A DNA stretch of 64,000 bases, from contig NZ_CP081294.1 in NCBI RefSeq assembly GCF_019711315.1, forward strand, positions 806,001 through 870,000, in the 5' to 3' direction. Positions within the stretch are counted from its first letter, which is position 1. The number at the start of each line of letters is the position of its first letter. The notes under the pieces are model-generated. The model did not search any database and was not told the DNA's origin. It was given only the letters and a program-made list of their open reading frames with translations. Source of the stretch: Qipengyuania gelatinilytica. Lineage in GTDB: Bacteria > Pseudomonadota > Alphaproteobacteria > Sphingomonadales > Sphingomonadaceae. The position numbers were made by a program, and so were the translations under genes. This document shows, piece after piece, positions 1 through 64,000 of the stretch.

Positions 1-54
1 TTTATGTCAGTAAAGCCTATTTACACTCATGTAAGTAACCAATCCGGAGCCGTC

Positions 55-933
55 ATGAACGCCCCCGTAAAGATCGATACCGATACCGACCGCCAGGCAC
101 CCACGCCGGCCGACCTCACCATCACCGTGCGCGACGAGCGTTTCAATCGCGGCACCACGCCGCGTCGCTGGTGGGCAGGTGAACCCTTCGGCACTGCATG
201 GCACAATGCCCTTTCCGCTACTTTCCCGCGCGGCGAGGCATTCTTCATCGAAGCCGTGAAGGCGCACCGCGAGGGTGCAGACCCGCAGCTGGCCGAAGAA
301 ATCCGCGCTTTCGTAAAGCAGGAAATCAACCACACCCGCGAACACATCGCCTTCAATCGCCTCGCCGAAGATCACGGCTACGACATCAAGGCGATCGACC
401 AGCGCGTTGCCGAGATGCTAGCCCTGACCAAGGATCGCCCGGTCATCGTCAATCTCGCAGCGACCATGGCGCTGGAACACTATACCGCCATGATGGCTGC
501 CGAATTCCTCGCCAACCCGCGGCACTTCAAGGACGCCGATCCCGAGGTTCGCAAGATGTGGGAATGGCATTCGATCGAGGAAATCGAGCACAAGGGCGTC
601 GCCTTCGATACCTATCTCCACGCGACGAAGGACTGGACGAATTGGCGCCGCTGGAAGCTGCGCAGCCTCATGATGCTGATCGTGACGTTCAACTTCTTCA
701 AGAACCGCTGCCACGACACGCTCGAGCTGCTCGCGCAGGATGGCATCACCGGCTGGAAGGCCAAGTGGGGCCTGTTCAAGTATCTCACGGTCACTCCGGG
801 CGTGGTGCGCCGCATCCTCCCTGCGTGGCTGGCTTATTTCAAGCCGGGCTTCCACCCGTGGGACCACGACGACCGCGCGCTGATCGGCAAGTACGAAGGC
901 GAATTCCGGGCGGCGTTGATGCCTGCCGAATAA
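55..933 (+). CDS. Metal-dependent hydrolase, ferritin-like (PF10118 family)
   Basis: The 292-residue product has the His/Glu pattern of the COG3687 predicted metal-dependent hydrolases: QEINHTREH near residue 92, ALEHYT near 142 and HSIEEIEHKG near 179. These Glu and His residues look like ligands of a di-metal centre in a four-helix bundle. The substrate is unknown. An in-frame ATG lies at 4, but the ATG at 55 has GGAG seven bases upstream and is preferred. The gene stands alone and ends in a strong hairpin terminator. Family assignment is fairly safe; the reaction is not known. Confidence 0.8.
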   Translation: MNAPVKIDTDTDRQAPTPADLTITVRDERFNRGTTPRRWWAGEPFGTAWHNALSATFPRGEAFFIEAVKAHREGADPQLAEEIRAFVKQEINHTREHIAFNRLAEDHGYDIKAIDQRVAEMLALTKDRPVIVNLAATMALEHYTAMMAAEFLANPRHFKDADPEVRKMWEWHSIEEIEHKGVAFDTYLHATKDWTNWRRWKLRSLMMLIVTFNFFKNRCHDTLELLAQDGITGWKAKWGLFKYLTVTPGVVRRILPAWLAYFKPGFHPWDHDDRALIGKYEGEFRAALMPAE

Positions 934-957
934 TCGCCTCGACAAGCGAATCGATAA

Positions 958-990
958 GGGCCCCGCGAGACGATCGCGGGGCCCTTTTTC
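958..990 (+). terminator. Rho-independent terminator after the metal-dependent hydrolase
   Basis: An 11-bp GC-rich inverted repeat (958-968 with 974-984) has a 5-base loop and is followed by TTTTT at 985-989. It lies between convergent genes and stops plus-strand transcription. Confidence 0.85.
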
Positions 991-993
991 GTG

Positions 994-1533
994 TCAGGCT
1001 GCTTGCAGGCTGGAGACCTCGCCTTCTTCCAGGTCGAGGCTGTACATGACGCATTCGGCGTCCTCGCCGCGCCCGCAGCTGTGCCGCATGGCGGTCTTGC
1101 CGGTGGGCAGGAAGCCGAGCTTGCGCAGCACCTTGCCCGAGGCGGGATTGTCGGTGAAGTGACCGGCTGTCAGGCGCTCATGCCCCAGCAAGCGGGCCAC
1201 CTCGATCACGCCGCGACCTGCCTCGGTCGCGAAGCCGCGGCCCCAGAAGGGCCGGGCAATCCAGTAACCGAGCTCGGTAGCCTCCTCGCCTGCATCGATC
1301 CCGATACAGCCGACGAGTTGCGACCCACGCTCGGTGGGCATGGTAATCAGGAAGACCGGATATCGCGGGTCCTGCATGCGCTTGACGAAGGTAAGGGCAT
1401 GCTCGGGAAGGTACGGCCAGGGCGCACGGGCAAGATTGCGGACGACTCCCTTGTCGGCGATACCGCCAAACAGTGCATCTGCATCTTCGGGCCAGGCAGG
1501 CCGCAACAGCAGCCTTTCGGTTACATGGAACAT
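994..1533 (-). CDS. GNAT family N-acetyltransferase (RimJ/RimL-like)
   Basis: The 179-residue product begins with the typical TERLLLRP strand and contains ELGYWIARPFWGRGFATEA, the GNAT strand-4/acetyl-CoA loop, and DNPASGKVLRKLGF near the C-terminus. It would move an acetyl group from acetyl-CoA to an unidentified amine or protein N-terminus. The ATG at 1533 has GGGGAG upstream. It follows rplU and rpmA on the same strand, an order common in sphingomonads, where obg often comes next; here obg is absent. The substrate cannot be read from the sequence. Confidence 0.85.
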   Translation of the reverse strand: MFHVTERLLLRPAWPEDADALFGGIADKGVVRNLARAPWPYLPEHALTFVKRMQDPRYPVFLITMPTERGSQLVGCIGIDAGEEATELGYWIARPFWGRGFATEAGRGVIEVARLLGHERLTAGHFTDNPASGKVLRKLGFLPTGKTAMRHSCGRGEDAECVMYSLDLEEGEVSSLQAA

Positions 1534-1644
1534 ACGTTTTACTCCCCGTAGGACCACGCTCCGGGCTCCTAGGCCGGACACGTGACAATTGCGTGATGAC
1601 GAAAGGAATTTTCGCCCAAGCGGTTTTGAAGAGGGAGAAACGAC

Positions 1645-1677
1645 AAGAGGGAGACGGGTCGGCCCCATCTCCCTCTT
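1645..1677 (-). terminator. Possible terminator between rpmA and the GNAT gene
   Basis: A perfect 10-bp inverted repeat (1645-1654 with 1668-1677) surrounds a 13-base loop. Only a weak T-rich stretch follows on the minus strand, so it may be an attenuator or processing hairpin and not a full stop. Confidence 0.45.
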
Positions 1678-1744
1678 CGTCTGCCGGATCGTTAGCCCGG
1701 CTGGGACCGTCTCGTCTGGACGATCCCGTTATCGGAGCGTCCGT

Positions 1745-2014
1745 TTATTCGGCAGCTTCTGCCATCGCGTCGACCGAAACGTATTTGCGGCCGAGCTTGC
1801 CCGAGTGGAATCGGACTACGCCGTCGGTAAGCGCGAACAGCGTGTGGTCCTTGCCCATGCCGACGTTGACGGCCGGGTAGAACTTGGTGCCGCGCTGGCG
1901 CACGATAATGTTGCCGGCGACGACGTTTTCGCTGCCGAACTTCTTCACACCAAGACGACGACCGGCTGAGTCGCGACCGTTACGCGATGAACCGCCTGCT
2001 TTTTTATGTGCCAT
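1745..2014 (-). CDS. rpmA: 50S ribosomal protein L27
   Basis: The 89-residue protein starts [16 protein letters not shown] and is full-length L27. The Gly/Ser/Arg-rich N-terminus reaches toward the peptidyl transferase centre of the large subunit. There is no Firmicute-type N-terminal cleavage extension. It lies 12 bases downstream of rplU in the usual rplU-rpmA operon. Confidence 0.98.
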
Positions 2015-2026
2015 GGTCCGGGTTCC

Positions 2027-2518
2027 TTACTTCTTGGATTCGGTCTTCTTAGGCGCTGCCTTCTTGGCAGGAGCCTTCTTGGCGGGAGCCGCCTTGGTGG
2101 CTGCAGCCTTCTTCGGCGCAGCCTTCTTGGCCTTGGGCGCTGCCTTCTCTTCGGAAGTGTCCTTCTTCGGAGCGGCCTTCTTTTCTTCGGCCTTCTTCGG
2201 AGCAGCCTTCTTGGCGCCGCCGGTGCCGACGTCGGTGATGCGCAGCAGCGTCATCATCTGACGGTGACCGTTCTTGCGACGGTAGTTGTGACGACGACGC
2301 TTCTTGAAGACGACGACCTTTTCGCTCTTCGCCTGAGCGATGATTTCGGCCGAAACAGTCACCTTCGAGGCGTCTTCGATCTTGTCGCCTTCGCCGGCGA
2401 GCAGGATGTCGCCCAGCGTGATGGTGTCACCGGCTTCGCCAGCCAGCTTCTCAACCGCGATCTTGTCTCCGGCGGCAACCCGGTATTGCTTGCCGCCCGT
2501 GCGCACTACTGCGAACAT
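2027..2518 (-). CDS. rplU: 50S ribosomal protein L21 with a Lys/Ala-rich C-terminal extension
   Basis: Residues 1-102 are canonical L21: [14 protein letters not shown] at the start, the [17 protein letters not shown] rRNA-binding segment near 70-86, then LLRITDV. About 60 further residues are almost entirely Lys, Ala, Pro and Glu in AAPKK-like repeats. The bacterial norm is about 103 residues, so the tail adds more than half. Similar basic tails occur on L21 of related alphaproteobacteria; their role is not established. A plausible promoter lies about 95 bases upstream. Confidence 0.97.
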
Positions 2519-2613
2519 GGTCGTATCTCTCGTTACAAATTGCTGTGCCGCATCCTTGCGAATCTACGGCGCGCCCGTCGACCCGCTGGTGTGCGGGCCC
2601 GGAAAGAAGCGTG

Positions 2614-2642
2614 CCGTTAGGCGAAAGGTGCCACTAAGTCAA
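2614..2642 (-). promoter_or_regulatory. Predicted promoter of rplU-rpmA
   Basis: On the minus strand TTGACT (-35, 2642-2637) is followed after 17 bases by TAACGG (-10, 2619-2614). This would give a leader of about 90 bases before the rplU start codon. Spacing is ideal and the -35 is near consensus; the -10 is weak. Confidence 0.5.
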
Positions 2643-2708
2643 CGCTCGATGCGGTGGTTTTTTGGCTTTCGCACTGGCACCTGTGCTTCCGCGTGCTATG
2701 TGGCGGGC

Positions 2709-3227
2709 ATGCCTACAATTGCAAGTGTTCCGGTATCCCTCGCATTGTTGCTCGCCCTTGGCGCGTGCGCATCGAGCGGATCCGAGTATCCCTCGCTCTC
2801 TATCCGCGCTTCCGAGCGGACCGAAGGAACCTTTGAAAGTCCCGTGCCCCAGCGCCTGGATGTCCCGCCCGTCGAAGTGGACCTGACCGGCGGTCTCGAT
2901 GCGCGCCTGGACAGCCTCGTGGGTGCCGCGCGCGAGGCACATGCCGAATTCACCCGTATCGAACCCGGCGCAAGGCAATTGGTCGCACAAGCTAGCGGCA
3001 GCGAGATTGCAAGCGACCGCTGGGCGGCAGCGCAGGTTGCCCTCGCCGAACTCGATTCGGCCCGCAGCCGCGCCGCCGTGCCGCTGGCCGACCTCGACAC
3101 TCTCTACATCGCCAGCCGCGTCGCGGCGGAAGATATCACCAAGATCGACGAGGCCCGTAGAACCGTTATCGCCATGGTCAGCGAAGAGGACGCCGTTCTG
3201 GCGACCCTGCGCGGCCGCATTCGATGA
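2709..3227 (+). CDS. Putative lipoprotein of unknown function
   Basis: The 172-residue product has a short hydrophobic signal sequence ending in a lipobox (LALGAC, Cys at residue 19), so lipid attachment in the cell envelope is predicted. The mature part is largely helical, rich in Ala, Glu and Arg, and has no domain I recognise. Its stop overlaps the start of the Fnr-type regulator (ATGA at 3224-3227), which suggests coupled expression. A GTG at 2700 is an alternative start; neither has a strong ribosome binding site. Confidence 0.65.
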   Translation: MPTIASVPVSLALLLALGACASSGSEYPSLSIRASERTEGTFESPVPQRLDVPPVEVDLTGGLDARLDSLVGAAREAHAEFTRIEPGARQLVAQASGSEIASDRWAAAQVALAELDSARSRAAVPLADLDTLYIASRVAAEDITKIDEARRTVIAMVSEEDAVLATLRGRIR

Positions 3228-3904
3228 GCCTTTCCTGCGCCACCTGCCCGGTTCGCGACCGTGCCGCCTGCGCGGTGCTGAGCGAAGAAGAGCGGGACGA
3301 GCTGGCCCGGGTCGGCCGCACCCGCAAATTGTCGAGGGGCGAAACGCTTTTCTCTGCGGGCGAGAGCGAAGCGGCCTGCGCCACGCTGAAATCCGGCGCG
3401 CTGAAGATCACTTCGACCGATATCGACGGACGCGAACGCATATTGTCGCTCGTTCACCCTTCCGGTTTCATCGGTGAGATGTTCGGTCCCTACATGCGCC
3501 ACGACGTCGTAGCGCTGGGTGATGCGGAGCTGTGCGTTTTCTCCGGCCCCAATTTTGCCGAGGCGGTGAACCGCTTTCCCCGGCTCGGACAGGCGCTCCT
3601 GCGGCGCACGCAGGAAGATCTCTACGCCAGCCGCGAATTGCTCGCGCTCACCGGGAATGCCTCGGCCGAGCAGCGCGTGGCAGGTGCCCTGCTCTCGCTC
3701 GCCCGCGCTGCCAGCGATTCGCCCTGCCATCCGGCCACGAGCTTCGAACTGCCCCTCTCACGCGGCGAACTTGCCGACATGCTGGGCATCACGATCGAAA
3801 CCGTCAGCCGCATGCTCACGCGGTTCGAAAAGGACGGGGCGATCAAGCGCACAGGTAAGCGCGGGATCGATCTGGTCGACCCCGCGCTCTTGCCCCTCTC
3901 CTGA
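3224..3904 (+). CDS. Fnr-type [4Fe-4S] oxygen-sensing transcription regulator (Crp/Fnr family)
   Basis: The 226-residue product has the Crp/Fnr layout: an N-terminal Cys cluster, a beta-roll sensor (about 30-120), a dimer helix and a C-terminal winged helix. Cys5, Cys8 and Cys16 form the CX2CX7C arrangement of alphaproteobacterial FnrL/FnrN. Cys104 aligns with the fourth cluster ligand of E. coli FNR (Cys122). The recognition helix near 191-201 carries E192, S195 and R196, equivalent to the FNR residues that read TTGAT. An oxygen-labile cluster controlling microaerobic genes is inferred. A matching FNR box lies 490 bases away at 4389. Expected partners such as cbb3 oxidase genes are not in this window. 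Confidence 0.88.
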   Translation: MSLSCATCPVRDRAACAVLSEEERDELARVGRTRKLSRGETLFSAGESEAACATLKSGALKITSTDIDGRERILSLVHPSGFIGEMFGPYMRHDVVALGDAELCVFSGPNFAEAVNRFPRLGQALLRRTQEDLYASRELLALTGNASAEQRVAGALLSLARAASDSPCHPATSFELPLSRGELADMLGITIETVSRMLTRFEKDGAIKRTGKRGIDLVDPALLPLS

Positions 3905-3912
3905 GGCTTCTC

Positions 3913-4338
3913 TTAGCGGACCAGTGCCGCGATTGTGATGGTCGCTACGCCCCAGCAGAAGATGATTGCGGGCAGGATGAGCATCTGCACGGCTGCATCC
4001 TTGGCCGAAAGGCGACCCGTCAGCGTCTGGATGCCCTGGCTGCGCAGCTTGGCGAAAGACATCGGCTTCGAGGAGCTTTCCGGCGCGAGCTTCGTCCAGA
4101 TGGCCGGAACACCGAAGGCTGCGACGATGAACAAGGCGAAGATGGTCATCGGAATGATAAGGCCCGGCGACGGGAGGCCGGTAGCCATGACGGCAATGAA
4201 GCCCAGGTAGAGCGCGACCGTTGCACCATAGAGGCCCTTGGGCAGCTCGAACGTGCGATCGGCTTCCTGATGCTTGGCCGGCGCTTCGACGATAACGGCC
4301 TGCTCGGCCACCAGGTCACGGGTAAGATGCTTCGACAT
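3913..4338 (-). CDS. Small membrane protein with an FNR box upstream
   Basis: The 141-residue product has a polar N-terminus of about 35 residues and about three hydrophobic segments (roughly 36-56, 59-80 and 116-138). I recognise no family. It converges on the fnr-like gene, with 8 bases between them. A perfect TTGAT-N4-ATCAA site lies 51-64 bases upstream of its start, placed well for activation at about -41.5. A role in low-oxygen physiology is inferred from that site only. Confidence 0.75.
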   Translation of the reverse strand: MSKHLTRDLVAEQAVIVEAPAKHQEADRTFELPKGLYGATVALYLGFIAVMATGLPSPGLIIPMTIFALFIVAAFGVPAIWTKLAPESSSKPMSFAKLRSQGIQTLTGRLSAKDAAVQMLILPAIIFCWGVATITIAALVR

Positions 4339-4388
4339 GACGATCTCCTTTGTTGGAGCCTTTATGCCGAACCCGCGATCACGCTTCC

Positions 4389-4402
4389 TTGATCGAGATC
4401 AA
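4389..4402 (-). promoter_or_regulatory. FNR box (TTGATCGAGATCAA)
   Basis: This is a perfect palindromic match to the FNR/FixK consensus TTGAT-N4-ATCAA. It lies between the end of moaE and the start of the small membrane protein at 4338. The adjacent regulator has the residues that recognise exactly this half-site. Confidence 0.8.
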
Positions 4403-4412
4403 ACCGGGTAAT

Positions 4413-4880
4413 TTATTGCCATCTGGCGAGGTCATCGTGGTCCTGGCCGCGCGGTTCGATCCAGTGCCATCCGTCATCGCGCCTTTCGCGTTTCCAGAAC
4501 CATGCTGCGGACTTGAGGTGGTCCATGAGATAGTCGGCGGCCTGAAACGCATCGCGCCGGTGGCGTGCTGCCGTGGCGACCAGAACGATCGCCTCGCCCG
4601 GCGTCATCACGCCAACCCGGTGCCAGACCAGGGCGCCATCGAGGGCAAACCTGCTTGCGGCGGTCGTGGCCAATTCCTCCATCCCGGGAAGCGTGAGCGG
4701 TTCGTAATGCGTCAGTTCCAGCGCGCGGACATTGTCCTCGGGACGGACCTTGCCGAGAAAGGAAACCACACCGCCCGCTTCGCCATGCGCCGCGTTGAAT
4801 GCCGCCAAGGCCTCGCCCACCGACATCCCACTGTCGAGAAGGCGGACGTCGAGCGGGCTGGATATGGATAGCCTAGCCAC
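4413..4880 (-). CDS. moaE: Molybdopterin synthase catalytic subunit
   Basis: MoaE joins thiocarboxylated MoaD to make the dithiolene of molybdopterin from cyclic pyranopterin phosphate. The 155-residue protein has the family core, including GKVRPEDN near 43 and the active-site segment KSAAWFWKRE, with Lys123 and Lys130 matching the catalytic lysines. It overlaps moaD by 8 bases. No other molybdopterin biosynthesis gene is in the window. Confidence 0.95.
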   Translation of the reverse strand: MARLSISSPLDVRLLDSGMSVGEALAAFNAAHGEAGGVVSFLGKVRPEDNVRALELTHYEPLTLPGMEELATTAASRFALDGALVWHRVGVMTPGEAIVLVATAARHRRDAFQAADYLMDHLKSAAWFWKRERRDDGWHWIEPRGQDHDDLARWQ

Positions 4881-5115
4881 CGCTCACCGGGGGCAGCAGT
4901 GCAACCTCGTCACCATCTTGCGCCATGAGCGCGCGCTTGTCTGCCAGCACGCGGCCCTTGCAGGCGACATTGACGCGTTCGAGTTCGAGCTGTCCGGCCA
5001 CGTCTGCGCCAACGGCGTCGATCAGGCCCGCCCAATCGACCGGCGCATCGACCTCGCGCTCCGTTGCGCCCGCAAGGTCGGCCAGCGGGCCGAGGAAGAG
5101 AATCGTCACGCTCAT
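4873..5115 (-). CDS. moaD: Molybdopterin synthase sulfur carrier subunit
   Basis: The 80-residue ubiquitin-like protein begins MSVTILFLGPLADL and ends PPVSGG. The terminal Gly-Gly is the site of adenylation and thiocarboxylation, and the protein pairs with MoaE. It overlaps moaE by 8 bases downstream and the upstream unknown ORF by four bases (ATGA), so all three are probably translated together. Confidence 0.95.
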   Translation of the reverse strand: MSVTILFLGPLADLAGATEREVDAPVDWAGLIDAVGADVAGQLELERVNVACKGRVLADKRALMAQDGDEVALLPPVSGG

Positions 5116-5417
5116 CAGGTCACCTGCAGATATTGGCCGGTCACGCCGGGAGCGTCGGCCAGATAGGCTTCTGCCTCGTCGACCCCGCGCCCCTCCCCCG
5201 CGATGAAGTTCACGCGGTGCGGCGTGTGCTTGCGCGCCAGCATGGCGACCGCAGCGTGCCGCCAGTCGGAATGGGTGTGATCGGCAGGAACGAGGACGGC
5301 CATCACGTCGAGGCCTTCGTCGAGGGCGCGTTCGATCGGGTCGAGCCAGTTCTGGTGAAACAGCCCCGCCGCAGCGAGAGGTTCCTCCGGCAAACCCTCC
5401 ACCTCGACACGCTTCAT
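5115..5417 (-). CDS. Small alpha/beta protein of unknown function between folB and moaD
   Basis: The 100-residue product alternates predicted helices and strands (for example DVMAVLVPAD and PHRVNFIAGEG), with a compact Rossmann-like pattern but no clear nucleotide-binding loop. It overlaps folB upstream and moaD downstream by 4 bases each. Position alone suggests a link to pterin or molybdopterin chemistry. I do not recognise a characterised homologue. Confidence 0.75.
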   Translation of the reverse strand: MKRVEVEGLPEEPLAAAGLFHQNWLDPIERALDEGLDVMAVLVPADHTHSDWRHAAVAMLARKHTPHRVNFIAGEGRGVDEAEAYLADAPGVTGQYLQVT

Positions 5418-5788
5418 CAGCGACGCTCGCGGTGGAGCGTGATACCGATTTTCTCGCCCGCCTCGGCAATGGCGAGCTTCACGATTTTCACCGTTACCGC
5501 CTCGATTCGCTTGTCCTGGAGGAACAGCGTTTCGCAGACATGGTCCGCCACCGCCTCGATCAGCTTGAAATGCACGCCCTCGGGCAGCGCCTGCGACGCC
5601 GCGAACTTGAGGTCCATGTAATTCTTCGAATCGTCGAGCGGGGTGTCGGCATCGTAGTGGCGCAGCGGCTTCATCCGCACCTGGATGGTGAAGCGCAGCG
5701 GCTGCGGCTTGCCGGTTTCTTCGGAATAGATGCCGGTCAGGACATCATGTTCGAAATCGGCGACTTCGAGGATCAGCGAATCGGTCAT
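5417..5788 (-). CDS. folB: Dihydroneopterin aldolase family protein
   Basis: The 123-residue product matches the FolB/FolX family in length and pattern: an early Gly-Ile-Tyr segment (VLTGIYSEET), a DDSKNYMDL stretch near 51 and the HFKLIEAVADHVCETLF helix near 72. FolB cleaves dihydroneopterin to 6-hydroxymethyl-dihydropterin in folate synthesis. It overlaps the next ORF by four bases and sits 9 bases downstream of the methyltransferase. An epimerase-type or related pterin activity cannot be excluded. Confidence 0.88.
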   Translation of the reverse strand: MTDSLILEVADFEHDVLTGIYSEETGKPQPLRFTIQVRMKPLRHYDADTPLDDSKNYMDLKFAASQALPEGVHFKLIEAVADHVCETLFLQDKRIEAVTVKIVKLAIAEAGEKIGITLHRERR

Positions 5789-5797
5789 GAAGTTTCC

Positions 5798-6685
5798 CTA
5801 GCGCGGATTGGACCAGCGCGCGAAGATCGCCGTTGGCAGCATCCGACCACCCTCTTCCTGCACGGCGAGGTCGCCGTGCTCGATCGTGCCCGGAAGGCCC
5901 TCGAAGACTTCCTGCAACAGCCCGCCGAGCGCGAGACTGCTCATACGCACGGCATAGACGGTGAGGAACAGGAAACTGCTGTCCTTGTCGAGCAGCTGGC
6001 GGCAATCCGACACCAGATCGGGCAGGCCCTGTTCGAGCCGCCATACCTCTCCATCCGGACCGCGGCCGAACTTTGGCGGATCGAGGATGATGCCGTCATA
6101 GCGGCGGCCGCGGCGGACCTCGCGTGCAGCGTATTTCATCGCGTCTTCGACCAGCCAGCGCACGGGGCGATCATCGAGACCTGCCAGCGCGGCGTTCTCG
6201 CGCGCCTGTGCGACAGACTTCTTGCTCGCATCGACATGGGTGACGCGGCCGTATTTGCTCAATGCCTGCGTGCCGACACCGGTATAGCCGAACAGGTTCA
6301 TCGTCTCTGCGTCCGTGCGGCCCTCGAGTTGCTCGCCCATCCATGTCCACACGGGCGCCATGTCGGGGAAGAAGCCGACGTGGCGGAAGGGCGTGCACTG
6401 TGCAGTGAAGCGCACTTCGTCGCCCCAGCCCAGTTGCCAGCCATCGCGCGGCACATCCTTGAGATACTGCCAGCGCCCGCCGCCGTCCTCATCGCTACCG
6501 GGCACGAATTCGGCATGGGCGTCCCACTCTTCCATGCGCGGTGTCCACATGGCCTGCGGTTCGGGCCTTACGAAGCGATAGTCGCCATAGGCCTCGAACT
6601 TGCGGCCGTGACCGCTGTCGAGCAGGCGATAGCCGTCCCAGCCTTCGCCGACCATCAGCACCGGATCGCGGACGAGCTCGGCCAT
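5798..6685 (-). CDS. Class I SAM-dependent methyltransferase (RlmI/RlmK-like)
   Basis: The 295-residue protein has a SAM-binding motif (NLFGYTGVGTQAL, near 130-142), an acidic strand end (VTHVDASK, near 148) and LDPPKFGRG near 201-209. That last DPPKF form is typical of 23S rRNA cytosine-5 methyltransferases of the RlmI type. The N-terminal PUA domain of RlmI is missing or reduced. The ATG at 6685 overlaps the thrC stop (ATGA). RNA is the likely substrate; the site is unknown. Confidence 0.85.
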   Translation of the reverse strand: MAELVRDPVLMVGEGWDGYRLLDSGHGRKFEAYGDYRFVRPEPQAMWTPRMEEWDAHAEFVPGSDEDGGGRWQYLKDVPRDGWQLGWGDEVRFTAQCTPFRHVGFFPDMAPVWTWMGEQLEGRTDAETMNLFGYTGVGTQALSKYGRVTHVDASKKSVAQARENAALAGLDDRPVRWLVEDAMKYAAREVRRGRRYDGIILDPPKFGRGPDGEVWRLEQGLPDLVSDCRQLLDKDSSFLFLTVYAVRMSSLALGGLLQEVFEGLPGTIEHGDLAVQEEGGRMLPTAIFARWSNPR

Positions 6686-8076
6686 CAGGAAGCCTTCTCC
6701 ATGATGTGATCGCGCACGGCCTCGTAGGCGCCGGGCAGTTCGATATAGCTCTCCTCGCGCGCGAAGAGATCGCCGACGCGGGCAGGCAAGCTGGGGCGCA
6801 GACCGGTGGCGCGTTCCACCGGATCGGGGAACTTGGCCGGATGCGCCGTCGCGAGCGTCACCACCGGCGTGGCCGGATCGATGCCGGCCTTGCGCGCCGC
6901 GTGCAGGCCGATCGCCGTATGCGGGTCGAGCATCTCGCCGCATTCCTCGCAGGCCCAGCGCATGGCCTGAAGCGTATCGTCTTCGTCAGCACGGGCACTG
7001 GTGAAGAGCGCAGCCGCCCCTTCGCGTTGTGCGTTGGACAGGCGCATCGCCTTCGTCGCATCGAAATCGCGCATCTGCTGCGCAAGGGCCAGCCCGTCGC
7101 GGCCGCCCACATCGAACAACAGTCGTTCGAAGTTGGAACTGACCTGGATATCCATGCTGGGCGCGGAGGTGGGCGTTACCGTGCCGGTCGAATAGTCGCC
7201 GTCCGCCAGCGCGCGATGGAGGATATCGTTGACGTTGGTGGCGACGATCAGCTGCTCGATGGGCAGGCCCATGCGCGCTGCCACATGACCAGCAAAGACG
7301 TCTCCGAAATTGCCGGTGGGCACGCTGAAGGCGAGCTTGCGCTCCGGTCCGCCAAGCTGGAGCGAGGCGGCGAAGTAATAGACCACCTGCGCCATCAGCC
7401 GCGCCCAGTTGATGGAATTGACCGCGCCGATGCGGTGTTTCGCAGCCACATCGGTATCGGCGAAGATGCGCTTCACCATCGCCTGCGCATCGTCGAAACT
7501 ACCGTCGATGGCGATGTTGTGGACGTTGGGCGCGCGCACCGTGGTCATCTGGCGGCGCTGGACGTCGCTCACCCGGCCCTTGGGGTGGAGCATGAAGATT
7601 TCGACATTGTCGAGGCCTGCTACCGCATCGATCGCGGCGCTGCCCGTGTCTCCGCTGGTCGCACCGACAATGGTCAGGCTGCCCTCTTCGCGGCCGAGGA
7701 ATTCCTCGAACAGCAGGCCGAGCATCTGCAGCGCCACGTCCTTGAAGGCGAGCGTGGGGCCGTGGAAGAGTTCGAGCACCCAGTGTTGCTCGTCCAGTTG
7801 CACCAGCGGAGTAACCGCCTTGTGGGCGAAGCGGCCATAGGCCTTGGCCGTCAGTTCGCGCAGGCGCTCACCCGTCAGGCAATCACCGACGAAGGGCTCC
7901 ATCACCCGTGCGGCCAGTTCGGCATAGGGAAGCCCGCGCATGGCCGCGATCTCTTGCTGCGAGAACTGCGGCCAGCTTTCGGGCACGTATAGGCCGCCAT
8001 CGCTGGCGAGACCCGCCAACGTGACTCCTGCAAAATCGAGGCTCGGGGCCTCACCGCGTGTCGAGACGTATTTCAT
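6685..8076 (-). CDS. thrC: Threonine synthase
   Basis: ThrC converts O-phosphohomoserine to threonine with pyridoxal phosphate. The 463-residue product starts MKYVSTRG, the standard start of the family, and carries GPTLAFKDVALQ (PLP lysine) and GATSGDTGSAA (phosphate-binding loop). An in-frame ATG nine bases upstream (8085) is also possible, and neither start has a clear ribosome binding site. It lies between surf1 and a methyltransferase. Confidence 0.95.
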   Translation of the reverse strand: MKYVSTRGEAPSLDFAGVTLAGLASDGGLYVPESWPQFSQQEIAAMRGLPYAELAARVMEPFVGDCLTGERLRELTAKAYGRFAHKAVTPLVQLDEQHWVLELFHGPTLAFKDVALQMLGLLFEEFLGREEGSLTIVGATSGDTGSAAIDAVAGLDNVEIFMLHPKGRVSDVQRRQMTTVRAPNVHNIAIDGSFDDAQAMVKRIFADTDVAAKHRIGAVNSINWARLMAQVVYYFAASLQLGGPERKLAFSVPTGNFGDVFAGHVAARMGLPIEQLIVATNVNDILHRALADGDYSTGTVTPTSAPSMDIQVSSNFERLLFDVGGRDGLALAQQMRDFDATKAMRLSNAQREGAAALFTSARADEDDTLQAMRWACEECGEMLDPHTAIGLHAARKAGIDPATPVVTLATAHPAKFPDPVERATGLRPSLPARVGDLFAREESYIELPGAYEAVRDHIMEKAS

Positions 8077-8127
8077 GTCGCGCATGCGGTTAGCCGCGCT
8101 GGCTCATACGGGCAAGCAAGCGGGTGT

Positions 8128-8709
8128 TTAGTCGTCCCTAGCCTTGGTGGCAGAACGGCGGCGCAGCGCGAGGATGTAGATGACGAGCGCGGTGAGCGCG
8201 AAGAAGAACCACTGTCCGGCATAGGCAAGGTGGTTGTTGGGCAGGTCGCGCGGATCCGGCGTGGCGAGCGGCTCCAGCCCTGCCAGCGGCTCTGCGGCGA
8301 CTACTCGGCCGCCGGGCGCGATGGTGCCACGTACTTCACCGCCGCTCCATTGGACCGGCGCGGGATTGCGCGAGAAGCCGAGGTCCACCTTCACGGGGGT
8401 GCCGTCCGCCAATTCGCAGAGCACGCGCTGCGCCACGCCCTTTTCGCCGCGCGCACTGGTCCCGGCAGTCGTCGTCCCGCCCGATGCGCTGGCGCAAAGG
8501 ATCGTCGTGCGGCGATACATGGCTGCCTCGATCCCTGCCTGATCGCGGGGGTATTCGACCTCGGATGACATCTTCAACGACTGCTCTGCCTGTGCGATCA
8601 GGGCTTCCTTCTCGCCCATCCGGCCAAGCTGCCAGAAACCTAGCGCGATCATGACCGCGATGGCGGCGGCCACGATGATCGTCGGGATGATGGGAATGTT
8701 GCGGGTCAT
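8128..8709 (-). CDS. SURF1 family cytochrome c oxidase assembly protein
   Basis: The 193-residue protein has one membrane helix near each end (about 5-23 and 165-183) around a periplasmic domain. The end shows the family pattern NNHLAYAGQWFFFALTALVIY. SURF1 helps insert heme a into oxidase subunit I. It is shorter than the usual 220-300 residues. It follows ctaE but is separated from it by a strong hairpin, so it may use its own promoter and lead the surf1-thrC-moaE transcript. Confidence 0.9.
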   Translation of the reverse strand: MTRNIPIIPTIIVAAAIAVMIALGFWQLGRMGEKEALIAQAEQSLKMSSEVEYPRDQAGIEAAMYRRTTILCASASGGTTTAGTSARGEKGVAQRVLCELADGTPVKVDLGFSRNPAPVQWSGGEVRGTIAPGGRVVAAEPLAGLEPLATPDPRDLPNNHLAYAGQWFFFALTALVIYILALRRRSATKARDD

Positions 8710-8735
8710 CTTGGGTTTCGTCCGATCGAAAAGCG

Positions 8736-8771
8736 AAAGGGGCAGTCGCGGACTTGCCGGACTGCCCCTTT
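8736..8771 (-). terminator. Terminator after ctaE
   Basis: A 12-bp inverted repeat (8736-8747 with 8760-8771) has a 12-base loop. On the minus strand it is followed by a T-rich run. It lies between ctaE and surf1. Confidence 0.8.
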
Positions 8772-8797
8772 TCATGTGTCCGGCAAGCCGGAACGTA

Positions 8798-9619
8798 TCA
8801 GTGGAACTCTGCGCCCCAGCCGCCCCAGACATAGACGACGGCGAAGAGGAACAGCCACACCACGTCGACGAAGTGCCAGTACCACGCAGCGGCTTCGAAG
8901 CCGAAGTGCTGGCGCGGCGTGAAGTGGCCCGCATAGGCGCGTACCAGGCAGACGATCAGGAAGATCGTGCCGACGAGCACGTGGAAGCCGTGAAAGCCGG
9001 TCGCCATGTAGAAGGCCGAGCTATAGGTGTTGCCGCCGAATGCGAAGGGGGCAACGCCGTATTCGTAAGCCTGGATCGCGGTGAAGACCGCGCCGAGCAG
9101 GACCGTTGCCCACAGGCCCTTCTTCAGGCCGTCGCGGTCACCGTGGATCAGCGAATGATGCGCCCAGGTCACCGTGGTACCCGAGCAAAGCAGGATCAGG
9201 GTGTTGAGCAAGGGCAGGCTGAACGGATTGATGACATATTCGATAGCCACGGGCGGGAACTCGCCGCCGATGACTTCGGAAATCTCGCTGGGGAACAGCG
9301 CGAAATCGAACCAGCTCCAGAACCAGCCGACGAAGAACATCACTTCCGAAGCGATGAACAGGATCATGCCGTAACGCATGTGCAACTGCACGATCGGCGT
9401 GTGATCGCCGCGCTGCGCTTCCTTCACGATGTTCGAGAACCAGGAGAAGAAAGTGGCGATGAGACCTGCGATACCGAGGCCCAGCACGAGATGGGCACTG
9501 CCCATATCATGCATGAACAGAACCATGCCGCTGGTGAAGGTCAGCGCCGAGATCGAGCCGATCAGCGGCCAGATATCGGGTTCGAGGATGTGATATTCGT
9601 GATTGACGTTACCAGCCAT
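8798..9619 (-). CDS. ctaE: Cytochrome c oxidase subunit III
   Basis: The 273-residue membrane protein has about seven hydrophobic segments and the conserved Glu-containing helix LFIASEVMFFVGWFW, then HVDVVWLFLFAVVYVWG at the C-terminus. Subunit III stabilises the aa3 oxidase and its proton uptake. It is the last gene before a strong terminator and is separated from ctaG by 95 non-coding bases, an arrangement usual in alphaproteobacterial oxidase clusters. Confidence 0.97.
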   Translation of the reverse strand: MAGNVNHEYHILEPDIWPLIGSISALTFTSGMVLFMHDMGSAHLVLGLGIAGLIATFFSWFSNIVKEAQRGDHTPIVQLHMRYGMILFIASEVMFFVGWFWSWFDFALFPSEISEVIGGEFPPVAIEYVINPFSLPLLNTLILLCSGTTVTWAHHSLIHGDRDGLKKGLWATVLLGAVFTAIQAYEYGVAPFAFGGNTYSSAFYMATGFHGFHVLVGTIFLIVCLVRAYAGHFTPRQHFGFEAAAWYWHFVDVVWLFLFAVVYVWGGWGAEFH

Positions 9620-9714
9620 AGTACCTGTGTCCTGGGTTTCGCTATGCGGGTGCCCTTAATGCGCAAGAACGCGCGGGTCTAGGGGGCAGCCGAGGTTATT
9701 CTTGCGTTCGTGGT

Positions 9715-10278
9715 CTAATCGATCGCTTCGTGGAAGGTATAGGACAGGGTGATCTGCTCCACGCCTTCCATGTTGGGGTCGTCCAGAGCCTTGGGGTCCA
9801 CATAGTAAAGTACGGGCATGCGCACTTCCTGCCCCGGCTGCAGCGTCTGCTCGGTAAAGCAGAAGCACTGGATCTTGTTGAAATAGGCGCCTGCCTGCTC
9901 GGGCTCGACATTGAAGGTCGCAGTGCCGGTCACCGGACGGTCCGAATTGTTCTTCGCGAGATAGATCGCCAGGTCGCGTTGGCCGATGGTGACGGTATCG
10001 GTCACCTGTCCGGGCTTGAAGGTCCAGCCAAGGCCCGGCGCGGTCGTGGCATCGAAGCGGATCGAGATCTGCTGGCCGCCCGCCGCCTGCCCAATCCGCT
10101 CGGCAATGGCCGCTTCGCTTTCGGTTGCGCGCTGAGTGGTTCCGCCGAAACCGGTGACCTGGCAGAACAGCTGGTAGAGCGGGACCGCCGCATATCCGAG
10201 ACCTAGCATGCCCGCCGCCGCCAGCAGGGCGAGCATCGCCGTGCGGTTCTTCCGGTTTTGCAAAGTCGCGGTGGTCAT
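9715..10278 (-). CDS. ctaG: Cytochrome c oxidase assembly protein (CuB insertion)
   Basis: The 187-residue protein has one N-terminal membrane helix (about 14-34) and a periplasmic immunoglobulin-like domain. IQCFCFTEQTL contains the CFCF copper site of Cox11. It delivers copper to the CuB site of subunit I. It is preceded by a 39-codon ORF and ctaB. Confidence 0.96.
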   Translation of the reverse strand: MTTATLQNRKNRTAMLALLAAAGMLGLGYAAVPLYQLFCQVTGFGGTTQRATESEAAIAERIGQAAGGQQISIRFDATTAPGLGWTFKPGQVTDTVTIGQRDLAIYLAKNNSDRPVTGTATFNVEPEQAGAYFNKIQCFCFTEQTLQPGQEVRMPVLYYVDPKALDDPNMEGVEQITLSYTFHEAID

Positions 10279-10285
10279 AAGTCCC

Positions 10286-10405
10286 TCACATCCTCACGAT
10301 GGTAATTGCGTAGAACAGGATCGCCATGAACAGCAGGATTCCGCCAAGCACGAGGTTCCGGCTCTTCTGGCGGCGGCGAAATTCCTTTTCCTCTTCGGGG
10401 GTCAT
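10286..10405 (-). CDS. 39-residue single-helix membrane protein in the oxidase cluster
   Basis: The ORF encodes a very basic/acidic N-terminus ([17 protein letters not shown]) followed by one hydrophobic helix of about 20 residues and a short tail (IVRM). Its start overlaps the ctaB stop by four bases (10402-10405), and it ends 7 bases before ctaG. Small one-helix proteins at this place are common in alphaproteobacterial oxidase clusters. The role is unknown; a structural or assembly part is inferred. Confidence 0.8.
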
Positions 10406-11325
10406 CCGAAAACTCCATATTGGGCTGCGACACGGTCGACAACCAGCGCCGCGAACAGGGCGAACAGGTAGAAAACGCTGAAGGCGAACAGGCGTTTCTC
10501 AAGGCTCATCTTGTCGCCTTTGACTGCCGTACGCAGGGCGACCGGCACGCTCATCAGCAGGAAGGCGAGCGACAGCACGATTGCGGTAACGCCATAAAAT
10601 GCGCCGGTGCCGGCGATGAACCACGGCGCGGCCGCGATCGGGACCAGCAGGATGCAATAGGCAAGGATCTGGCGACGTGTCGAACGTTCGCCCTTCACCA
10701 CCGGCATCATCGGGATACCGACCTTGGCATAATCGCTCTGCACGAACAGGGCGAGTGCCCAGAAGTGCGGCGGCGTCCAGAAGAAGATGATCGCGAACAG
10801 CAGGACCGGCATCAGCGTGATGTCGCCGGTCACCGCGATCCAGCCGATCATAGGCGGGAACGCCCCCGCCCCGCCGCCGATGACGATATTCTGCGGCGTG
10901 CGCGGTTTCAGCCAGATCGTGTAGACGACGGCATAATAGACGATGCTGATGAAGAGGATCGCTGCCGCGAGCCAGTTCACGCCCAGTCCCATGATGACCA
11001 CCGAGGCGGCAGAGATCAGGATACCGAAGTCACGCGCGTCGGTGCGGTTCATCCGCCCGGCGGGCAGAGGCCGCTTGGACGTGCGCTTCATGCCTGCATC
11101 GATATCCGCTTCCCACCACTGGTTGAGCGCCGCGGCCCCGCCCGCGCCCAGCGCGATACAGAGAATCGCGGTGAAACCGATGATGGGATGGATGCTGCCT
11201 GGTGCCGCGAGCAGACCACACAGGCCGGTGAAAATCACGAGGCTCATCACGCGCGGCTTGGTCAGCGCGAAAAAGTCGCGCCAGTCCGCGGGGAGCTGGG
11301 TGGAGGATGTGGTTGCTTCGGTCAT
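10402..11325 (-). CDS. ctaB: Protoheme IX farnesyltransferase (heme O synthase)
   Basis: The 307-residue UbiA-type prenyltransferase has multiple membrane helices and the first Asp-rich motif in [15 protein letters not shown], followed by SKRPLPAG. It adds a farnesyl group to heme b to form heme O, the precursor of heme A. It lies downstream of the epoxide-hydrolase-like gene and overlaps the 39-codon ORF. Confidence 0.97.
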
Positions 11326-11353
11326 GGGATTCGCTTGGCCGCCCTATAGTGGC

Positions 11354-12313
11354 TCAGAGCCGCTGAATCCAGTCAATCAGCAAGCGGTTGACCTCAGCGG
11401 GGCGCTCCTGCTGGGTCCAGTGGCCCACGCCCTCCAGAATATGCCCTTCGACCTTCGGCGCGAACATCCGCATCAGAGCGATCGGGTCCTCCACTGCACC
11501 GAACAGGTAGGTAGCCGGATCACGCGTTCCGCCGATGAATAGGGCAGGCTGTTCGATGCGCTTGCCTTGCCAGGTCTGCAACCATTCGTAGTCGTCGACA
11601 TGGTTGCGATAGCGGTTGAGCGGCCCGCGGAAACCCGACTGTTTGAATTCCGCCTCGTAGAAATCGAGATCTTCCTCGGTCAGCCAGTCGACAGGCTGCG
11701 GATCGGGCAGTCCCTCGAGGAAGGTCGCGCCATAGGGCTTCGACCAGTATTCACCCGGCGGCACGTCACCGCTGATCGAATACATCATGCGGGAGACCCA
11801 GTCGCGCGGATCCTTTTCCGCTTCCGCTTCGGCAACGCCCGGTTCCTGGAAATATTCCTGGTAGAAGAATTTGCCCTGGCTCGTGAAGTGCTCGTGGAAG
11901 ACCTCGGTGAAGGGACGGCTCGGGACGCCTGCGAAGGGCACGGACAGGCCGGCGACTGCACGGAAATGCTCCGGATGGGTCAGCGCCGAATTCCACACGA
12001 TGGGGGCGCCCCAGTCGTGCCCGACAAGCATCGCGGGCCGATCGGGCGACAAGGCTTTCCTCAGGCCGACCAGATCACCGACGATATGCTCCATCGCATA
12101 GGCATCGACCGGCTCAGGCTTGCCCGAACCGCCATAGCCGCGCACGTCGATCGCACAGGCGGTGAAGCCCGCTTCCGCCAGCGGAGCCAGCTGGTGGCGC
12201 CAGCTGTACCAGCTTTCCGGAAAGCCGTGGACCATGATGACCAGCGGTCCTTCTCCCTCGATCGCGCAGCGCAGGCTCAGATCTCCGACACTGACGGTCC
12301 TCATTTCGGGCAT
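11354..12313 (-). CDS. Alpha/beta hydrolase, epoxide hydrolase-like
   Basis: The 319-residue product has VHGFPESWYSW (oxyanion HGFP motif near 29), the nucleophile elbow GHDWGAP with Asp100, and GVGHWTQQERP with the C-terminal catalytic His. An Asp nucleophile points to an epoxide hydrolase or haloalkane-dehalogenase-like fold; the HGFP form favours epoxide hydrolase. The chosen ATG at 12313 has AAAGGA upstream; an upstream TTG and a downstream ATG (12304) are alternatives. It sits between the ctaD terminator and ctaB, which is unusual. Confidence 0.88.
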   Translation of the reverse strand: MPEMRTVSVGDLSLRCAIEGEGPLVIMVHGFPESWYSWRHQLAPLAEAGFTACAIDVRGYGGSGKPEPVDAYAMEHIVGDLVGLRKALSPDRPAMLVGHDWGAPIVWNSALTHPEHFRAVAGLSVPFAGVPSRPFTEVFHEHFTSQGKFFYQEYFQEPGVAEAEAEKDPRDWVSRMMYSISGDVPPGEYWSKPYGATFLEGLPDPQPVDWLTEEDLDFYEAEFKQSGFRGPLNRYRNHVDDYEWLQTWQGKRIEQPALFIGGTRDPATYLFGAVEDPIALMRMFAPKVEGHILEGVGHWTQQERPAEVNRLLIDWIQRL

Positions 12314-12334
12314 CGCAATCCTTTCAGGCAAAAG

Positions 12335-12364
12335 AAAACGGCCGGTCCCTTGTGGAACCGGCCG
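12335..12364 (-). terminator. Terminator after ctaD
   Basis: CGGCCGGT (12339-12346) pairs with ACCGGCCG (12357-12364). On the minus strand it is followed by TTTTCTTT. It separates ctaC-ctaD from the hydrolase-ctaB-ctaG-ctaE genes. Confidence 0.85.
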
Positions 12365-12392
12365 CTTGTCTGTGTCCAGTGACTAGCTAGCC

Positions 12393-14108
12393 TCAGGCCG
12401 TTGCGGGCTTGGCTTCGCCAATGTGGTCGTGGTGGTCGTGGTGGTCCTCGATCACCGGCAGTTCGCTGAACTGGTGGTACGGCGGCGGGCTGGACAGGCT
12501 CCACTCGAGCGTGGTCGCGCCTTCGCCCCAGTAGTTGTCTTCCGCCTTCTTGCCGGCGACGAAGGCGTAGATGATGTTCACGAAGAAGAAGATCATCGAG
12601 AGCGCCATGATGGTGTAGCCGAACGAGCTGATCTCGTTCCAGTAGGCATAGGCCTCGGCATAGTCGGGATAACGACGCGGCATGCCCTGCCAGCCAAGGA
12701 AGTGCTGCGGGAAGAAGATCACGTTCACGCCGATGAAGAAGCCCCAGAAGTGCAGGTGGCTCAGCAGTTCGGAGTGCATCCGGCCGCTCATCTTCGGGAA
12801 CCAGTAGTAGAAGCCCGCAAACATCGAGAAGACGGCACCCATCGACAGCACGTAGTGGAAGTGAGCCACCACGAAGTAGGTGTCGTGGACCACGTCGTCG
12901 ACGCCGCCATTGGCGAGGTAGACCCCGGTCACACCGCCGACGGTGAAAAGGAAGATGAAGCCGAGTGCCCAGACCATGGGCGACTTGAATTCGATCGAAC
13001 CGCCCCACATCGTGGCGATCCAGCTGAAGATCTTCACGCCGGTCGGAACCGCGATGACCATGGTGGCCGCGGTGAAGTACATCTTCGTGTTCACGTCGAG
13101 GCCCACGGTATACATGTGGTGCGCCCAGACGATGAAGCCGACGACGCCGATCGCGACCATGGCGTAGGCCATGCCGAGGTAGCCGAAGACCGGCTTGCGG
13201 CTGAAGGTGGCTACGATCTGCGAGATCATGCCGAAGCCCGGCAGGATCATGATGTAGACTTCGGGGTGACCGAAGAACCAGAACAGGTGCTGGTAAAGGA
13301 CCGGGTCGCCGCCGCCTGCCGGATCGAAGAAGGTCGTACCGAAGTTACGGTCCGTGATCAGCATGGTGATGGCAGCTGCGAGGACCGGGAGGGCCAGCAG
13401 CAGCAGGAATGCGGTAACCAGCACCGACCACACGAACAGCGGCATCTTGTGCAGGGTCATGCCCGGCGCACGCATGTTGAAGATGGTGGTGATGAAGTTG
13501 GTCGCACCGAGGATCGAGCCGGCACCGGCGAGGTGCAGCGAGAAAATCGCGAAGTCGACTGCCGGACCGGTCGAGCCCGAGGTCGAAAGCGGTGCGTAGA
13601 CCGTCCAGCCCGTACCTGCGCCGAGACCCGTGCCGCCCGGTACGAAGAGCGAGAAGCAGAGGCTGACGAAACCGGCAACGGTGAGCCAGAACGAGACGTT
13701 GTTCATGCGGGGGAAGGCCATGTCCGGCGCGCCGATCATCAGCGGTACGAACCAGTTGCCGAAGCCGCCGATCATCGCCGGCATGACCATGAAGAAGACC
13801 ATGATCAGGCCGTGCGCGGTGATGAACACGTTCCACATGTGGAGGTTGGCATCGAAGCTTGCTTCGCCGCCGAAGAATTCGACCCACCAGCCGAGGTACT
13901 GGATACCCGGCTCTGCAAGTTCGAAGCGCATCACGCCCGACATCGCGCCGCCGATGATACCGGCGATGATCGCGAAGATCAGGTAAAGCGTACCGATGTC
14001 CTTGTGGTTGGTGGACATGAACCAGCGCGCGAAGAAGCCGGGCTTGTGATCGGCATCGTGTGCGTGGTGGTCGGTGTGAGCCTCGAAGCTATCGGCGGTA
14101 GTGGCCAT
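12393..14108 (-). CDS. ctaD: Cytochrome c oxidase subunit I (aa3 type)
   Basis: The 571-residue protein has about twelve membrane helices and the heme-copper oxidase signature around [17 protein letters not shown], which includes the His-Tyr pair of the binuclear centre. The HHMYTVG segment supplies further CuB ligands and [11 protein letters not shown] the heme ligands. Together with CtaC and CtaE it reduces oxygen and pumps protons in the inner membrane. A His/Asp-rich stretch near the N-terminus and another at the C-terminus flank the core. Confidence 0.98.
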
Positions 14109-14146
14109 GGTGTTTCTCTAGACCTTATCTAAATATCGTTTCGGGC

Positions 14147-15166
14147 TTATTCGGCGGCGGCGGCTTCAGTAACGCCTTCGGCATCACCGGCAGCGGCGGC
14201 ATCGGCAGCAGATTCGGCATCTTCGACAGCGAGGTCATCGCCTGCGCCCTTGATCGAACCACCCTGCGCCAGGACCCAGGCATTGTACTCATCCATCGGC
14301 AGTGCCTCGACCGCGATGGGCATGTAGCCATGACGCGCACCACACAGTTCCGAACACTGGCCGTAATATACGCCCGGCTCGTCAACCTCGAAGATACGCT
14401 CGTTCAGGCGGCCCGGAACGGCGTCCATCTTGAACCAGAGGCTCGGCACCGCGAACGAGTGGATCACGTCTGCCGCAGTCACCTGGAGGCGGATGGGAAC
14501 GCCTGCGGGTACGACCATGCGGTTGTCGACGGCCAGCTGGTGCGGCTCGCCGCGCGCATCGGCTTCTTCGGCAGACAGCATGTTCGAAACGATTTCGAAG
14601 TCGCCATTGTCCGGATAAGCATAGCCCCAATACCACTGGTAACCGATCGCCTTGATGGTGATCGCATCCTTCGGCGGGGTTTCGTACTGCTTTGCAATCA
14701 GCGTGATCGAGGGGACCGCGATCACCAGCAGGATGAGTGCGGGCACCACCGTCCAGACGACTTCGATCAGCGTGTTGTGGCTGGTCTTCGACGGCACGGG
14801 GTTGGCCGACTGGCGGAAACGGAAAACCGTGTAGAGCATCAGGACGAGCACGAAGACGCTGATCGCCGCCATGACCCAGATCAGGCCGTGGTGCAGCGTG
14901 TAGGCAGTTTCACCAGTCTCGGAATACTGCGCCTGGACGTCCCAGCCACCGGGTATGGGCATGCCCTTGCCTTCGGTCGGAGCCATTGCCTCGTAGCCGC
15001 CGCTGCCTTCCGAAACAGCATCGGGATTCGCCGCATCGGCGGGATCGACGGATTCGAGTTGCGCTGCTTCGATAGCGTCCTGCGCCATGGCGGCAGGGGT
15101 GCCGATGACCAGCGAAAACGCCAGTGCGAGGCTGGCTACGATCCGGTGAAATCCGAGAGTTTTCAT
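14147..15166 (-). CDS. ctaC: Cytochrome c oxidase subunit II
   Basis: The 339-residue protein has a signal sequence (about 1-28), two membrane helices (about 95-118 and 138-162) and a periplasmic cupredoxin domain. YYGQCSELCGARHGYMP carries the CuA ligands. It accepts electrons from cytochrome c. An acidic, Ala-rich tail of about 35 residues follows the CuA domain and extends the usual length. It is the first gene of the cluster and has a good promoter about 110 bases upstream. Confidence 0.98.
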   Translation of the reverse strand: MKTLGFHRIVASLALAFSLVIGTPAAMAQDAIEAAQLESVDPADAANPDAVSEGSGGYEAMAPTEGKGMPIPGGWDVQAQYSETGETAYTLHHGLIWVMAAISVFVLVLMLYTVFRFRQSANPVPSKTSHNTLIEVVWTVVPALILLVIAVPSITLIAKQYETPPKDAITIKAIGYQWYWGYAYPDNGDFEIVSNMLSAEEADARGEPHQLAVDNRMVVPAGVPIRLQVTAADVIHSFAVPSLWFKMDAVPGRLNERIFEVDEPGVYYGQCSELCGARHGYMPIAVEALPMDEYNAWVLAQGGSIKGAGDDLAVEDAESAADAAAAGDAEGVTEAAAAE

Positions 15167-15273
15167 TACGTTGGAACTCTTTCGTGTCGTGTCGTCAGGC
15201 GGACCCTGGAGCTTTCACGGAGACCGCGTGTGCGCGGCGACCGTACCTCATGCGAGGTCCGTTTGCGATGCGC

Positions 15274-15302
15274 CCTATAGGCAGGGATGGCGCGCGCCTC
15301 AA
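15274..15302 (-). promoter_or_regulatory. Predicted promoter of the oxidase cluster
   Basis: On the minus strand TTGAGG (15302-15297) and TATAGG (15279-15274) are separated by 17 bases. This gives a leader of about 100 bases before ctaC. Confidence 0.55.
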
Positions 15303-15379
15303 GCGGGTGGCGGATAAAAATGTGCAAGTCCCTTTGCCTCTTGCGCAAACGCGCGCGAGGCGCTTTGAGCATCCGCACC

Positions 15380-15961
15380 ATGACAGAAGACGAAATCCTC
15401 TCCGAATTCCGCGCCAGCGAAGCCCTGCTCGAAGGCCATTTCCTCCTCTCCAGCGGACGCCACAGCGGGCACTATCTCCAGTGCGCCCGAGTCCTGATGA
15501 ATCCGGAGCGCGCCGGCCGGCTTGCCTTTGCCCTCGCCCAGAAGATCCCGCGCGACATCCGCAGCAAGATCGATGTGGTCGTCAGCCCCGCGATGGGCGG
15601 GATCATCATCGGCCAGGAAATGGGCCGTGCGCTCGGCAAGGACGCCATGTTCCTCGAACGCCCCGAAGGCGAATTCCACCTGCGCCGCGGCTTCCGTCTC
15701 GAACCGGGTGCAAAGGTCCTGATGGTTGAAGACGTGGTCACCACCGGTCTTTCCAGCCGCGAGGCGATTGCCGCCGTCGCGCGCGAGGGTGGCGAGGTCA
15801 TCGCCGAAGTCTCGCTCGTCGACCGCAGCAATGGCGCGGCCGATCTGGGCGTTCCGTTCTTCCCGCTGATCGACATCAACTTCCCGACCTATGCCGATGA
15901 CGAGGTCCCCGAGGAGCTCGCGGCAATCGAGATTACCAAGCCCGGGAGCCGGAAGGCTTGA
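15380..15961 (+). CDS. pyrE: Orotate phosphoribosyltransferase
   Basis: PyrE joins orotate to PRPP to give orotidine monophosphate in pyrimidine synthesis. The 193-residue product has the PRPP loop [11 protein letters not shown] and the [12 protein letters not shown] segment. The ATG at 15380 gives the family start MTEDEIL; in-frame starts further upstream would add unconserved sequence. Its TGA overlaps the TTG start of pdxJ. Confidence 0.96.
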
Positions 15962-16698
15962 ACCGCCCCCTTCGCCTCGGCGTCAATATCGACCACGTCG
16001 CCACTATCCGCAACGCGCGCGGCGGCGACCATCCGGACCCGGTGCGTGCGGCCGAAATCGTGGCGAGTGTCGGCGGTGACGGGATTACCGCGCACCTGCG
16101 CGAAGACCGGCGGCATATCCGCGATGCGGACCTGAAACGCATTCAGGAAGCGACCGACCTGCCGCTCAACCTGGAAATGGCCGCGACCGAGGAAATGCTC
16201 GAGATTGCGCTCAGGCATATGCCGCATGCCGCCTGCATCGTCCCCGAAAAGCGCGAGGAGCGCACGACCGAGGGTGGGCTCGACGCGGCGGGCCAGCACA
16301 ATACGCTTGCCCCTATCGTCTGGAAGCTGCGCGACAGGGGCATCCGCGTGTCGCTCTTCATCGAGGCGGACGAACGCCAGCTCGATGCAGCGCTCAAACT
16401 TGGCGCGGAGGTCGTCGAATTCCACACCGGCGAATATGCGCACGCCCATCTTGACGGTGAGAGCGAGAAGGTCGCGCGCGAATTGAAGCGCATTTCCGAC
16501 ATGGCCGCGCTCGCCGCGAAGAACGGCATCGAGCCGCATGCAGGTCACGGCCTCACCTACGAAAACGTTCAGCCGATCGCAGCCATTCCGCAGATCGCCG
16601 AACTCAACATCGGCCATTACCTCGTCGGCGAGGCGGTGTTCGTCGGACTGGAGCAGGCCGTGCGCCACATGCGCGAGCTGATGGATGACGCACGTTGA
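15958..16698 (+). CDS. pdxJ: Pyridoxine 5'-phosphate synthase
   Basis: PdxJ condenses 1-deoxyxylulose 5-phosphate with 3-amino-2-oxopropyl phosphate to form pyridoxine 5'-phosphate. The 246-residue TIM barrel starts at a TTG that overlaps the pyrE stop (TTGA). It shows [17 protein letters not shown] at the N-terminus, [15 protein letters not shown], and [11 protein letters not shown] near the C-terminus. It begins the common pdxJ-acpS-lepB order. Confidence 0.97.
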
Positions 16699-16708
16699 GG
16701 TGGGCACG

Positions 16709-16981
16709 GTGAGCGAGGCTGGACTTTCACGCGCGGCGCAATTGTGGGCACTAGCTGCAGCGATCCCCTTCCTGCTCAGCCTGGCCCTGCTCGGCATGGC
16801 CTTCTCGCGCCAGGTGCTGCTGGCCTTCGCGATCGGCTGGCCGCTGGTCCAGCTGTTCGGATACTCAGGCGCGCTCAAACGTTCGGGCGGGCAGATCGAT
16901 CATCCGCTGGTCAAGGCGCAGGTCGTGCTGCACTGGATGATGCTCGTCATCCTCATCGGCATTTTCGCGAGGGTTCTATGA
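16709..16981 (+). CDS. Small membrane protein between pdxJ and acpS
   Basis: The product of about 90 residues has about three hydrophobic segments and a short polar loop ([10 protein letters not shown]). No function is recognised. GTG at 16709 has GAGGTGG just upstream and is preferred; an ATG at 16685 inside pdxJ would add 8 residues. Its stop overlaps the acpS start by four bases, so it belongs to the operon. Confidence 0.7.
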
Positions 16982-17379
16982 TTATCGGCCTCGGTTCCGA
17001 CCTCTGCAATATCGAGCGCATTGCCAATTCGCTCGAGCGCTATGGCGAGCGGTTCGAAAACCGCGTCTTCACCGAGATCGAGCGCGCCAAGGCGCGCAAG
17101 CGTCCCTTCACCATCGCCGGCACCTACGCCAAGCGCTTCGCTGCCAAGGAGGCCTTCTCCAAGGCCGTTGGCACCGGCTTCAGGCGCGGCGTCTTCATGC
17201 GCGATATCGGCGTCGTGAACGCCAAGTCGGGCGCGCCGACGCTGGCGCTGACCGGCGGCGCTGCACTAAGGCTTGCCGAAATGCTGCCGCACGGCCATGA
17301 GGCCAGCATTCATCTCACCCTCACAGACGATCATCCATGGGCACAGGCATTCGTAATCATCGAGGCCCACCCCGCATGA
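16978..17379 (+). CDS. acpS: Holo-[acyl-carrier-protein] synthase
   Basis: AcpS moves the phosphopantetheine arm from coenzyme A to acyl carrier protein. The 133-residue product has the magnesium-binding [12 protein letters not shown] at the start and [12 protein letters not shown] near residue 52, the two family motifs. It overlaps its neighbours on both sides by ATGA. Confidence 0.97.
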
Positions 17380-18260
17380 GTTCAGATACCGCGGCCGTGA
17401 CAGAACCGACCCCCGAAAAGACCGACACCAACGACGACGACAAGAAGGTCAACTGGCTGGCGGAAATCCGCGGCCTCGCCCTGATGTTGCTGGCGGTGTT
17501 CGCCTTCCACAGCTTCGTAGCGAAACCTTTCTACATCCCGTCGGAGAGCATGTTGCCCAACATGCTGGTCGGGGACCGGCTGGTGGTGAGCAAATATCCC
17601 TATGGCTGGAACTGGTCCTCGGTCAGCTTCCATCTCGCGCCGCGCGGCGACTGGCGCGTTGCCGGAGCGACGCCCGAATATGGCGACATCGTCATTCCCG
17701 TGCACCCGGAACGCGACGAGGATTACATCAAGCGCGTCGTCGGCCGGCCTGGAGACCGGTTTGCAGTGAGCAACGGCCAGATCATCCTGAACGGCAAACC
17801 CGTGCCGCAGGAAGCCGAACCGCCGCTCGACCTGCCGGTCGATGCGAACTCTACCTGCATGGGCTTCTACGATCCCAGCTTCCTCGTCACCAATGACGCG
17901 GGCGAGCAGGTGTGCCGCGTTCCCGTCTATCGGGAAACCATGCCGAACGGCGCCAGCTACCTGATCATCGATCACATGAACCAGCCGCTCGACGATTTCC
18001 CCGAGATTACCATTCCCGAAGGCCATGTCTTCGTCATGGGCGACAACCGCGATCATTCGGCCGACAGCCGCGAGCTCGATTCCTCGCGCGGACTGCTCGG
18101 GCCAGTGCCGCTGGAGAATATCGGCGGCCGGGCTGAATTCATCACCTTCTCGCTCGACGGGACCACCACGCTCAATCCGGTGACCTGGTTTACGAGCTTG
18201 CGCGAAGGTCGCGCATGGACCACGCTGCGCCCGTCGAAGCCTTCGGAAGAGGCACAATAA
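17376..18260 (+). CDS. lepB: Signal peptidase I
   Basis: LepB cleaves signal peptides of exported proteins at the inner membrane. The 294-residue product has one N-terminal membrane helix (about 32-50), the catalytic Ser58 in [10 protein letters not shown], the general-base Lys119 in [12 protein letters not shown], and the C-terminal signature [11 protein letters not shown]. In many alphaproteobacteria rnc and era follow lepB; here an AI-2E family transporter does. Confidence 0.96.
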
Positions 18261-18271
18261 CAGGGAATTAG

Positions 18272-19387
18272 ATGGCCGACGACAAGCTCGATATCGCCAA
18301 CGAGGATCTCGGCACAAGCCCATCGCGTATCGGCGATCCGCTGATGCTTACCGAGATCAAGCGGGCAGCGATCTGGGCTGGCGTGATCGGCCTGTGTATT
18401 CTTGCCGTCTACATCGCGCGCCCGTTGCTGGTCATTTTCGGGGCGCTTGTATTCGCATCGATGATCGAAGGCGGTACGCGGCTTCTCGGACGTGTCCTGC
18501 CGATCGGAAGGACCTGGCGCGTCACCATCGTGTTGATCGGCGTGGTCCTGTTCTTCGCCTGGCTGGTCTATTTCGCCGGTTCGACCATCTCGCAGGAAGC
18601 GGCCGAATTTCCCGCCATCATCGAACGTCAGATCGGCGGACTCCTCGACTACGCGAGGTCGCAGGGCTTCAACATTTCGCAGGATCATCTTGAAAACTAT
18701 GCCGGCAGTATCGGCAGCGGGATCAGTACCGTCACCCGCGCGCTAAGCGGCATAGTTGGCGGGCTGACCACGATCCTACTGATTGCGATCATCGGGATCT
18801 ATGTCGCGGTCGATCCCAGCGTCTACGAGCGCGGCGTCGCCTGGATGCTTCCGCGCAATCGTCGCGACGATTTCTACGTTACCGCAGCCCGGATGGGGCA
18901 GACCCTGCGGCGCCTCATGGCCGGCCGATTGGTCGGTATGCTGGTCGAAGGCATCTTCACCTACATCCTGCTCGCGTTCGGCGGGCAGTTGTTCGGGATC
19001 GATCCGGTCCCCATGGCCGCGCTGCTCGCGATCCTGACCGGCCTGCTGGCCTTCGTCCCCAACCTTGGCGCGATCATTTCGGGCGCATTGATGGTGCTCG
19101 TCGGCTTCTCCGGTGGCACGGACATGGGCCTTTATACCTTGATAGCCTATTTCATCGTCCAGAACTTCGACGGATATGTGGTCATTCCGATGATCGCCAA
19201 GAAGACGGTCGATCTTGCACCAGCGCTAGTTCTGGCAACGCAGCTGATCATGGGTATCCTGTTCGGCATCATCGGCCTTTTCCTCGCCGATCCGCTGCTC
19301 GCCATGATCAAGGTCGCGCTGGAACGCCGCGCCGAACAGAACGACGTGGAAGCAAGGAAACAGGAGGCCGCCGAGAATGGCGCGTAA
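18272..19387 (+). CDS. AI-2E family transporter
   Basis: The 371-residue membrane protein has about eight hydrophobic segments, a central soluble stretch near 110-150, and the conserved C-terminal region with FVPNLGAIISG and VVIPMIAKKTVDLAP. The family (PF01594) includes TqsA, but members also transport sodium or other solutes, so the substrate is open. AGGGA precedes the ATG. It overlaps the next gene by 11 bases. Confidence 0.88.
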   Translation: MADDKLDIANEDLGTSPSRIGDPLMLTEIKRAAIWAGVIGLCILAVYIARPLLVIFGALVFASMIEGGTRLLGRVLPIGRTWRVTIVLIGVVLFFAWLVYFAGSTISQEAAEFPAIIERQIGGLLDYARSQGFNISQDHLENYAGSIGSGISTVTRALSGIVGGLTTILLIAIIGIYVAVDPSVYERGVAWMLPRNRRDDFYVTAARMGQTLRRLMAGRLVGMLVEGIFTYILLAFGGQLFGIDPVPMAALLAILTGLLAFVPNLGAIISGALMVLVGFSGGTDMGLYTLIAYFIVQNFDGYVVIPMIAKKTVDLAPALVLATQLIMGILFGIIGLFLADPLLAMIKVALERRAEQNDVEARKQEAAENGA

Positions 19388-20618
19388 GTTTCTCTACTTT
19401 GTTGCCATTATCATCGTGACGCTGATCGTGGGCGTAATCGCGCTTTCGATCTGGTCCCGCGAAGCGACGGAAATCGCAATGGTCCCGCGCGGCGAGTTCG
19501 TGGAGCAGCAAGCGCTGGCCGACAATGCCTACCAGGATCCTGCCATGTGGTATTCGCGGCCCGGTATCGGCACGAGCGACCCGTCCCGCTACCAGCCCGC
19601 CGTCGCACAGCCCGTCGCCGATCCGGCAGCGCAGACCCCCTCGCCCGACAGTCCCGCTGCCGAACAGAGCCTCGATGCTCCGGGCACCCTAGACACCGCA
19701 GGATCGCAGAGGGGCGAAGCTGCCGATGCGCAGGCCACGCCCGATTTCGCCGTCTTCTTCGTCCCGCCCACAAGCTACACCAAGGGCGCGCTGGGCGAAT
19801 GGAATGCACCGCTCGATGACGAGGAAACCGATCGTCTCGCCCGTCTCTTCCTGCGCGGCCTTGCCAGCCCCTTCAACCGGGCCGACGAGATCTGGGCTCC
19901 GAAATACCGGCAAGCGGCGGTCGGTGCCTTCCTGACCGACCGGGAAGAAGCGACCATGGCCATCGACGCGGCCTATGCCGATGTCGAGAAGGCTTTCGAA
20001 TTCTTCATCGAGAGCGTCGGAGAGGACAAACCGATCGTGCTTGCCGGGCACAGCCAGGGTTCGGTCCATATCTTGCGCCTCTTGCGCGAAAAGGTACCCG
20101 GCAGCTCGGTCGAAGGCCGCATCGCCGCCGTCTATGCCCCCGGCTGGCCGATCTCGGTCGAGCATGACCTGCCGTCCTATCCCCTGCCCGCCTGCGCCGC
20201 GCCGGACCAGGCGCGCTGCATCGTGAGCTTCATCAGCTTCACCGATGACGGCGATCCGGGCCAACTCCTCAAGCGCTACAGCGCCCTTCCCGGCATGGAC
20301 GGCAAACCACGCGGCTCGGACGATACGATATTGTGCGTCAATCCGCTCACCGGCATGACCGGTGGCGCAGCCTCTGCCGCAGACAATCTCGGCACGCTCA
20401 AGCCGAGCGAGGATATGTCCTCCGGCGAACTCGTTGCAGGTGCTGTCCCGGCAAGCTGCGATACCAGTGGCATCCTGCGCATCGGCGACGGGCCCGATAT
20501 CGGACAAGGCGTGCTGCCGGGCGGCAACTATCACGTCTACGATATCCCGCTTTTCTGGAAGAACCTTCAGGAAGACGTGCTCAGGCGCGTGGACGCATGG
20601 GCGCCGTCACAGTCGTAA
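19377..20618 (+). CDS. DUF3089 family alpha/beta-hydrolase-like protein
   Basis: The 413-residue protein has an N-terminal membrane anchor (about 5-28), then a Pro/Ala-rich linker and the DUF3089 domain, starting around FAVFFVPPTSYTKG. LAGHSQGSVH near residue 222 is a Ser-nucleophile elbow. A serine hydrolase acting on a lipid or ester outside the cytoplasm is inferred; no substrate is known. The end overlaps ruvX by 22 bases. Confidence 0.82.
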   Translation: MARKFLYFVAIIIVTLIVGVIALSIWSREATEIAMVPRGEFVEQQALADNAYQDPAMWYSRPGIGTSDPSRYQPAVAQPVADPAAQTPSPDSPAAEQSLDAPGTLDTAGSQRGEAADAQATPDFAVFFVPPTSYTKGALGEWNAPLDDEETDRLARLFLRGLASPFNRADEIWAPKYRQAAVGAFLTDREEATMAIDAAYADVEKAFEFFIESVGEDKPIVLAGHSQGSVHILRLLREKVPGSSVEGRIAAVYAPGWPISVEHDLPSYPLPACAAPDQARCIVSFISFTDDGDPGQLLKRYSALPGMDGKPRGSDDTILCVNPLTGMTGGAASAADNLGTLKPSEDMSSGELVAGAVPASCDTSGILRIGDGPDIGQGVLPGGNYHVYDIPLFWKNLQEDVLRRVDAWAPSQS

Positions 20619-21082
20619 CCGACAACGCGCTCGATTATGGCGATGCGCTGCCCGATGGCGGCGCGCTGCTGGGGCTCGACCTGGGGACGAAGACCATCGG
20701 CGTCGCTACCTGCGATGCAGGCTGGCGCTTTGCGACCGCAGGCAAGACTATCCCGCGCAGCAAGTTCACCAAGGACTGCGGCAAACTGCGGGAAATCGTG
20801 ACCGAGCGTGGCATCAAGGGCCTCGTCCTCGGCCTGCCGCGCAATATGGACGGCAGCGAAGGCCCTCGCGCCCAAGCGAGCCGTGCTTACGCCAGGAACC
20901 TTGCCCAAGCGCTTGAACTACCGGTCCTTTTGTGGGACGAACGCTGGTCGACATCTTCCGCCGAGAGCGCGATGATCGGCCAGGACATGAGCCGCGCCAA
21001 GCGTGCCGAAAAGATCGACAGCCACGCGGCTGCGGTCATCCTCCAGGGGGCAATCGATACGCTCGCAGGAGGTGGTTTTTAA
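20597..21082 (+). CDS. ruvX: Holliday junction resolvase-like protein YqgF/RuvX
   Basis: The 161-residue protein has the RNase H-like core with LGLDLGTKTIGVA, VLGLPRNMDGSEG, LLWDERWST and the C-terminal DSHAAAVILQ, whose Asp residues form the metal site. The family takes part in 16S rRNA 5' end processing in E. coli, and a resolvase role has been proposed. The ATG at 20597 lies inside the preceding gene. Confidence 0.92.
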   Translation: MGAVTVVTDNALDYGDALPDGGALLGLDLGTKTIGVATCDAGWRFATAGKTIPRSKFTKDCGKLREIVTERGIKGLVLGLPRNMDGSEGPRAQASRAYARNLAQALELPVLLWDERWSTSSAESAMIGQDMSRAKRAEKIDSHAAAVILQGAIDTLAGGGF

Positions 21083-21100
21083 GGGGGAAGGGTCGCATCA

Positions 21101-21241
21101 ATGCTGGATTTTCTGGACGTATTCGAAGCCGTGCCCAATCGCGGCAGGCGGCGGCGCGGTCTATTCAACGCACTTGGCCGCCTGCTCGGCATGGCATTCA
21201 TCGTCCTTTTCCTCGTGATGACGATCTACGCGCTCTGGTAG
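21101..21241 (+). CDS. 46-residue basic single-helix membrane protein
   Basis: The ORF begins MLDFLDVFEAVPNRGRRRRG and then has one hydrophobic helix (about 26-46) ending in ALW. A strong purine-rich ribosome binding site (AAGGGGGAAGGG) lies about 10 bases upstream, which supports translation. It follows ruvX by 18 bases, and its end overlaps the end of the convergent gene by 16 bases. Function unknown. Confidence 0.6.
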   Translation: MLDFLDVFEAVPNRGRRRRGLFNALGRLLGMAFIVLFLVMTIYALW

Positions 21242-22137
21242 GCGCGCTCAATCCTGCGGCGCTTTTCCGCCGCTTCTTTCGCCAGCATGACACTCCCCGA
21301 TAGCTCGGCCTCGCGCCAGAGCTGATCGCGCTCGGACCCGGACAACAGCCCGCTGCGCGCCTCGAAGCTGGCGAGCCGCAGCCGGTCACTCGGATGCTCA
21401 CGGCCTGCCCATTTGGCGAAGTCCAGCGCCTCTTCGCCGCCCATACCCACCGCGCAGCGCAGGAAGCACTCGGTCGACGTTGGATTGAGCACACCGGTCA
21501 CTGCATTGCTGTCCAGATCGAAGCCGTACTGGTCCGACCACGCCTGTGCCGGGTCGATGTGCATGATATTGAGCGATACCGACATGCTTTCGGGCGGCAA
21601 TTGCGAATGGATGTCGAGATTGGCGCGGTAGAGCATCAGCTTGCCCTCCTCCAGCTGCGTGCGTTCGACAAAGCGCAGGTCGCACACCTCGCCGCGATAT
21701 CCGGCGACACTCTCGTAGTCATATTCATAGTAATCGCTGCTGTAGCCCGGCCCGAAATAGCCTGCGGTTAGGAAGCTGAAATTGTGGTCATGCGGCACGC
21801 CGTAGACAAAGGCGTCCGCCCCGCTCGCCCGGAAACAGCTTTCCTGTTCGCTGGGCCAGATATTGGCGCGCAGGAAACTGCGGCCTCGCATGCGCGACAG
21901 CACGATCGACTGGGGGCCGTAAGCACTCTCGATCCCGCCATCCTTGTGACCGACCTTCAATTGCTCGATCAGCAAGTCACTGAGGAAGTCGCGATTGTTG
22001 GCCAGTCGCTTCAACGCGACGGCGCCGTTGGCGAGGCTGCTTTCGTCTTCCGGTTCGAAGGGCACCGCGTCCAGCATTTCGAGGCAGTCCTCCAGGCCAT
22101 GCGCTGCGGTTTCATCGGAAGGGATTATACGGGGCAT
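21226..22137 (-). CDS. Uncharacterised protein with a cupin-like core
   Basis: The 303-residue product is not recognised as a characterised family. The middle has a cupin-like metal-site pattern: YGVPHDHNFSFLTAGYFGPGY (HxH, near 113-133) and, about 60 residues later, ANLDIHSQLPPES with a further His. A Tyr/Asp-rich stretch lies between. The C-terminus from about 215 is helical and charged. It overlaps the upstream unknown gene by 13 bases. A non-heme metal enzyme or a binding protein is inferred. Confidence 0.75.
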   Translation of the reverse strand: MPRIIPSDETAAHGLEDCLEMLDAVPFEPEDESSLANGAVALKRLANNRDFLSDLLIEQLKVGHKDGGIESAYGPQSIVLSRMRGRSFLRANIWPSEQESCFRASGADAFVYGVPHDHNFSFLTAGYFGPGYSSDYYEYDYESVAGYRGEVCDLRFVERTQLEEGKLMLYRANLDIHSQLPPESMSVSLNIMHIDPAQAWSDQYGFDLDSNAVTGVLNPTSTECFLRCAVGMGGEEALDFAKWAGREHPSDRLRLASFEARSGLLSGSERDQLWREAELSGSVMLAKEAAEKRRRIERAYQSA

Positions 22138-23087
22138 TGCGAAACCTCGATTTGAGAGAGTTGGGGGTGCGCCTCGACCAGCTGCGCCATCAGCGCACCG
22201 GCAGGCGTCGCGAGCGGATCGGCAGGATTGCGCGCAATGGCCGAAAGCGCGCCGAAGCCCTCGACCGTATCGAGAGCGAGGCATTCGCGCAGGGTCTGCC
22301 AGCGGATGTGATCGCTGCCTTCCCTGGTAAGCCGCGCAAGAAGCGGGGCGACATCGCTGCGGCCCATTCTGCCTAGAAGAGCCGTCGCCATTTCGCGCTG
22401 GCTTTCCGCGCGGCAGCCGCTTGCACGGTGGAGCAGGCGCCCGTCGGCAAGGCTGTACTGGCGCGTTTCGGGCGGCATTTCTTCGGTGCGAGAAAGCCGC
22501 AGGACAACGAAACGGCCATGCACCTGCCGGATCTGGCGGGTTTGCTTTTCTCCCTCGCAGAGCAAGTATTCGCCGGCCACTGCGCGGCGGGTGCGGCAAT
22601 CGATGGAGGCGCGTCCAGGTGCTTCTGCAAGCAGCTCGAACTCGCAGATGTCCGCCGATCCTGCGAGGACCGCCTCGTGACGCTCGCCTCCGGCAAAACA
22701 TACCGAGGTCGGATCGACTTCCGTTTCCTCGTATGTGATCAGCGACAAGGCAGCGCGCCCGCGCTGGGCGATCTGCAGGACCGACAAGCCATCCTTGTAC
22801 TGATGCCGCAGCGGGACCTGCCCGAGCGGGTGCGCCCTTACCTCGTCCAGCAGCGAAGCCATCAGGGCCTCGATCAATGCGCTCGCCGTCCCGGGCTCTG
22901 CGAAGAGCCCGGACAGCGCAGGATAATCAGCAAGATCGCCCTTGCGGCCATAGCTCTCCAGCTGCTCGAGCACGCTGCGCGCCGGACCATGGGCCCACGC
23001 ATCGCGCGCCGCTTCGAGCGCGATCTGCGCCTTGCGCTGCGGAGCAGTGTCGCTCCGCAGCGCGCGCAATTGCGGGTCGATTCTCAT
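22125..23087 (-). CDS. Uncharacterised protein, cupin-like middle and helical-repeat C-terminus
   Basis: The 320-residue product has a helical N-terminus, a beta-rich middle with SVCFAGGERHEAVLAG near residue 130, and a C-terminal helical part (about 225-310) that reads like two or three HEAT-type repeats. Its layout resembles the downstream 303-residue protein, and the two may be distant paralogues. The start lies 16 bases after the peptide gene. No function is recognised. Confidence 0.75.
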   Translation of the reverse strand: MRIDPQLRALRSDTAPQRKAQIALEAARDAWAHGPARSVLEQLESYGRKGDLADYPALSGLFAEPGTASALIEALMASLLDEVRAHPLGQVPLRHQYKDGLSVLQIAQRGRAALSLITYEETEVDPTSVCFAGGERHEAVLAGSADICEFELLAEAPGRASIDCRTRRAVAGEYLLCEGEKQTRQIRQVHGRFVVLRLSRTEEMPPETRQYSLADGRLLHRASGCRAESQREMATALLGRMGRSDVAPLLARLTREGSDHIRWQTLRECLALDTVEGFGALSAIARNPADPLATPAGALMAQLVEAHPQLSQIEVSQCPV

Positions 23088-23103
23088 CGTTCCGCGTTCC
23101 CGG

Positions 23104-23265
23104 TCACAGCAGCGCTTCGGGCGGAGCGACTTCGTAGATGTAGGTCATGATCACGACCACGCGGTCATCCACGGTCGGGCCTTCGGACGCCGACAAGGTA
23201 CCGAACAGGCCGGTCAAAGTGTCGAGGTCGGGCAGGCTCGAAAGATCGATCTTGGGTAGGTTCAT
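23104..23265 (-). CDS. 53-residue peptide heading the cupin-like operon
   Basis: The product has an amphipathic acidic N-terminal half (MNLPKIDLSSLPDLDTLTG) and a hydrophobic strand-like segment (VVVIMTYIYE) near the C-terminus, with no Cys and no signal peptide. CAGGAGG lies 8 bases upstream of the ATG, a far better ribosome binding site than its two downstream neighbours have. High translation relative to the neighbours is inferred. It may be a modified-peptide precursor or a small regulatory subunit; neither is shown. Confidence 0.72.
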   Translation of the reverse strand: MNLPKIDLSSLPDLDTLTGLFGTLSASEGPTVDDRVVVIMTYIYEVAPPEALL

Positions 23266-23399
23266 TAGGTAATCCTCCTGATTGTGGGAGGCGCGACCCG
23301 GTGTCACGCTCCGGCAAGGAGGCTGGCGGCTTGTTGCCACGCGATCGAATTAAAACATTGTAATCGTCGGGAACCGGACGCTATCGGCGGCTCTCCACT

Positions 23400-23861
23400 A
23401 TGACCGATCAACCCTCCTTCGATCCCAGGACGGCGACGCCGTTCCTCACCAGCCGCGGACATTCCGGATGGCTTGGCCTGCGCTATTCCGACCATGGCGA
23501 CGACTGGGTCGAACTCGAGCTCCCCTGGCGCGAAGACCTGCTGGGTGAAGACGGGCAGCGCGTACTCGCCTCCGGGCCGATCCTCAGCCTGATGGACATG
23601 GCCAGCGGGCTCGCGATCTGGAAGGCGATGGACCGGTTCGAGCCGATCGCAACGCTCGACTTGCGCGTCGATTACGTGCGCCCGGCGCGCGAGGGATCGC
23701 CGGTATTCGGACGCTCGCAATGCTATCGCGTCACCCGCTCTGCTGCCTTCGTGCGCGGACTTGCGCATGATGGCGACGCGAGCGACCCGGTCGCCCATAT
23801 CCAGGCGGTTTTCATGAAAATCGGGCAGTCGGCCGACAAGCGGGAGCTGCCCGGTGAGTGA
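23400..23861 (+). CDS. PaaI-type hotdog thioesterase
   Basis: The 153-residue product fits the PaaI/YigI thioesterase family: a single hotdog domain with DMASGLAIWKAMD (the family helix, near 64) and TLDLRVDYVRPA. It would hydrolyse an acyl-CoA, probably aromatic or medium chain. It overlaps a second hotdog gene by 8 bases, so the two may form a hetero-oligomer. Divergent from the peptide/cupin operon. Confidence 0.85.
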   Translation: MTDQPSFDPRTATPFLTSRGHSGWLGLRYSDHGDDWVELELPWREDLLGEDGQRVLASGPILSLMDMASGLAIWKAMDRFEPIATLDLRVDYVRPAREGSPVFGRSQCYRVTRSAAFVRGLAHDGDASDPVAHIQAVFMKIGQSADKRELPGE

Positions 23862-24267
23862 TCGAGGCAATCCCGACGCGCTGACGCCCTATGCCCGCTC
23901 GCTCGGCATCGAGATTTCGGGCACGGAAGACGGTGTCCCGGTGATGTGTGTCGCCTTCGAAGAGGCTGTCGAGGGCCGGCCCGAACACTATCACGGCGGC
24001 GCCACCGGCGGATTACTCGAAACGGCAGGCTATGCCGCCCTGAGGGCCGAGCTTGCCGAACGCGGGCGCGAGGCACTGCTCAAGCCGATCAATATCACGG
24101 TGCAGTATCTGTCCGCCGGCAAGAGCCGGACCAGCTATGCCAAGGGACGTGTGACCAAGCTTGGCCGTCGCAGTGCCAATCTGACGGTCGAGGCATGGCA
24201 GGACGACCGAACGCGACCGATCGCTACTGCCGTGATGAACGTGCTGGTCGCCGACCCTAAGGATTAG
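23854..24267 (+). CDS. PaaI-type hotdog thioesterase (second copy)
   Basis: The 137-residue product has HYHGGATGGLLETAGYAAL (the hotdog catalytic helix region) and KPINITVQYLSAGK, matching the PaaI family. It is only weakly similar to its neighbour, so this is an old or independent pair, not a recent duplication. It ends 3 bases before the convergent penicillin-binding protein gene. Confidence 0.85.
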   Translation: MSDRGNPDALTPYARSLGIEISGTEDGVPVMCVAFEEAVEGRPEHYHGGATGGLLETAGYAALRAELAERGREALLKPINITVQYLSAGKSRTSYAKGRVTKLGRRSANLTVEAWQDDRTRPIATAVMNVLVADPKD

Positions 24268-24270
24268 GCT

Positions 24271-26454
<2,184 letters not shown>

Positions 26455-26504
26455 GGACCTACTGTGCTACACAAATAACACAGCGATGCATAGAGCCTCC
26501 AACC

Positions 26505-27497
26505 TTAACTCTTGCCAACAACGCTTTCGGGCAGGTCTTCACCAAAAACGCGCTGGTAGTATTCGGCCACCAGCATGCGCTCTTCCTCGTCGCACTTGTT
26601 GAGGAACGACAGGCGGAAGGCGAAGCCGACATCCTTGAAGATGGCGTAGTTCTGCGCCCAGGTGATGACCGTACGCGGGCTCATCACGGTCGAGATATCG
26701 CCATTGATGAAGCCCTGGCGCGACAGGTCCGCGACCTTGATCATGTCGGCGAGGATCTTGGGATCGATGTCCGGGTTCTTCGCCTCGACGATCTGCTGCT
26801 CAGTCTCTGCCGGCAGGTAGTTGAGCGCGGTGACGATATTCCAGCGGTCCATCTGGCCCTGGTTGATCGCCTGCGTGCCATGATAAAGCCCGCTTGTATC
26901 GCCGAGGCCGACCGTGTTCGCGGTGGCGAACAGGCGGAAGTTGGGATCGGGACGGATCACGCGGTTCTGGTCGAGCAGGGTCAGCTTGCCCTGCTGTTCG
27001 AGCACGCGCTGGATAACGAACATCACGTCCGGACGACCGGCATCATATTCGTCGAACACGAGAGCGACCGGGTGCTGCAGCGCCCAGGGCAGCAGGCCTT
27101 CGCGAAATTCGGTAACCTGCAAGCCGTCGCGCAGCACGATGGCATCGCGGCCGACGAGGTCGATACGGCTGATATGCGCATCGAGGTTGATGCGGATACA
27201 CGGCCAGTTGAGGCGCGCGGCAACTTGTTCGATGTGGGTCGACTTACCCGTGCCGTGATAGCCCTGCACCATCACACGGCGGTCGTGGGCAAAGCCGGCA
27301 AGGATCGCGAGCGTCGTGTCCGGATGGAACACATAGGCTTCGTCGAGGTCGGGCGTGCGGGAATCGGGCTTGGAGAAGGCCGGAACCTTCCAGTCGAGGT
27401 CGATCCCGAAAGTCTCGCGCACATCGACTTCGGTGTCGGGCGCGGGCAGCACGGTCTTGGCGGAAGGCTCGAAGGTCTTGTCGGTCATCTCATTCAT
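26505..27497 (-). CDS. cobS: Cobaltochelatase subunit CobS (AAA+ ATPase)
   Basis: The 330-residue product has Walker [10 protein letters not shown] near 79-87, Walker [11 protein letters not shown] near 145, and the MoxR-like sensor region [10 protein letters not shown]. CobS works with CobT and CobN to insert cobalt into the corrin ring in aerobic B12 synthesis. CobT and CobN are not in the window. A second in-frame ATG at 27488 is an alternative start. Confidence 0.93.
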
Positions 27498-27562
27498 ATC
27501 GTGAGGCGGGTTAGATCAGGCGCGCGCTGCTCGCAATGCCCCATTGCAATGAGAAACCGATT

Positions 27563-28237
27563 TCAGGCCGCTTGTGGTTCCCGGACATGGGCGAGGTGGC
27601 CGGTCTTCATCCAGATGCGGGCGCCTTGCGGACCGGCAAGGAGGTCGGCGCGATCCCCCTTGGGAAGACGTAGCCAGTCATGGCGCTGCATTGCCTCGCC
27701 AGCTATTTTCAGCTCGCCTTCGAGAACGAGCAGTTCCGCGCCGCCGGTATCCCCGACCGAGTGATGCGCGCCGGGATCGAGCCGGAGCAACACGACAACC
27801 TCCCGCTCATCGGCATGCAGGGTCGCGGAAGAGACGCCCTCCTTCACCTGCTCGAGCGCAACCTTACCCATATCGAGGTCGAACTGGTTGCGGTCCTCCG
27901 GATCGAACTGCCAGAGTTTCACGAAGATCGTGCAACCATCGTCGGCTCGCGGGATATGGTGCGTGGTCGGCGGATTGCGGACATAGGTCCCGGCCGGATA
28001 ATCGCCGTGCTCATCCTGGAATGTACCTTCAAGGACAATGAATTCCTCTCCACCGCTGTGGGTATGCTCCGAAAAGGCACTGCCTGGGGCATAGCGGACG
28101 ATGGAGGTCGCGCGGGCCACCTCGCCGCCGATCCGGTCGAGCATGCGGCGATCGACACCCATCATGGGCGACGGCTGCCATTCGAGCCTGTCTGTGTGAA
28201 CGATGGCCCGATCGGAAAAGTCGGCATTGACGCGCAT
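27563..28237 (-). CDS. Cupin-domain protein (ChrR-like cupin)
   Basis: The 224-residue product has two cupin units. The first has [34 protein letters not shown] near residues 57-90, including the HxH, Glu and His metal ligands. The second, near 145-215, is degenerate. The first unit resembles the ChrR C-terminal cupin, but the zinc-binding anti-sigma domain of ChrR is absent. A metal-dependent sensor or isomerase is possible. Divergent from the oxygenase gene at 28325. Confidence 0.82.
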
Positions 28238-28324
28238 CACGTGCTCCCGAAAATTATTTGCAGGGGCCACATGGGAACGACACAGCCCCTCGCCAAGTGC
28301 GCAAGGTCCTCCTACATTGGTGCC

Positions 28325-29170
28325 ATGGCGTCGCCCTCCCCCAGCGAATATCTTCGCCTCAAGCTCGTCGAGAAGGTTCGCGGCGTCTTCAACGATGTCG
28401 AGGGCGGCGAACAGCCGGTGCCGGTTTCGGACGAGGCCCTGTTCGAGAAGAACACGCCAATCCGGATGGTCCATGCCGATATCGTGGCGATGATGGTCGG
28501 CGGCATCCGCGGCTTGCTGCTGCAGATGCTCCATCCGCATGCCCTGCAGGGCGTGCTCGACCACTCGAACTTCCGCAGCGACATGCATGGGCGCCTGCGC
28601 AGGACAGCGCGGTTCATCGCGGTCACCTCCTTCGGCCACCGCGACGATGCGATGCAGGCGATCGAGCGCGTGAACCGGATTCACGCAGCTGTCGGGGGCA
28701 CACTGCCTGACGGATCGAATTACTCCGCGACCGATCCGCGCACGCTTGCCTGGGTCCATGTTGCCGAGGCAACCAGCTTCCTCGCCGCCTATCTGCGTCA
28801 TGTCCGGCCCGACATGCCGGGCAGTGAGCAGGACGAATATTATCGCCAGTTCGCAGTCATCGCCAATGCCCTGGGCGCAGACCCGGTCCCAACCGACCGG
28901 CGCGAGGCCGAAGCGATCTTCCGCGAGCTGCGCGGCGATCTCGCCACATCGCCGCAAGCGCGCGAGATCGCGGACCTCGTCCTCAGCCAGCGCCCGCAAG
29001 GCGCACCTCCCGCCCTGCAGGCGATGCTCGGCGCGGAGGCCGTCGCCCTTCTCCCGCCTTTCGCCCGCTCGATGCTCGGTCTCGAACGACCCGGCCTCGC
29101 CTCGATCCCCGCACGTGCGGCGACATGGGGCATGGGCAAGACGCTCCGCTGGGCTTTCCGCCAGAATTGA
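28325..29170 (+). CDS. MpaB-like oxygenase family protein (DUF2236)
   Basis: The 281-residue product has family features including [19 protein letters not shown] near residue 62 and a [13 protein letters not shown] segment near 140. Conserved His residues there are expected to bind a heme b cofactor, as in rubber oxygenase/MpaB-type proteins. The substrate is unknown. Upstream in-frame starts (for example near 28271) are possible. Confidence 0.8.
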
Positions 29171-29222
29171 CGCGCAACGCACTTGCTTCGGTGCTAGCCT
29201 CGCGAATGAGAGGAGAGCAGCC

Positions 29223-29582
29223 ATGTATGTTCAAGGATTTCTCATCGCAGTCCCCGAGGGCAACAAGGAAGCCTATCGCGCGACGGCGGAAAAGGCCGGC
29301 GCGAAGTTCCGCGAATATGGCGTGACCGAGATCGTCGAAGCCTGGGAAGAGGACATCACCGACGGCAAGGTCACCGATTTCCGCATGGCGACCAAGGCAG
29401 AGCCGGGCGAAAGAATCGTCTTCAGCTGGATGATCTGGCCCGACAAGGAGACCGCCGACGCGGCGCATTCGAAGATGGAAAACGATCCCTTCTGGGAAAA
29501 TGAAATGGCGGAGATGCCATTCGATGGCATGCGCATGATGTGGGGCGGCTTCACTCCCCTCTATACAAGCGGGAGAGACTGA
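29223..29582 (+). CDS. DUF1428 (YbaA-like) family protein
   Basis: The 119-residue product begins [19 protein letters not shown] and ends [12 protein letters not shown], both typical of PF07237. The fold is a ferredoxin-like dimeric alpha/beta barrel; no reaction is known. AGAGGAGAG precedes the ATG. The stop overlaps the next start by one base (TGATG), so it is co-expressed with the glutathione transferase. Confidence 0.9.
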
Positions 29583-30226
29583 TGGCCGAATACACCTTCT
29601 TCACCAATCCGATGAGCCGCGGCCAGATCGCGCGCTGGGCGCTGCATGAGGTGGCGGCGGACTACGATACCGAGCTGGTGGAATGGGCGGCGAAATCCGA
29701 GGCTTTCCTCAAGGCGAACCCGCTCGGCAAGGTGCCGACACTGGTCCACCATCATGGCGACCACGTCCATGTCGTGACCGAGGCTGCTGCGATCTGTCAC
29801 TATCTTGCGGAGATGCATCCCGACGCCGGCCTGCTGCCAGAGACGCACGAAAAAGCCGCCTATTTTCGCCGCCTCTTCTTTGCCGCCGGCCCCGTCGAGC
29901 AGGCCGTGGTCGCGCGGAGCATGGGCTGGGGCGTTGACGATCCGCAGAAGCAGGGCATGGTCGGTTTCGGCAGCTACGAACGCGCAATGGACACGTTCGA
30001 CATGCTGCTTTCCGACCGCGACTACGTCTGCGGCGACCGCTTCACCATGGCCGATGTCTATGTCGGCAGCCAAGTCGACTGGGGGCTGCAATTCGGATCG
30101 ATCCCGAAACGCAAGGTTTTCGAGGACTATGCGGCACGCTTTCGCGAACGACCGGCCTACAAGGAAGCGAAAGCGATCGACATGCAGTTGATTGCCGAGG
30201 CGCAGGAACAAACGAGCTCACCATAA
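29582..30226 (+). CDS. Glutathione S-transferase family protein
   Basis: The 214-residue product has the thioredoxin-like N-terminal half with NPLGKVPTLV (cis-Pro loop) and TEAAAICHYLAE (glutathione gamma-glutamyl site), then a helical half with RFTMADVYVGSQ. It would conjugate glutathione to an electrophile or act in redox repair. Co-expressed with the DUF1428 gene. Confidence 0.93.
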   Translation: MAEYTFFTNPMSRGQIARWALHEVAADYDTELVEWAAKSEAFLKANPLGKVPTLVHHHGDHVHVVTEAAAICHYLAEMHPDAGLLPETHEKAAYFRRLFFAAGPVEQAVVARSMGWGVDDPQKQGMVGFGSYERAMDTFDMLLSDRDYVCGDRFTMADVYVGSQVDWGLQFGSIPKRKVFEDYAARFRERPAYKEAKAIDMQLIAEAQEQTSSP

Positions 30227-30266
30227 CTCGCTTTATCGACGCGCGGCGCTGGCAAAAGCTGACTAA

Positions 30267-30860
30267 TCAGGCAATTGCGCGGCAGCTTCGCAGCGTGTTG
30301 TAGGCCTCGACGACGCGGTTCAATCGGCTCTCGTACTGGCGATCCCCGCCGTTGCGGTCGGGATGGTAGCGGCGCACGAGCTCAGAATAACGACGCCTCA
30401 GCCTGCGTCGGTCGATGTCGCTGCCCAGCCCCATGACCTCCAGCGCCTCGGCCTCCTGGCGGCTGAAGCGGCCGTCCATCGCCAATTCCGCCTCGCGCCG
30501 GGCGCGGCTCTTGATGCCGCTGGCCCGCGCGGAAATCGCATCTAGCGGATCGTCGTAATCCGCCCAGCGCGGCATACCGTCGACGCCCGCGGTGGGCCGG
30601 AATGTCGGGCTTTCGGTGCGCCAGCCGCTCGCAGGGCTTTGCGCGTCGAAGATTTCCTCCGCGCTCATGCCTTCGAACCAGTCGTAACCGGCATTGAATT
30701 CGCGCACATGATCGAGGCACATCCAGCGCCAGCTTCCCGGCCCGTCGAAACCGTGCCCCGCACTGCCCGGCGCGCGGAACTCGCCCGGCTCGTTGCAGGC
30801 CGGGTGGTCGCACACCCTGCCGGTGTCTTCATATCTTCCGTGAAACTTTGACTGGCGCAT
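30267..30860 (-). CDS. J-domain (DnaJ-like) protein
   Basis: The 197-residue product has a C-terminal J domain (about 138-195) with the HPD tripeptide in RRYHPDRNGGD. The N-terminal part has CDHPACNEPGEF and RWMCLDHVREFN, a small Cys/His cluster that could bind zinc. A cochaperone of DnaK recruited by the N-terminal part is inferred. Divergent from bolA. The J domain at the C-terminus is a form found in sphingomonads and other alphaproteobacteria. Confidence 0.9.
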   Translation of the reverse strand: MRQSKFHGRYEDTGRVCDHPACNEPGEFRAPGSAGHGFDGPGSWRWMCLDHVREFNAGYDWFEGMSAEEIFDAQSPASGWRTESPTFRPTAGVDGMPRWADYDDPLDAISARASGIKSRARREAELAMDGRFSRQEAEALEVMGLGSDIDRRRLRRRYSELVRRYHPDRNGGDRQYESRLNRVVEAYNTLRSCRAIA

Positions 30861-30919
30861 TCGTTCTAGGATGGGGAGTGAAACCCTGTATGGAAAGAGG
30901 CGAGAGGAGATTCGAGCGT

Positions 30920-31192
30920 ATGTCGGGATCGGTCCAACAGGAGATGGAACGCCTTCTGACCGAGGCCTTTGCACCGACGCGGCTCGAAGTCATCAACGAT
31001 AGCGCAAAACATGCCGGCCATTCGGGCGACGACGGCAGCGGGGAATCGCATTTCACCGTGGTGATCGAAGCGCCCGCCTTTGCCGACAAATCGCGCCTCG
31101 ACCGCCAGCGCATGGTCAACAAGGCGCTGGGCGACATTCCCGGAGAGCGCGTCCACGCCCTCGCCATACAGGCTTCCGCACCGACACCATAG
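30920..31192 (+). CDS. BolA family protein
   Basis: The 90-residue product has the class II KH-like BolA fold, with VINDSAKHAGHSG and SHFTVVIEAPAF then RHRMV-type RQRMVNKALG and VHALAIQA. BolA proteins pair with monothiol glutaredoxins in iron-sulfur and iron regulation. An ATG at 30890 would add 10 residues. It lies upstream of a pirin gene. Confidence 0.92.
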   Translation: MSGSVQQEMERLLTEAFAPTRLEVINDSAKHAGHSGDDGSGESHFTVVIEAPAFADKSRLDRQRMVNKALGDIPGERVHALAIQASAPTP

Positions 31193-31208
31193 GAACAAGG
31201 GGCATGAC

Positions 31209-32099
31209 ATGAGCCAGATCGACCTCACGCTGACACCGACGACGCATGATCTCGGGCAGTTCGAGGTCCGACGCGTGCTGCCGTCCAAGAAGCGGACCAT
31301 GGTCGGTCCCTTCATTTTCGTCGACCAGTTCGGCCCCGCACAGCTCGACCTTGGCACCGGCATGGATGTGCGACCGCATCCGCACATCAATCTCGCAACG
31401 GTCACATGGCTGTTCGAAGGCGCGATCGATCACCGCGACAGCCTGGGCAGTTTCTCGACCATCCGGCCCGGTCAGGTGAACCTTATGACGGCAGGCAAGG
31501 GTATCGTTCATTCCGAACGATCTCCCGAAGCCGAGCGCACGGCCGGCCCCAAGCTATACGGCATGCAGACATGGCTCGCCCTACCCGACGGCAAGGAAGA
31601 GATCGATCCGGCGTTCGAGGCTGTTAGTGACCTGCCCTTGATCGAGGATGGCCGCGCCAAGGCGATCGTCATCATGGGCGAACTCTGGGGCGAACGTGCG
31701 CCGACCACGACCTATGCCGACACCATCTATGCCGAGATCGTCCTTGGCGCAGGCGGCGCTATCCCGATCGAGGAAGAAGCCGACGAGCGCGCGGTCATGC
31801 TGGTGGGCGGCGAGGCAGTGATCGATGGTCATCCGCTCAAGCCCTATGAACTCGCCATCCTCCAGCCAGGCCGGGACATGACGCTCGAGAGCGAGTCCGG
31901 CGCGCGGGTGATGCTGCTGGGCGGCGAGGCATTCCAGACACCGCGCCATGCCTGGTGGAATTTCGTCAGTTCCAGCCGCGAACGCATCAACCAGGCCAAG
32001 GAAGACTGGCGGAAGGGACGTTTCCCCGAAGTCCCGGGCGATAGCGAGGAATATATCCCGCTCCCCGACGGCCAGCCGAAGACCGTTACCTATCCGTGA
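31209..32099 (+). CDS. Pirin family protein
   Basis: The 296-residue bicupin has VRPHPHINLATVTWLFEG near residue 57, with the His metal ligands, and HRDSLGS and MTAGKGIVHSE further on, as in YhhW/pirin quercetinases. It may oxidise a flavonoid-like or other phenolic substrate, or act as a redox sensor. The gene follows bolA by 16 bases. Confidence 0.93.
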   Translation: MSQIDLTLTPTTHDLGQFEVRRVLPSKKRTMVGPFIFVDQFGPAQLDLGTGMDVRPHPHINLATVTWLFEGAIDHRDSLGSFSTIRPGQVNLMTAGKGIVHSERSPEAERTAGPKLYGMQTWLALPDGKEEIDPAFEAVSDLPLIEDGRAKAIVIMGELWGERAPTTTYADTIYAEIVLGAGGAIPIEEEADERAVMLVGGEAVIDGHPLKPYELAILQPGRDMTLESESGARVMLLGGEAFQTPRHAWWNFVSSSRERINQAKEDWRKGRFPEVPGDSEEYIPLPDGQPKTVTYP

Positions 32100-32109
32100 G
32101 GGAGCAAGC

Positions 32110-32925
32110 ATGAGTTTCGAAGGCAAGACTGCATGGATCACCGGCGCATCCTCCGGGATCGGCGCCGCGCTGGCAGGCGAATGGGCCAGGAGAGGCGCCA
32201 ACATCATCCTGTCCGGCCGCGATGAAAGCAGGCTGAGCGCGGTCGCCGACCGCCTCGAAACCGAAACGAAAACCCTCCCCTTCGATGTGCGAGACGACGA
32301 GGCAATGCGGCAGGCCACCGAGGAAGCCGCAAGCTGGAAGGACGGGGTCAATATCTTCGTGGCCAATGCGGGCATTTCGCAGCGCAGCCCCGCGGTCGAT
32401 ACGGACATGCAGGTCTATCGCGACATTATCGACATCGACCTCACCGCGCAGATCGCCGCCACGCAGGCGCTGCTGCCGCACATGACGCAGCGCGGCAGCG
32501 GGAAGCTGCTTTTCATCTCGTCGATCGCGGGGAAGGTCGGCGTTCCGATGCGCACTGCCTATTGCGCTGCAAAGCACGGGATGATCGGTTATGCCGACGC
32601 CCTGCGCGGTGAGCTGTCGCAAAGCGGGATCGACGTGCATGTCATCTGCCCCGGATCTGTTGCCACCGATGTCAGCCGCAACGCGCTTTCCGCCGACGGC
32701 ACGCCGCGCGGTCGCAGCGACAAGGTGATCGACAACGGCATCAGGCCCGACGATGCGGCGAAACGGATCATTGATGCCGTCGAACTCAACCAGCGGGAAA
32801 TCATCGTGGCCGACGGAATGGAAGAGGCGATGGGTGAGATGCGACGGACGCCTGACCAGCTATTCGACCAGGTCGCCGGCATGGTCGCGGCCGGATACAT
32901 GGAAAAGATGCAGGCGGAAGATTGA
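32110..32925 (+). CDS. Short-chain dehydrogenase/reductase
   Basis: The 271-residue Rossmann protein has the TGASSGIG cofactor loop (11-18), ANAGIS near 96, a catalytic Ser in FISSIAG and the YCAAK Tyr-Lys pair near 157. The preferred substrate is unknown. ATG at 32110 has GGGAGC upstream. Its stop overlaps the next start (TGATG). Confidence 0.93.
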   Translation: MSFEGKTAWITGASSGIGAALAGEWARRGANIILSGRDESRLSAVADRLETETKTLPFDVRDDEAMRQATEEAASWKDGVNIFVANAGISQRSPAVDTDMQVYRDIIDIDLTAQIAATQALLPHMTQRGSGKLLFISSIAGKVGVPMRTAYCAAKHGMIGYADALRGELSQSGIDVHVICPGSVATDVSRNALSADGTPRGRSDKVIDNGIRPDDAAKRIIDAVELNQREIIVADGMEEAMGEMRRTPDQLFDQVAGMVAAGYMEKMQAED

Positions 32926-33821
32926 TGGAACAGACGCGCGTCACACTCGCCAATGGTATCGAACTCGACACAGTCGATGTCGGACCGCGCGATGCGCCCG
33001 CGCTGATCTTCCTTCACGGATTTCCGGAAAGCCATCGAACATGGCGTCACCAGATCGCCCATTTCTCCGATCGCTTCCGCTGTATCGCGCCCGACCAGCG
33101 CGGCTATCGCGGGTCATCGAAGCCCGAAGGCGTCGACAATTACACGCCCGACAAGCTGGTGGGCGATATCTTCCTGCTGGCCGACGCGCTCGGCGTGAAA
33201 GACTTTACCGTCGTGGGCCATGACTGGGGCGGAGCCATCGCCTGGGGCGTTGCCATGGCGGGCGAGCAGATGGGCCGCGTGCCCCGCGCGGTAATCGCCA
33301 ACGCGCCGCATCACGCGGTTTTCCAGAAGCTGCTCTATACCTCGCCCGTCCAGCGCGAGGCGAGCCAGTACATGCGCGGTTTCCGCGATAGCGCGAATGA
33401 CGAGCTCGTCCGCGAGCAAGGGCTTTACGGCATTCTCGCACAGGAAATCCGCTGGGACGCCCCCGACAAGATGGAGCCCGAAGAGCGCGAGCAATTGCTA
33501 AAGGACTGGCAGGACCGCGATGCCGCTTTCGCCATGCTCAACTGGTACCGCGCAAGCCCGATCGACATTCCGGCGATGGACGCGCCCTTCGAAATACCCG
33601 AAGGCTGGGCACCGCCGCCCTTCCCCAAGCTGGGCATTCCCACGCTCGTGATCTGGGCGCAGGACGATCTCGCGCTACCCCCGGAAAACACCGCCGCCCT
33701 GCCCGATCACATCGAGGACCTGACCTTGGTCGAAGTGCCCGAGTGCGGACATTTCGTCCCTTGGGAAAAGCCCGATGCGGTCAATTCCACGATGGAGGAA
33801 TTCTTCGCGCGAACGGGCTAA
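32925..33821 (+). CDS. Alpha/beta hydrolase, epoxide hydrolase-like
   Basis: The 298-residue product has FLHGFPESHRTW, a nucleophile elbow VGHDWGGAIAWG with Asp, and ECGHFVPWEKPD with the catalytic His. It belongs to the same broad group as the oxidase-cluster hydrolase at 11354 but has its own sequence. An acidic or epoxide substrate is plausible. Its 3' end overlaps the convergent DUF2332 gene by four bases. Confidence 0.9.
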   Translation: MEQTRVTLANGIELDTVDVGPRDAPALIFLHGFPESHRTWRHQIAHFSDRFRCIAPDQRGYRGSSKPEGVDNYTPDKLVGDIFLLADALGVKDFTVVGHDWGGAIAWGVAMAGEQMGRVPRAVIANAPHHAVFQKLLYTSPVQREASQYMRGFRDSANDELVREQGLYGILAQEIRWDAPDKMEPEEREQLLKDWQDRDAAFAMLNWYRASPIDIPAMDAPFEIPEGWAPPPFPKLGIPTLVIWAQDDLALPPENTAALPDHIEDLTLVEVPECGHFVPWEKPDAVNSTMEEFFARTG

Positions 33822-34885
33822 GCGCCCAGCCATTCCACCCACGCGCCATGCGGATGGGCGTTCGCGAGATGCGTTTCCTCTTCGCCGCCGGGCCAGTAGC
33901 GCACCCGCAATTCATGCGCGAAAGTCTCCCGATTGGTTTCCAGCGAGAGATGGGCAAGCGGGCGCTCTGGCGTGGCAGCTTCACCAGCCGCCGCAAGGGC
34001 AGTCCTGATCCGCTCTTGCGTGGAGTCGGGAAGATATTGCCACATGATCGAATGGGCGATCACGCGGGTAACGCCGTGCTCCTGATCGCGCGCCAGCTCC
34101 TGTTCCACCCAATCGCCCGCATCCATTCGCTCGATTTCGGGCGGCATTCGCTTTGCAAGGGCAATCGCGGCATCGATCCGCGCCATGCGGCCGGTGGCTT
34201 CCGGCCACACATAGCTCTTCAGGCGCAGCGCCTGGCGTTCGTCGGTCAGGTCCACCGGAGCAATGTCGCTTCCGCGCGCATCCACGAAGCCGATCTCTTT
34301 GGCAGGCGGAGGACCGCCGCGCCATTCCGGTTCGATCTGCATCCGGCTCGTCGCCGGGCCGACGGGCACACCGCCCAGATTGTAGCGATAGCGCCCCAGC
34401 ATGGTGTTGATGCCCGCACTCGCCCCGATTTCCAGCCATTCGAACTGCGCCGTCGTGCGCCTGTCCGCAAGCCACAACAAACCGGCGGCGAGGCTCGCCG
34501 AGCGCCCTGCCTCGTTCGTCTGCGGCGGCCCGTCGAGCCACGGCATGAGCTGGAAGTCGTGCGTTTCGACAATCTCGCGTACCAGCGCATCGACCTGGTC
34601 CTGAGCCGGCATGCGGCCAGCATAGACATCCTCCAACCGCGGTTCCTCACCGGTCAGCAGGAGATTGTGCAGCCCGCCCGCGATCCGCAGCGGCATGGCA
34701 TCGCGCAAGGACAGGCCCTGCCACGCGAAGATCCGTCTGGCCGTCGCAGCATCGCTAGTTTCAAGCGCCAGCAGCGCACGGACGACCTGGGCGGTTCCGG
34801 GTGCGCCTGCCATTTCGGCATGTTCGGCCTGCCATTCGATGGCTTCTGGGACCGAAACGATATCCATCACTCCGCTGGTGCCCAT
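33818..34885 (-). CDS. DUF2332 family protein
   Basis: The 355-residue product matches the DUF2332 family, with [20 protein letters not shown] near residue 150 (a pattern like a nucleotide or SAM loop) and [12 protein letters not shown] near 280. The biochemical function is not known. The ATG at 34885 has AAGGG upstream; an ATG at 34867 is an alternative. It is divergent from hisG. Confidence 0.85.
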
Positions 34886-34929
34886 ATTCGTTGCCCTTTT
34901 CGCCTGGCGTGCCTATTTGCCGCTCCGCA

Positions 34930-35583
34930 ATGACCAACAGCCTGACCTTCGCCATTCCCAAGGGGCGCATTCTCGATGAAGCGCTTCCCGTCATGGAGCG
35001 TGCCCGCGTGGTGCCGGAAGATGCCTTCCACGACAAGGCCAACCGCTCGCTCACCTTCGCGACGACGCGCGACGACATGCGGCTGATCCGCGTGCGCGCT
35101 TTCGACGTGGCGACCTTTGTCGCCCATGGCGCGGCGCAGATGGGCATCGTGGGCAGCGATGTGATCGAAGAGTTCGACTACGCCGATCTCTACGCCCCCG
35201 TCGATCTCGACATCGGGCACTGCCACCTCGCCGTGGCCGAACCCAAGGGCGCGAGCGCGACCAATGGCGCAAGCCACCTGCGCGTTGCGACCAAGTATCC
35301 CAACCTCACCCGTCGCCATTTCGAGCGCCAGGGCATTCAGGCCGAATGCGTAAAGCTGAACGGCGCGATGGAAATCGCCCCCGAGTTAGGCCTTGCAGGC
35401 CGGATCGTCGATCTTGTCTCCAGTGGCCGCACACTCAAGGAGAACGGGCTGGTCGAGACCGACCACATTCTCGACATCACGGCGCGGCTGATCGTCAATC
35501 GCGCAGCGCTCAAGACCGATCCGCGTGTCGCAGCGCTGGTTGAAGCCTTCCGCGCCGACAGCGAAAACCGGAAAGCAGCCTGA
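34930..35583 (+). CDS. hisG: ATP phosphoribosyltransferase, short form
   Basis: HisG makes phosphoribosyl-ATP, the first step of histidine synthesis. The 217-residue product starts [13 protein letters not shown] and has [11 protein letters not shown] and [14 protein letters not shown] (PRPP binding). It lacks the C-terminal regulatory domain of the 290-300-residue long form, so a HisZ partner is expected; hisZ is not in the window. One-base overlap with hisD. Confidence 0.96.
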
Positions 35584-36872
35584 TGCAGCTGCTGCGTACC
35601 AGCGACGCCGGCTTCGAAGCGAAGTTTGAACGTGTCGTGCGCGACCGCCGCGAAAGCGACATGCAGGTCGGGCGCGATGTCGCGGGCATTCTCAACGAAG
35701 TGCGCGAGCGCGGCGACAAGGCGCTGGTGGAATACACCAAGCGCTTCGACCAGCATAACCTGTCTACCGACGACGACTGGTCGATTTCGAAAGAGGCCTG
35801 CAAGGCGGCTTACGACAGGCTCGATGCAGAGCTGCGCGAGGCGCTGGAAACGGCTGCCGCGCGCATCCGCGCCTATCACGAAGGCCAGCTTCCCGAGGAT
35901 CGCGACTATACCGACGATATCGGCATGCGCCTCGGCGCGCGCTGGGGCGCTGTCGAAGCAGCCGGCCTCTACGTGCCCGGTGGCAGGGCGGCCTATCCCT
36001 CCTCGCTGCTGATGAATGCCATTCCGGCAAAGGTGGCAGGCGTGGATCGGCTCGTCGTCACGACGCCTACCCCGAAGGGCGAGATGAACGATCTTGTCCT
36101 CGCCGCTGCGCATATCGCGGGCGTCGACGAAATCTACCGCGTCGGCGGCGCACAGGCGGTGGCCGCGCTCGCCTATGGGACGGAACGGATCAAGCGGGTC
36201 GATGTGGTCACCGGCCCGGGCAACGCATGGGTCGCGGAAGCGAAGCGCCAGCTATACGGCGTCGTCGGCATCGACATGGTCGCAGGGCCGAGCGAAATCC
36301 TCGTCATCGCGGACGGCGACAATAATGCGGAATGGATTGCCGCCGACCTGCTCAGCCAGGCCGAACATGATCCGACCAGCCAGTCGATCCTGATTACCGA
36401 CGATGCCGGCTTCGCAGCACAGGTGAGCGACGCCATCGATCTAGCCTTCATGAAGCTGCCGACAGCAAAGACCGCCAAGGCCAGCTGGGACGATCACGGA
36501 CTGGTCGTCATCGTCGACAGCCTCGACGAGGCCCCTGCCCTGTCGGACCGCCTCGCCGCAGAGCATGTGGAGATCGCCACCGACGATCCCGAAACCATAT
36601 TCGCAAAGCTTCGTCACGCCGGTAGCGTGTTCCTCGGCCGGATGACCCCTGAAGCGGTCGGGGACTATATCGCCGGACCCAACCACGTCCTTCCCACCGG
36701 TCGCCGCGCGCGATTTGCCAGCGGCCTGTCGGTGCTCGACTTCATGAAGCGCACCAGCTTCATCGGCGCGTCTGCGGACGCGCTGGCCGCCATCGGCCCG
36801 GCTGCCGTACGCCTCGCCGATGCCGAGGGCCTTCCCGCCCACGCCCTTTCGATTTCCAAGAGACTGTCATGA
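35583..36872 (+). CDS. hisD: Histidinol dehydrogenase
   Basis: HisD oxidises histidinol to histidine in two NAD-dependent steps. The 429-residue protein has the family signatures DMVAGPSEILVIAD and SQAEHDPTSQSILI, which supply NAD-binding residues and zinc ligands, and the zinc/substrate His in GPNHVLPTG. It overlaps nusB by four bases (ATGA), so histidine synthesis and rRNA antitermination are linked on one message. Confidence 0.97.
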   Translation: MQLLRTSDAGFEAKFERVVRDRRESDMQVGRDVAGILNEVRERGDKALVEYTKRFDQHNLSTDDDWSISKEACKAAYDRLDAELREALETAAARIRAYHEGQLPEDRDYTDDIGMRLGARWGAVEAAGLYVPGGRAAYPSSLLMNAIPAKVAGVDRLVVTTPTPKGEMNDLVLAAAHIAGVDEIYRVGGAQAVAALAYGTERIKRVDVVTGPGNAWVAEAKRQLYGVVGIDMVAGPSEILVIADGDNNAEWIAADLLSQAEHDPTSQSILITDDAGFAAQVSDAIDLAFMKLPTAKTAKASWDDHGLVVIVDSLDEAPALSDRLAAEHVEIATDDPETIFAKLRHAGSVFLGRMTPEAVGDYIAGPNHVLPTGRRARFASGLSVLDFMKRTSFIGASADALAAIGPAAVRLADAEGLPAHALSISKRLS

Positions 36873-37333
36873 ACACCAGCCCCCGCTCCAACCCCCGCGC
36901 AATGGCCCGCAGCGCAGCCCGCCTCGGCGCGGTGCAGGCGCTCTACCAGCAGCAGATGGAAGGCACGGCCACTGCCAAGCTGCTCAACGAATTCCACCAG
37001 CACCGCCTCGGCAAGGTGATCGAGGACGAGGAATATGCCGATGCCGACGTCGATTTCTTCGATGACCTCGTGAAGGGTGTCGATGCCCGCCGCGAAGAGA
37101 TCGACGAACTGCTGACCGCCCGCCTCGCTTCGGGCTGGACGCTGGCCCGTCTCGACAAGACCATGCTGCAGATCCTGCGCGCAGGCAGTTACGAACTGCT
37201 CGCCCGCGCCGATGTCCCTAAAGCTGCCGCAATCAGCGAGTATGTCGATGTTGCAAAAGCATTTTTCGACGACAGAGAGGCGAAATTCGTGAACGGAATT
37301 CTCGACGCAGTAGCCAAGGAAGCCGGTCGGTGA
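36869..37333 (+). CDS. nusB: Transcription antitermination protein NusB
   Basis: The 154-residue all-helical protein has RSAARLGAVQALYQQQ at the N-terminus and VNGILDAVAKEAG at the end, both family hallmarks. It binds boxA RNA with NusE (S10) in rRNA antitermination. A long insertion near residues 50-75 is acidic. The GTG start of the next gene overlaps its stop. Confidence 0.96.
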   Translation: MNTSPRSNPRAMARSAARLGAVQALYQQQMEGTATAKLLNEFHQHRLGKVIEDEEYADADVDFFDDLVKGVDARREEIDELLTARLASGWTLARLDKTMLQILRAGSYELLARADVPKAAAISEYVDVAKAFFDDREAKFVNGILDAVAKEAGR

Positions 37334-37833
37334 ATCTACGCCTCGCCGCGTTAGGCTTGGCGGTAACCTCGATGGCGATCGCGCCTGTTCCGGCGGGCGC
37401 CATTCCGCCACCGCTTCCCCCGGCCAATGCGCTGGATTTCTCTGTCGATGGTGTGGCAATCCGTTGCCGCCTTCCAAATCCCGGAGGCACTGTCGAAAGC
37501 TGCATGCTGCAGTTTTCGCATTACCTGCTCAGTATCGAAATGATGACACGGGGCGACGGGCGTTACTTCTATTATATCAAACGCAGTTGCGTCGAACCGG
37601 GCGATGGCACCAGCGGTCACGAATTTTTTCTCCGCGACGGTATCCTGCAGGATGGCGAGACGATCCGTGGTTCCCAAATGCAGATCGACCTGCGCGAGAC
37701 ACTGGCCGTACGAAGTTCGGAAAAGTGCGAAAGCATCGCGAATTGGCCCCACGAGGAAGATGCCATGGTGACACGGCTCGACCGCGCCCTGGCTGTTTTC
37801 CGGTCGCTTCAATCCGCACCCCCCACAAATTGA
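37330..37833 (+). CDS. Exported protein of unknown function between nusB and thiL
   Basis: The 167-residue product starts at GTG overlapping the nusB stop (GTGA) and has a signal peptide (about 1-24, ending AGA). The mature protein has four Cys (in IRCRL, ESCML, RSCVE and EKCES), consistent with disulfides in the periplasm. No domain is recognised. Its TGA overlaps the thiL TTG start. Confidence 0.75.
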   Translation: MNLRLAALGLAVTSMAIAPVPAGAIPPPLPPANALDFSVDGVAIRCRLPNPGGTVESCMLQFSHYLLSIEMMTRGDGRYFYYIKRSCVEPGDGTSGHEFFLRDGILQDGETIRGSQMQIDLRETLAVRSSEKCESIANWPHEEDAMVTRLDRALAVFRSLQSAPPTN

Positions 37834-38693
37834 ACGAAGCGGAATTCATATCTGCCCTGCGCGCGATCGCGACCTCCCCTCAAGCCCGGGGGCTCGCCGA
37901 TGACGCGGCCGTTATCGAATTCGGCAGCGAAACGCTGGTCCTGACCCATGACACCATGGTCGAAAGCGTCCATGTCCTCGAAGGGCAGGACCCCGCCGAT
38001 ATCGCCTGGAAGCTGGTGGCGGTGAACCTGTCGGATCTCGCCGGCAAGGGCGCAGAGCCGGTCGGCGTTCTCATCTCGCACATGCTCGGCAGCGACGATC
38101 ACCGGTTGGTCGCCGGCTTGAAAGAGGTACTCGAAACCTACGATGTCCTGCTGCTTGGGGGTGACACGGTGCGCGGCGACGGCGCCCGTGCATGGGGCTG
38201 CACGGCAATCGGCCGCGCTTGCCATAGTCCCGTACCGGCGCGCGATGGCGCAAGGCCGGGTGACGCAATCTACCTCGGCGGACGGATCGGCTTCGCCATG
38301 CTCGGTTTCGAGGCGTTGCGCGACGACACGGATGATGACGATAGTGCCTATCGCCGCCCGGTTCCGCAGCTTGCGCTGGGACGCGACCTTGCTCCTCATG
38401 TTTCGGCGATGATGGACATCTCCGATGGCCTGCTGCTCGATGCATCCCGCATTGCGAACGCAAGCAGTGTGACCCTTGCAATCGAGCGGACCCTGGTCGC
38501 TCCACTGGCTCCGGAAGACAGGCTGGAAGATGCCATGCGCTGGGGTGACGACTATGTCCTGCTCTGCACCGGCCCTGCCGGTCTCGACGCGCAATTCCCG
38601 GTGACGCGCATCGGTCAGGTGACGGCAAAGGGCGCCGATCCGGTCATACTCGACGGCGAGTGTCCCGAAGGCAATCTCGGCTACACGCACTAA
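37830..38693 (+). CDS. thiL: Thiamine-monophosphate kinase
   Basis: ThiL phosphorylates thiamine phosphate to thiamine pyrophosphate. The 287-residue product begins MNEAEFISAL from a TTG that overlaps the previous stop. It shows LADDAAVIEF and TLVLTHDTMVESVHV (metal and ATP site), AVNLSDLAGKGAEP, LLGGDTV and MDISDGLLLDASRI, the order typical of the family. Confidence 0.95.
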   Translation: MNEAEFISALRAIATSPQARGLADDAAVIEFGSETLVLTHDTMVESVHVLEGQDPADIAWKLVAVNLSDLAGKGAEPVGVLISHMLGSDDHRLVAGLKEVLETYDVLLLGGDTVRGDGARAWGCTAIGRACHSPVPARDGARPGDAIYLGGRIGFAMLGFEALRDDTDDDDSAYRRPVPQLALGRDLAPHVSAMMDISDGLLLDASRIANASSVTLAIERTLVAPLAPEDRLEDAMRWGDDYVLLCTGPAGLDAQFPVTRIGQVTAKGADPVILDGECPEGNLGYTH

Positions 38694-38743
38694 TCTTTCG
38701 CGCAGCTCGGGGGAAAAGCGCGGAAATGTGCGCCTTTGCCCCC

Positions 38744-38771
38744 TTGCCAGCACTTGCATGCCCTATATACC
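38744..38771 (+). promoter_or_regulatory. Possible promoter of hppA
   Basis: TTGCCA (38744-38749) is followed after 16 bases by TATACC (38766-38771). It sits about 70 bases before the hppA start. Matches are moderate. Confidence 0.4.
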
Positions 38772-38840
38772 TCTTCGCCACGTTGCGCCGGCATCTCCCA
38801 TGCCGAGCGCATCAAACATATAACGGGAGGGGAGTTTTTC

Positions 38841-40997
38841 GTGGACCTTGTAATCCTATCCATAGGGTTGGGACTGCTTGCCGTAATTTACGGCTTCGTC
38901 ACCAGCCGCCAGGTGCTCAATTCGGGCGCCGGCAATGAGAAAATGCAGGAAATCGCCGCCGCTATCCAGGAAGGCGCACAAGCCTATCTGAAGCGCCAGT
39001 ACACGACCATCGGCATGGTTGGCGTCGTCGTCGCCATCCTGGTGTTCGTTTTCCTGGGCCTGATGCCTGCCATCGGCTTCGTCATCGGTGCAGTGCTGTC
39101 AGGCGTTGCGGGCTTCATCGGGATGAACATCTCGGTGCGTTCGAACGTGCGGACGGCTGCCGCTGCGCAAAGCGGGCTGCAGCAGGGCCTCACCCTCGCT
39201 TTCCGCGCAGGCGCCATTACCGGCATGCTCGTGGCAGGCCTGGCCCTGCTCTCGATCGCCGTGTTCTTCTGGTATCTGACCGCAATCGCCAATTTCGCAC
39301 CGGACAGTGACGAAGTGGTCTACGGCCTCGTCGGCCTTGCCTTCGGCGCGTCGCTGATTTCGATCTTTGCGCGTCTGGGCGGCGGTATCTTTACCAAGGC
39401 CGCAGACGTCGGCGCCGACCTCGTCGGCAAGGTCGAGGCGGGCATCCCCGAAGACGATCCGCGCAACCCGGCCGTCATTGCCGATAACGTGGGCGATAAC
39501 GTGGGCGACTGCGCCGGCATGGCTGCCGACCTGTTCGAGACCTATGTCGTCACCGTCGGTGTCACCATGGTGCTGACCGCGCTGCTCTTCAGCGAAGTGC
39601 TCGGCGACCTGTTGATGCCGATGATGTCGCTTCCGCTGCTGATCGGCGGTGCTTGCATCGTCACCAGCATCATCGGGACCTATTTCGTGAAGCTCGGCAA
39701 GGGCAGCACGAATGTGATGGGCGCGATGTACAAGGGCTTCATCGTCTCGGCCGTCCTCGCCATTCCCCTGATCTATTTCGTCATCAGCTACGCGCTGGGC
39801 GGAATGGGCACGGAAATCGGTGGCGCGGTTGCCGGTGTCGACCCGGGCGCTCCGCTGGCCGAAGAAGGCACGGCAGAGCAGGTCGTCAGCTTCACCGGTA
39901 TGGACCTGTTCTGGTGTTCGCTGATCGGTCTTGCGATTACCGGCCTGATCATCTGGATCACCGAGTATTACACCGGCACGAACTACCGTCCGGTGCGCTC
40001 GATCGCCAAGAGCTCGGAAACGGGCCATGGCACCAACGTGATCCAGGGCCTCGCCATCAGCCTTGAATCGACTGCGCTTCCGACGATCGTGATCGTTGCG
40101 GGCATTATCGCCACCTTCCAGCTCGCTGGCCTCATGGGTATCGCCTATGCCGCTACCGCCATGCTGGCTCTGGCTGGCATGGTCGTGGCACTCGATGCCT
40201 ATGGTCCGGTGACGGATAACGCAGGCGGTATCGCAGAAATGGCCGGTCTCGACGACAGCGTTCGCGAAAAGACCGACATGCTCGATGCCGTGGGCAACAC
40301 CACCAAGGCGGTGACCAAGGGGTACGCTATCGGTTCGGCGGGCCTCGGCGCGCTGGTGCTGTTCGCCGCCTACACAACCGACCTGGCGAAGCTTTTCCCG
40401 GATGCTGACGTCGATTTCAGCCTCGAGAACCCCTACGTCATCGTGGGTCTGCTGCTCGGCGCGCTGCTCCCGTACCTCTTCGGTGCGATGGGCATGACCG
40501 CCGTAGGCCGGGCCGCGGGTGACGTTGTCGTCGATGTGCGTGAACAGTTCGCAGCCGATCCTGGCATCATGGCCGGCACCAGCAAGCCGAACTACGCCAA
40601 GACGGTGGACCTCGTGACCAAGGCTGCCATCAAGGAAATGATCCTGCCTTCGATGCTCCCGCTGCTCACACCGATCGTGGTCTACTTCGCGATCCTGTTC
40701 CTTGCAGGCCAGGAAAACGCCTTTGCGGCGGTCGGCGCACTGCTGCTCGGCGTGATCATCGGCGGTATCTTCGTCGCGCTCTCCATGACCGCCGGTGGCG
40801 GCGCATGGGACAATGCGAAGAAGTACATCGAAGACGGCAATCACGGCGGCAAGGGCTCGGAAGCCCACAAGGCTGCCGTGACCGGCGATACCGTGGGCGA
40901 TCCCTACAAGGACACCGCGGGCCCAGCCGTGAACCCGATGATCAAGATCACCAATATCGTCGCACTGCTGCTGCTTGCAGCGCTCGCGGCTGGCTGA
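38841..40997 (+). CDS. hppA: K+-independent proton-translocating pyrophosphatase
   Basis: The enzyme hydrolyses pyrophosphate and pumps protons across the inner membrane. The 718-residue protein has about sixteen hydrophobic segments. [19 protein letters not shown] near 185 and [17 protein letters not shown] bind magnesium pyrophosphate. [17 protein letters not shown] near 483 has the Lys/Thr pair of the potassium-independent class. The start is GTG at 38841 with GGAGGGGAG upstream. Confidence 0.96.
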
Positions 40998-41019
40998 TCC
41001 GTTCGATCATAAAGCTACA

Positions 41020-41053
41020 AAGGGCGGCGGCACTTCGGTGTCGCCGCCTTTTT
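41020..41053 (+). terminator. Terminator after hppA
   Basis: An 11-bp stem (41023-41033 with 41038-41048, one G-T pair) has a TTCG loop and is followed by TTTTT (41049-41053). A very stable tetraloop hairpin. Confidence 0.92.
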
Positions 41054-41090
41054 CTTGACCCTCACGTAAAGGGAACGCAGAGCCTACCGC

Positions 41091-41981
41091 GTGAACGACA
41101 CCAAGACCCCCGAACAGCTCGTTGCCGGACTCATTCGCCTCCTGACCGTCGCTCCCGATGGTGAGAACTCCTTCAAGGGCAACCAGCAGCCCGGCGGTAT
41201 CGGCAGGGTCTTCGGCGGACAGGTGATCGCGCAGGCTTTGCAGGCAGCCCAAGCGAGCGCGCCAGAGGGCATGGAAGCCCATTCGCTTCACGCCTATTTC
41301 CTGCGCGGTGGCCGCGAAGGGATCGATATCGACTATTCCGTAGCTTCGGATTTCGACGGTCGCAGCTTCGCCAACCGGCGCGTCGTGGCGCGGCAGGAAG
41401 ATACGCCGATCCTGAACCTCACCGCCAGCTTCCAGCGGCCCGAGCAGGGGCTCGAGCATGACGACAGCCCCATGCCTCACGTACCCGATCCCGAGGACCT
41501 CCCTTCGGACATGGAGATGCGCAAGAAGTTCATCGAGGAGATGGACGAGGTCTCGGAGATGCAGCGCAATCTCATGCTCCGCCCGCGACCGATCGAGATG
41601 CGCACCAGCGGCAAGCTGCACTGGATGAACGCGGACAAGAAACCCCCGCATGCGCACAGCTGGTTCAGGACGGCCGCCCCGCTACCCGACGATGCGGCGC
41701 TTCACCGCGCGGTGATCGCCTATGCAAGCGACTTCACGCTTTTGGGGACTAGCGCCTTGCCGCATGGCCTGAGCTGGGCGCGCGGAGAACTGAAGGGTGC
41801 CAGCCTCGACCACGCATTGTGGTTCCACCGTCCGGCACGCGCCGACGAATGGCTGCTCTATGCGACCGACAGCCCCTGGTCGGGTGCTGGCAGGGGCTTC
41901 AACCGCGGCCGCATCTTCAACCGCGCAGGCGAACTGGTCGCCAGCGTCGCGCAAGAAGGCGTCGTCCGCAAAGCCCGGTAA
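41091..41981 (+). CDS. tesB: Acyl-CoA thioesterase II (TesB type)
   Basis: The 296-residue product is a double-hotdog thioesterase, with GRVFGGQVIAQALQAA near residue 38, SLHAYFLRGG, and ASLDHALWFHR and ATDSPWSGAGRGFNRG in the second half. It hydrolyses medium- to long-chain acyl-CoA. The GTG start at 41091 lies 38 bases after the terminator. The end converges on the DUF1190 gene with 26 bases between. Confidence 0.94.
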   Translation: MNDTKTPEQLVAGLIRLLTVAPDGENSFKGNQQPGGIGRVFGGQVIAQALQAAQASAPEGMEAHSLHAYFLRGGREGIDIDYSVASDFDGRSFANRRVVARQEDTPILNLTASFQRPEQGLEHDDSPMPHVPDPEDLPSDMEMRKKFIEEMDEVSEMQRNLMLRPRPIEMRTSGKLHWMNADKKPPHAHSWFRTAAPLPDDAALHRAVIAYASDFTLLGTSALPHGLSWARGELKGASLDHALWFHRPARADEWLLYATDSPWSGAGRGFNRGRIFNRAGELVASVAQEGVVRKAR

Positions 41982-42007
41982 AAATATCTCGGGATTTGGG
42001 CCGGGGC

Positions 42008-42682
42008 TTAACCGCCGCGGCTTGCAGCCTTGGCTCCCGCAGCGCCCGTGCGGCTGGAGACGCTCCAGCCCCGGCTCTTCTCGCCGAAACCGCCAGCCTT
42101 GGCCATCGCCGAGGCAGCTTTCACCTTCGGAATGCTGCGGGCCTTTTCGAAGGCGCGCGCCCCGGCGTAATACTTACCCGGCGAACCTGCATAGCCCAGA
42201 CGCACACCGCGGCTGGTCTGGTAGCCGCCACCCGGAGCGGAGAATGCCGGTACCGGGCGCGGGTTCGAGCGGCTCCACAGGAAGGCCGCCACGAAGGGCG
42301 AGAAATGGCTACGGCGGCCACTCGTTTGCTCCTGGCCTGCGCCTTCCTCGACGCATTTGCCGGCACCATATTGTGCCTCGCAATCGGCCAGCGCTTCGAA
42401 GCGCGGAGCTTCTTCCTTGGCGGTCGCAATCGCTTCTTCGCGCATATCGGCACATTCTTCGCGGCTGAGGCCGGTTTCCTTGGCGCAGGCGAAGACGTTC
42501 TCGAAAACCTGTACTTCCTGTCCGTCTTCGGCGTTGGCCACCTGCATCGGCGCAACGGTCTGTTCGGCCGAAGCCTCGCCGCAGCCCGATAGAAGTGCGC
42601 CGCCGCCCAGTGCGGCCATGGTCGTCAGTGCGACTTTGCCGGAGCGCTTGCTGCGCCTGGTGCGAAAAGGCGAATTCGTCAT
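42008..42682 (-). CDS. DUF1190 (YgiB-like) lipoprotein
   Basis: The 224-residue product has a lipobox-like ALLSGC after a hydrophobic stretch, then EECADMREEAIATAKEEAPRFEALADCEAQYG, the DUF1190 Cys pattern. The C-terminal half is Ser/Gly/Arg-rich and disordered. In enterobacteria ygiB stands beside ygiC; here the pair is divergent. GGGGA precedes the ATG; an ATG at 42718 is an alternative. Confidence 0.85.
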   Translation of the reverse strand: MTNSPFRTRRSKRSGKVALTTMAALGGGALLSGCGEASAEQTVAPMQVANAEDGQEVQVFENVFACAKETGLSREECADMREEAIATAKEEAPRFEALADCEAQYGAGKCVEEGAGQEQTSGRRSHFSPFVAAFLWSRSNPRPVPAFSAPGGGYQTSRGVRLGYAGSPGKYYAGARAFEKARSIPKVKAASAMAKAGGFGEKSRGWSVSSRTGAAGAKAASRGG

Positions 42683-42766
42683 TGGATGTCCCCAGTTTCC
42701 CGTTATGTTGATGGGCATACAGGGAAATTCCTGACAAATTCTTTGCGACGGGGGCGCAGCCGCGAA

Positions 42767-43933
42767 ATGTTGAGAAAAACGGTCGAAGAACGGCCCAATT
42801 GGCAGGACATTGCTCAGGCCAACGGTTTTATTTTCCATCACGTCGACGGCGATCTTTACTGGGACGAGCGCGCCTGCTGGCAATTCACGCTCGACGAGGT
42901 CGAAAACCGGATCGAAGATCCGTCAACCGAACTCTATGCCCTGTGCCTCCAGCTGGTCGACGAGGCATGCGGCAGCCAGCAACTGATGGAACGCCTCGCC
43001 ATCCCCGACGACATGCGGGACATCGTCGCCAACAGCTGGCGCGACGGCGATCCGTCGCTCTACGGCCGCTTCGACTTTGCCTATGACGGCTCCGGCCCTG
43101 CCAAGCTGCTCGAATTCAATGCCGACACGCCGACCTCGATCTACGAGACCGCTTTCTTCCAGTGGGGCTGGCTCGAAGACATGATCGAGCTCGGGCAGCT
43201 GCCCCCCGATGCCGACCAGTTCAACCGCCTCCACGAAGCACTGATCGAACGCTTCCAGGCGATCTTTGAGAAGGACAGCCTGGTCCATTTCTCCGGCGTC
43301 GCCGACCATATCGAGGACCGGGCCACCGTCGCCTATCTCGAAGACCTTGCCGGACAGGCAGGCATGGAAACACGCTTCGTCGACATCTCTTCCATCGGCA
43401 TGACCGAGGATGGCCGCTTCGTCGATCCAGAAGGCCTGAGGATCGGCGCGCTGTTCAAGCTCTACCCGTGGGAAGACATGCTGCGCGAAAGCTTCGCCAA
43501 GAACATCCCGGGCAGCGAGACCCTTTTCATCGAGCCCGCTTGGAAAGCCATCCTCTCCAACAAGGCCATGCTTCCGCTGCTGTGGGAGCGCAACGAGGGC
43601 CACCCCAACCTACTGCCCACCTACTTCGAATATTCGCCCGAAGGCCGCGACATGTCGCGCGGACCCCATGTGCGCAAACCCTTCTTCAGCCGCGAGGGCG
43701 CGGACATCTCGCTCTATGACGGGCAGCAACGCCACCGAGGCCCGGACGAAGGCTATGGCGCGGAAGGCGCTATCGTCCAGGCCTATGCTCCCCTTGCCCG
43801 CAGCGGCGAGAACCACGCGGTCATCGGCAGCTGGATCGTGGGCGACGAGGCCGTCGCCATGTCGATCCGCGAGGACGCCAGCCCCATCACAAGGGACCTC
43901 GCAAGGTACCTCCCGCATGTGATCCTGGGGTGA
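42767..43933 (+). CDS. Glutathionylspermidine synthase-like ATP-grasp protein (YgiC type)
   Basis: The 388-residue product matches the synthetase half of glutathionylspermidine synthase: FDFAYDGSGPAKLLEFNADTPTS near residue 106, with the ATP-grasp and metal residues, then LFIEPAWKAILSNKAMLPLLWE and GAIVQAY, near 251-340. The amidase half is absent. The family uses ATP to form an amide bond; whether it acts on glutathione and spermidine is unknown. Its neighbour is a divergent ygiB-like gene. Confidence 0.9.
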   Translation: MLRKTVEERPNWQDIAQANGFIFHHVDGDLYWDERACWQFTLDEVENRIEDPSTELYALCLQLVDEACGSQQLMERLAIPDDMRDIVANSWRDGDPSLYGRFDFAYDGSGPAKLLEFNADTPTSIYETAFFQWGWLEDMIELGQLPPDADQFNRLHEALIERFQAIFEKDSLVHFSGVADHIEDRATVAYLEDLAGQAGMETRFVDISSIGMTEDGRFVDPEGLRIGALFKLYPWEDMLRESFAKNIPGSETLFIEPAWKAILSNKAMLPLLWERNEGHPNLLPTYFEYSPEGRDMSRGPHVRKPFFSREGADISLYDGQQRHRGPDEGYGAEGAIVQAYAPLARSGENHAVIGSWIVGDEAVAMSIREDASPITRDLARYLPHVILG

Positions 43934-44156
43934 ATTGGGCGAAGCTGGGAGTGGCGATGAGAGCCATTCATTTCGCACCTGCAAAATAAAACAAGCCAAA
44001 CGCTCCGCACTCGTGTAGAGGGCTCGCCGAACCAAGGTCGCGTGGGAGCCGGTTAGCCGGTGCGCGGGCCTTTTGCCGTCATTGCACACGGCCCCATCCC
44101 TCTTTCTGTTTTCGCCCCGTGGCCGTTGCCGCGGCGCTTTTGTATTGCGAGCCAAG
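43934..44156 (+). other. Long leader of the DEAD-box helicase gene
   Basis: This 223-base gap has no ORF with a ribosome binding site. It contains short self-complementary segments, including CCGG-TTAG-CCGG near 44050 and GCCG-N6-CGGC followed by GCTTTT at 44122-44141. The latter resembles a small intrinsic terminator. A structured, possibly cold-sensitive leader is inferred, as found before some helicase genes. Confidence 0.4.
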
Positions 44157-45974
44157 ATGTCTTTCGAAACCCTCCCGCCCGTTATCGGCGATGCCCTTTC
44201 CGCGCGCGGCTATACCGCCCTCACCCCCGTCCAGTCGGCCGTGATCGAGCCAGAGGCGCGAGGGCGTGACCTCGTCGTTTCGGCGCAGACCGGGTCGGGC
44301 AAGACGGTCGCTTTCGGCCTCGCGCTGGCAGACGCGCTGCTGGCCGAAACCGCGAACCTCCCACTGGTCGAACAGCCGCTGGCGCTGGTGATTGCACCCA
44401 CGCGCGAGCTGGCGCTGCAGGTGAGCCGCGAGCTCGGCTGGCTCTATGCAGGCGCTGGCCTGCGTATCGCGACCTGTGTCGGCGGCATGGATGCGAGCAA
44501 GGAACGCCGCGCGCTGCGTGCCGGGCCTGCCATCGTGGTCGGCACGCCCGGACGCCTGCGCGACCATCTCGAGCGCGGTGCGCTGGACCTGTCGGGTCTG
44601 GTCGGCGTGGTTCTGGATGAAGCGGACGAGATGCTCGACATGGGCTTTCGCGAGGACCTTGAAGAGATCCTCGATGCGACGCCCGATACGCGCCGTACGC
44701 TGCTGTTCTCCGCCACCATGCCGCGCCCGATCGAGCGGCTGGCAGAACGTTACCAGACCAATTCGCTGCGCCTCAGCCTCGTCGGCGAGGATCGCGGGCA
44801 TGGCGATATCAGCTATCAGGCGATCACCGTCTCGCCCTCGGAGGTCGAGAATGCGGTTGTGAACCTGCTGCGTTTCCACGAGGCGGAGACTGCCATCCTG
44901 TTCTGCGCCACGCGCGACAATGTCCGTCGCTTCCACGCGACCCTGCAGGAACGCGGCTTCGGCGTCGTAGCGCTGTCTGGCGAGCATTCGCAGAGTGAGC
45001 GCAACCAGGCGCTGCAGGCCCTGCGCGACCGCCGTGCACGCGCCTGCGTCGCCACCGACGTTGCGGCGCGCGGTATCGACCTGCCGACATTGAGCCTCGT
45101 CATCCATGTCGAGATCCCGCGCGATGCCGAAACGCTCCAGCACCGTTCGGGCCGTACGGGTCGTGCAGGCAAAAAGGGCACGGCGGCGATCATCGTGCCC
45201 TACAACCGTCGCAAGCGCGTCGAGGGCATGCTGCGCGGCGCGAAGATCGAAGCCCAGTGGATGGATGCGCCCACGCCAGAGATGATCCGCAAGCAGGATC
45301 GCTCGCGCCTGATGGAAATGCTCACCGCCGAAACCGAGTTCGCAGAGCACGACCGCGAACTGGCGAAGGAACTGATGGAAAAGCGCTCGCCGGAAGATAT
45401 CGCCGCAGCGCTGGTGCAGGCACACCGTTCGAAGCTGCCCGAGCCCGAAGATCTCATCCCCAATACACCCGAGGCGCGCGACAAGGCCAAGGCCGACCGC
45501 CATCGCCCGGGCTTCGAGGACGTGGTGTGGTTCAAGATCGGCGTCGGTCGCCGCCAGAATGCCGAACCGCGCTGGATCCTCCCGCTGCTCTGCCGCCGTG
45601 GTCACATCACCCGCAACGAGATCGGCGCGATCCGCGTCGGGCAGTTCGAAACCTGGTTCCAGGTACCGTCCAATATCGCCCCGAAGTTCGCCGAAGCCAT
45701 CGCCCGCACTGCGTCGGCCGATGACGAACAGGACGCGATCCTGATCGAGGAAGCGCCCGAGGGTCCGCGCGTAGAGGCTCGCCAGAACCGCCGCGATCGC
45801 CATGAAGGCGGTCCGCGCGTGCGTCCCAAGCCTTTCGGGAAGGGTCCCGGCAAGAAGGGTCCGCATGGTGGCCCGGGCGGCAAGAAGCCTGGCGCACCGT
45901 TCAAGAAAGGCCCCAAGCCGTCGGGCAAGAAGTTCGCCGGCAAGCGCAAGCCGGGCGGCAAACCGCACAGCTAG
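44157..45974 (+). CDS. DEAD-box RNA helicase (DeaD/CsdA-like)
   Basis: The 605-residue protein has the Q motif (TPVQSAVIEP), motif I AQTGSGKT, motif II DEAD in VLDEADEMLDMG, motif III SAT and motif VI HRSGRTGRAGKKG in the N-terminal 370 residues. A DbpA-type RNA-binding domain follows (about 455-530, starting DVVWFKIGVGRR). The last about 70 residues are Gly/Lys/Pro-rich and basic. It unwinds structured RNA, for example in ribosome assembly. The long leader suggests post-transcriptional control. Confidence 0.94.
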   Translation: MSFETLPPVIGDALSARGYTALTPVQSAVIEPEARGRDLVVSAQTGSGKTVAFGLALADALLAETANLPLVEQPLALVIAPTRELALQVSRELGWLYAGAGLRIATCVGGMDASKERRALRAGPAIVVGTPGRLRDHLERGALDLSGLVGVVLDEADEMLDMGFREDLEEILDATPDTRRTLLFSATMPRPIERLAERYQTNSLRLSLVGEDRGHGDISYQAITVSPSEVENAVVNLLRFHEAETAILFCATRDNVRRFHATLQERGFGVVALSGEHSQSERNQALQALRDRRARACVATDVAARGIDLPTLSLVIHVEIPRDAETLQHRSGRTGRAGKKGTAAIIVPYNRRKRVEGMLRGAKIEAQWMDAPTPEMIRKQDRSRLMEMLTAETEFAEHDRELAKELMEKRSPEDIAAALVQAHRSKLPEPEDLIPNTPEARDKAKADRHRPGFEDVVWFKIGVGRRQNAEPRWILPLLCRRGHITRNEIGAIRVGQFETWFQVPSNIAPKFAEAIARTASADDEQDAILIEEAPEGPRVEARQNRRDRHEGGPRVRPKPFGKGPGKKGPHGGPGGKKPGAPFKKGPKPSGKKFAGKRKPGGKPHS

Positions 45975-46002
45975 GCCTGCGCGGTCGACGCCCCGCCAGG
46001 CC

Positions 46003-46824
46003 CTAGTGCCTGAGCAGCAAGGGCACGCCGACGTCCGAGAGCATGGCGCGCGTCACGCCGCCGAAGATCCATTCGGATATGCGTGTCCGGCCGTAGGCGC
46101 CCATCACCACCAGCCCGACATCGCGCACATCGGCTGCGTTCCTGAGCGCATGCGCAGTGTCTTCATCGCCTTCGTCGACCTCGACGACTTCGCTCTTGAT
46201 GCCATAGCGCGAGAGATAGTCCGCCCCGCGTATCGGAGGCAGGTCCAGCGTGTCTTTCTTGCGCGATTTCTTCGTGCGTACGCTAACCAGACAGACCGAA
46301 CTTGCCCGCTTCAGGAGCGGCACGGCCGCGCGCAGGGCATGGCTCGCCTCGGCCGAGCCATCCCAAGCAACCAGCGCAGGCTTGTCGAAATCGAGCCGCT
46401 CGCACTCATCTGGCAGGACAAGGACGGGGCACCCCGCCGTGACCGCCAGTTCGCCGGCCGTGAAGGACGGTGTCTTCCCGCGAATGGTCGGATCGCGCTC
46501 TCCCAGGACAATCAGGTCAGCCAGCGACGAATTCTGCAACAGGGCCAGCGAGACCGGTCCGGCTTTGTCGATCCAGTCCCACGGCACATCCTCGTTGGCG
46601 AGGTCCTTCTCGGTCTCCTCGCGCAGCTTGCGCGCTTCCTCGCGCCAGACGGGGACCATCGCCGCGAAAGCCGCGCCATAGGGATCGGCGCTTGCAGCGG
46701 CCTCGTAAGGAACTGCATTGAGCAAGGTCAGGTGACCGTCGAATGCCCGAACGAGGTCCAGCACCACGTCGAGACGTCGCGAATGGCCTTCGTCGGAATG
46801 CGCGTTGAAGAGTATCGCTTTCAT
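46003..46824 (-). CDS. Universal stress protein, tandem UspA domains
   Basis: The 273-residue product has two UspA-like domains (about 1-140 and 145-273). The second ends with VVMGAYGRTRISEWIFGGVTRAML, the ATP-binding GxxG-type motif; the first is more divergent (IVLGERDPTIRGKT). ATP-binding stress functions are typical of the family. It converges on the helicase gene. Confidence 0.9.
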   Translation of the reverse strand: MKAILFNAHSDEGHSRRLDVVLDLVRAFDGHLTLLNAVPYEAAASADPYGAAFAAMVPVWREEARKLREETEKDLANEDVPWDWIDKAGPVSLALLQNSSLADLIVLGERDPTIRGKTPSFTAGELAVTAGCPVLVLPDECERLDFDKPALVAWDGSAEASHALRAAVPLLKRASSVCLVSVRTKKSRKKDTLDLPPIRGADYLSRYGIKSEVVEVDEGDEDTAHALRNAADVRDVGLVVMGAYGRTRISEWIFGGVTRAMLSDVGVPLLLRH

Positions 46825-47110
46825 GGCAGGTCTCCCGGCTGGGTTCGGCCGGGCAACGACTCGCCCGAGCCTTCTGCGATGCAGCCTAGCCCTTCCGAGA
46901 GTGCCAATAATTGATCGAGCGCAAACTGGCGGCGCGAGATCTGGCGCGGGCATGAACCGCGCAATTCTGCGGCATTTCTCGCGAAGGACGCATTTTCGCC
47001 CAATACCTTAAGCCAATTGACGCGCTGCGCCTCTTGCGAGACCCTCCCGCATGTTCGGGACCGTTCCACGGGTCAATCTCGCATCGGGCCGTCCCCCGAG
47101 GGAGGTCGTC
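46825..47110. other. Intergenic region between divergent usp and GDSL hydrolase genes
   Basis: This 286-base gap holds the promoters of two divergent genes. I see no convincing ORF and no clear consensus promoter. CAATACCTTAAGCCAATTG at about 46999-47020 is the most AT-rich part and could be part of a promoter. Confidence 0.4.
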
Positions 47111-48682
47111 ATGCCAAATCCAGTCGCGAAGAAATCCTACGCAAACCTGCTGTCCGCCGATGTGCTGGATGTTTCCGCAGTTTACATTCTCGGCGACAGC
47201 CTCGTCGATGCGGGCAATGCGCTGGGCCTTGCCGAGTGGTACGACAGCCTGCCCTTCGCCGCTTTGCCCGAGGGTGCGCCGACCGAAGACCTTGGCTATT
47301 TCGACGGACGGTTTTCCAATGGCTATACCTATGCCGACCTGCTGGCGAACCGCTTGGTCGGATCGCCGAGCGAGCCGGTCTTTCCCTTTGGATATGACGA
47401 CCCTTGGATTGGCATCCCCATTGCGCCCTTCCGCGGCGATCCGAGGGGCGACAGCCTGAATTTCGCCTATGGCGGCGCGCAGATCATCCGCGGCGAGGAA
47501 TTCGTTTCCGGCCTCGATGAACAGACAGATGCCTTGCGCGATGCAGTCGACGGGCGCTTCGATGCGGGCGATCTGGTCATCCTGACCATGGGCGGGAACG
47601 ATGTCCGCGAACTGGCATCGGCTGGTGGACCGCTTGGTACGCGTTACGATGCACGTCTCGACCTGCAAAGCTCGGCAGCCGAACTCTTGCAGGAGCTAAG
47701 CCAGCTGGTGTCGCGCGGCCTCCAGCAGATCGTGCTGACCGGCATTCCCGACGTCGGACTGATCCCGCATTACGATGTCGACGGCGACGGTGTGCTCGAC
47801 GGCTCGCCCGGCGAAGGCGGCGGGTGGAAGGGCTATTTCGAGGAATACCACTTCGCGCAGCGCGCCAGCGAGTATTCGGCCTATCTCGACCAGCTGATCC
47901 GGACCGAGGTCGTTCCCCAGCTCGAAGCGCTGGGTGCCACGGTCCATTACGTCCCGCTCGCCGATGTTACGGACGCCGATGGCAATGTCATCGAACAGGG
48001 AGCGCTGGAGGCAGTCTTGCCGACAATCGCTGCGCTCAACGGTCTCACGATCGACGAAATGAAGGCCGACTGGCTCGAATGTTCCGACCTCGTGTTCTTC
48101 GACACTGTCCACCCCAATGCGCAGGTCCACGCGCTGGTCGGCTCCTTTATCGCTGCCGAGATCGAGGGCAGCGAATGGGTCGAAGTCATGCCAATGCTCG
48201 AAGCCGAAGTGCGCGAGGCATTCAGCGGTTCGATTGCGGCCGCCGGCGAGACGGAAGCTTTCCTAGTCTCGCTCAAGAAGGGGGTGGAATACACGCTCAA
48301 CGTACTGGGCATGAGCACGCTCGGCACGGACGGTAGCCTGGCCGACCCCACACTGGTGGTGACCACACTCAAGGGGTGGGCGGTGAATAGCTACATCGGC
48401 CAGTCGGGTGACGATGCCGGGCTCGGCTTCGATGGCAATTACGTTTTCGTCGCCCCCTACACGGGGCGCTTCTATCTCGTGGTGGGCGGGGAAGGTTCGC
48501 TGACCGGCGACTTCCAGCTTCGCATCGGGGTCGTCGATAGCGGAACGATAGCCGCCATCCCTTTCGGCAAGGAGGCTATATTTGCGGGCGCATTCGGAGA
48601 GGCAGCCACCTTTGCCGCATTCCCCGAGCCGGATCGCCCCGCTTTAGACGATCTTTCCTCCGCCCATCTGCAGGTCGTCTGA
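47111..48682 (+). CDS. SGNH/GDSL hydrolase with a C-terminal beta-rich domain
   Basis: The 523-residue product has the GDSL block VYILGDSLVDAGN (Ser30), the third-block GGND near 162 and the C-terminal DTVHPNAQVH (catalytic Asp/His) near 335-345. From about 370 a beta-rich domain resembles PPC-type or calcium-binding secreted domains. No classic signal peptide is visible. The ATG at 47111 has GGGAGG. An esterase or lipase outside the cell by a signal-less route is inferred. Confidence 0.85.
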   Translation: MPNPVAKKSYANLLSADVLDVSAVYILGDSLVDAGNALGLAEWYDSLPFAALPEGAPTEDLGYFDGRFSNGYTYADLLANRLVGSPSEPVFPFGYDDPWIGIPIAPFRGDPRGDSLNFAYGGAQIIRGEEFVSGLDEQTDALRDAVDGRFDAGDLVILTMGGNDVRELASAGGPLGTRYDARLDLQSSAAELLQELSQLVSRGLQQIVLTGIPDVGLIPHYDVDGDGVLDGSPGEGGGWKGYFEEYHFAQRASEYSAYLDQLIRTEVVPQLEALGATVHYVPLADVTDADGNVIEQGALEAVLPTIAALNGLTIDEMKADWLECSDLVFFDTVHPNAQVHALVGSFIAAEIEGSEWVEVMPMLEAEVREAFSGSIAAAGETEAFLVSLKKGVEYTLNVLGMSTLGTDGSLADPTLVVTTLKGWAVNSYIGQSGDDAGLGFDGNYVFVAPYTGRFYLVVGGEGSLTGDFQLRIGVVDSGTIAAIPFGKEAIFAGAFGEAATFAAFPEPDRPALDDLSSAHLQVV

Positions 48683-48686
48683 GCGA

Positions 48687-49493
48687 CTAGAATCCGGGCA
48701 GCTTCGTGTCGATCTCGCCCTCGGGATGGGGAAGGCCGAGCATTCGGTTCAGCCCGCGCCGCAAGGGGTTGGTGCAATAAGGCGGACCGCCAAGGTAATT
48801 CATGAGGCCGATCAGCTTGCCGGGCGAACCGCTCGACCGCAGGATCACGCGTCCGCCGTTCCCGGTATCGATCGGCTGCGCGATGGGGTCGCAGCGGCGC
48901 AGCGTCAGCGTGTTTGCGGTTTCATCGCGCTCGATAGCGGTACACACGAATGGGCTGGTGTAGCCGATGATCCGTCCATGCCATTCGGGGACGTCTTCGC
49001 GCTTCGACCAGACATATTTCTCGTCCCGCTCCGCCCGGTCGAGCGCACGATCGAGGATCGTGACGTTCTCCATAGGCACATCGAAATAGGCCGCTATCTG
49101 TCGGGGCAAGGGATCGTGCCAAGCCTCGCTCTCGAACCAGCTATCGAGCGCCTCGGGCGAGGAGAAAGTCACATCCGGCGACCAGTTCACCCCGTTCGAC
49201 CAGCAATTCCCCAGCGTGTTGAACCTTTGGTGCCTGACCTGCGCGCTGTCGGGAATGCCCAGCCCTTCGGATACGAGCGCATAGCGGTCTTCAAAATAGT
49301 CGCCCTGGCTGTCCAGCCAGATGATAGCGACCGGGACGGCGATCACACCAAGGAAGAGTATCGTTGCGAGCGTCTGGACCGGCCAGCTCTTCCATACGTG
49401 CGGAGGCATCATTCGGTGCGCAAGGAAGAGAAGCGCCACAATCAGTGCCGGTATCCCGAACACGGAAAGCATGGCGAACTGGAAGCTGGTCAT
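48687..49493 (-). CDS. Membrane-anchored protein of unknown function
   Basis: The 268-residue product has two N-terminal membrane helices (about 5-26 and 38-60), then a soluble domain. Cys occurs at several sites (NCWSNG, PFVCTAIE, LRRCDPI, PYCTNP), which fits an exported domain with disulfides. No family is recognised. It lies 4 bases from the end of the convergent GDSL gene and 9 bases upstream of none; uvrC runs on the same strand after it. Confidence 0.7.
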   Translation of the reverse strand: MTSFQFAMLSVFGIPALIVALLFLAHRMMPPHVWKSWPVQTLATILFLGVIAVPVAIIWLDSQGDYFEDRYALVSEGLGIPDSAQVRHQRFNTLGNCWSNGVNWSPDVTFSSPEALDSWFESEAWHDPLPRQIAAYFDVPMENVTILDRALDRAERDEKYVWSKREDVPEWHGRIIGYTSPFVCTAIERDETANTLTLRRCDPIAQPIDTGNGGRVILRSSGSPGKLIGLMNYLGGPPYCTNPLRRGLNRMLGLPHPEGEIDTKLPGF

Positions 49494-49502
49494 GCGGTCG
49501 TT

Positions 49503-51470
49503 CTAGCTCAGAGCATGATAAAAATCGTAAATCTGCTGCGCCACGCCCTCGCTGATACCGGGCGCGCGTTTCAGGTCGTCGAGCGCCGCAGCGCGGACCT
49601 TTCCGGCAGTGCCGAAATGGAGCAGCAGCGCGCGTTTCCTCGCTGGCCCGATGCCCGGGATTTCATCGAGCGGCGATGCCGTGATGGCACGGCTGCGCTT
49701 GGCGCGGTGCGCGCCGATGGCGAAACGGTGGACTTCGTCGCGCAGCGTCTGGAGGTAGAAAAGCAGCTGTGAGTTGACCGGAAGCGTCTTTTCGCGCCCG
49801 TCAGGGAAGTGGAAGACCTCGCGCCCCTCCCGCCCATGGTGTGGGCCCTTGGCGATACCGATGACCGGAACCTGCTCGGCAATGCCAAGGTCCTCCAGCA
49901 CCGCCATCACCGAGGAGACCTGCCCCTTGCCGCCGTCAATGAGGAGAAGGTCGGGCCAGATAGCCTCGTGGCCTTTCCCCTTGGGTCCGTTCTCCTCGTC
50001 GCGTTCGCTTTCGGCGAGCTTGCGGAAGCGGCGCGCCATGACCTCGCGCATCATGCCGAAGTCGTCGTTGGTCTTGGCCTGCTTGATGTTGAACTTGCGG
50101 TACTGGCCCTTCTCGAAACCCTCGGGCGAGGCGACGACCATTGCGCCCAGCGCCTTGTCGCCCTGGATATGGCTGTTGTCGTAGATTTCGATACGCTGGG
50201 GCACCTCGTCCAGTTCGAGGAATTCGGCCAGTTCGCGCATGCGCTGGGCCTTGGTGCCGCTTTCGGCCAGCCGCCGTTCGAGCGCCTCGGTAGCATTGCG
50301 CTGCGCCTGCTGCATGAGCTTGCGCCGGTCGCCGCGCTGCGGGATCGAGATGGCAATCGCGTGACCCGCCTTTTCGGCCAGCGCCTCTGCGATCAGTTCC
50401 TGCTCGGCCAGTTCGCGGTCGACGAGGATCGTCTTGGGCGGCGGGACTTCTTCGTAGAATTGAAGCAGCACATCGGAAAGCACCTCTGCCTGTTCAAGGT
50501 CGCCGGTGTTCTTCGGGAAGAAGGCCTTGTGGCCCCAGTTCTGCCCGCCGCGAATGAAGAAGGCCTGTACGCCGATCTGCCCGCCCTTGGCAGCCAGCGC
50601 GAAGACATCGGCATCGCCCACGCCGCTGGCGTTGATGGCCTGCGAACCCTGGATGAAGGTCGCCGCACGCAGCCGATCGCGCAGGATGGCGGCGGTCTCG
50701 AAATCGAGATCCTCGGCCGCCTTGGCCATCTGCTTCTCGATATTGGCCTGCACGGCGCCACTCTTGCCCGAGAGGAAGTCCTTGGCCTCGTTCACCAGGC
50801 TCTCGTAACCCGCCTCGTCGATCCTTCCCACGCAAGGGGCCGAACAGCGCTTGATCTGGTAGAGCAGGCACGGCCGGTCGCGATTGTTGAAAAAGCTGTC
50901 GGTGCAAGACCTGAGCAGGAACAGTTTCTGCAGCGCGTTCAGTGTCTTGTTGACCGATCCGGCGCTGGCGAAGGGGCCATAGTAATTGCCCTTGGCCCGC
51001 CTTGCCCCGCGATGCTTCTGGATGCGCGGGAAAGCGTGATCGGCGCGCAGGAGGATGAAGGGAAAGCTCTTGTCGTCGCGCAGCAGCACGTTGAACGGCG
51101 GGCGATAGCGCTTGATCAGCTGCGCCTCTAGCAGCAGCGCCTCGGCTTCCGAATTGGTGACCACGATTTCCATCGCGCGGCACTGGCTGACCATGCGCTG
51201 GAGCCGGTTCGAGAGCCCCTTCACCTGCGTGTAATTGGCGACGCGCGCCTTCAGGCTACGCGCCTTGCCGACGTAGAGGACGTCACCGCGCGTATCGAGC
51301 ATGCGATAGACGCCGGGACGCGGCTTAAGGGTCTTCACCGTCTCGCGGATCGTCGCGATGCCGGTTTCGAGATCCGGCTGCGCGCTGGCCACGGTCTTGG
51401 TGGCGCGTTCCTCGTTGAAACGCTCCTTGCCTCTGGGGTCGTGTGGGGAACCGGCCTTGCTGCGCGACAT
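49503..51470 (-). CDS. uvrC: UvrABC system protein C (excinuclease)
   Basis: UvrC makes both incisions in nucleotide excision repair. The 655-residue product has the GIY-YIG domain (RPGVYRMLDTRGDVLYVGKA, about 51-70), a UVR motif near 230-265, the RNase H-like C-terminal endonuclease (DLLLIDGGKGQV) and two helix-hairpin-helix units at the end (LDEIPGIGPARKRALL). The start at 51470 is preferred; the region before it is short and divergent from a permease gene. Confidence 0.96.
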   Translation of the reverse strand: MSRSKAGSPHDPRGKERFNEERATKTVASAQPDLETGIATIRETVKTLKPRPGVYRMLDTRGDVLYVGKARSLKARVANYTQVKGLSNRLQRMVSQCRAMEIVVTNSEAEALLLEAQLIKRYRPPFNVLLRDDKSFPFILLRADHAFPRIQKHRGARRAKGNYYGPFASAGSVNKTLNALQKLFLLRSCTDSFFNNRDRPCLLYQIKRCSAPCVGRIDEAGYESLVNEAKDFLSGKSGAVQANIEKQMAKAAEDLDFETAAILRDRLRAATFIQGSQAINASGVGDADVFALAAKGGQIGVQAFFIRGGQNWGHKAFFPKNTGDLEQAEVLSDVLLQFYEEVPPPKTILVDRELAEQELIAEALAEKAGHAIAISIPQRGDRRKLMQQAQRNATEALERRLAESGTKAQRMRELAEFLELDEVPQRIEIYDNSHIQGDKALGAMVVASPEGFEKGQYRKFNIKQAKTNDDFGMMREVMARRFRKLAESERDEENGPKGKGHEAIWPDLLLIDGGKGQVSSVMAVLEDLGIAEQVPVIGIAKGPHHGREGREVFHFPDGREKTLPVNSQLLFYLQTLRDEVHRFAIGAHRAKRSRAITASPLDEIPGIGPARKRALLLHFGTAGKVRAAALDDLKRAPGISEGVAQQIYDFYHALS

Positions 51471-51534
51471 GGGGGTGGAGATAGTATGCGAGCGGCGCTT
51501 GTGCAAAGGCGCGTTTGCCGCCATCCCCTACCGC

Positions 51535-52815
51535 ATGGACGGAACAACAATCGCACCGCCGCGCACGGTCGGCTTCTGGGGTACGGCACTCTTTCCGGTA
51601 AACGGCATGATCGGGGCAGGCATCTTCGCCATGCCCGCCATCCTCGTGGCCGCGGTCGGCGATTTCGCGCCTTGGCTGATGCTGGCCGGTGGCCTCCTGT
51701 TTGCCCCGTTGATCCTCGTCTTTGCATGGCTTGCGGCGCGCTTCGACCATTCGGGCGGTCCCGTCCTTTACGGCGAGGCGGCCTTCGGTCGCTTCATCGG
51801 ATACCAGGCGGGCTGGATGCGCTACATGAGCGCTATCGTGACCGTGGCGGCGAATACGCATGTGATGGTCGCCTATCTCGGGGCGTTGTTCCCCGTTCTC
51901 AACGATCCGGTCATGCGGGTGGGAGCGGTCGCGACGATCATCGCCATCCTCACGGCGATCAACCTGTTCGGGATGAAGAAATCGGTGGGCGCATTGGGTC
52001 TGATGACGATCCTCAAGCTGGCCCCGCTCGGCCTGCTTGTCGTTTCCGCTCTTTTCGCCGGCACGAACGATGTGGCCTTCGCCCTGCCAGAGTTCAGCGA
52101 GATCGAGACCGTGGTGCTGCTGCTCTATTATGCCTTCATGGGCTTCGAGACAGTCGTCCTGCCGGCAGGCGAGATGAAACGGCCCAAGCGCGATGTGCCG
52201 CTGGCGCTGCTCACCACGCTTGGCGCGGTGACCTTGCTCTACATGGCGATCATCTGGGCCTTCCTTGCCATCGGGCCCGGCACCGGAGGCGAGGACAATG
52301 CCCTTGCAGGAGCTGCCGAAGCCAGCATGGGGCAGTTCGGAGCATTCGCAATCGTCTTTGCCGCCGCCTTCAGCATCGCGGGCAACAACTTCCAGGGCGG
52401 CGTGACCTTGCCGCGCATGACCTATGGCATGGCCGAACGCGGCATGCTGCCCCGCTGGTTCGCACGCGTCAGTCCGCGGTGGCAAACGCCTTCGAACTCG
52501 ATCATTTTCTATGGCGTAGCGGGGATTGCATTCGGCCTCTGGGAAGGCTTCGAGGCGCTGGCACTTGCCGGCACGCTGACGCGGCTCTTTACCTATCTCG
52601 TCAGCGCCGCTGCCCTGCCTGTGATCGAGCAACGCGACGGCGCGCTCAATCCGTTGCACGCGGTGGTCGCGGGCCTTGCATTCGTCAGCACCGGCTGGGT
52701 CGCGAGCCATGCGGATGCGCAGGCATGGATCACTTTCTTCGGCCTCTTCGCGCTCGGCACGCTGTTCTATTTCATCGCGGCCCGCCAGAAGCCGCTGGAG
52801 CCTGAAGCAGCCTGA
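51535..52815 (+). CDS. APC family amino acid permease
   Basis: The 426-residue membrane protein has about twelve hydrophobic segments, with GMIGAGIFAMPAIL near residue 23 (the APC substrate/ion loop) and FMGFETVVLPAGEMKRPKRDVP near 200. The substrate is unknown. It lies divergent from uvrC, 3 bases before the YhiN-like gene. Confidence 0.9.
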   Translation: MDGTTIAPPRTVGFWGTALFPVNGMIGAGIFAMPAILVAAVGDFAPWLMLAGGLLFAPLILVFAWLAARFDHSGGPVLYGEAAFGRFIGYQAGWMRYMSAIVTVAANTHVMVAYLGALFPVLNDPVMRVGAVATIIAILTAINLFGMKKSVGALGLMTILKLAPLGLLVVSALFAGTNDVAFALPEFSEIETVVLLLYYAFMGFETVVLPAGEMKRPKRDVPLALLTTLGAVTLLYMAIIWAFLAIGPGTGGEDNALAGAAEASMGQFGAFAIVFAAAFSIAGNNFQGGVTLPRMTYGMAERGMLPRWFARVSPRWQTPSNSIIFYGVAGIAFGLWEGFEALALAGTLTRLFTYLVSAAALPVIEQRDGALNPLHAVVAGLAFVSTGWVASHADAQAWITFFGLFALGTLFYFIAARQKPLEPEAA

Positions 52816-52818
52816 GCC

Positions 52819-54009
52819 ATGTCCGATAGTTTTGACGCTATAATCCTCGGCGCCGGTGCAGCCGGGCTGATGTGCGCCGCGCGTGCGGGCCAATTGGGCA
52901 AGCGCGTGCTGGTGCTCGAGAAGGCGGAAAAGCCGGGCAAGAAAATCCTGATCTCGGGCGGCGGGCGGTGTAATTTCACCAATATCGGCGCGGGGCCGGC
53001 GAACTACCTTTCCGGCAATCCGCATTTCGCCAAGTCCGCCCTCGCCCGATATACCCCTCGCGACTTTCTCGCGCTGATCGAAAGCTACGATATCGCATGG
53101 CACGAGAAGACGCTGGGCCAGCTGTTCTGTGACGGTTCCTCGAAACAGATCGTCGAGATGCTGCTCGAAGAATGCGCCCAATCCAGAAAAGTTGGGGGCG
53201 ATGTCGAAGTCCGCTGCAACGCAGAGGTAACGGCTGTCGAGCATGAGGATGGCCGTTTCGCCGTGATGGCAAACGGGCAGATCGTGACCGCACCGGCGCT
53301 CGTGATCGCGACCGGTGGCCCCTCGATCCCCAAGATGGGCGCTACCGGCTTTGCCTATGACCTTGCCCGGCAATTCGGGCTCAAGGTGGTCGAGCCTCGC
53401 CCTGCCCTCGTCCCGCTGACGCTGGGCGGCGAGGAACTCCTGTTTCGCGAAATTTCGGGGGTGTCGGCACCGGTTGTCGCCAGTGCGGGCAAGGCCAGCT
53501 TCCCCGAGGCTGCACTCTTCACCCATCGCGGGCTGTCTGGCCCCTCGATCCTGCAGATTTCTTCCTACTGGAAACCCGGCGAGGAAGTCGGCATCGATTT
53601 CCTGCCCCAGTCCTCGGGCGACTGGCTGCTCGACCGCAAGCGCGAGACACCGCGCGCAACCTTACGTTCGGTACTGCGCGAGGCGCTTCCTGACCGGCTC
53701 GCCGACATCCTTGCCGAGAAGCTCGGGATAGACACCGAGCTGGGCAATGCGAGCGACAAGGCGCTGCGAGCGGCACAGGAACGCCTGAAGCGCTGGACCT
53801 TCCGCCCATCGGGCACAGAAGGCTTTGCCAAGGCCGAAGTCACCGTGGGCGGCATCTCGACCGCGGAACTCTCGTCCAAGACCATGGAAGCGAAGAAAGT
53901 CCCCGGCCTGTTTGCCATCGGCGAGGCGGTCGACGTGACCGGCTGGCTCGGCGGATATAACTTCCAGTGGGCCTGGGCGAGCGGCGTTGCGGCGGGTGAG
54001 GCGCTCTAA
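52819..54009 (+). CDS. FAD-dependent oxidoreductase, HI0933/YhiN family
   Basis: The 396-residue product has the dinucleotide-binding GAGAAGLMCAARAG near residue 11, ISGGGRCNFTN near 50 and AIGEAVDVTGWLGGYNFQWAWASG at the C-terminus, all YhiN signatures. The substrate is unknown; some family members act on tRNA or have aminoacetone oxidase-like annotation. Confidence 0.92.
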   Translation: MSDSFDAIILGAGAAGLMCAARAGQLGKRVLVLEKAEKPGKKILISGGGRCNFTNIGAGPANYLSGNPHFAKSALARYTPRDFLALIESYDIAWHEKTLGQLFCDGSSKQIVEMLLEECAQSRKVGGDVEVRCNAEVTAVEHEDGRFAVMANGQIVTAPALVIATGGPSIPKMGATGFAYDLARQFGLKVVEPRPALVPLTLGGEELLFREISGVSAPVVASAGKASFPEAALFTHRGLSGPSILQISSYWKPGEEVGIDFLPQSSGDWLLDRKRETPRATLRSVLREALPDRLADILAEKLGIDTELGNASDKALRAAQERLKRWTFRPSGTEGFAKAEVTVGGISTAELSSKTMEAKKVPGLFAIGEAVDVTGWLGGYNFQWAWASGVAAGEAL

Positions 54010-54126
54010 CCCCCTGTAACTGCTACGGCAGGCTTTGACCGGGGCGGCAAGTTGACCGCTTTCCGCGCTCTGCTAGCCTCTGCCGCTTGTGGACCCGCGA
54101 AAAGCGGGCCGTTGCAGGAGAGCCTG

Positions 54127-55773
54127 ATGCAGCAGCTTCAGGGCATGGATGCCAGCTTTGTCGCGCTCGAAACGCGCAATTCGCCGATGCACATCGGCTC
54201 GATCCTTATTTACAATCCCGAGACCGCGCCCGGCGGCTTCGTGCGGTTCAAGGACATCCTCGGCTTTATCGAAAGCCGCCTGCAGCTTTCCACCACCATG
54301 CGCCAGCGGCTGGTGCGCGTACCGTTCGACCTCGACTATCCCTATTGGATCGAGGATCCCGATTTCGACCTCGAATACCATGTCAGGCACGTTGCCCTGC
54401 CGCAGCCGGGCGACTGGCGGCAGCTGTGCATCCAGGCTGCCCGCGTTTTTGCCCGCCCGCTCGACCTGACCCGCCCGCCCTGGGAGATCACCGTGGTCGA
54501 AGGGCTGTCCAATATCGAAGGCATCCCAAAGGGCAGCTACGCCTATATCACCAAGGTCCACCACGCCGCGATCGACGGGATGAGCGGGATCGACCTCATG
54601 GAAGCGACGCACACGCTGCGTCCCGACGAACCGCCTCCGCCCGGACCGGACAACTGGAAGCCCGAAAAGCTGCCCAACCCTGCCGAACTGCTCGGCCGCA
54701 GCTACATGAATGCGATCACCAATCCGCTGAAACAGCTCGAGGTCGCGGCCAAGGCCGCCCCCGGCCTTGCCAAGGCATTGAAGGGACTTGCCGCGAAGGA
54801 ATTCGACGTCTCGACCGAGATGATCGCGCCCAAGACCCGCTTCAACCGCAAGATCTCGCCCCACCGCGTTGTCGAAGGCGTCAGCGTGGCCCTCGACGAT
54901 ATCAAGGCGATCCGCACCGCGGCGGAGGGCGCAAAGGTCAACGACGTGTTCCTCGCCATCATAGGCGGCGCGATGCGGCGCTATCTGGAAGACAAGGGCG
55001 AACTGCCCAAGAAGACGCTCACCGCCATGGCACCGATCTCGGTCCGCGCGAAGGACGAGAAAAACTCGATGGGCAACCAGGTCGCGGCCATGATCGCGCC
55101 TCTGGGCACGCATATCGCGGACCCGGTGGAACGGCTCGAATGGGTGCATGACCGCACGAAGAATTCCAAGGCGATGACCGACGCATTGGGCGCGCGGAAC
55201 ATGACCGAGATGAGCAAGGCCAGCCCTGCGCTGTTCATGGCACTCGGCGCGCAGCTCTATTCGCGGCTCAGCCTTGCCAATCGCGGCGTGGGGCCGATCT
55301 TTTCGACCGTGGTGACCAATGTCCCCGGTCCGCCGATCCCGATCTATTCGGCAGGCGCGAAGATGGAGAGCATGATGGGGCTCCTTTGCCTCACCGACGG
55401 TCTCGGGCTCGGTCATGTGGTGCAAAGCTACACCGACGAGGCAACGATTGCCTTCACTGCCGACCGCGAAATGATGCCCGACCCGGAATTCTACCGCGAA
55501 TGCATCCAGCAAAGCTTTGAAGAGCTTAAGAAAGCCGCGAAAACTGCGGAAAAGCCAGCGCCAACTAACAAAAAGAAACCATCTTCGCCTAAGAAGGGTG
55601 CGACCAAGCCTGCCGCCAAGAAGCGGGCTGCTCCAAAGAAGAAAACGCCCGCAAAACCTGCCGCCGCCAAAGCGACGAGCAAGGGGGGCACCAAAGGGGT
55701 CGCCAGCCGTTCAAAGACATCCTCGAAGAGGAAAACGGCTGCCCCGAAAGGGAAAGGAACATCCAAAACGTGA
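54127..55773 (+). CDS. Wax ester synthase/diacylglycerol acyltransferase with a histone-like tail
   Basis: The 548-residue product has the HHAAIDG catalytic motif (His145, His146, Asp150) and the MDASF/FVAL start of the bacterial WS/DGAT family, with the NVPGPP motif later. It would make wax esters or triacylglycerol from acyl-CoA. Beyond about residue 465 the protein is a tail of about 80 residues, mostly Lys, Ala and Pro. GCAGGAGAG precedes the ATG. The stop overlaps the next start. Confidence 0.92.
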   Translation: MQQLQGMDASFVALETRNSPMHIGSILIYNPETAPGGFVRFKDILGFIESRLQLSTTMRQRLVRVPFDLDYPYWIEDPDFDLEYHVRHVALPQPGDWRQLCIQAARVFARPLDLTRPPWEITVVEGLSNIEGIPKGSYAYITKVHHAAIDGMSGIDLMEATHTLRPDEPPPPGPDNWKPEKLPNPAELLGRSYMNAITNPLKQLEVAAKAAPGLAKALKGLAAKEFDVSTEMIAPKTRFNRKISPHRVVEGVSVALDDIKAIRTAAEGAKVNDVFLAIIGGAMRRYLEDKGELPKKTLTAMAPISVRAKDEKNSMGNQVAAMIAPLGTHIADPVERLEWVHDRTKNSKAMTDALGARNMTEMSKASPALFMALGAQLYSRLSLANRGVGPIFSTVVTNVPGPPIPIYSAGAKMESMMGLLCLTDGLGLGHVVQSYTDEATIAFTADREMMPDPEFYRECIQQSFEELKKAAKTAEKPAPTNKKKPSSPKKGATKPAAKKRAAPKKKTPAKPAAAKATSKGGTKGVASRSKTSSKRKTAAPKGKGTSKT

Positions 55774-56558
55774 CCAGTGCCGCCACGCAGCAATCCAACG
55801 CCCGCCCGCCGAGCCGACTGCTCACGCTGGCCGAACCCGGCCGTGCCATGGGAGAACTGGCCAGCTTCTACGCCCTGCGCCCGCTGATGGGCCAATTGCC
55901 CAAGGGCGACGGACATGGCGTGCTGGTCCTGCCCGGCTTCATGGCCTCCGACTATTCGACCGGCCCGCTACGCCGGCTGCTGTGCGATCTTGGCTATGAC
56001 TGCGCCGGGTGGAACCTCGGACGCAACATCAAGGTCGATCAGGCCCGTATCGATGCGATGATGGATTGCGTGGATGAGCTGCATGACCGCAGCGGCCGCC
56101 CGATCAGCATCGTCGGCTGGAGCCTCGGCGGGGTGTTCGCCCGGGAACTGGCCAAGCTCGCTCCTGAAAAAGTACGCCTCGTGATCAGCCTCGGCAGCCC
56201 GATCTGCGATGATCGCGGCCATACAAACGCCGCCCGCCTGTTCGAGTATCTCAACGGCAAGGAGCCGGAGATCATGAGGGACGGAAATTTCCAGGCGCTC
56301 GCCGAAGCACCGCCGGTGCCAACGACTTCGATCCTGACACGGACTGACGGCGTGGTTCACTGGCGAGGTTCGGTCCAGCGCTGCGGCCGCGAGGATTGCG
56401 AGAATATCGAAGTTCTCGCCAGCCATTGCGGGCTCGGGGTCAATCCGGCGGCGGTCTACGCCATTGCGGACCGCCTTGCGCAGGGTGAAGGCAGCTGGAA
56501 ACCTTTCGAGGTCCGCGGCCTCGCCAGCCTGTTCTTCCCCAAGCGCGCGCTGCACTAA
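55770..56558 (+). CDS. Alpha/beta hydrolase (lipase-like)
   Basis: The 262-residue product has VLVLPGFMASDYS and a nucleophile elbow IVGWSLGGVFAREL near residue 115. It starts at GTG overlapping the acyltransferase stop (GTGA). A lipase or esterase linked to stored neutral lipid is inferred from the coupling. It converges on the TonB receptor gene. Confidence 0.85.
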   Translation: MTSAATQQSNARPPSRLLTLAEPGRAMGELASFYALRPLMGQLPKGDGHGVLVLPGFMASDYSTGPLRRLLCDLGYDCAGWNLGRNIKVDQARIDAMMDCVDELHDRSGRPISIVGWSLGGVFARELAKLAPEKVRLVISLGSPICDDRGHTNAARLFEYLNGKEPEIMRDGNFQALAEAPPVPTTSILTRTDGVVHWRGSVQRCGREDCENIEVLASHCGLGVNPAAVYAIADRLAQGEGSWKPFEVRGLASLFFPKRALH

Positions 56559-56564
56559 GTCAGG

Positions 56565-59309
56565 TCAGAACGCCTTCCTGACATCGATGCCGAGGTAACG
56601 ACCCGTCGGATCGATCCGGAATGGCTCGAAAGCCTCGGGTACATCGCCGTTGCCGTCGACCACCGTCCGGCGCGCGTCGAAGACATTGTCGACGCGGACC
56701 GCGACGCGCAGGCCCTCGAGCCAGCCATCCTCGGATTTCGTCACCTCGCCGAGGTCTGCGAAAAGGCGAATGTCGAAAGTCGCGAGATCACCGAAGAAGA
56801 GGTCGGTAGAGCCAGGCTGGCCGCTGCCCCGAATGACGCCTTCGCCGGCGTAATTGCCGGAAAGGCGCATACCGTAACCTTGCCAGAAAATGCCGCCTTC
56901 GAGGCGCGTCGTATCACGCGACCTGAGAGCGCCATCGACGGCAAAGCCGTCAAGTTGGTCGAAAACCGGCCCGCTTTCCGACAGCAGCACTTCGTTTTCC
57001 AGCGCGATCGCATGGTTCAATGACAGGAAATAGCGCGGGCGCGTGTCGTTCGGATTGCCGCCGAACATGCGCGCCATCCCGCCTCCGCGCCTTCCGCCAC
57101 GGTTCTCAACCTGTCCCTGTGCGCCCTCGGCAGAACACATCCGCTCGCGCGCCGCCTTCAGCTTTTCGGGATCGATCTCGCCGTCTTCGCCCTTGAGCCG
57201 GGCAAGCATCCGCTCGGGCAACTCGTCGAGCTTGGGCGGCTCTGCACATAGAGCGGTGCGCATCGCGGCAAAGCGTTCGGACCGCTGATCGGCCTCTTCA
57301 CCGCAGAAACGCTCGCGCGCTGCCGCGATCTTCTCGGGATCGGGATTGCCCGCATCATCGAGCAGGCGTGCACGGAACATCTCGGGGATTTGCGAAAGGT
57401 CGGGCGTTTCGCCTTCGGGCGTCTCGCAGAAGACCTTGCGGATCGCTTCCATGCGCGAAGGATCGAAACCGCCACCGGGTCCGCCTCTTTGCTGACCGCT
57501 CGCCGCGCCTTGCGGCGGACCTCCGCGACCCTCGCCGCGCTCGGGGCGTTCGGGCGCCTTGCCGATCTGCCCGCGCGTGTTGAGGCCGAAGGACAGGATC
57601 CGGCTGCGTGTCTTGTACAGCGTGAGCGGACGCCGGTCGATCGCCAGCAATTCACCCGCCCCGTCGCGCGTCACGCGGTCGGGAAAGGCCTGCTCGAAAG
57701 CCGAACTGAAGGAGGGCGTCGACGTCACATCGCGCGAACGGTTGATGCCGTAATTCGCCTGCAGGCGTGCGTTTTCCCAGAAGGGCAATTCCCAATTGGC
57801 GCCGAAACTCCAGTCGGACTGGGTCTCTGCGACAAGATTCGGATTGCCCCCGCTGATGACGGTCGCAAGCACGGTCTCTCCGGTCGAATAGTCGAACACG
57901 GTCTGGTTCAGCTCTTCGATACGCGGGCTGCCGAGATTGGTCAGACTGGGAGCAACTTCGCGCCAGATGCGTGTGGCGCTGAAGTTGAGCGCCTCGGTCG
58001 GCGACCAGTTGGCGCCAAGGCTCCAGTTTGCCAGCGTGCCGAAATCGGAGAGGTCTTCCACCCCGCCGGAGAAATTGAGGCTGAGACCTCCAATCGGGCC
58101 GCCGCGCCGCAGGACGGGCGCATTGATATTCACCCCGCCGTTCACCCGCCTGCGCGTAAGCGAGAGCGGATTGTCGGTGCGCGTGTCATCGCTTTCGATC
58201 CGCTTCCAGTCGAACCCGGCATCGAACGTCATGGTCAGGTCGCCAGCGGGAAGCTGGATCGGGTAGCCGGTCAGCGTCAGGTCGTTGGCGATGGTATAGG
58301 TGCGGCTCGTGGCGGTATCGAAGCCCGAAGCATCGAAGCGGTCGATGTCGGTCTCCGAGCGCGTGTGGTTCGCATCGGTGGTGAAAGTCGCGTTCCAGTC
58401 GCCAAGCGGCTTGTTGATCGTCGAGCCCAGCGAATAGCTGTCCGTATCCGTCTGCCGCTCGAGTACCGAGATCCCGTCAGTCGCCAGACCATCGAGAGAA
58501 AGGCTCTCCTTGCGCGCAAAAGTACCGTTCAGGCTGAGCGAGGTGCCGCTGTCGATGAAGGCGCGGGCATAGTTCGCCTCGGCCTGCAGGCCGAAAGTGT
58601 CCGACACGAGGCTGCGGAATTCCGCTTCGTCGGTATTGCCGCCCACGCTGAGACCGCGATCGGCCTCTGTCAGCAGGCTGCGGTCCTGGCCCTCGACATC
58701 GAAGTTAAGGCGGCCCTTCTCGCCGATCCTGAGCCAGGTCAGTTCCTGTTCGTTATAGGAATAGCCGCCGATGCCGGGCTGTTCGTATTCCACTTCGGCC
58801 GTCAGCGCCTGGAAATTGGGCTTCAGGACGATGTTGACGACCCGCTGATCGGGCGAGAAACCGAAGCGCTGCGCGACTTCTTCGGAGAATACCTCGACTT
58901 TGGCGACGGCTTCCTGCGGATAGGAGCGGAATTCGCGCCAGCTCGACACGCGAATGCCGTTGATCAGGAAAACCGGCCTACCGCCGCCGCGGTTGCCGCG
59001 CGCACTGCTGCCGGTCGCCGGTTCGATTGCGGCAATCACGTCCGCGATCGAACTTGCGCCGAAGGCCGCGATATCGGCCTCGTTGTATTCCGCCAGCGGA
59101 GCGTCGTCGATCGTCAGCTGCCCCTTCAGGCGCGTGCCAAAGACCACGATATCGCCATCTTCGCTGACCGGAGCCGATCCGGCTTCGCCATCGACGGCGA
59201 CCGGCGCTTCCTCCTCGGGTTCGGCCGCCTGCTGTGCTTGCAGCGCCGTTCCCTGCGTGGCGAGCAGCATGACAGCAGAAATTACAGGCAGTCTCTGAAA
59301 GAAAATCAT
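56565..59309 (-). CDS. TonB-dependent outer membrane receptor with a Cys-repeat insert
   Basis: The 914-residue protein has a signal peptide (about 1-25), a plug domain with [15 protein letters not shown] near 110-190, and a beta barrel ending in the aromatic FDARRT...GIDVRKAF. About residues 583-757 form an unusual insert of Gly/Arg-rich sequence around two copies of a charged helical unit, each with a Cys pair (628/669 and 688/725). The substrate is unknown; no TonB or regulator is nearby. Confidence 0.9.
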
Positions 59310-59515
59310 CGAGGAAGGTCTCTTCTCATTCGTTCGCGAATGGCCCCCTCGACCGGCGTGTCGACGAAGAAGCAGTCCCTAACAAGCATTTGCCGTGTAA
59401 CATTTCGTCGCAGCGGCATTGCCTCGTCCTGAATGCCCAAGTCTTCCCTTTTATCCCGCCTGACGCTATGGGCGCGCGACACAAATCGACCAACTGCACG
59501 AATTTAAGGAATCGA

Positions 59516-59761
59516 ATGGCCAAAGAAGAACTTCTCGAAATGCGCGGGCGCGTTGTGGAACTGCTGCCCAACGCCATGTTCCGCGTCGAGCTCGAGAACG
59601 GCCACGAGGTACTCGGCCACACCGCCGGCAAGATGCGCAAGAACCGCATTCGCGTGCTGGTGGGCGACGAGGTGCTTTGCGAACTGACGCCTTACGACCT
59701 GACCAAGGCGCGCATCACCTATCGCTTCATGCCCGGTCGCGGCGGCCCAGGCCCACAGTAA
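59516..59761 (+). CDS. infA: Translation initiation factor IF-1
   Basis: The 81-residue OB-fold protein begins [22 protein letters not shown] and has the core [20 protein letters not shown]. It is slightly longer than the 72-residue E. coli form because of a Gly/Pro-rich tail. TAAGGA precedes the ATG. It is followed by maf. Confidence 0.97.
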
Positions 59762-59779
59762 GCCGTAGTTCGAGCTTTC

Positions 59780-60355
59780 GTGGCCGCGCCCAGGCTCATC
59801 CTTGCATCCGCCAGCCCGCGTCGCCGCGAACTGATCGCGCGGCTCGGGCTGACGCCGGATGCCGTCAATCCCGCCGATATCGACGAAACGCCTGCCAAGG
59901 GCGAACTTCCACGCGACTATGCGAAACGCATGGCGCGCGAGAAGGCTGAAGCGGCTGCCAGCGATGACGGCTTCGTGCTGGCAGGCGACACGGTGGTCGC
60001 CGCCGGTCGCCGGATCCTGCCCAAGGCGGAAGACGAGGCGACGGCGCGCAAGTGCCTCGAGCTGCTTTCCGGTCGCCGACACCGCGTGCTGTCGGCCATT
60101 GCGCTACGCGCTCCCGACGGTTCGGTGCGCGAGCGATTGAGCGAGACGGTGGTGATGTTCAAGCGCCTCTCCGCCGAAGAGATCGACGCCTATATCGCCA
60201 GCGGCGAATGGGACGGCAAAGCTGGCGGTTATGCCATCCAGGGCATCGCGGAAGGGCTGATCTCCCGTATCCAGGGAAGCCATTCGGGCGTGGTTGGCCT
60301 CCCGCTTTACGAAACACGCGCGCTCCTCAAAGCAGCAGGCTTCGAAATTGCCTGA
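59780..60355 (+). CDS. Maf-like nucleotide pyrophosphatase
   Basis: The 191-residue product has the Maf loop LASASPRRREL at the N-terminus, ETPAKGELP and FVLAGDTVV, and GGYAIQGIAEGLISRIQGS. It hydrolyses non-canonical or modified nucleoside triphosphates to monophosphates. Start GTG at 59780. It overlaps the RNase gene by 8 bases. Confidence 0.92.
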   Translation: MAAPRLILASASPRRRELIARLGLTPDAVNPADIDETPAKGELPRDYAKRMAREKAEAAASDDGFVLAGDTVVAAGRRILPKAEDEATARKCLELLSGRRHRVLSAIALRAPDGSVRERLSETVVMFKRLSAEEIDAYIASGEWDGKAGGYAIQGIAEGLISRIQGSHSGVVGLPLYETRALLKAAGFEIA

Positions 60356-61295
60356 GTGGCTGGTCGAGGAAGGCGTCGGCGAAACACGCGCGATCCTGAT
60401 CGACGGTGACGAGGTACTGGCGGCCAAATGCCGCTGGCCGGGCGAATTGCATTCAGGACAGAGCCTCCAGGCCAAGCTCGTCACGAAGAAAGGCACCCGT
60501 GGAACAGCACTGACCGCCGAAGGGCGCGAGGTGCTCGTCGACAAGCTCCCGCGCGACGCCAACGAGGGTGCGCAGATCGACCTAGTCGTGACCCGTGCCG
60601 CCATGACCGAGCGTGGCCGTTACAAACTGCCAGCCGCGCGTCCTGCCACTTCAGTCAGACCTGCGGAGGATGTCTTCGCGACGGGCAAGCGCGTGCATCG
60701 CTTTCCGTCCGGTGCTTGGGAAGATGTCTGGCATGCAGCCAGCACGGGCGAGATCGCCTTCGATGGCGGATCGCTGCTGTTCGCGGTGACGCCTGCCATG
60801 ACGCTGGTCGATATCGACGGCCACCTTGATCCGCGCCCGCTGGCGGTGGCTTCGGTCGCACCTATCGCGCAGGCAATCCGCCAGTTTGATCTTGGCGGTT
60901 CGATCGGGATCGACTTCCCCACGCTGGAGGCCAAAGCGGACCGCAAGGCGGTCGACGTGGCGCTCGAGGATGCGCTGGATGGCTGGCCGCACGAGCGCAC
61001 CGCGATGAACGGTTTCGGTTTCGTGCAAATGGTCGCGCGGCTGGAAGGTCCCTCGCTTCTCCACCGCTTCGCCACTTCGCGTACCGGCATGGCAGCGCGC
61101 ATGGCATTGCGGCGGGCCGAAACGGTCGAAGGTGCCGGCGTGACGCTGCTGACCGTGCATCCCGCGCTCAAGGCGAAGCTCAAGCCCGAATGGCTGGCCG
61201 AGGTGGAGCGCCGCACCGGAAGGCCACTGCGGATAGAGACCGATCCGGGTCTTGCCATCGAAGCTGCCTCTGCCCAGATCGTGGGGCATGAGTAA
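60348..61295 (+). CDS. Minimal ribonuclease E/G-like protein
   Basis: The 315-residue product starts at TTG (MPEWLVEEGVGETRA) inside the end of maf. It has an S1/RNase H-like arrangement with TLVDIDGHLDP and GGSIGIDFPTLEAKADRKAVD, matching the two catalytic Asp sites of RNase E/G. It lacks the C-terminal small domain and the Zn-link CPxCxG of RNase G (about 490 residues). The next gene encodes a zinc-binding YacG. Whether it is catalytic is open. Confidence 0.8.
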   Translation: MPEWLVEEGVGETRAILIDGDEVLAAKCRWPGELHSGQSLQAKLVTKKGTRGTALTAEGREVLVDKLPRDANEGAQIDLVVTRAAMTERGRYKLPAARPATSVRPAEDVFATGKRVHRFPSGAWEDVWHAASTGEIAFDGGSLLFAVTPAMTLVDIDGHLDPRPLAVASVAPIAQAIRQFDLGGSIGIDFPTLEAKADRKAVDVALEDALDGWPHERTAMNGFGFVQMVARLEGPSLLHRFATSRTGMAARMALRRAETVEGAGVTLLTVHPALKAKLKPEWLAEVERRTGRPLRIETDPGLAIEAASAQIVGHE

Positions 61296-61467
61296 GCCCT
61301 GCCCCATCTGCAAGAAGCCGCGTAGCCAGGAACACGCGCCGTTCTGCTCCACGCGCTGCCGCGACCGCGATCTCGCCAAGTGGTTCGGCGATGGATATGC
61401 CGTGCCCGGCCGCACTGCCCTGCCCGAAGAAATCGCTGCCGAAGTGATCAAGCCACAGGACGATTGA
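61288..61467 (+). CDS. yacG: DNA gyrase inhibitor YacG
   Basis: The 59-residue product has a zinc site CPICKKP with FCSTRCRDRDLAKWFG downstream, the YacG pattern. In E. coli YacG binds GyrB and inhibits gyrase. It overlaps the RNase gene by 8 bases. Confidence 0.92.
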   Translation: MSKPCPICKKPRSQEHAPFCSTRCRDRDLAKWFGDGYAVPGRTALPEEIAAEVIKPQDD

Positions 61468-61476
61468 ATTAGCCCC

Positions 61477-61505
61477 TTGCCAAGCGCTCTGCGCTTCGCC
61501 ATAGG
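61477..61505 (+). promoter_or_regulatory. Predicted promoter of tRNA-Phe
   Basis: TTGCCA (61477-61482) and CATAGG (61500-61505) are 17 bases apart. A GC-rich discriminator follows, and the tRNA begins about 45 bases after the likely start site. Confidence 0.45.
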
Positions 61506-61555
61506 CGCGCACTCCAACCGCTGGAGCGCCCCACGAGAGGCCGCAGCGAAGGTTA

Positions 61556-61631
61556 GCCCGGGTAGCTCAGTTGGTAGAGCATGCGACTGAAAATCGCAGT
61601 GTCGGCGGTTCGAATCCGTCCCCGGGCACCA
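61556..61631 (+). tRNA. tRNA-Phe (GAA)
   Basis: The 76-base sequence folds as a cloverleaf: a 7-bp acceptor stem (GCCCGGG with CCCGGGC), anticodon GAA in the CTGAAAAT loop, a TTCGAAT T-loop, and an encoded CCA end. No integrase or duplicated end is seen next to it. Confidence 0.96.
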
Positions 61632-61641
61632 CTTTCCCCAC

Positions 61642-62541
61642 TCAACCGCCCCAAAGCCCTTCGGCAGCCCCGCATGCGCGTGCCAGCGAATCGAAGTCTT
61701 TTGGCCTTGTGAGTCGATAGACCGGACACTTCGCCGCGATCTGCGCGCCCAGTGCGCCCTGCTCTCCCCATGTGCCGAGCGCTTCGATCATCTCGGGCCG
61801 GTACATCGTCTGCTTCATCGCCGCTCCGAGAGCTTCGGCACCGGCCAGCCTGTCAAGCGACACCTGCTCGCCCTCTTCAAGAGTAACGATAGCGACCAGA
61901 GGCAAAGCCGCCTCGCCCGCGAGGTGGTCGGACGAGCTGCAATGGAACTTGTCCTCGCGGTAGTAATCGCGCTGGAGGATACGCTCCTCCCAGCCGAAAT
62001 GGCCGATCGCTTCGCGCCACAGCTTGATCCGTGCGGACGAGGGATGGATCAGCGCATGCTCTTCTCCCGGCTCGATGCGGCTCAGATCGTCTGCGACCAG
62101 ACTGCTACCGCGCGAGAGCATGGCGCCCGCCATCGTGCTCTTGCCCGCCCCAGCATCGCCGCAGAACAGGATAGCCCGGCCACTTCGGGCCACCGCACTG
62201 CCATGCCACATGGCAAAGCCGCGTTGGTAGCCGAGCGCGCCCCATGCGCTCCCGAGCGTGAACAAGCGCAATTCCGGCGGAGCGGCGGTCAGCCCGGGAT
62301 GAAGGGTGATCCGGCGGCCTCCCTCGACCTGCCATCCGCCAATACCCTCCACTGCGAAGCGCAGCGCCTCGCCCACCGCAACGCTGCCATCGGTCGGACA
62401 GTCGGGACAGGGTTCGTCCGATATCGCGATTTCGACATCCGCTTCCCCGCCCGGATCGCAGCCAAACGCCTCCCACTCGGGCAGTTCGAGTGCCGAAGCG
62501 ACGACGAGACCCGAATGGCGATAGTGGAAGGGAAACGGCAT
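61642..62541 (-). CDS. HprK-like serine kinase domain protein
   Basis: The 299-residue product has Walker A CGDAGAGKST near 130-139 and DDLSRIEPGEEHALIHP downstream, as in HPr kinase C-terminal domains. It is a stand-alone member with no HPr partner and no lasso-peptide genes in sight. It may phosphorylate a small molecule or peptide. ATG at 62541 is preferred; a GTG at 62550 is an alternative. Confidence 0.82.
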   Translation of the reverse strand: MPFPFHYRHSGLVVASALELPEWEAFGCDPGGEADVEIAISDEPCPDCPTDGSVAVGEALRFAVEGIGGWQVEGGRRITLHPGLTAAPPELRLFTLGSAWGALGYQRGFAMWHGSAVARSGRAILFCGDAGAGKSTMAGAMLSRGSSLVADDLSRIEPGEEHALIHPSSARIKLWREAIGHFGWEERILQRDYYREDKFHCSSSDHLAGEAALPLVAIVTLEEGEQVSLDRLAGAEALGAAMKQTMYRPEMIEALGTWGEQGALGAQIAAKCPVYRLTRPKDFDSLARACGAAEGLWGG

Positions 62542-62618
62542 GACGCGCACCTAGCTGCCCAAGCGGATGAAAACACGCAAGCATTGCCAATTGCGACGCT
62601 CGCGTTATCTCCTCGGCC

Positions 62619-63929
62619 ATGCACGAAGAAACCGCGACCGCGCTCTCCGCCTTCGACATCGCCGCACTGCTGGTTGTCGCCTCCGCCCTGCTCGGATGGT
62701 TCAACCATCATTTCATCAGGTTGCCGCATGTCATCGGCCTCACCGTCATGGGCGCGATTGCCGCGATCGGGCTGATGCTCGCCAATGCGTTCATCCCCGG
62801 CGTCACTCTGGATGACTGGGTGGCAGACACGCTTCGCCAGATGAACTTCACCGACACGTTGCTGCAGGGGATGCTCAGCTTCCTGCTTTTCGCGGGCGCG
62901 CTGCATGTCGATCTCGACCGGCTCAAGGTCGCATGGCTTCCCGTGCTCTTGCTGTCCACGGTCGGCGTCATGATCTCGACGGTGCTGGTAGGCCTCGCCA
63001 TGTGGGGCGTGGGCATGCTGCTCGGCCTGTCCATCGCGCCGATCTGGTACTTCGTTTTCGGCGCGCTGATTGCCCCGACCGATCCGGTTTCCGTGCTCGG
63101 CGTCCTCAAGGAAGAGAACGTGCCCAAGTCGCTGCAAAGCGCGGTGGCGGGCGAGAGCCTGTTTAATGACGGCGTGGGCATCGTGATTTTCATCATCCTG
63201 CTCGGCGCCGCGGTGAGCGGAAACGATTTCTCCTTTATTGCGGGCGCCGAACTGTTCGCTATCGAAGCGGGCGGCGGGATTCTCGTCGGTCTTGTCGCCG
63301 GCTATCTCGGCTATCGTGCGCTTGCGGGAATGGACGAATATACGCTCGAGGTGCTGATCACGCTTGCAGTCGTGATGGGCGGCTATGCGCTGTGCAGTTA
63401 CCTCCACATTTCCGGCCCGCTGGCCATGGCGGTTGCAGGCCTGCTGATCGGCAACCACGGCGTCACCTATGCGATGAGCGACGTGACGCGCGACTATGTG
63501 CTCAAGTTCTGGGAATTGCTCGACGAGCTCCTCAACTCTGTCCTGTTCCTGCTGATCGGGCTCGAGATGATCGTGCTGGTGGCGGGCACGGACACGCTGC
63601 TCTTCGGCCTGCTCGCCATTCCGTTGACGCTGGCCGCACGCGCAGTCGGCATCTTCGTGTCGACCAAGACGATCCCTGCGGCGCGCCTGCAGGACAAGGG
63701 CGCGGGCCGCGTGCTGTGGTGGGGTGGCCTTCGCGGAGGTATCTCGATTGCGCTGGCGCTGTCGCTGCCGCCGGGCGAAACGCGCGACCTCATCCTTGCC
63801 GCGACCTTTGCCGCAGTGCTCTTCAGCGTACTTGTCCAGCGGGCAACGCTAGGCCGGTTGATCGAGAAACTGAAACACGATCAAGCCCCTGCCGTCGAGG
63901 AGGACGGCGGGAAAGAGACCGTGCACTAG
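62619..63929 (+). CDS. CPA1-type Na+/H+ antiporter
   Basis: The 436-residue membrane protein has about twelve hydrophobic segments, with GALIAPTDPVSVLGVLK near residue 150 and AVAGESLFNDGVGIVIF near 180, the NhaP/NHE ion-binding motifs. It exchanges monovalent cations for protons at the inner membrane. Divergent from the HprK-like gene. Confidence 0.94.
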   Translation: MHEETATALSAFDIAALLVVASALLGWFNHHFIRLPHVIGLTVMGAIAAIGLMLANAFIPGVTLDDWVADTLRQMNFTDTLLQGMLSFLLFAGALHVDLDRLKVAWLPVLLLSTVGVMISTVLVGLAMWGVGMLLGLSIAPIWYFVFGALIAPTDPVSVLGVLKEENVPKSLQSAVAGESLFNDGVGIVIFIILLGAAVSGNDFSFIAGAELFAIEAGGGILVGLVAGYLGYRALAGMDEYTLEVLITLAVVMGGYALCSYLHISGPLAMAVAGLLIGNHGVTYAMSDVTRDYVLKFWELLDELLNSVLFLLIGLEMIVLVAGTDTLLFGLLAIPLTLAARAVGIFVSTKTIPAARLQDKGAGRVLWWGGLRGGISIALALSLPPGETRDLILAATFAAVLFSVLVQRATLGRLIEKLKHDQAPAVEEDGGKETVH

Positions 63930-63957
63930 GCGGGAGGGACCAGCGGCCCCTCCCGCC
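63929..63957. terminator. Hairpin between convergent genes at the right end
   Basis: A 10-bp GC-rich inverted repeat (63929-63938 with 63948-63957) has a 9-base loop. No T-run follows on either strand, so a weak bidirectional stop is inferred. Confidence 0.4.
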
Positions 63958-63966
63958 AGCACATCG

Positions 63967-64000
63967 CTAGAAGGCTCCATTGTCGCACAGGACATCGGTC
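63967..64000 (-). CDS. C-terminal end of a gene running off the right edge
   Basis: On the minus strand the last 34 bases read as TDVLCDNGAF and a TAG stop at 63967-63969. The frame, the stop placed just after the hairpin and the convergent layout support a real gene end. The product cannot be identified from ten residues. Confidence 0.45.
   Translation of the reverse strand, partial: TDVLCDNGAF

Follow-up and report, generated by a model that had tools for sequence, protein, structure and literature searches.

What is made by a locus in which a gene for a short peptide heads two overlapping genes for cupin-like proteins, and what would these proteins do to the peptide? Such a locus lies within a 64,000-nucleotide stretch of the Qipengyuania gelatinilytica genome (contig NZ_CP081294.1, positions 806,001 to 870,000), denoted here the window. 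The first-pass annotation of the window described a three-gene locus, and all three ORFs, which we denoted P1, P2, and P3, were confirmed at that place on the minus strand, with P2 and P3 overlapping (Table 1). The gap between P1 and P2 is 16 nt, and the P2-P3 overlap is 13 nt. Of the three starts, that of P1 has the strongest ribosome binding site, AGGAGG, judged by eye, as had been proposed. The genome (2.83 Mb) contains one match each for P1, P2, and P3. Promoter and terminator scans gave signals no higher than in shuffles. The explanation that we favor, with modest confidence, is that P1-P2-P3 form a RiPP-like system, with P2 and P3 binding the peptide and modifying it oxidatively.

Table 1. 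Features of the P1-P2-P3 locus, in window coordinates
Feature	Position	Strand	Description and basis
P1	23265-23104	minus	53 aa; conserved peptide, candidate precursor/substrate; in 79/80 loci, pN/pS 0.16
P2	23087-22125	minus	320 aa; degenerate cupin, HEAT-like C-terminus, P3 homologue without conserved His
P3	22137-21226	minus	303 aa; predicted thiol-dioxygenase-fold cupin, helical C-terminus, probable 3-His iron enzyme
Shine-Dalgarno-like AGGAGG	23274-23279	minus	5' of the P1 ATG; sequence
P1 leader-like N-terminal part, residues 1-24, MNLPKIDLSSLPDLDTLTGLFGTL	23194-23265	minus	alignment of 100 peptides (90 distinct)
P1 hydrophobic core, residues 33-45, DDRVVVIMTYIYE	23131-23169	minus	pN/pS 0.087 and alignment; most constrained segment
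P3 H116-D-H118, predicted metal ligands	21784-21792	minus	invariant in 48/48 rows (47 distinct)
P3 H177, third predicted metal ligand	21607-21609	minus	invariant in 48/48 rows (47 distinct)

A scan of GTDB genomes identified 250 loci encoding a P3 relative, of which 80 were kept. Using tblastn, P1 and P2 were found to accompany P3 in 79 of these 80 loci, with the sole exception of L055, where the contig begins inside P3; L028 and L092 gave a partial best match to P3 or P2. The three genes thus occur together, as the first-pass annotation had suggested looking for, and the peptide is not absent from the orthologous loci, the finding that it had named as contrary to its reading. P3 was detected in 55 of the 149 genomes of the family to which the window belongs, in 5 of 385 genomes of the class sample (4 of the 5 from this family), and in 15 of 398 genomes of the phylum sample (13 of the 15 from this family). 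For comparison, 10 sites were taken from family members picked because they match the thioesterase gene TE1 strongly and lack P3. These sites yielded none of P1-P3; in the 8 that have RuvX in the stretch, RuvX and TE1 are 17-145 nt apart, measured between alignment ends. Because RuvX and TE1 are adjacent where P1-P3 are missing, P1-P2-P3 appear to be a unit that comes and goes. The chromosomal site of this unit is constant in the loci compared.

An alignment of 100 P1 peptides (90 distinct, with that of the window counted twice) starts with a conserved N-terminal part (like MNLPKIDLSSLPDLDTLTGLFGS), after which come a linker that varies, a hydrophobic core (like DDRIVVIMVYVYD/E), and a tail that is variable and often contains PP. 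Among 28 close pairs, which are not independent, pS is 0.32 and pN is 0.051 (pN/pS 0.16), and by segment pN/pS amounts to 0.127 for the leader, 0.217 for the linker, 0.087 for the core, and 0.342 for the tail. These values indicate that P1 is under purifying selection, and with so low a pN/pS, the peptide can be considered a real product, with the core as its most constrained part. The motif [LIV]P-x-[LIF] is present inside residues 8-24 in 98 of the 100 near peptides (a looser count, 100 of 100, took in LPKI at the peptide start). The near relatives are acidic, with a mean net charge of about -5 over the 100 peptides. The first-pass annotation had noted that P1 of the window lacks Cys, which is correct; only 1 of the 100 near peptides contains Cys, ruling out a thiol reaction as a general feature.

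Searches of Pfam and NCBIfam yielded no match above the cut-off for P1, P2, or P3, and 12 distant P3s and 7 peptides had no NCBIfam match of any kind. For 48 P3 relatives, Pfam gave no informative match: HEAT_2 was matched by 6 of the 48 at E<=0.1 (best 0.00091), whereas PF05995 (CDO_I) was matched by none of them at E<=0.1, nor by P3 of the window at E<=1, and neither P3 nor these relatives matched DUF692 (MNIO) or JmjC. The HEAT_2 cut-off was also reached by the C-terminal repeats of some distant P2s (L140, L157, and L165). Hence, the statement that the two larger proteins match no named family holds for the window, where neither protein falls under a Pfam or NCBIfam family, and assignment to a known non-peptide family, the other contrary outcome that had been anticipated, did not occur. 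Among solved structures compared by sequence, P3 showed only weak similarity, at E values of 0.023 or higher, to the alpha subunit of the transcription factor TFIIF and to a response regulator, and the C-terminus of P2 matched alphaRep/HEAT proteins. A protein database search at E<=0.001 retrieved 3396 relatives of P3 and at least 539 of P2. A phage search with P3 of L120 as the query gave no match. In the NCBI records, P3 relatives among the matches listed are named “transposase,” except for one “hypothetical protein.” We rejected this label for these homologues (P0004, P0007, P0022, P0032, and others so named): given the lack of a transposase family match, the cupin fold, and the same site in relatives, it looks like a propagated misannotation. 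A full-text search with open papers as its scope, leaving aside subscription papers and preprints, found no description of the P1-P2-P3 system.

Structural modeling was more informative. P3 is confidently predicted to be a cupin of the thiol dioxygenase type, and its HxH...H triad is invariant. The top Foldseek matches of the P3 model are small-molecule 3-His thiol dioxygenases, followed at lower ranks by other cupins, including JmjC-type ribosomal oxygenases and a DMSP lyase. The cupin fold spans approximately model residues 8-219, and the C-terminus is helical. H116, H118, and H177, which are present in every row of the alignment, compose the predicted three-His metal site, and P3 is probably a 3-His iron enzyme. 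In a profile comparison with two CDO_I relatives, at a probability of 4%, the HDH and VSL motifs of P3 are in register, and a later His of P3 is near theirs; the probability was 0.7% for P2 and 1.9% for distant P3s. The Ser-His-Tyr triad is a feature of thiol dioxygenases. In this low-probability alignment, SVSLNIM of P3 is matched with AVSLHVY of a CDO_I relative, so that N190 and M192 of P3 occupy the positions of the triad His and Tyr, a difference that, like the lower-ranking Foldseek matches, would weigh against the explanation favored here. P3 thus resembles thiol dioxygenases (cysteine, 3-mercaptopropionate, and mercaptosuccinate dioxygenases and PCO/ADO) in the cupin fold, the HxH in register, and the later His nearby, but differs from them in the lack of a PF05995 match, the substituted triad positions, the helical C-terminus, and the accompanying genes for a metal-less homologous partner and a peptide.

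The P2 model (pLDDT 92.8) also has cupins as structural matches, and P2 is homologous to P3 (profile match, E 4.6e-8). In an alignment of 43 P2 sequences, no His column exceeds 60%. P2 is probably a pseudoenzyme or peptide-binding partner of P3. The claim of cupin-like HxH or His-rich cores in both proteins therefore stands with respect to the fold, predicted for P2 and P3 alike, but the conserved HxH is confined to P3; similarly, of the two possible metal enzymes that had been envisaged, one probable metal enzyme is left, P3, with P2 being a homologue that partners it but lacks the metal site. The helical C-termini were borne out, being HEAT-like in P2 and helical in the P3 model.

Distant P2-P3 loci were drawn from other genomes of the family, class, and phylum, with P2 of L118-L121 assigned by position, its profile score not being significant. 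In 16 of 23 P2-P3 loci, a set that includes L136, close to the window, the best short ORF ending near the P2 start has a V/I/L/M/F-rich end (empirical p<0.1). Of these 16 loci, L137 is uncertain: the ORF that scores there seems to be the tail of an unrelated gene encoding an enzyme. Combined over the loci, the test gives 2e-15, which is an overstatement because the control windows overlap and p is floored at 0.001. The ORF was not significant in the other 7 loci (L118, L123, L127, L132, L133, L140, and L157), which, together with the doubtful L137, would weigh against the RiPP reading. A P1-like ORF was detected by profile in L123 (E 1.3e-11), L127 (E 0.00075), L132 (E 1.6e-5), and L137 (E 7.7e-5), and weakly in L133 (E 0.029). 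From 18 loci, we hand-picked 21 distant peptides, all of them ATG-to-stop ORFs, leaving out L127, L133, and L137 as well as L118, L140, and L158, where the choice of ORF is doubtful (in L158, a 33-aa ORF ends in hydrophobic residues). In 13 of these 21 peptides, [LIV]P-x-[LIM] is found near the N-terminus. Cys is present in 8, in 7 of which it is near the start of the hydrophobic stretch (e.g., GGVC, GGPLC, GAAC, and GGSVC). The distant peptides keep the V/I-rich end and otherwise differ in sequence, and among near relatives the core is more constrained than the leader.

Several of the distant loci have other features. The yidC gene is directly before the peptide in L122 and directly after P3 in L125; a link with YidC was dismissed, as BLAST of ORF neighbors found only these two cases and tblastn of the L122 protein against L001-L101 found none. 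In L123, a 90-aa ORF starting MRELTSAEIAMVSGG lies 3662-3934 nt past the start of the P3 ORF and, by eye, has a bacteriocin-like double-glycine leader. L140 (G1049) has, beside P2-P3, a Cupin_8 (JmjC-like) gene (3573-4520, plus strand) and a 50-aa ORF (4650-4802, minus strand) with a double-glycine-like leader, LDDVSIAGAD, again by eye. Short forms of P2-P3 (228 and 244 aa), seemingly without the helical C-terminus, are encoded in L167 (5440-6857) and L169 (2831-4248); in L167, a longer P2-P3 pair begins 0.9 kb downstream of the short pair. P2-P3 are also of short form on a Vibrio plasmid.

HlyD/MacB exporter genes are present in L157, L165, and L166. In the Alteromonas stellipolaris plasmid pASTE61-200 (CP013927.1, 60122-76904; L157), P2 and P3 belong to a cluster with two ABC systems, in the order Yip1, HlyD, ABC ATPase, MacB permease, two small ORFs, P2, P3, ABC ATPase, and ABC-2 permease; these genes are annotated as hypothetical or macrolide transporter. 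The same order is found in L165, from a genome of another class of the phylum (G1156), with three peptides in place of the small ORFs and, as the last gene, one with a sub-threshold ABC-2 match. The three peptides are in tandem (4798-4926, 4935-5087, and 5140-5298), and the second and third, which have GGVC and hydrophobic ends rich in glycine, are clearly paralogous. In G1225, which belongs to the same family as G1156, divergent genes for HlyD, ABC ATPase, and MacB permease precede P2-P3, and a peptide follows P3. Within that family, P3 was detected in 6 of 149 genomes, two of which have only or also the short form. The hypothesis of a modified peptide, advanced in the first-pass annotation, gains some support from distant peptides that differ yet keep the V/I-rich end and from HlyD/MacB genes and multiple peptides near P2-P3 in other organisms.

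A RiPP-type system fits best in view of the precursor-like peptide, the predicted 3-His oxygenase, its metal-less homologue, the divergence of the peptides, and the exporter cluster, with several peptides, shared by two distant organisms. P1-P2-P3 would be a self-contained three-gene unit, present or absent as a block, with P1 as the precursor. The acidic/hydrophobic N-terminal part of P1 (the LPxLD region) would be gripped by the P2/P3 pair, and the V/I/Y-rich C-terminal segment would be the substrate. P3, with presumably Fe(II) in its 3-His site, would perform an O2-dependent oxidation of the peptide, P2 would act as a scaffold or peptide-binding partner, and the helical C-termini of both may bind to the peptide or to one another. 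Export of the products is probable in those relatives that carry HlyD/MacB genes. The six genes flanking the unit in the window include no exporter and no protease, and Peptidase_C39 was not found in the whole genome, both of which count against the RiPP reading. With no exporter or protease beside the unit and the core strongly conserved, the product in this lineage may stay in the cell or membrane; alternatively, it may take an unlinked exporter. The core of P1, more conserved than its leader by pN/pS, is also at odds with a typical fast-evolving antimicrobial RiPP.

The main rival, which we regard as rather unlikely, casts P2-P3 as a small-molecule dioxygenase and P1 as a small subunit with a regulatory or structural role, such as a β-strand completing the pair or a membrane tether. 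Such a role would be in line with the hydrophobic segment being the most conserved part of P1, with the lack of an export gene among the six flanking genes, and with the small-molecule enzymes that lead the Foldseek matches. However, distant P1s diverge strongly and are found as three tandem peptides in one locus and two in another, so substrates suit better than a fixed subunit, and HlyD/MacB genes adjoin distant P2-P3. Alternatively, P1 could be a membrane-active, bacteriocin- or toxin-like peptide, with P2 and P3 serving not to modify it but to silence it, confer immunity, or carry out repair. The strict, catalytic-type triad of P3, the constant chromosomal site in the loci compared, and purifying selection on P1 make this improbable, despite the hydrophobic core, the tandem peptides and ABC systems of relatives, and the patchy presence in the family (55/149 genomes).

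Divergent from P1, on the plus strand, are two overlapping genes of the 4HBT thioesterase superfamily (23400-23861 and 23854-24267). This pair adjoins P1 in 76 of 94 loci, counted after exclusion of those with <1.8 kb before P2 from the 100 available, and P1-P3 might belong with it in acyl metabolism, P1 being merely a linked small protein. We consider this very improbable and judged the thioesterases to be bystanders rather than functional partners: the pair is missing beside 18 of the 94 loci, is beside RuvX without P1-P3 at 8 of the 10 compared sites, and TE1 matches, weak paralogues included, are found in 109 of the 149 family genomes versus 55 for P3. Finally, P1 is short and without a family match, as would be a chance ORF upstream of a two-gene enzyme operon; its conservation (the pN/pS over 28 pairs, the 79 of 80 loci, and the strong ribosome binding site) already contradicts this reading and leaves it a negligible probability.

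With regard to known systems, linked peptidases and exporters are common in RiPP systems but not obligatory, and PQQ and mycofactocin precursors are cases with a conserved core. Like these, P1-P3 combine a short precursor-like gene, a putative partner, and an oxidative enzyme in one unit, with a constrained core; unlike them, P1-P3 include no known RiPP enzyme family and no adjoining protease, and the enzyme fold is different. Another known kind comprises peptide bacteriocins for which a MacB-type or ABC system is the exporter, and L157, L165, and L166 resemble them in having HlyD/MacB genes and hydrophobic small peptides; in contrast, the unit of the window has no adjoining exporter, and P1 is acidic and conserved. 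The nearest in spirit in the open literature is an MNIO (DUF692) RiPP cluster with PbsQ, a cupin-like hydroxylase related to the JmjC protein BpmG (PMC12257519). There, as proposed for P1-P3, an iron oxidase and a partner act on a precursor peptide, and a cupin-like hydroxylase acts on a RiPP (PMC12257519), but Pfam links P3 to neither DUF692 nor JmjC, and the best fold matches of P3 are 3-His thiol dioxygenases.

We tentatively suggest, at slightly less than even confidence, that the thiol-dioxygenase-fold 3-His enzyme and its metal-less homologue represent a new class of RiPP tailoring system that oxidizes aliphatic or aromatic residues of a mostly Cys-free hydrophobic peptide, occurs in alphaproteobacteria and beyond (Alteromonas and Vibrio), and is labeled “transposase” or “hypothetical protein.” If P3 modifies P1, cupins of the thiol dioxygenase type would join the repertoire of RiPP enzymes, as would a catalytic/pseudoenzyme pair acting on mostly Cys-free peptides. 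The unit is tiny and, judging by the number of P3 homologues, widespread, and its recognition would correct a recurrent misannotation.

Two minor features of the window can be added. A 46-aa ORF with a hydrophobic end (21101-21241, plus strand) is convergent with P3, overlaps its 3' end by 16 nt, and was detected in 1 of 16 compared loci (L022). The Rfam scan identified a single tRNA, at 61556.
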